Below are positions 1 to 16,802 of a stretch of DNA of 16,802 nt, piece after piece. The notes under the pieces were generated by a model that saw nothing but the letters and a program-made list of their open reading frames with translations, was not told where the DNA came from and did no database searches. Origin of the DNA: Bdellovibrionales bacterium. GTDB taxonomy: Bacteria; Bdellovibrionota; Bacteriovoracia; Bacteriovoracales; Bacteriovoracaceae. Numbering within the stretch: position 1 is the stretch's first letter; each line of letters begins with the position of its first letter. The stretch lies in NCBI GenBank assembly GCA_005791855.1, contig SXUH01000052.1, forward strand, positions 1 through 16,802. The letters run 5' to 3'. The position numbers were made by a program, and so were the translations under genes.

Positions 1-129
1 AGGTCCGGGATCGACCTCAGGCCCCTTCAACGTAGCGAGGAAGGCCCGCATCTTCCCGTAGTCGAAGTTGATTTCGTCGGCGTGGGAAAACTGGGTGAGG
101 AGGAGGAGGAGGGCGAAGATTTTCCTCAT
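1..129 (-). CDS. Secreted protein, N-terminal fragment (cut by window edge)
   Basis: Only the first 43 codons are inside the window; the rest lies beyond the left edge. The reading frame starts at an ATG on the minus strand and gives MRKIFALLLLLTQFSHA followed by DEINFDYGKMRAF. This is a typical Sec signal peptide: basic start, Leu-rich core, and a likely signal peptidase I site after SHA (residue 17). The ribosome binding site is poor, with GGAG directly abutting the ATG. The next upstream ATG in this region hits a stop after three codons, so this start is the only reasonable one. The product is probably periplasmic or secreted. The visible part is too short to assign a family. Confidence 0.6.
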   Translation of the reverse strand, partial: MRKIFALLLLLTQFSHADEINFDYGKMRAFLATLKGPEVDPGP

Positions 130-178
130 CTCCGCATGGTAGCACTTCTGCGAAGAAGCCATCCTGGACGGCGAGAAG

Positions 179-196
179 TTTTACAGCGGTGTAAAA
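179..196. repeat. Perfect 7-bp inverted repeat, TTTTACA-GCGG-TGTAAAA
   Basis: An 18-base dyad lies between the stop of the acetyltransferase gene and the start of the secreted-protein gene, both on the minus strand. It consists of TTTTACA, a GCGG spacer and the exact reverse complement TGTAAAA. No U-tract follows on either strand, so it is not a convincing terminator. Its position about 50 bases ahead of the next start would suit an operator. No regulator can be named. Confidence 0.4.
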
Positions 197-216
197 TTGC
201 TAACAGTCACCGGTAG

Positions 217-1242
217 CTAGATGCTGTCCAAACCACTGATATACAGTGGTCTGAGCTCCAGCTCCTCGAAGGTCCCGGGGCCGAAGATCCCTCGCAGGAA
301 GTCCGCGAGCTCCAGCGAATAGAGCTCGTCGGTGAAGTCGAAGAACACTTCCTGCTTCAGGAGATTGATGTTCCTGATCAGGATCTTCCCGGCGCTGAAC
401 TCCTTGATGAACTCCGTGAAGGCCCGGAGGTCGCCAGGGCACAGGAAGAACTGGTACTGGGTCTCCTCCGTCTCAAGGATCTCGCTGCCGGCCCAGACCT
501 TCCCGACCCGGGAAGCCTCCGTCACGAATCGCGGGAGGTCCCCAGCAGTCCCGTATTCGTAGATGATGTCCGTGAGGTCCTGGCCCTTGCCCTTAAAGAA
601 GTACCCGCGGATAGTCCCCGAGAATCTCTCGAGGTAGAGGTCCGCTGAGCTCAAACGAGAGATGCCCTCCCAGTCCTCGGCGCTCCGCTCGAGCGTTAGG
701 TAAGTCTTCGCGAACGAAGTCTCGTAGAGAGCCCGGAGCTCTTCCTTCTCCGCCGCACTCAGGAGGTGGTACTTCGTCTGCTCGAACTCCAGAGGCGCCT
801 GCGGAGAGCGGGGAACTTCGAACTGAGTCCCGCAGAGCTGGAACCCGAACTTATTGTAGAGCTTCTCGAGATCGCTCCAGAGGAGGAGGAAGGCGGCCTC
901 TCCGCGCTTCTCCGCGAGCACGTCGTTGAAGAGAGTGGTGAAGTGTCCTTCGCCACGGGCCCTCTCCTCCACCGCGATCCCTCCGAGCATCGTCACCGTG
1001 AACTCCTTGTCGTTCACGGAGACGATCCGGTCCTTCGCGCCCACGTGGGCGAGGACGTTCTCCGCTTCGTCGACGAGGATGAAGCAGTTGTGATGGTTCC
1101 CGCTCTCGACGAGAGGTGCGAAGTCCTCCGCGAAGGAGAACGGGGCGGCGTACTTGAAGGACTTCTCGATGAGCTTTAGCGTTTTCTCGAAAAACTGCGG
1201 ATGAGCTTTTAAGTTAGTGATTATAGGGAATTTTTTGCCCAT
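217..1242 (-). CDS. GNAT-family N-acetyltransferase
   Basis: The protein (341 aa) is predicted to transfer an acetyl group from acetyl-CoA to an unknown amine substrate in the cytoplasm. The N-terminal half carries the GNAT core. The strand before motif A reads TMLGGIAV (residues 84-91) and the acetyl-CoA pyrophosphate-binding loop is RARGEG (94-99), matching R/Q-x-x-G-x-G/A. This is followed by a helix and a later LYNKFGF segment typical of the GNAT C-terminal part. The remaining roughly 190 residues form an extra C-terminal region, making it about twice a minimal GNAT and similar in length to Eis-like two-domain enzymes. I chose the ATG at 1242 because GGAG lies 7 bases upstream; the in-frame ATG at 1266 has no Shine-Dalgarno. 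It is divergent from flagellin gene 1. The substrate is unknown; flagellin modification is only a guess from position. Confidence 0.8.
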   Translation of the reverse strand: MGKKFPIITNLKAHPQFFEKTLKLIEKSFKYAAPFSFAEDFAPLVESGNHHNCFILVDEAENVLAHVGAKDRIVSVNDKEFTVTMLGGIAVEERARGEGHFTTLFNDVLAEKRGEAAFLLLWSDLEKLYNKFGFQLCGTQFEVPRSPQAPLEFEQTKYHLLSAAEKEELRALYETSFAKTYLTLERSAEDWEGISRLSSADLYLERFSGTIRGYFFKGKGQDLTDIIYEYGTAGDLPRFVTEASRVGKVWAGSEILETEETQYQFFLCPGDLRAFTEFIKEFSAGKILIRNINLLKQEVFFDFTDELYSLELADFLRGIFGPGTFEELELRPLYISGLDSI

Positions 1243-1308
1243 AATTAAACTCCATGATTTCAACATCTTAGGCTTTGATTCGGAGAGTGTCGAATGTTTT
1301 TACAATTT

Positions 1309-1328
1309 CCCTCAAGACTTTTTGAGGG
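1309..1328. repeat. Inverted repeat CCCTCAA-N6-TTGAGGG between divergent genes
   Basis: A perfect 7-bp dyad with a 6-base spacer sits in the gap between the acetyltransferase and flagellin gene 1. It ends six bases before the candidate sigma-28 -35 element. Only two T residues follow it on the plus strand, so a terminator is unlikely. A regulator-binding site is possible but unproven. Confidence 0.35.
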
Positions 1329-1334
1329 TTGTCG

Positions 1335-1361
1335 AAAAGTTTTTCATGAAGGCCACGATGG
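1335..1361 (+). promoter_or_regulatory. Candidate sigma-28 (FliA) promoter of flagellin gene 1
   Basis: The FliA consensus is TAAAGTTT-N11-GCCGATAA. Here AAAAGTTT (1335-1342) matches 7 of 8 bases. After exactly 11 bases comes CACGATGG (1354-1361), which keeps the central CGAT in register but matches only 4 of 8. The predicted start, about 6 bases downstream, is near 1367, the first base of the leader stem-loop. Spacing and the positional fit to the hairpin support the call; the weak -10 flanks keep confidence moderate. Confidence 0.45.
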
Positions 1362-1366
1362 CTTTC

Positions 1367-1397
1367 TTCTCTCACCTCAAGGATGAGGCTGAGAGAA
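1367..1397 (+). promoter_or_regulatory. Leader stem-loop of flagellin gene 1 with CsrA-like AGGA loop
   Basis: TTCTCTCA (1367-1374) pairs perfectly with TGAGAGAA (1390-1397), and CCTCA (1375-1379) pairs with TGAGG (1384-1388). This gives a 13-bp stem with one bulged C (1389) and the tetraloop AGGA (1380-1383). The loop and its flanks read CAAGGAUG, the core of the SELEX CsrA site RUACARGGAUGU. A second CAAGGAGG (1404-1411) is the Shine-Dalgarno itself. In Bacillus subtilis hag, CsrA binds such a pair of sites, one in a hairpin and one over the ribosome binding site. The structure is seen; regulation by CsrA here is inferred. Confidence 0.55.
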
Positions 1398-1415
1398 CCC
1401 AATCAAGGAGGATTT

Positions 1416-2264
1416 ATGGGTTTACGGATTAACACTAACGTTTCGTCGCTGAACGCGCAGAGAAACTTAGGTGTCACCAAGCTGTCTCAGAACAAGGTTC
1501 TCGAGCAGTTGTCATCAGGTCAGAGGATCAACCGCGCCGGGGACGACGCCGCGGGGTTAGCGATCTCTGAGAACTTAAAGGCCCAGATCAGAGGTCTTGG
1601 CCAGGCGGAGAGAAACGCCCAGGACGGTGTGTCCCTCGTGCAGATCGCGGAAGGCGCCCTCGCCGAAGTCGGAAACATCATGATCCGTCTCCGGGAGCTT
1701 GCAGTCCAGTCAGCTTCTGATACCATCGGACCAACAGAAAGAAAGTTCCTCAACGTGGAATTCGAGCAGCTCCTCTCGGAAGTCGACCGGATCGCGAACT
1801 CCACCGAGTTCAACCGCGTCCCGCTTCTCAACGGAACCGGCTCCGTCCTCGACATCCAGATCGGAACGCGGAACGACCCCTTATCCGACCGGTTGACCTT
1901 CGACGCCTCCGCGGCCGACGTCAACGTCGCGGCCCTGGGGCTCAACCTCGCTTCGGTCTCCGACAAGATTTCCTCGCAGAACTCTCTGGCGGCGATCGAC
2001 CAGGCGATCCAGAACGTCTCCGGGATCCGCGCGGACTTCGGTGCGCTCCAGAACCGGCTCCAGTCGACGATCAACAACATCCAGGTGAGCAACGAAAACC
2101 TGTCGGCCGCGAACTCTCGAATCCGCGACACCGACATCGCCGCGGCGACCTCGGAATTGACGAGAACGAACATCTTGATGCAAGCAGGTACTTCAGTTCT
2201 GGCGCAGGCGAACCAGTCTACGACGAACGCTATCAGCCTTATCAACGCTGCTTCTCAGGGGTAA
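1416..2264 (+). CDS. fliC: Flagellin 1
   Basis: This is a flagellar filament subunit of 282 aa, exported through the flagellar type III apparatus. It begins MGLRINTNVSSLNAQRNL and has the N-terminal D0/D1 signature with SSGQRINRAGDDAAGLAIS (about residues 36-54), the IRLRELAVQSASDT motif, and a C-terminal D1/D0 part with SAANSRIRDTDIA and a helical end. There is no D2/D3 insertion, so the filament surface would be minimal, as in other short flagellins. The start at 1416 has AAGGAGGA 3 bases upstream; an in-frame ATG at 1383 lies inside the leader hairpin and would destroy the conserved flagellin N-terminus, so it is rejected. A second flagellin gene follows 180 bases downstream. The first and last 30 or so codons are richer in A/T-ending codons than the middle. 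Confidence 0.97.
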   Translation: MGLRINTNVSSLNAQRNLGVTKLSQNKVLEQLSSGQRINRAGDDAAGLAISENLKAQIRGLGQAERNAQDGVSLVQIAEGALAEVGNIMIRLRELAVQSASDTIGPTERKFLNVEFEQLLSEVDRIANSTEFNRVPLLNGTGSVLDIQIGTRNDPLSDRLTFDASAADVNVAALGLNLASVSDKISSQNSLAAIDQAIQNVSGIRADFGALQNRLQSTINNIQVSNENLSAANSRIRDTDIAAATSELTRTNILMQAGTSVLAQANQSTTNAISLINAASQG

Positions 2265-2312
2265 GTCCCGGGGAGCCGCTTGAAGAATTGACGTAAAACG
2301 AATCCTGCAAAA

Positions 2313-2337
2313 ACTTGTAGTGGGTGTACTAGCAAGT
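2313..2337. repeat. Stem-loop between the two flagellin genes
   Basis: ACTTGTAGT (2313-2321) pairs with ACTA (2328-2331) plus CAAGT (2333-2337) around a GGGTGT loop, with one bulged G at 2332. It lies about 50 bases after the flagellin 1 stop. The downstream sequence is T/G-rich but has no clean U-tract. It could be a weak terminator or an mRNA 3'-end stabiliser; no better terminator is visible for flagellin 1. Confidence 0.3.
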
Positions 2338-2348
2338 AGGTTTGAAGG

Positions 2349-2377
2349 TTGGTTTTCTTAGGAAACTTAACTATTAA
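2349..2377 (+). promoter_or_regulatory. Candidate sigma-70-type promoter of flagellin gene 2
   Basis: TTGGTT (2349-2354) and TATTAA (2372-2377) are separated by 17 bases. The predicted start, near 2384, is just ahead of the leader hairpin at 2386. The match is partial (about 3-4 of 6 at each box). I found no sigma-28-like element here, so the two flagellin genes may be driven by different sigma factors. Confidence 0.3.
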
Positions 2378-2385
2378 CAACACAG

Positions 2386-2402
2386 GTAGACAGGACGTCT
2401 AC
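2386..2402 (+). promoter_or_regulatory. Leader stem-loop of flagellin gene 2 with AGGAC loop
   Basis: GTAGAC (2386-2391) pairs with GTCTAC (2397-2402) around the loop AGGAC. The stem closes with AC/GU as in SELEX CsrA ligands. Two further GGA sites follow: ATGGAGG (2411-2417) and the Shine-Dalgarno CAGGAGA (2431-2437). The arrangement parallels the flagellin 1 leader although the surrounding sequence differs. Confidence 0.4.
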
Positions 2403-2444
2403 AAACGAACATGGAGGTTCACGATGCTAACAGGAGACTAGACT

Positions 2445-3278
2445 ATGGGACTACGAATTAATACGAACGTTGCCAGCTTATCTGCGCAACGGGCCTTAGG
2501 AATAACGAAGAATAACTTGGACAGCAACTTACGGAAGTTGTCCAGCGGTGAAAGGATAACTCGCGCCAGTGACGATGCGGCTGGGTTAGCGATAAGTGAA
2601 AGACTTAAAGCCAACATCAGAGGATTGCGCCAGGCGAAGAGGAACTCAGAAGATGGTATATCGCTTATACAAACTGCTGAAGGTGGCCTCAACGAGATCT
2701 CTAACATCATTATTCGACTCAGAGAGCTCTCCGTCCAGGCAGCCTCTGATACCGTGGGAGATAAAGAGCGTGGCTTCTCTGACATCGAATTCCAGCAACT
2801 CATCGACGAGGTCCAGCGGATCGCGAAGGGGTCGGAGTTCAACGGACGGAAGCTCCTCGACGGCACCGGTGGGATGGTTGAAATCCAGGTTGGGATCCAT
2901 AACGATGCGACCAATGACCGCATCCGGTATGACTCGGCCATCACCGACGCCACCATCGAATCCCTCGGTCTCATTGGAGAAACTTGCAGAACCAAAGAAG
3001 GGGCGCAACTTTCACTGGCGAAGATGGATGAGGCTTTGGTACGACTCAACGGAACTCGTGCCAACTTGGGGGCCCTACAGAACCGACTGCAATCCGCGAG
3101 CAACACGATCGCGATTACGGAAGAGAACTTTAGCGCTGCCAACTCTCGGATCCGCGACGTCGACGTGGCCGCCGAGACCGCTGACCTGACGAGGAACAAC
3201 ATCCTCCAGCAGGCCGGAGTCTCCGTCCTCTCGCAAGCGAACCAAGCTCCGACCACGGCCTTGAAGCTTATTGGTTAA
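2445..3278 (+). CDS. fliC: Flagellin 2
   Basis: This is a second filament subunit of 277 aa, starting MGLRINTNVASLSAQRAL. It has the same D0/D1-only architecture as flagellin 1, with SSGERITRASDDAAGLAIS near the N-terminus, IRLRELSVQAASDT, and SAANSRIRDVDVAAET near the C-terminus. It carries one Cys (GETCRTKEG), which is uncommon in flagellins. The start has CAGGAGA about 8 bases upstream. Several codons in the first quarter are A/T-ending (TTA, CGA, ATA), unlike the GC3-rich rest. The gene ends at a strong intrinsic terminator. Tandem flagellin paralogues often build different zones of one filament; that is known for related bacteria, and inference here. Confidence 0.97.
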   Translation: MGLRINTNVASLSAQRALGITKNNLDSNLRKLSSGERITRASDDAAGLAISERLKANIRGLRQAKRNSEDGISLIQTAEGGLNEISNIIIRLRELSVQAASDTVGDKERGFSDIEFQQLIDEVQRIAKGSEFNGRKLLDGTGGMVEIQVGIHNDATNDRIRYDSAITDATIESLGLIGETCRTKEGAQLSLAKMDEALVRLNGTRANLGALQNRLQSASNTIAITEENFSAANSRIRDVDVAAETADLTRNNILQQAGVSVLSQANQAPTTALKLIG

Positions 3279-3291
3279 CACACACCCACAC

Positions 3292-3321
3292 ACCTTGCTC
3301 CGAATGGAGCAAGGTTTTTTT
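3292..3321 (+). terminator. Intrinsic terminator after flagellin 2
   Basis: ACCTTGCTCC (3292-3301) pairs perfectly with GGAGCAAGGT (3306-3315) around the loop GAAT, followed by a run of seven T (3315-3321). It lies 14 bases after the flagellin 2 stop codon. Confidence 0.93.
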
Positions 3322-3357
3322 CATTTTCTTTCCCGGAAGTTATGCTAGCCTCATTCC

Positions 3358-4299
3358 ATGAAGAAGACCGTTCTCATTTTCGGCATCTCGTCCTTCGTCG
3401 GAGCGAACCTGGCGGAGATCCTCAAGGACGAGTACCGGGTCATCGGAACCTACCACCACACGCCGGTCGAGAGCCCGGGGATCCTGTGCGTCCCCTGCGA
3501 CGTCCTGAAGAAGGAGATGGTTGGGTACCTCCTGTCGCGGTTCAGGCCCGACTTCACCATCTACGCCGTGGGACTGAGTTCCCTCCGGGACTGCCAGCTC
3601 CACCCGCGGCTCGCGGACTCCCTGAACACCCAAGGGGCCATCAACTGCAGCAACGCCTCCGAGCGCGTAGAATCCAAGTTCATCTTCCTCTCCTCCTGCT
3701 TCGTCCTCGGGGGTGAGAACGTTGCCTACAAGGAGGGGGACTCTCCCTTTCCGCTGAACGTCTTCGGCCAGACCATGTCCGCGACGGAGTTCCAGATCCA
3801 GCGGACGAACTTCAACTACCTCATGTTCCGCTGCTCCGCCCTCTACGGACGGTCCTTCAACCACGTGCACACGAACTGGTTCGAAGCCCTCCAGAGTGCG
3901 TTCGCCAAGGGGGAGCCGGTCCACGCGGACGGGTCGGTCCACAGCGGCTTCCTGGACGTGGACCTCCTCGGGAAGGTGCTGAAGGCGGTGCTGGCCTCGG
4001 ACGTCGTGAACCGGATGTTCCACATCTCCTCGCGGGACTCGCTGACGAGGTACGACTTCGCCAGACTCTACGCCCGGATCTTCAAGAAGGACGAGGCCCT
4101 GATCCAGAAGATCTCGGGGGTCTTCCCGCTCGACGGGAAGAAGGTGAAGGACGTGGACCCGAGCAGCCTCTACTACCAGCTCGACGTCACGAACCTGCAG
4201 AACTTCCTCAGCATCGAGCTCCCGACCGTGGAGGAGTCGCTCCTCCACACGCAGAAGCGCCTGGGTTCTAGCGGGAAGAGTTCTTCACAAACTCCGTGA
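3358..4299 (+). CDS. RmlD/MAT2B-like SDR-fold protein with altered active site
   Basis: This 313-aa protein has an extended short-chain dehydrogenase fold, closest by eye to dTDP-4-dehydrorhamnose reductase (RmlD) or the MAT2B regulatory subunit. It opens with a beta-strand and nucleotide loop, VLIFGISSFVG (residues 5-15), where the middle Gly of GxxGxxG is Ser. FIFLSSCFVLGG (108-119) corresponds to the Ser-containing strand of RmlD. The YxxxK catalytic pair, which should sit in the context N-x-Y-G-x-T-K, reads NVFGQTM (134-140), so Tyr is Phe136 and Lys is Met140. If the alignment is right, oxidoreductase activity would be lost or changed, and a binding or regulatory role is more likely. No clear Shine-Dalgarno precedes the ATG (TCATTCC only). 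Its last 32 bases overlap the convergent gene downstream. Confidence 0.75.
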   Translation: MKKTVLIFGISSFVGANLAEILKDEYRVIGTYHHTPVESPGILCVPCDVLKKEMVGYLLSRFRPDFTIYAVGLSSLRDCQLHPRLADSLNTQGAINCSNASERVESKFIFLSSCFVLGGENVAYKEGDSPFPLNVFGQTMSATEFQIQRTNFNYLMFRCSALYGRSFNHVHTNWFEALQSAFAKGEPVHADGSVHSGFLDVDLLGKVLKAVLASDVVNRMFHISSRDSLTRYDFARLYARIFKKDEALIQKISGVFPLDGKKVKDVDPSSLYYQLDVTNLQNFLSIELPTVEESLLHTQKRLGSSGKSSSQTP

Positions 4300-4798
4300 G
4301 GTAGTACTTCACCAGCGCTTCGATCTCCACCGGTTCGCCCTGGAACCGCCAGGAGATGGTGTTGAACGGACCCACGTGGGCCTTGATCTCGTGGATCGCG
4401 TGCACCGACTGGTTCTCGTTGCCCAGGCGGGCCGCGAAGAGGCCGCCGGTGTTGGAGAGGAAGCCGATGCTGATCACGTCCGGGGCCCGGCGCGCGATGA
4501 TGAGCTTGAGGGAATTCCGGAAGAGGATGAAATCGTTCACCGTGTTCGAAACCCGGAAGACCTTGATCGACCGGTGGTTATCCCGGTTGCTCCGGTACTG
4601 GTTGAACAGGGACACGTAGAACTCGAAGCGGTCCTTGAGCTTGTTCACGAAGCCCAGGGAAGACTCCTCGAGGAGTTGCTGCGTGTTGAGGTGATCGTTG
4701 AACCGGATGATCCCGGATTCTTCCATGTTCACTTCTTCCTGCGCCAGAGATTCGATCCAGGAAACGTTTTGATAATCGCTTACGTTGATTGATTCCAT
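4268..4798 (-). CDS. Hypothetical cytoplasmic protein, family not recognised
   Basis: I do not recognise this 176-aa protein. It has no signal peptide, membrane segment or cysteines. It mixes charged helices (LKDRFEFYVSLFNQYRSNRD) with a more hydrophobic centre (LKLIIARRAPDVISIGFL) and a short GGLFAARLG segment, so a compact globular alpha/beta fold is likely. The first ATG (4798) has no Shine-Dalgarno. A candidate promoter would start transcription at about that ATG, giving a leaderless mRNA. The in-frame ATG at 4726 has AGGAAG upstream and would give 152 aa. Codon use matches its neighbours. It converges on the SDR gene with a 32-base overlap and lies downstream of the Gly/Cys-rich protein gene on the same strand. 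Confidence 0.7.
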   Translation of the reverse strand: MESINVSDYQNVSWIESLAQEEVNMEESGIIRFNDHLNTQQLLEESSLGFVNKLKDRFEFYVSLFNQYRSNRDNHRSIKVFRVSNTVNDFILFRNSLKLIIARRAPDVISIGFLSNTGGLFAARLGNENQSVHAIHEIKAHVGPFNTISWRFQGEPVEIEALVKYYLTEFVKNSSR

Positions 4799-4805
4799 AG
4801 CTATA

Positions 4806-4834
4806 ATTGTTTGGTCTTAAAGCGGCGCCGTCAA
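4806..4834 (-). promoter_or_regulatory. Candidate promoter giving a leaderless transcript
   Basis: On the minus strand TTGACG (4834-4829) and AACAAT (4811-4806) are 17 bases apart, matching 5 and 4 of 6 consensus bases. The expected start is at 4799-4798, the A of the first ATG. The -35 overlaps one arm of the inverted repeat at 4826-4855. Confidence 0.3.
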
Positions 4835-4855
4835 GCGAATAATGTCCTGACGGCG
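4826..4855. repeat. 8-bp inverted repeat CGCCGTCA-N14-TGACGGCG
   Basis: The arms (4826-4833 and 4848-4855) are perfect reverse complements with a 14-base spacer. The repeat sits between the stop of the Gly/Cys-rich protein gene and the start of the next minus-strand gene. No U-tract follows. Overlap with the candidate -35 box suggests an operator; a Rho-assisted or weak terminator for the upstream gene is the alternative. Confidence 0.4.
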
Positions 4856-4880
4856 GGGGAAGATAAACTGACAAAAGAGG

Positions 4881-6359
4881 TTAGTTTTTGATCTCGGTGA
4901 GCTTCACGCCGTAGTCAAAGTCCTTCGGGACGTCGCGGACTCCTCCGCCGAGCGGGTCCTTGTTGTTCTCGCACATCCAGCTGTAGTCTTTCGAGGTCGC
5001 CTTGCCCGAGGCCTTGTCCGGGTAGGTGATGCGGATGACCCAGTCGACCTCGTCGTTGAAGACGGTGCGGTACTTCCCGCAGTCGCTACTCAGGATGTTG
5101 GCCTTCGGCTGCTCGCCCTTCCGGATCGGCGTGAACCGCTCCTGGAGGTTCCGGTTGAAGATGGCGTTCAGGTCCCCGGTCGGCTCTTCCTTGAAGACGA
5201 GGTGGGTGACCTTGCGGTTCGTGTCGGTGGGCTTGCTCTCGAGTCCGAGGGACTCGGCGGCGTACTTCGTGTTCTGTTCGGTGGCGCCCCAGTATTCGAA
5301 GATGCCGGTAAGGCCCGGGATCCGGTTCCAGTCTTTCGGGAGCGGGGTCCGGGAAGTCTTGAGTCCGTCCTTGATGGTCGGGGTGGTCGCAGGCTGCGTC
5401 TTATCGACCTCCATCAACTGCCGGAGGGCCACCATTTCCTTGCCCGGTAGAACTTCCGTGGGACAGTTCGACGTGTCGGGCTTCGGCATCCGGTCGGGGT
5501 CCATGGTACAGGAGTACTTCTTCATCACCCCGGTGCTCGTCCACCCGAGGCCAAGGATCGTCCCGGCCGTGAGGGTGGGGACGTTACAGGCCGCCGAGAC
5601 CTTTTCGAGCCCTTTCATCGAAATGTAGGTCGGGAAGTAGCTGTCGTAGGCTGGGGAGTTGGACGCCGGGTGTTCGGGGGTCGAGCTCAACCGCATGCTC
5701 CCGAAGATCTTGAAAGAGATCCCGCAGCCGCTGCAGGTGGTTTCGAACGTGTGGTTACTGTACTGAGTGCTCGGGTAGTCGGACTTCTGCTCACCCCAGA
5801 GTGGCATCTCCATCGTCGAAGTGCAGGAGTTCTTTCCGATGTACTCGGGGGCTCCACAGCTGAACTGCGGAGGAGTTTCCTGGCAGAGGTACTCCGAGCC
5901 GCCGGCGCCGTTTTGGTTTAGATCATTAAGCGTCCCGAGGAAACCGCCGCCGCCGCCCATGCCCGCAGCTGCGCCACCGGCGAAGCCTCCGCCCATCCCC
6001 ATGCCCATTCCCATCCCCGGGTAGCCAGGCAAGCCCATCCCCGGCGAGCCCCCGGCCATCCCCCCGGCGTATCCGCCGGCGTAGCCACCTGCGACCCCGG
6101 CCTGGATCCCCAGCTGCGATTCACTCGTCGGAAGTGAGTCGAAGCCGAACTCCGGAGTGTAGGCGCAGGGGTAGGAGTCCGCCTCTCGAACTGCTCTTTC
6201 CCAGAGGGTGTCGTAGGGGTTAGCTCCGTGGTGAGGATCTTGACCGGAGCCTCCCTGGGAGCCCCCGGCTCCACAGTTCTCGCAGTCCGTCTGTGCGACC
6301 GCGATCCCCGGGATCGATAGAGTTAGGAGCAAAGCCAATGCGATGGTAGATTTTTTCAT
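4881..6359 (-). CDS. Secreted Gly/Met-rich, Cys-rich protein, family not recognised
   Basis: This 492-aa exported protein has the signal peptide MKKSTIALALLLTLSIP ending in AVA, with cleavage after residue 22. The mature chain opens with CENC. Residues about 84-142 are a low-complexity Gly/Ala/Met tract (GGYAGGYAGG, GMGMGMGMGGG). The rest carries scattered Cys pairs, including CSGC, for 13 Cys in the mature chain. Disulphides and an extracytoplasmic location are therefore likely. The open frame extends upstream to 6593, but that extension lacks signal-peptide character and would bury the export signal, so the ATG at 6359 is used although its Shine-Dalgarno is weak. It is divergent from the Tad pilus operon. 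A surface, adhesin or pilus-associated role is possible from context only. Confidence 0.8.
   Translation of the reverse strand: MKKSTIALALLLTLSIPGIAVAQTDCENCGAGGSQGGSGQDPHHGANPYDTLWERAVREADSYPCAYTPEFGFDSLPTSESQLGIQAGVAGGYAGGYAGGMAGGSPGMGLPGYPGMGMGMGMGGGFAGGAAAGMGGGGGFLGTLNDLNQNGAGGSEYLCQETPPQFSCGAPEYIGKNSCTSTMEMPLWGEQKSDYPSTQYSNHTFETTCSGCGISFKIFGSMRLSSTPEHPASNSPAYDSYFPTYISMKGLEKVSAACNVPTLTAGTILGLGWTSTGVMKKYSCTMDPDRMPKPDTSNCPTEVLPGKEMVALRQLMEVDKTQPATTPTIKDGLKTSRTPLPKDWNRIPGLTGIFEYWGATEQNTKYAAESLGLESKPTDTNRKVTHLVFKEEPTGDLNAIFNRNLQERFTPIRKGEQPKANILSSDCGKYRTVFNDEVDWVIRITYPDKASGKATSKDYSWMCENNKDPLGGGVRDVPKDFDYGVKLTEIKN
5934..6110 (-). repeat. Gly/Ala/Met low-complexity coding tract
   Basis: This part of the secreted-protein gene encodes short degenerate repeats (AGGY, AGGM, GMGM, GGGG). 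The DNA shows matching imperfect repeats such as cccatgcccat and ccgccggcgta. Such tracts can expand or contract by slippage. Confidence 0.7.
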
Positions 6360-6431
6360 GACTTTCGTATCGGAGAATGGAGAGGGGAATTGAGGAGAAT
6401 AGAGGTCTGGGGGAAGGCTTAAAACGGTTTC

Positions 6432-6457
6432 GCGCCCCTTGAAAACAAGGTGGGCGC
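6432..6457. repeat. GC-rich hairpin upstream of the secreted-protein gene
   Basis: GCGCC (6432-6436) pairs with GGCGC (6453-6457), and CCTTG (6437-6441) pairs with CAAGG (6446-6450) around an AAAA loop, with a two-base bulge (6451-6452). It falls in the predicted leader, or at the start site, of the minus-strand secreted-protein gene. It has no U-tract. Confidence 0.45.
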
Positions 6458-6458
6458 A

Positions 6459-6486
6459 ATTAGTAATCACTTTAGGCTTCTCACAA
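6459..6486 (-). promoter_or_regulatory. Candidate promoter of the secreted Gly/Cys-rich protein gene
   Basis: On the minus strand TTGTGA (6486-6481) and ACTAAT (6464-6459) are 16 bases apart, each matching 4 of 6 consensus bases. The palindrome at 6488-6507 abuts the -35. The call is weak. Confidence 0.25.
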
Positions 6487-6487
6487 T

Positions 6488-6507
6488 CTGGCTCAATGCT
6501 GAGCCAG
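6488..6507. repeat. Perfect palindrome CTGGCTCA-ATGC-TGAGCCAG
   Basis: Two 8-base arms flank a 4-base spacer. There is no U-tract on either side. Its position one base upstream of the candidate minus-strand -35 suits a regulator-binding site for the secreted-protein gene. Confidence 0.45.
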
Positions 6508-6727
6508 GCAAGCGTGCACACCGTGATCAGGGACCGCTCCCGAAATAAAAATCGTAGGGGCGAAACTTTATGGCTTCCGACCCAGACCCACACCCATCAT
6601 ATCCCATTTTAGTGGGCTCCGTCAGAGGCAAGTTTAGTAAATGTTGGCAGTCCCGTTTTTACGAACACTTGTAGTTTCAACACCTTGTAAATGTAAATAG
6701 TTTATTCCAAGGGAGGAGATTGTTTAA

Positions 6728-6736
6728 TGTTATAAT
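6728..6736 (+). promoter_or_regulatory. Extended -10 promoter of the Tad pilus operon
   Basis: TGTTATAAT is a perfect extended -10 (TGnTATAAT). Transcription would start near 6743, leaving a leader of about 67 bases before the first pilin. No good -35 is visible at the usual distance, which is tolerated by extended -10 promoters. Confidence 0.6.
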
Positions 6737-6809
6737 GGGTTAAGTTTTTAAATCTAAAGTTTTCGAAGAAGGGTGACGATAAAGCCTTGAGTGGATTCAT
6801 GGGGGTTTT

Positions 6810-7010
6810 ATGAAGCAAAAGATTATTGCTTATCTCAAAGACGAGACCGGGCAGACTTCTACCGAGTACATCTTGCTCGTGGCAGTGGTCGCGACCATCG
6901 TCTTCAAGTTCAAGAGCGCGATCACGAACAAGCTCTTCGGTGAAGGCGGGAACGGCGGGATCTTGAACACCGTCCTCGACGAAAGTAAGTTCCAAGACTT
7001 CATGGAGTAA
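6810..7010 (+). CDS. flp: Flp-type type IVb pilin (major pilin candidate)
   Basis: This 66-aa prepilin has a short charged leader, MKQKIIAYLKDETG, then QTSTEYILLVAVVATIVF. The Gly14-Gln15 cleavage site and the Glu19-Tyr20 pair are the Flp signature (G-x4-E-Y). The mature pilin would be about 52 aa: a hydrophobic helix followed by a short GEGGNGG-containing tail, the usual size for Flp. It would be processed by the CpaA peptidase encoded two genes later, then polymerised by the Tad machinery. The start has GGGGG 4 bases upstream. It is first in the operon, downstream of a strong extended -10, as expected for the most abundant subunit. Confidence 0.92.
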   Translation: MKQKIIAYLKDETGQTSTEYILLVAVVATIVFKFKSAITNKLFGEGGNGGILNTVLDESKFQDFME

Positions 7011-7074
7011 CCGCAGGCTTTAGTCAGTTTCAAGGCGCTTTACGGCGATCCGGCCCAGAGTTATCATTGGAGTA

Positions 7075-7293
7075 ATGAATCTCATCACTCAGACAGGCCA
7101 GGCGACAGTAGAATACATCTTCATTCTGGCCTTCGTGTTTTTCCTCGGCTTCAAGGTCACCAACCAGTTCACAAACTTCTTCCGAGATTCGATGGGGAAC
7201 GTGGGCCATGTCCTCTCCTCCCACCTGACCGTCGGCATCTGCCCGTCCCGCTGCTTCTTCACCAACTACGTCAACTCCTACGGGTCGCAATGA
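7075..7293 (+). CDS. Second Flp-like prepilin with Cys pair
   Basis: This 72-aa prepilin has an 8-residue leader, MNLITQTG, then QATVEYIFILAFVFFLGF. It keeps the Gly-Gln cleavage junction and the Glu-Tyr pair. After the helix comes a tail with GICPSRCFF, a C-x3-C pair that could form a disulphide outside the membrane. GGAG lies only 2 bases from the ATG, a tight spacing that may lower translation relative to the first pilin. It follows the first pilin by 64 bases and overlaps cpaA by 4 bases (ATGA). It is likely a minor pilin. Confidence 0.85.
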   Translation: MNLITQTGQATVEYIFILAFVFFLGFKVTNQFTNFFRDSMGNVGHVLSSHLTVGICPSRCFFTNYVNSYGSQ

Positions 7294-7784
7294 GCCCGGT
7301 CGTCTACGGGGCCATCCTGGCCGAACTCCTCGCCGTCACCGTCATCGACCTCCGGGTGGAGCGGATCTCGAACTTCTGGGCGCTGGCGAACGTCCTGGGC
7401 GCCGGCCTCCTTTACCTCCTCCTGCCGGAGTCCTACGTCTGGAGCTTCCGCGTGCTCAACTTCCCGATCTGCTTCCTCGTCCTCGGCTTCCTGCTCTTCC
7501 TCGCGAAGATCATGGGAGCGGGGGACAGCAAGTTCCTGAGCTCGCTCTTCCTCCTCCTCCCGCTCGGGTTCCACGTTCCGTTCTTCGAGGCCCTCCTCCT
7601 GAGCACGCTGGTGATCGGAGCGGTCCTGTTCGCCCTGAAGGTCCTCCGGAACTTCTCCGCGGCGCGGGCTCACGTGCTGACGGGAAACTGGGGCGGGTTC
7701 CGGCAGACCATCGCGTCTCGCTTCAGCTACGGACCGGTGATCCTCGTCGCGTGGGTGCTCTTGGGGATCAAGCTATGGACCTGA
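7290..7784 (+). CDS. cpaA: Prepilin peptidase CpaA/TadV (A24 family)
   Basis: This 164-aa polytopic membrane aspartic peptidase should cleave the leaders of the surrounding prepilins at Gly-Gln. Both catalytic Asp are present: Asp20 in VIDLRVERISN, and Asp79 in MGAGDSKFLS, the GxGD motif. It is short, like TadV, and lacks the N-terminal methyltransferase domain of PilD. About four to six hydrophobic segments are visible. It is translationally coupled to the preceding pilin by an ATGA overlap and overlaps the following prepilin by 10 bases. Confidence 0.93.
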   Translation: MSPVVYGAILAELLAVTVIDLRVERISNFWALANVLGAGLLYLLLPESYVWSFRVLNFPICFLVLGFLLFLAKIMGAGDSKFLSSLFLLLPLGFHVPFFEALLLSTLVIGAVLFALKVLRNFSAARAHVLTGNWGGFRQTIASRFSYGPVILVAWVLLGIKLWT

Positions 7785-8074
7785 GGAATCAGCAGGGCCA
7801 GACCGTCGTTGAATACATCCTGCTCCTCGCGGTGGCCGTGTCCCTGGTCCTGACCTTCTTCAACAGCGCCGCCTACCGCCGGCTCTTCGGGAGCCAGGGG
7901 AGCGTGGGCATGCGGATCAAGTCCGAGAGCGAGTTCGCCTACCGGCACGCGTTCGTGAAGCCGGGGGCGCCGGACATCGCCCGGGACAACAAGGACGGGT
8001 CCATCCACCCATCCTACTACGACGCCGACAACAACTCGACGCGGTTCTTCGGTCCGCGGGAAGGCTACGAATGA
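7775..8074 (+). CDS. Third prepilin-like protein (long Flp or TadE-like)
   Basis: This 99-aa protein begins MDLRNQQG, then QTVVEYILLLAVAVSLVL, with the cleavage junction after Gly8 and the Glu13-Tyr14 pair. The tail of about 70 residues is polar and much longer than in Flp (IKSESEFAYRH, PSYYDADNNS). It is therefore intermediate between Flp and TadE. I chose the ATG at 7775 because it gives a normal prepilin leader and has GGGGA 7 bases upstream; the in-frame ATG at 7751 adds residues from within cpaA. It overlaps both neighbours (10 bases with cpaA, 4 with the next gene). Confidence 0.85.
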   Translation: MDLRNQQGQTVVEYILLLAVAVSLVLTFFNSAAYRRLFGSQGSVGMRIKSESEFAYRHAFVKPGAPDIARDNKDGSIHPSYYDADNNSTRFFGPREGYE

Positions 8075-8601
8075 GGAGCTCGCAGGCGGGTCAGTCGACC
8101 ATCGAATTCATCCTCACCTTCGCCTTCGGCCTGAGCATCACCCTCATGATCTTCAACTCGGCGATGAACTACGCCACCGGCTACCTCGTCCACTACGCCA
8201 CCTTCATGGCGAGCCGCCGGTACCTCACGGCCGACACCTTCCTCGGGACCATCGAGAGTCCGATGATGGCCCTCTCCAGAGGGGAGGAGAACGCCCGGGA
8301 GACCTACAACCAGTACTCCCTCGGCATCTTCAACGTGCCGGCGACGGCCTTCCAGATCAACCCCGCGGGCAACACGTCCCCGCAGGAGTACCTGACCGTC
8401 GGAGGATTCACGCTCTACGACCAGACCATCGACGCGATCGGGAAGGTCACGGGTCAGAGCAAGCTCGAGCTCGTCTCCGAGTCCTTCCTCGGGAAGGAGC
8501 CCACCCGGGCCGAGTGCGCCCGGCGAGTCTGCAACGCGATCACGGGACAGGACTCCTGTGGCATCACCCTCGACGTCACCCTCTTCGACGATGGATGCTG
8601 A
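8071..8601 (+). CDS. TadE-like pseudopilin
   Basis: This 176-aa prepilin-like protein begins MRSSQAG, then QSTIEFILTFAFGLSITLMI. It keeps the Gly7-Gln8 junction and Glu at +5, with Phe in place of Tyr. A long extracytoplasmic domain follows, with a Cys cluster near the end (ECARRVCN, DSCG, and a C-terminal Cys). TadE-family pseudopilins are thought to act in pilus initiation or assembly. The ATGA overlap with the previous gene indicates translational coupling. Confidence 0.82.
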   Translation: MRSSQAGQSTIEFILTFAFGLSITLMIFNSAMNYATGYLVHYATFMASRRYLTADTFLGTIESPMMALSRGEENARETYNQYSLGIFNVPATAFQINPAGNTSPQEYLTVGGFTLYDQTIDAIGKVTGQSKLELVSESFLGKEPTRAECARRVCNAITGQDSCGITLDVTLFDDGC

Positions 8602-8602
8602 C

Positions 8603-9106
8603 ATGTTAACGGAACGGAAAAACCAACAGGGCCAGGCGCTGATCGAACTGATCATCTTCCTTCCCTTGATGTTCACCCTCTACTCGCTCATCAGCGGGTT
8701 CGCCGGCGCCATCAACGGGTCCATCAACCAGCAGAAGATCAGCCGGGCGTACTTCTACTATAGGATCCAGAACAACTCAACTATTCCGAAGCCAGACGAG
8801 GAGCGGACCTACTCGGCCTGGAGGAAGTTCGGGATGTTCTACATCGGCTGGAAGGACTACTTCAAGAACGAGTCCCCCGTCATGCCGTGCTACCGGATCA
8901 GCATCCCGCTCAAGGCGGCCCAGCAGGACGTCTGCGAAGACCGCTACACCAATCCGACGTCCCAGTACATCCGGGTCGGGACCGTCTACGGCTTCTGCGG
9001 CGGAACCTACCACACCATCTCCGGCATCGTTCACCCGTCTCCGGACAGCTCCGGCCTCACCTACAAGGAAGTAGTTGACCCCAGCAGTTGTCTTATCCTC
9101 CAGTAG
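8603..9106 (+). CDS. TadE/TadF-like pseudopilin
   Basis: This 167-aa protein begins MLTERKNQQG, then QALIELIIFLPLMFTLYSLI, with Gly10-Gln11 as the cleavage junction and Glu at +5. A soluble domain of about 130 residues follows, with four Cys (VMPCYR, DVCED, YGFCGG, SSCLI) that could form two disulphides. I prefer the ATG at 8603, just after the previous stop; ATG codons at 8591 and 8558 lie inside the previous gene and lengthen the leader without a better ribosome binding site. Its last codons are A/T-ending, unlike the body. It ends the first pilus block, before an internal promoter. Confidence 0.8.
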   Translation: MLTERKNQQGQALIELIIFLPLMFTLYSLISGFAGAINGSINQQKISRAYFYYRIQNNSTIPKPDEERTYSAWRKFGMFYIGWKDYFKNESPVMPCYRISIPLKAAQQDVCEDRYTNPTSQYIRVGTVYGFCGGTYHTISGIVHPSPDSSGLTYKEVVDPSSCLILQ

Positions 9107-9142
9107 GTAAAAATGCCTTTTTGCTTTACGGCAATGAAAATC

Positions 9143-9151
9143 TGATACAAT
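9143..9151 (+). promoter_or_regulatory. Internal extended -10 promoter before cpaB
   Basis: TGATACAAT fits TGnTAnAAT with one deviation from TATAAT. A TTTACG lies 12 bases upstream of the TG (15 bases from the hexamer), a poor -35. Transcription would start near 9158 in the 94-base gap before cpaB, separating secretion-machine genes from pilin genes. Confidence 0.5.
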
Positions 9152-9200
9152 CACCTATGAATTAAACTGTCGGAAATCCATTCAAAGTTTAGGATGAACA

Positions 9201-10034
9201 ATGAATAGTCGCGCCTTCACCACCAGCCTCATCTTAGCCGCGGTCGCCGTGCTCATGATCTACTCCTACATCTCGAGCCGGGAGACCGAGCTCATCAGCG
9301 AGTACGGGAACATGACACCGGTGGTGGTCGCGCGCGAAGACATCAAGGAGCTCGAGATCATCGACGACCGGAAGGTGAAGCTCGAGAACATCCCGGCGAA
9401 GTTCCAGATGCCGGGGCACTTCAAGCGGGTGGAGGACCTCTACAACACCATCGCCTCCGTCCCGATCAAGAAGGGGGAGCAGATCACCGTCCCCCGGATC
9501 ACGTACCCGGGCGCGCAGTCCGGCCTCTCGCGACAGATCTCCATCGGGAAGCGAGCGCTCTCGATCCAGGTGAACGAAGGCCAGTCGGTGAGCCGGCTCC
9601 TGAAGCCCGGCGACCGGGTGGACATCATGGCCCAGGTCGACTACGCCGCCGGGAAGAAGGAGAAGATCAAGGTGAAGACCGTCCTCCAGGACGTGCTGAT
9701 CCTCTCGACGGGCCTCTCCGTGACGAACTCCGTTCCGCTCATCATCCAGAAGAACGACAACGACACCCGCCAGGTCAAGCTCAACTCCTACACGAACTAC
9801 AACTCCATCACCCTCGAGCTCACTCCCTTCGAAGTCCAGAAGATGGTCTTCCTCGTCTCCAGCGGGAACTCGATCTACCTCTCCCTCCGGAACAACGACG
9901 ACAAGAATATCGAGCGGATCAGCGCGACCCGGCTCTACGACGTCCTCGGGGAGGACGCGGCGGAGGCGAAGACCTACTTCGCCGAGCAGATGGCCAAGGA
10001 AACCAGACGGACAGGAGCGGGTGGTGATCGATAG
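9201..10034 (+). CDS. cpaB: Pilus assembly protein CpaB/RcpC
   Basis: This 277-aa periplasmic protein is anchored by one N-terminal transmembrane segment (SLILAAVAVLMIYSYI, about residues 9-24). A SAF-type domain follows (MTPVVVAREDIKELEIID, about 38-55, through KKGEQITVPRITYPG), then a core containing the typical LLKPGDRVDIMA motif (about 133-144) and ITLELTPFEVQKMVFL. CpaB/RcpC is known to stabilise or gate the Tad secretin. AGGA lies 6 bases before the ATG. The gene overlaps cpaC by about 10 bases. Confidence 0.92.
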   Translation: MNSRAFTTSLILAAVAVLMIYSYISSRETELISEYGNMTPVVVAREDIKELEIIDDRKVKLENIPAKFQMPGHFKRVEDLYNTIASVPIKKGEQITVPRITYPGAQSGLSRQISIGKRALSIQVNEGQSVSRLLKPGDRVDIMAQVDYAAGKKEKIKVKTVLQDVLILSTGLSVTNSVPLIIQKNDNDTRQVKLNSYTNYNSITLELTPFEVQKMVFLVSSGNSIYLSLRNNDDKNIERISATRLYDVLGEDAAEAKTYFAEQMAKETRRTGAGGDR

Positions 10035-11769
10035 GTTCACTCTTCTCCTCTGCATCCTGCTCCCACTCTACAGCGGCCCCAGCGTCGCGCAGGATCCGGC
10101 TACGCCGGAGGCTCCGGTGACCGAGACCCCCTCGACGGACCTTTCACCTAGCATCGAACCAACGCCGTCAGTGACGGCCACCCCGGAACCCACTGCTGAA
10201 CCCGCCCCGGCTCCGGAACCAACACCGGCTCCAGCGTCGGCACCGGCCACGCCTCCCGCGGCGGCGACCCCTCCCGCGGAAGACACGACGGCCGCGGCCC
10301 TCGGCGGAGCACCGGCGGTCACCGCGAGCAGCGTGGTGGAGAAGGAACTGGAAGTCGCCATGGGCATCGACACGGTCGAGAAGATCGACTTCGACTTCAG
10401 CACGAAGATGTCCATCGGGAACGACGAACTCCTGAAGCTCGTCATCATCCCCCAGAAGCGGGAGATCATCTTCTCCGGCCGCAAGCCCGGCCGGACCACG
10501 GTCCTCATCCGCGACAACGTCGGCGACATCCGCCTGCGGTACACCGTCGTCGTCACCGCCACCGGGAAGTCCAACACCGTCTCCGAACTCCGGGAACTCA
10601 TCGGTGACGTCGAGGGCCTCGAGATCGGGATCAAGGGCGGGAAGGTCTTCGTCGGCGGAGAGATCGTCGTCCCGGACGACATCGGCCGGGTCTCGCAGGT
10701 CCTCGCGAACTACCCCGAGGTCCTCGTCCTCATCGAGCTCTCCCCGCAAACCCAGCGGGTCATCGCCCGGAAGATGAGCGACGAGCTCGCGCGGAACAAC
10801 CTCAAGGACGTGACCGTGCGGATCGTGAACAACGCCTACTGGCTCGAAGGCGTGGTGAGCAGCAAGGATAAGAAGGACCTGGCCAACGTCATCGCCAAGG
10901 CCTACCTCCCGCCGAAGATCAAGACCCTCTCCGCGGAGAGTTCGCGCTACGGCTCGCAGAAGGACACGGACATCTACGACTTCATCGCCGTGAACGAGAA
11001 GAAGGATCCCCAGCCGGCGCCGAAGATGGTGAAGATCACCTCCCAGTTCGTCGAGCTCAGCAAGCAGTACGGGAAGATCTTCGCGTTCAAGTGGGCCCCG
11101 CTCATGGGCGCGGACGAGAGCCGGATCTCCTTCGGACAGACGAGGAGCGGGAACGTGACCTCGACCTCCTCCGGGACCCTGAGCGCCACCATCAGTAACC
11201 TGTTCCCGAAGCTGAACTCGGCCAAGACCGCGGGCTACGCGCGGGTCATCCAGTCCGGGATGGTGATCGTCCGGGACGGCTACCAGCAGGGCGGATCCAT
11301 CTCCAAGCAGACGACCATCCCGTACGCCATCGGAACGGGAGAGTTCACGAAGGCGACCCAGGCCTCCGTCGGCCTGGACATGAACGTCATCCCCCGGGTC
11401 CTCGAGGAGGAGAAGGTCGAGCTCGGTCTTTCCTTCTCCGTGAGCCTCCGGATCGGAACGAACGAACCGCCGCAGACCACGTCGAATAACATCAAGACGA
11501 ACCTCGTCGTGAAGTCCAAGGAATCGGCGGCCATCGGAGGGATCGTGCAGAACCAGTCCTCCACCGACTACGACAACACGTCCAACGACCCGGCCCCGCT
11601 CCAGGCCGCGGGGGGCGGCGCCGCCGCCGCTCCGCTGTTCCGGTTGTTCCGAGCGAAGGCGTACCAGACGAACAAGACCCAGTACGTGATCTTCGTCACC
11701 CCGGAGATCATCGAGTCGGCGACCATCGGAACCGAAGAGATCCGAAGGAAATTCCGGAGAAGAGAGTAA
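10024..11769 (+). CDS. cpaC: Tad outer-membrane secretin CpaC/RcpA
   Basis: This 581-aa protein forms the outer-membrane pore for the pilus. It has a signal peptide (FTLLLCILLPLYSG, cleavage after SVA, about residue 22). A Pro/Ala/Thr/Glu-rich linker follows (about 25-90), unusually long for the family and probably extended or wall-spanning. Then come the pilus-secretin N-terminal domain (about 110-175), an N1/BON-like domain (about 180-300) and the secretin domain (about 335-575) ending YVIFVTPEII. A GGGAAAA segment near 530 lies in the lip region. It starts with GTG: AGGAG lies 6 bases before the GTG at 10024 and 3 before the adjacent GTG at 10021, so 10024 is preferred. Its TAA shares one base with the next ATG. 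Confidence 0.93.
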   Translation: MIDRFTLLLCILLPLYSGPSVAQDPATPEAPVTETPSTDLSPSIEPTPSVTATPEPTAEPAPAPEPTPAPASAPATPPAAATPPAEDTTAAALGGAPAVTASSVVEKELEVAMGIDTVEKIDFDFSTKMSIGNDELLKLVIIPQKREIIFSGRKPGRTTVLIRDNVGDIRLRYTVVVTATGKSNTVSELRELIGDVEGLEIGIKGGKVFVGGEIVVPDDIGRVSQVLANYPEVLVLIELSPQTQRVIARKMSDELARNNLKDVTVRIVNNAYWLEGVVSSKDKKDLANVIAKAYLPPKIKTLSAESSRYGSQKDTDIYDFIAVNEKKDPQPAPKMVKITSQFVELSKQYGKIFAFKWAPLMGADESRISFGQTRSGNVTSTSSGTLSATISNLFPKLNSAKTAGYARVIQSGMVIVRDGYQQGGSISKQTTIPYAIGTGEFTKATQASVGLDMNVIPRVLEEEKVELGLSFSVSLRIGTNEPPQTTSNNIKTNLVVKSKESAAIGGIVQNQSSTDYDNTSNDPAPLQAAGGGAAAAPLFRLFRAKAYQTNKTQYVIFVTPEIIESATIGTEEIRRKFRRRE

Positions 11770-13886
11770 TGGCAGGTCACATCATCAGCATCATCGGCGG
11801 GAAGGGCGGCGTGGGGAAGTCCCAGGTCGCCGCGAACCTCGCGTTCGCCTACGCCGGCGAGCTCCGGGCCAAGACGCTCCTCCTGGACTTCGACCAGAAG
11901 GCCTGCGGTGACCAGAACATCATCACCGGGCTCAAGTCGAAGAAGAACATCAAGGAACTCTCGGAGTTCTCCGGCGCCATCGACCCGCGCTCGATCCAGC
12001 TCTTCACGGCCGAGCACAAGTCCGGCATCTCCTTCATCGGCATGCCGACGGAGCCGATCGCCGCGAACCAGATCAACGAGGAGGGCCTCGGCAAGGCCCT
12101 CAAGGCCATGGTCAACATCTACCCGGTGATCATCATCGACGCCGGGAGCGAGCTCTCCCCCCTGGCGCTCAAGGCGCTGGAGTTCTCGACCCTCATCTTC
12201 CTCGTCGCGTCCCCGGACCTCCTCGCGGTGAACCAGTGCCGGCGGATGTACTCGGACCTCACGACCATGCTCTTCCCGAAGGACATGATCCAGATCCTCG
12301 TCAACCAGGCGGTCAATGGCCACCCGGTGAGCCCGGAGGTCATCGGCAAGCAGATCGGGAAGCCGGTCTTCCACGCGATCCCGAAGGACGACGGGAGCTG
12401 CATCGCCGCGCTCTCCCGATCCACCCCGGTGATCGTGGGAGCGAAGAGCTCTCCCTTCGGAGCGGGGGTCACGGACTGCGCCCGGAAGCTCATCCAGAAG
12501 AACGTCCTCAAGACCCTCGAGCGGCTGACGAAGCCGACCGACGCCGGCGCCGCCTCCCAGGCCTCGAGGAACGGCGACTCGGCTTCCGACGACAAGAAGA
12601 AGGACGTCTGGACCGAACTCAAGGGCCGGATCCACAAGTCCCTCGTCGAGGAGATGGACTTCAAGAAGCAGGACGACAACGACCCGAAGGCGAAGATCAT
12701 CCTGCGGGAGCAGACCAAGAAGCTCGTCGTCGAGCTCCTCGGGAAGGAAGACACCAAGAACATCCTCCCCACCCGGGAGGACATGAACCGGATCGTGAAG
12801 GAGATCCTCGATGAAGCCCTGAGCCTCGGGCCCCTGGAGGACATGCTCGCCGACAAGACGATCTCCGAGATCATGGTGGTGGGGCCGAAGAAGATCTTCT
12901 ACGAACAGAGCGGGAAGGTGAAGAAGTCCGAGATCACCTTCACCAACGACCGCCAGGTCATGAACGTCATCGAACGGATCGTCGCACCCATCGGCCGGCG
13001 CATCGACGAGAAGACTCCGTACGTGGACGCCCGGCTCCCCGACGGGTCCCGGGTCCACGCGATCATCCCCCCGTGCTCCATCGACGGCTGCTGCATCACC
13101 ATCCGGAAGTTCCCGGACAAGCGCCTCAACTACAAGGACCTGGTGAAGTTCGGGTCGATGACCGAGGAGATGGCGGACTTCCTCCGCATCTCCGTCGAGG
13201 CCCACCGGAACATCGTCGTCTCCGGCGGCACCGGGTCCGGGAAGACCACGCTCATCAACCTCCTCGGCGGATTCATCCAGTCCAACGAGCGGATCATCAC
13301 CTGCGAAGACTCGGCCGAGCTGAACTTCCCCCAGGACCACGTCGTGCGACTCGAGACGAGGCCCCCGTCGCTGGAGGGGGACGGGGAGATCGACATCCGC
13401 TGCCTCGTGAAGCAGACCCTCCGGATGCGCCCCGACCGGATCGTCGTCGGAGAGTGCCGGGGCGGCGAGACCCTCGACATGCTCCAGGCGATGAACACGG
13501 GCCACGACGGCTCCATGACCACGGTCCACTCGAACACGCCGCGGGACGCGATCAGCCGCCTCGAGACCCTGGTCCAGTACGCCGGCGCGGGCCTTCCCCA
13601 GAAGGCCATCAAGGAGATGATCGCCTCGGCGGTCCACATGATCATCCAGCAGTCCCGCCTCGACGACGGGTCGAGGAAGATCCTCTACATCACCGAGATC
13701 GGCGGGATCCAGAGCGACGTCGTGACCCTCCAGGACATCTTCGTCTTCAAGCAGGAGGGGATGGGCAAGGACGGGAAGATCCAGGGGAAGTTCATGGCCA
13801 CCGGCTTCATCCCGAAGTTCATCGAAACCCTAGAGAAGAAAGGCTACAAAGTCCCCCGCGGACTTTTCATGAATAAGACTGCATGA
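11769..13886 (+). CDS. cpaF: Fused CpaE(TadZ)-CpaF(TadA): localisation ATPase joined to pilus motor ATPase
   Basis: This is a single 705-aa chain. Residues 1 to about 265 are a ParA/MinD-type ATPase as in TadZ/CpaE: deviant Walker A GGKGGVGKS (10-18), LLLDFDQKACGDQN (Asp40) and Walker B IIIDAGSE (Asp124). There is no separate N-terminal receiver-like domain, so it is shorter than Caulobacter CpaE. A charged, Ala/Ser-rich linker (about 266-290) joins a full CpaF/TadA secretion ATPase: N-terminal helical part (about 290-390), Walker A GGTGSGKTT (486-494), DRIVVGECRGGE (556-567) and MNTGHDGSMTTVHSN. In most Tad loci these are separate proteins. The DNA is one clean frame with no stop. It would both position and drive pilus assembly at the inner membrane. 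It overlaps tadB by 4 bases. Confidence 0.93.
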   Translation: MAGHIISIIGGKGGVGKSQVAANLAFAYAGELRAKTLLLDFDQKACGDQNIITGLKSKKNIKELSEFSGAIDPRSIQLFTAEHKSGISFIGMPTEPIAANQINEEGLGKALKAMVNIYPVIIIDAGSELSPLALKALEFSTLIFLVASPDLLAVNQCRRMYSDLTTMLFPKDMIQILVNQAVNGHPVSPEVIGKQIGKPVFHAIPKDDGSCIAALSRSTPVIVGAKSSPFGAGVTDCARKLIQKNVLKTLERLTKPTDAGAASQASRNGDSASDDKKKDVWTELKGRIHKSLVEEMDFKKQDDNDPKAKIILREQTKKLVVELLGKEDTKNILPTREDMNRIVKEILDEALSLGPLEDMLADKTISEIMVVGPKKIFYEQSGKVKKSEITFTNDRQVMNVIERIVAPIGRRIDEKTPYVDARLPDGSRVHAIIPPCSIDGCCITIRKFPDKRLNYKDLVKFGSMTEEMADFLRISVEAHRNIVVSGGTGSGKTTLINLLGGFIQSNERIITCEDSAELNFPQDHVVRLETRPPSLEGDGEIDIRCLVKQTLRMRPDRIVVGECRGGETLDMLQAMNTGHDGSMTTVHSNTPRDAISRLETLVQYAGAGLPQKAIKEMIASAVHMIIQQSRLDDGSRKILYITEIGGIQSDVVTLQDIFVFKQEGMGKDGKIQGKFMATGFIPKFIETLEKKGYKVPRGLFMNKTA

Positions 13887-14854
13887 TGAAACTTCTTTCG
13901 ACCCTATTCCTCCTCACCAGCGCCACGACGGCCGTCGCCCAGGACGTGGCGCCGAAGCGGCAGATCGACTTCTTCCTGGACGTCCTGGGCCTCAAGGGAG
14001 TGCTCTTCACCCTCGGGGCCCTGACCTTCGCCTACTCGTACAAGAACAGCGTCAAGCTCTTCTCCTGGATCGACGACCAGACCTACGGGACCCGCGACTA
14101 CATCCTGAAAAAATTCGAGATCATGTTCATCGAAGTCGACCCGGAGAAGATCACCTGGGTCCTCCTCGGCATGTCCTTCGGGATGGGGATCCTCACTTTC
14201 TGCGTCCTCGCCCTCCTCGGGAACCTCCCCCTGGCGCTCTTCCTCGGGACCATCGTCCTCGTCATCGGCTGGAAGTCGCCGAAGCACATCGTGGACTTCT
14301 TCGAGAACCGGAGGAAACGGAAGTACGCCATCCAGATGGTGGACGCGCTCAACCTCCTCGCCAACGGGATCCGCGCGGGCCTCAGCATGCCCCAGGCCAT
14401 CGGCATGGTCGTCGACGAGCTCCCGGCCCCCATCAGCCAGGAGTTCAACAAGGTCCTCCAGCAGGCGAAGATCGGCGTCCCCATGGACGAGGCCCTCGAG
14501 AACCTCAAGAAGCGGGTGTACACGGAGGACAACGAGATGTTCGTCACGAGTGTCAACATCCTACGCGAAACCGGGGGCAACCTTGCCGAAACTTTCGACA
14601 CCATCGTCCTGGTAATCCGGGAACGGGTCCGGCTCCAGCTGAAGATCGAGACCTACGTGGCCTCCGGAAAGATCCAGGCCTATATTATTGGCGCCATGCC
14701 CTTCCTCATGATCCTCATGTTCGGCTCCGGGGATCCCGACTACTTCCCCCTCCTATTCGGAACCTTCTTAGGAATCATAGCCTTAGCCGTGATCTGCGGG
14801 ATGGTGGCCTTCGGGATGTGGGTCATTTTGAAGATAATTGATATTAAAGTTTAG
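13883..14854 (+). CDS. tadB: Tad inner-membrane platform protein TadB
   Basis: This 323-aa T2SSF-type platform protein works with the CpaF ATPase. The cytoplasmic helical core is clear: LLANGIRAGLSMPQAI, then QQAKIGVPMDEALENLK and ILRETGGNLAETFDTI. Transmembrane segments lie at about 36-53 and 89-133 plus two at the C-terminus. The N-terminus (MMKLLSTLFLLTSATTAVAQ) looks like a cleavable signal peptide ending AVA, unusual for a platform protein. Two ATG codons (13883, 13886) are possible; the first gives an ATGA overlap with the ATPase gene. No TadC follows, although most Tad systems have both TadB and TadC. The last 30 or so codons switch to A/T-ending codons. Confidence 0.9.
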   Translation: MMKLLSTLFLLTSATTAVAQDVAPKRQIDFFLDVLGLKGVLFTLGALTFAYSYKNSVKLFSWIDDQTYGTRDYILKKFEIMFIEVDPEKITWVLLGMSFGMGILTFCVLALLGNLPLALFLGTIVLVIGWKSPKHIVDFFENRRKRKYAIQMVDALNLLANGIRAGLSMPQAIGMVVDELPAPISQEFNKVLQQAKIGVPMDEALENLKKRVYTEDNEMFVTSVNILRETGGNLAETFDTIVLVIRERVRLQLKIETYVASGKIQAYIIGAMPFLMILMFGSGDPDYFPLLFGTFLGIIALAVICGMVAFGMWVILKIIDIKV

Positions 14855-14873
14855 CGGAACTTTTACCGAAATA

Positions 14874-14879
14874 TATAAT
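14874..14879 (+). promoter_or_regulatory. Candidate -10 box before the YD-repeat gene
   Basis: A perfect TATAAT lies in the 56-base gap after tadB, within an AT-rich stretch. Transcription would start near 14886, about 25 bases before the ATG. The -35 is weak (TTTAGC at 14850-14855). The terminal gene pair may therefore be expressed partly apart from the pilus genes. Confidence 0.4.
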
Positions 14880-14910
14880 GGTATTTTCAATCGGAAGGAA
14901 AGGTGGACAC

Positions 14911-16536
14911 ATGAAGTTTTTAAGACTCTTACTCGCTCTGATGACCGCGGCCATGGCGTCGATGGCCTTCGCCGGAGTGAACTTAAAAAACGGTAACTTT
15001 TACATCTCGTACACTGATATCGTCGTCCCCGGCGGCGGAAAGAAACTAGAGATCACCCGGACCTACAACTCGAAGTCCACCGACGTCGGCTGGTTCGGCT
15101 TCGGCTGGGGGAGCGAGTTCGAAACGCGGCTCGAGCTCTCGGCGGACGGCTCGGTGGTGATCCACGAACACGGCTCGGGCGCGAAGTCGCGCTTCACGCC
15201 GAAGGCCGCCATCGACCCGGTCGCCGCGGCGTCGAAGATCGTCGCGGAGATGAAGAAGAAGACCGCCCTCTCCGAGACGGCCACCGCCGACCTCGTCAAG
15301 AAGCTCGCCGCGAACGCCGAGCTCCGGCACACCTACGCGCTGAACTTCGGCGTCCAGACGTCGGTCGCCGCCGGGACCGTCCTCTACTCGGATGACCGCG
15401 GCCCGCAGCAGCTCCACGTGCTCAAGGACGGCTACCGCCGAGCCCACGGCGACGGCCGCCAGGACTACTTCAACAAGGACGGCCAGCTCGTCAAGATCGC
15501 CGACAAGTCCGACTACAGCATCTCCTTCATCTACAAGAACGGGAACCTCGACTCGATCAAGGACTCCCAGGCCAAGCAGATCTTCTTCTCCTGGTACCCC
15601 GGGGGCCTCGTGAAGGAAATGTGGTCCGCCGGTGACAAGAAGGCGTTCTACAAGTACCAGGACACGGACCTGGTTTCCTCGAAGGACGTCGGCGACAACA
15701 CCTACGAGTACGGCTACGACAAGTCCCACAACCTCACCGAGATCCGCTACACCGACAAGTCGAAGCTCACCGTCGCCTACGACCCGAAGACGTTCTTCGT
15801 CACCCAGGTGGTCGACCGGAACGGGGAGGACACCAAGTACCAGTACGGCTCGAACCCGAGCAAGCCGGACGACCACTACTGGACGATCGTGACGAAGCCG
15901 GGCTTCGACGGCCAGCCGGTGGCGAACCGCTACGAGTACGAGATCAAGGCCAAGCCCGACGGGTCTCGCTACACCTACCGCATCGTCACCGACATCAACG
16001 GGATCAAGACGGACACGATCTACGGAGACAACTCGCTTCCGGTGAAGATCGCCCGCGGGAACCACGTGACGAACTTCGAGTACAACAAGAATGGCCTCCT
16101 CACGAAGAAGTCGTCGACGAAGGGCGACTTCGTGAACATCGAGTACGACGAGGCGATCAATAAGATCAAGAAGGTCGTGAACAACGAAGGCACCACGAGC
16201 TTCGACTACGACCAGAAGGGGAACCTCGTCAAGGCCGCGAACAACGCCGGCAAGACCGTGTTCCTGATCTACGACACGAAGGGGAAGATTTCGAAGATGG
16301 TTGACCAGGAGTCGGCGAGCTCCCGGCGGACCCTCGCGTTCAAGTACAACGCGCTCGGGAAGCCGGTGGAGATCGAGATGGAGAAGGTCGGGAAGATTAA
16401 CGTCGCCTACGACAACTATGGCGAGATCAAGAAGGTCGACTCGAGCGCCGGGCACAAGATGGCGCTCCAGGTGACCCAAGCGTTCCAAAACCTACTAACA
16501 ATCGTTAAGCCCGCGGGCGTTAACCTGAACATGTAA
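14911..16536 (+). CDS. Secreted RHS/YD-repeat protein (Bd0109-like candidate)
   Basis: This 541-aa exported protein has a signal peptide (MKFLRLLLALMTAAM ending AFA, cleavage after residue 21). An RHS N-terminal region follows, DUF6531-like: NGNFYISYTDIVV, ITRTYNSKS, GWFGFGWGSEFE (61-72). From about residue 175 there are degenerate YD repeats, such as YEYGYDKSHNLTEIRY, FEYNKNGLLTKK, FDYDQKGNLVKA and IYDTKGKISKM. It has no cysteine, and no DPxGL-type core end or toxin tip. The ATG at 14911 is chosen for the signal peptide and AGGTGG 4 bases upstream; the in-frame ATG at 14878 overlaps the -10 box. In B. bacteriovorus the YD-repeat protein Bd0109 lies next to flp pilus genes and pairs with Bd0108; the match here is from recalled gene order and architecture only. 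Confidence 0.85.
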   Translation: MKFLRLLLALMTAAMASMAFAGVNLKNGNFYISYTDIVVPGGGKKLEITRTYNSKSTDVGWFGFGWGSEFETRLELSADGSVVIHEHGSGAKSRFTPKAAIDPVAAASKIVAEMKKKTALSETATADLVKKLAANAELRHTYALNFGVQTSVAAGTVLYSDDRGPQQLHVLKDGYRRAHGDGRQDYFNKDGQLVKIADKSDYSISFIYKNGNLDSIKDSQAKQIFFSWYPGGLVKEMWSAGDKKAFYKYQDTDLVSSKDVGDNTYEYGYDKSHNLTEIRYTDKSKLTVAYDPKTFFVTQVVDRNGEDTKYQYGSNPSKPDDHYWTIVTKPGFDGQPVANRYEYEIKAKPDGSRYTYRIVTDINGIKTDTIYGDNSLPVKIARGNHVTNFEYNKNGLLTKKSSTKGDFVNIEYDEAINKIKKVVNNEGTTSFDYDQKGNLVKAANNAGKTVFLIYDTKGKISKMVDQESASSRRTLAFKYNALGKPVEIEMEKVGKINVAYDNYGEIKKVDSSAGHKMALQVTQAFQNLLTIVKPAGVNLNM

Positions 16537-16548
16537 GAGGATTGAAAT

Positions 16549-16785
16549 ATGAGATTCACAAGCCTGGCCCTGTTCCTGTCACTAGTCATGTCTTCCGTCT
16601 CCGCGCAGGAGAGGTCCGCCCCGGGACAGCTCGAGGACTCCGATCCGTGCAAGTGCCACAAGGCGGACAACAGCTGTCCTCCGAGGCCGAACTGCAACAC
16701 CTCCTCCCGCTCCTCCGGGAAGTCGCTCATGAACGTCGCCGAGAAGAAGGCCCCGTCGAAGCGAACCTCAACGACGAAGCAGTAA
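16549..16785 (+). CDS. Small secreted Cys-containing protein (Bd0108-like candidate)
   Basis: This 78-aa exported protein has the signal peptide MRFTSLALFLSLVMSSVSA (cleavage after residue 19). The mature part is about 59 residues, polar and probably disordered, with four Cys: C34-x-C36-x6-C43-x5-C49. A Ser/Lys/Thr-rich basic tail follows. AAGAGGA, overlapping the stop of the YD-repeat gene, lies 7 bases before the ATG, so the two genes are co-transcribed (12-base gap). Position, export and size resemble Bd0108 of the Bdellovibrio hit locus (about 101 aa as I recall), but I could not compare sequences. The 17 bases after it hold nothing recognisable. Confidence 0.75.
   Translation: MRFTSLALFLSLVMSSVSAQERSAPGQLEDSDPCKCHKADNSCPPRPNCNTSSRSSGKSLMNVAEKKAPSKRTSTTKQ
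16701..16718 (+). repeat. 9-base tandem repeat inside the small secreted protein gene
   Basis: CTCCTCCCG is followed directly by CTCCTCCGG, encoding SSR-SSG. Slippage would remove or add three residues in frame. Confidence 0.5.
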
Positions 16786-16802
16786 GCCCACCGATTCTCC
16801 GA

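Follow-up and report, generated by a model that had tools for sequence, protein, structure and literature searches.

A hit-like module at the end of a Tad operon in a relative of Bdellovibrio: a probable Bd0109 orthologue and an array of small, apparently exported proteins with covarying C-terminal pentapeptides

How Bdellovibrio chooses between attack and growth is a long-standing question, and bd0108 has so far been called Bdellovibrio-specific. A Tad/Flp operon in a contig from a Bdellovibrionales bacterium closes with two genes arranged like those of the hit locus, which raises the question of whether the hit module reaches beyond Bdellovibrio and of what it consists. The window analyzed here is the whole contig of 16,802 bases (genome G000); it stops 3' of the last gene, S1, so that any following sequence, with this genome's S2, falls outside it. 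The operon occupies the window from about position 7290 onward, and its products include, by Pfam, a Peptidase_A24-like protein (26.0 bits, slightly below the cut-off), RcpC/CpaB, a secretin, TadA and T2SSF/TadB, together with a pilin candidate of weak Flp1 likeness, below the cut-off. The TadA-type ATPase (11769-13886, + strand) has an N-terminal ParA/MinD-like domain (CbiA at 6-215, T2SSE at 351-628) and is possibly a TadZ-TadA fusion. After the gene of the TadB-type protein (T2SSF; 13883-14854, +; PF00482, 67.3 bits) come a YD-repeat gene, here called YD (14911-16536, +), and the small gene S1 (16549-16785, +); the YD stop codon TAA is at 16534-16536 and the S1 ATG is at 16549, 12 bases on. 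A sequence-only reading of this DNA had described such a pair, a YD-repeat protein and a small secreted Cys protein behind tadB on the same strand, and its coordinates proved right. Upstream of the operon, two tandem flagellin-like genes were read from the translations at 1383-3278 (+). A 6S RNA (RF00013, 54.7 bits against a gathering threshold of 46.4) is located at 6400-6591 (-); on that strand it lies ahead of where an exported, Gly-rich Cys protein likely starts.

The YD protein, predicted to be exported, has 541 residues and begins with a signal peptide (14911-14973, +, end approximate) that was read from the sequence without a predictor. Two Pfam families match above their cut-offs, DUF6531 (62.1 bits) and RHS_repeat (57.3 bits), and a third, DUF4595, below its own. 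The AlphaFold model, built from a 31-row alignment, is fairly confident (mean pLDDT 84.8, pTM 0.65) and predicts YD beta structure that contains a helical insert and closes with a helix at the C-terminus. The insert would consist of three helices at residues 103-145 (15217-15345, +), and the C-terminal helix belongs to a strongly conserved end, residues 515-541 (16453-16533, +), delimited from the alignment and the model. In a Foldseek search with this model, the best solved matches were T6SS Rhs cores, followed by teneurins and Tc proteins, with E values down to 3e-22 and TM-scores of at most 0.50. Pfam found no toxin or protease domain at the YD C-terminus, which in the alignment with Bd0109 is among the most conserved parts of the protein.

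Bd0109 of strain HD100 is 34% identical to the window YD and collinear with it over the full length, C-terminal helix included, and the gene layout is that of bd0110-bd0109-bd0108. HD100 was recognized as genome G154, the sole exact match among 368 genomes to the bd0109 RT primer of Capeness et al. (four of 368 match with at most two mismatches). The 212 loci with a closed YD frame were reduced to 151 distinct proteins by removing redundant sequences, defined by identity of their final 300 residues; 131 of these score at least 500 and 20 are distant, and each sample size below is the number of loci with enough flanking DNA. TadB lies upstream of YD in 127 of 130 distinct loci at a YD score of at least 500 and in 14 of 20 below it, counts that are if anything low, because the rule overlooked TadB in four loci whose negative calls are artefacts (L118, a longer HD100 stretch, L130, L151 and L155). 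A YD tree of 53 rows follows the families (f1 clade 97/99, f6+f11 clade 100/100), with deep nodes that are unsure and long branches that join. In a B. exovorus-like genome, the unlinked YD copy pairs with the Tad-linked one (99/99) and is, by this tree, a late duplicate; the unlinked copy in B. exovorus has been favored as the hit equivalent (PMC4267844). In this genome (G040; L135 and L136), each of the two Bd0109 copies, whether linked to Tad or not, is followed by a small exported protein.

A database search with YD gave 901 matches, and the best 120 of these 901, the window itself apart, are 77-88% identical; where an organism is named for them, it is Peredibacter or Bacteriovoracaceae. 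A single-sequence search found YD in 54 of 58 genomes, its own included, and in all 37 near-complete ones. With a profile that contains Bd0109 (A1, E 1e-20), 342 of 368 genomes of the phylum have a match, usually one, as do 227 of the 234 near-complete genomes; two genomes of 99% completeness (G125 and G207) have none at this E value and are possible module losses. The full-length identity, the Tad linkage and the tree together support YD as an orthologue of Bd0109, a possibility that the sequence-only reading had raised. Bacteriovorax-type relatives with a Tad-linked Bd0109 homologue have already been published (PMC4267844, PMC5430801), as has the synteny of bd0109-bd0113 common to BALOs (PMC5430801, PMC4267844); the essentiality of Bd0109 and its binding to Bd0108 have been published for HD100 only.

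The second gene is less easily placed. S1 (78 aa) has a signal-peptide-like N-terminus, signal peptides being called by a crude rule, four Cys residues (C34, C36, C43 and C49; 16648-16695, +) and a C-terminal pentapeptide, STTKQ (16768-16782, +), which in relatives covaries with the tails of S2 and S3. By fixed criteria, an exported Cys ORF begins at most 260 nt after the YD stop in 125 of 130 loci with a YD score of at least 500, compared with 1/130 on the reverse strand and 1/130 in shuffled sequence. A database search for S1 homologues returned only S1 itself, and comparison with Pfam and NCBIfam gave no match. The NCBIfam family NF053838 (hit_Bd0108), which scores 102 bits on HD100, did not match the window S1 at E 0.1 (test threshold at least 40 bits); among relatives it gave 16.7 bits for one S1 (L001) and no match for another (L007). 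When the mature S1 region of the genus was compared with Bdellovibrio S1 by profiles, the probability was 0.73%, against 92.8% over 20 columns with the signal peptides kept. The window S1 has a CKC motif and two more Cys without CXXC, several relatives have CGPC or CxxC, and one published Bdellovibrio homologue of Bd0108 is likewise without CXXC (PMC4267844). The NF053838 and mature-region results rule out S1 as a member of the Bd0108 family by sequence, so the homology that had been proposed for the small protein was sought and not found. The two proteins have in common their position, an export signal, Cys residues and a K/S/T-rich end, and S1, like Bd0108, appears exported and is encoded immediately 3' of a Bd0109-type gene. 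At best, S1 is the positional counterpart of Bd0108. Of the grounds for doubt named in the sequence-only reading, the lack of sequence similarity to Bd0108 was thus borne out, but the gene order is shared and the YD matches are not unrelated RHS proteins.

Upstream of YD, a sigma28-like element, TAAAGTTT-N12-ACCGAAA (14845-14871, +), was located by pattern scan and genus comparison; it overlaps the tadB stop codon and resembles what we take to be the sigma28 consensus, with a spacer one base longer. It is the sole match in the window, and none is expected in shuffles. Among the 24 genus loci (YD identity at least 75%), TAAAGTTT-N12-xCCGAxA precedes the YD gene with a spacing of 12 in 23; all 24 share the spelling ATTAAAGTTT at the tadB end, although synonymous codons would allow others. 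Outside the genus the element is often missing, and a stricter pattern, TAAAG-N13..17-CCGATA, occurs in 80 of 246 loci, duplicates included. This element is the putative promoter of YD and S1. A TATAAT (14874-14879) had been put forward as the pair's own -10 box; it occurs in only two of the 41 upstream regions compared, the window included, and was discarded in favor of the conserved sigma28-like element. In Bdellovibrio, FliA controls the TAD operon promoter, and Bd0108-Bd0109 are outside FliA control (PMC5430801).

S1 is seldom the last small gene. At YD scores of at least 500, a further small exported ORF (S2 or later) was found in 115 of 127 loci with room, and a re-run with controls gave 110 of 127 for S2 versus 4 on the reverse strand and 3 in shuffled sequence; behind the distant YD genes (below 500), S1 is present in 13/19 loci and S2 in 3/19. 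In genus g1, S2 and a third gene, S3, are clear paralogues (profile probability 99.78%), and a search of 12 other genomes of the genus found two copies in every one, always next to YD; in G016 there is also a weak match to part of the sequence at another site (E 0.005, 25 positions). In the window genome no S2/S3 copy was found, because the contig ends. Mature S1 and mature S2 have no profile homology to each other (3.4% and 3.0%). By gene order and frame, the hit locus is an array of putative small exported genes, not a pair.

The array includes HD100, where S2 coincides with a published transcript. Capeness et al. (2013) described a non-coding RNA at 96455-96716 in the hit locus of HD100, which is raised in bd0108 mutants (PMC3818213). 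HD100 S2 occupies 96483-96683 on the bd0108 strand (337-537, -, in stretch L077, to which 96146 is added for genome coordinates) and lies wholly within this RNA; the published sRNA primers land at their stated HD100 coordinates, and, the RNA's strand being absent from the consulted description (PMC3818213), the overlap is one of coordinates. A Shine-Dalgarno sequence, AAGGAG, precedes the S2 ATG, and terminator-like stems were seen by eye between bd0108 and S2 and after S2. No Rfam family was found in the HD100 region that holds the sRNA (L118). In four hand-picked close pairs, two of which include HD100, dN/dS is 0.018, 0.041, 0.00 and 0.09 for S2 and 0.043, 0.076, 0.038 and 0.054 for S1, and the S2 differences fall mostly at third codon positions (1, 0 and 12 at the three positions for HD100 and L078). 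Among Bdellovibrio pairs with dS below 1.5, the median dN/dS of S2 is 0.62 (40 pairs) and that of S1 is 0.18 (14 pairs), and S2 thus evolves fast over longer times. A hypothetical gene between bd0108 and bd0103, BD_RS00505 (PMC5941755), is probably S2; among the open-licence PMC papers searched, this tag occurs only in PMC5941755, which is without the term "small RNA." HD100 S2 has a 95% identical database relative, which is catalogued as hypothetical or lipoprotein. These observations suggest that the published hit-locus "non-coding RNA" encodes the S2 protein; between close species the S2 ORF is under purifying selection. A protein gene in this place would alter the understanding of existing bd0108 mutant data.

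The small proteins of one genome resemble each other at their very ends: examples of S1/S2/S3 tails are KVRGQ/KVRSQ/RVVRQ, HVAPR/PVAPR and SNTSK three times. The test of this likeness was designed after the tails had been looked at. In 113 genomes, the BLOSUM62 sum over the terminal pentapeptides of S1 and S2 is 6.51 for own pairs versus -0.45 (sd 0.43) for shuffled ones (0/2000), and with shuffling confined to clades of at least 80% YD identity (68 genomes) it is 7.56 versus 3.97 (sd 0.53; 0/2000). Compared with the S2 of the three nearest relatives, the own S2 tail is closer to the S1 tail in 83 cases, less close in 28 and equal in two. The z values at positions -1 to -5 are 8.5, 6.8, 8.6, 8.8 and 7.1; they drop to about 3 at -6 and -7 and are mostly below 2 further upstream, with -10 and -13 near 3. 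Segment -12 to -6 gives a weaker signal that is yet above the null (1/2000), and three other control segments give little or nothing (267, 93 and 1341 of 2000). The 47 genomes with a third gene show the same for S1-S3 (5.09 versus 1.09) and S2-S3 (9.57 versus 1.00; both 0/1000).

Against 188 flank-gene tails at 27 loci, the S1 tails show nothing (481/1000), versus 0/1000 for S1-S2 at the same loci; even so, a mean of 14.6% of flank-gene tails equal or surpass the S2 tail in likeness to that of S1. At matching degenerate positions in 90 genomes, the same codon is used at 63 of 151, where 64.4 are expected. The covariation is therefore at the protein, not the codon, level, and DNA repeats or gene conversion are ruled out as its source by codon sharing at expectation. 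Exact identity is uncommon: the last three residues of S1 and S2 agree in 8 of 92 genomes (shuffled mean 2.13) and the last four in 2 of 92, which is not significant, and the HD100 tails, GTGRQ and SKGWN, agree weakly. No YD column covaries with the tails: the best r is 0.252, below the 95% point of 0.366 in a null of 60 shuffles, and YD was rejected as the tail receptor on this result. Taken together, the tail comparisons suggest that S1, S2 and S3 share a species-specific five-residue tail.

We propose, with belief and doubt in equal measure, that the window carries the attack-phase hit module of a Peredibacter-type relative and that its small exported proteins have in common a tail for docking to, or signalling through, a single partner. 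YD, an exported shell protein of Rhs type that is highly conserved, would be made together with the fast-evolving exported S1; their common promoter would be the sigma28-like element where the Tad operon ends, so that expression presumably falls in the attack phase, when the cells are motile. As in Bd0108, S1 would bind YD through its N-terminal half, leaving a disordered C-terminal part free. The genome-specific pentapeptide of S1, S2 and S3 would bind one common, co-evolving partner, for which the small proteins would be alternative or competing ligands, and the balance of these ligands would signal to the cell whether to remain in attack phase or to grow. In NMR titrations, residues 24-66 of Bd0108 respond to Bd0109 and residues 89-101 are unaffected (PMC4267844), and because of the latter the tail may be free for a second partner, possibly in common with S2 and S3. 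The absence of a covarying YD column is in line with this partner not being YD, and a balance of S1 and S2 fits the rise of the sRNA, here the S2 RNA, upon bd0108 mutation. Promoter function, a partner that binds the tail, competition for it, an influence on growth and the control of predatory growth in this organism are what we infer. A wider reading, possible though doubtful, is that the predators of this phylum carry a genome-specific C-terminal pentapeptide code on the hit-locus small proteins and on some unlinked exported proteins. A co-evolving receptor would recognize this code, which would serve as a species-private signal or address and gate the switch from predator to growth, and the "sRNA" would be the mRNA of the second member. 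If the small protein belongs to a widespread array with covarying tails, the old question becomes testable through the tail binder.

The tail could also be a general C-terminal sorting or processing tag of exported proteins, not confined to the hit locus and recognized by a fast-evolving receptor or a tail-specific protease, an alternative that we consider unlikely and that turns on tails elsewhere in the genome. A scan of G062 with the tail of this genome gave eight DNA matches: the three hit-locus genes, four implausible short frames and T4, a full-length exported protein of 256 residues. T4 (L255-L266) is a Cys protein with no Pfam family above the cut-off; searches found it in 12 of 13 genomes of that genus and, as a weak match, in one of 25 further genomes. 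Its tail matches the hit-locus tails of its own genome (13 genomes; 12.85 versus 8.52, sd 0.92, 0/5000), with a poor fit in G063 and G092, and in 11 genomes it matches S1 (6.82 versus 2.43, 0/5000) and S2 (13.36 versus 9.80, 8/5000). The AlphaFold-type model of T4 is weak (mean pLDDT 62.6), with residues 210-256 nearly all below 50, so that the C-terminus is apparently disordered, as might suit a tag. The G060 scan gave 13 matches, including T4 and another long exported gene, T5; a 137-residue frame among them (L290) is likely spurious. In G016, six matches include S2 and one exported gene (L217, 1501-1938, -), whose product ends in SASAQ, resembling hit-locus tails. L217 has matches in four of 18 genomes (G016 itself, G000, G004 and G015), and the sole homologue with its C-terminus read, that of G000, is without the tail. 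Against a general tag, the exact-tail scans of G161 and HD100, with five matches each, gave only S1 as a plausible full-length exported protein; a 504-codon HD100 frame without signal peptide (L277) was set aside as probably antisense. The tail as a putative tag outside the hit locus is thus supported in one genus only.

A secreted peptide signal resembling Phr or AimP, specific to the species and with the small proteins as its pre-propeptides, is in our judgment decidedly unlikely. Each precursor would comprise a Sec signal, a variable spacer and a pentapeptide that would be cut off and sensed by kin, with S1, S2 and S3 encoding nearly one peptide. The concentration of covariation in the last five residues, the several genes per genome with similar tails, the divergence of tails between species and the export signals would all agree with this, as would the quorum-sensing-like character of host-independent growth mentioned in PMC4267844. 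However, the same tail is found on T4 and perhaps on T5, which are long proteins, a pattern that a docking tag fits better, and the 42-bp deletion in bd0108 (residues 73-86) should retain the tail, yet it gives a mutant phenotype (PMC3818213, PMC4267844). These alternatives overlap with our preferred reading, and the likelihoods we attach to them are not exclusive.

A reading of the locus as an ordinary, conserved Rhs/YD gene next to Tad genes, accompanied by unrelated small exported ORFs and with the likeness of tails due to composition or tandem duplication, is quite improbable. The ends of the small proteins are rich in K/S/T/G, and S2 and S3 are paralogous, but the flank-gene and segment controls, the within-clade shuffles and the codon test speak against it, and the tails match although mature S1 and S2 lack profile homology. 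An Rhs polymorphic-toxin/immunity pair, with YD as toxin carrier and S1 as immunity protein, would suit the Rhs-core fold and the small gene directly after it but is hardly credible, given that Pfam finds no C-terminal toxin or protease domain, that the conserved YD C-terminus is the opposite of polymorphic toxins, and that S1 itself looks exported.

The preferred reading, a hit module with a shared tail, can be set beside known systems. In its YD-repeat fold the YD protein is like T6SS Rhs cores, teneurins and Tc B/C proteins, and it is unlike them in having only 541 residues and a signal peptide, without a toxin or protease domain. Phr and AimP are made as small exported precursors with a short variable C-terminal peptide; S1 and S2 are like them in this pattern only, and differ in their Gram-negative host and in a tail that also occurs on a long protein. 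With the HD100 hit locus, the window shares TadB, an exported YD/Rhs protein and a small exported Cys protein 12-15 nt on, all on the same strand, and HD100 and the relatives share a second small exported ORF further down. It departs from HD100 in the length of the small protein (78 residues versus 101 in Bd0108), in the lack of detectable mature-sequence homology, and in the sigma28-like element directly upstream of YD in this genus, whereas the bd0110-bd0109 gap of HD100 is only about 30 nt. The hit-locus RNA of Capeness et al. (2013) is in the same place as HD100 S2, described there as non-coding and read here as a putative exported ORF. The closest published likeness is Halobacteriovorax marinus, in which BMS_0182, a Bd0109 homologue, has two small signal-peptide neighbors, BMS_0183/4, without homology to Bd0108 (PMC4267844). 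Unlike that single published case, the arrangement described here is common across the sampled phylum, and its tails covary.
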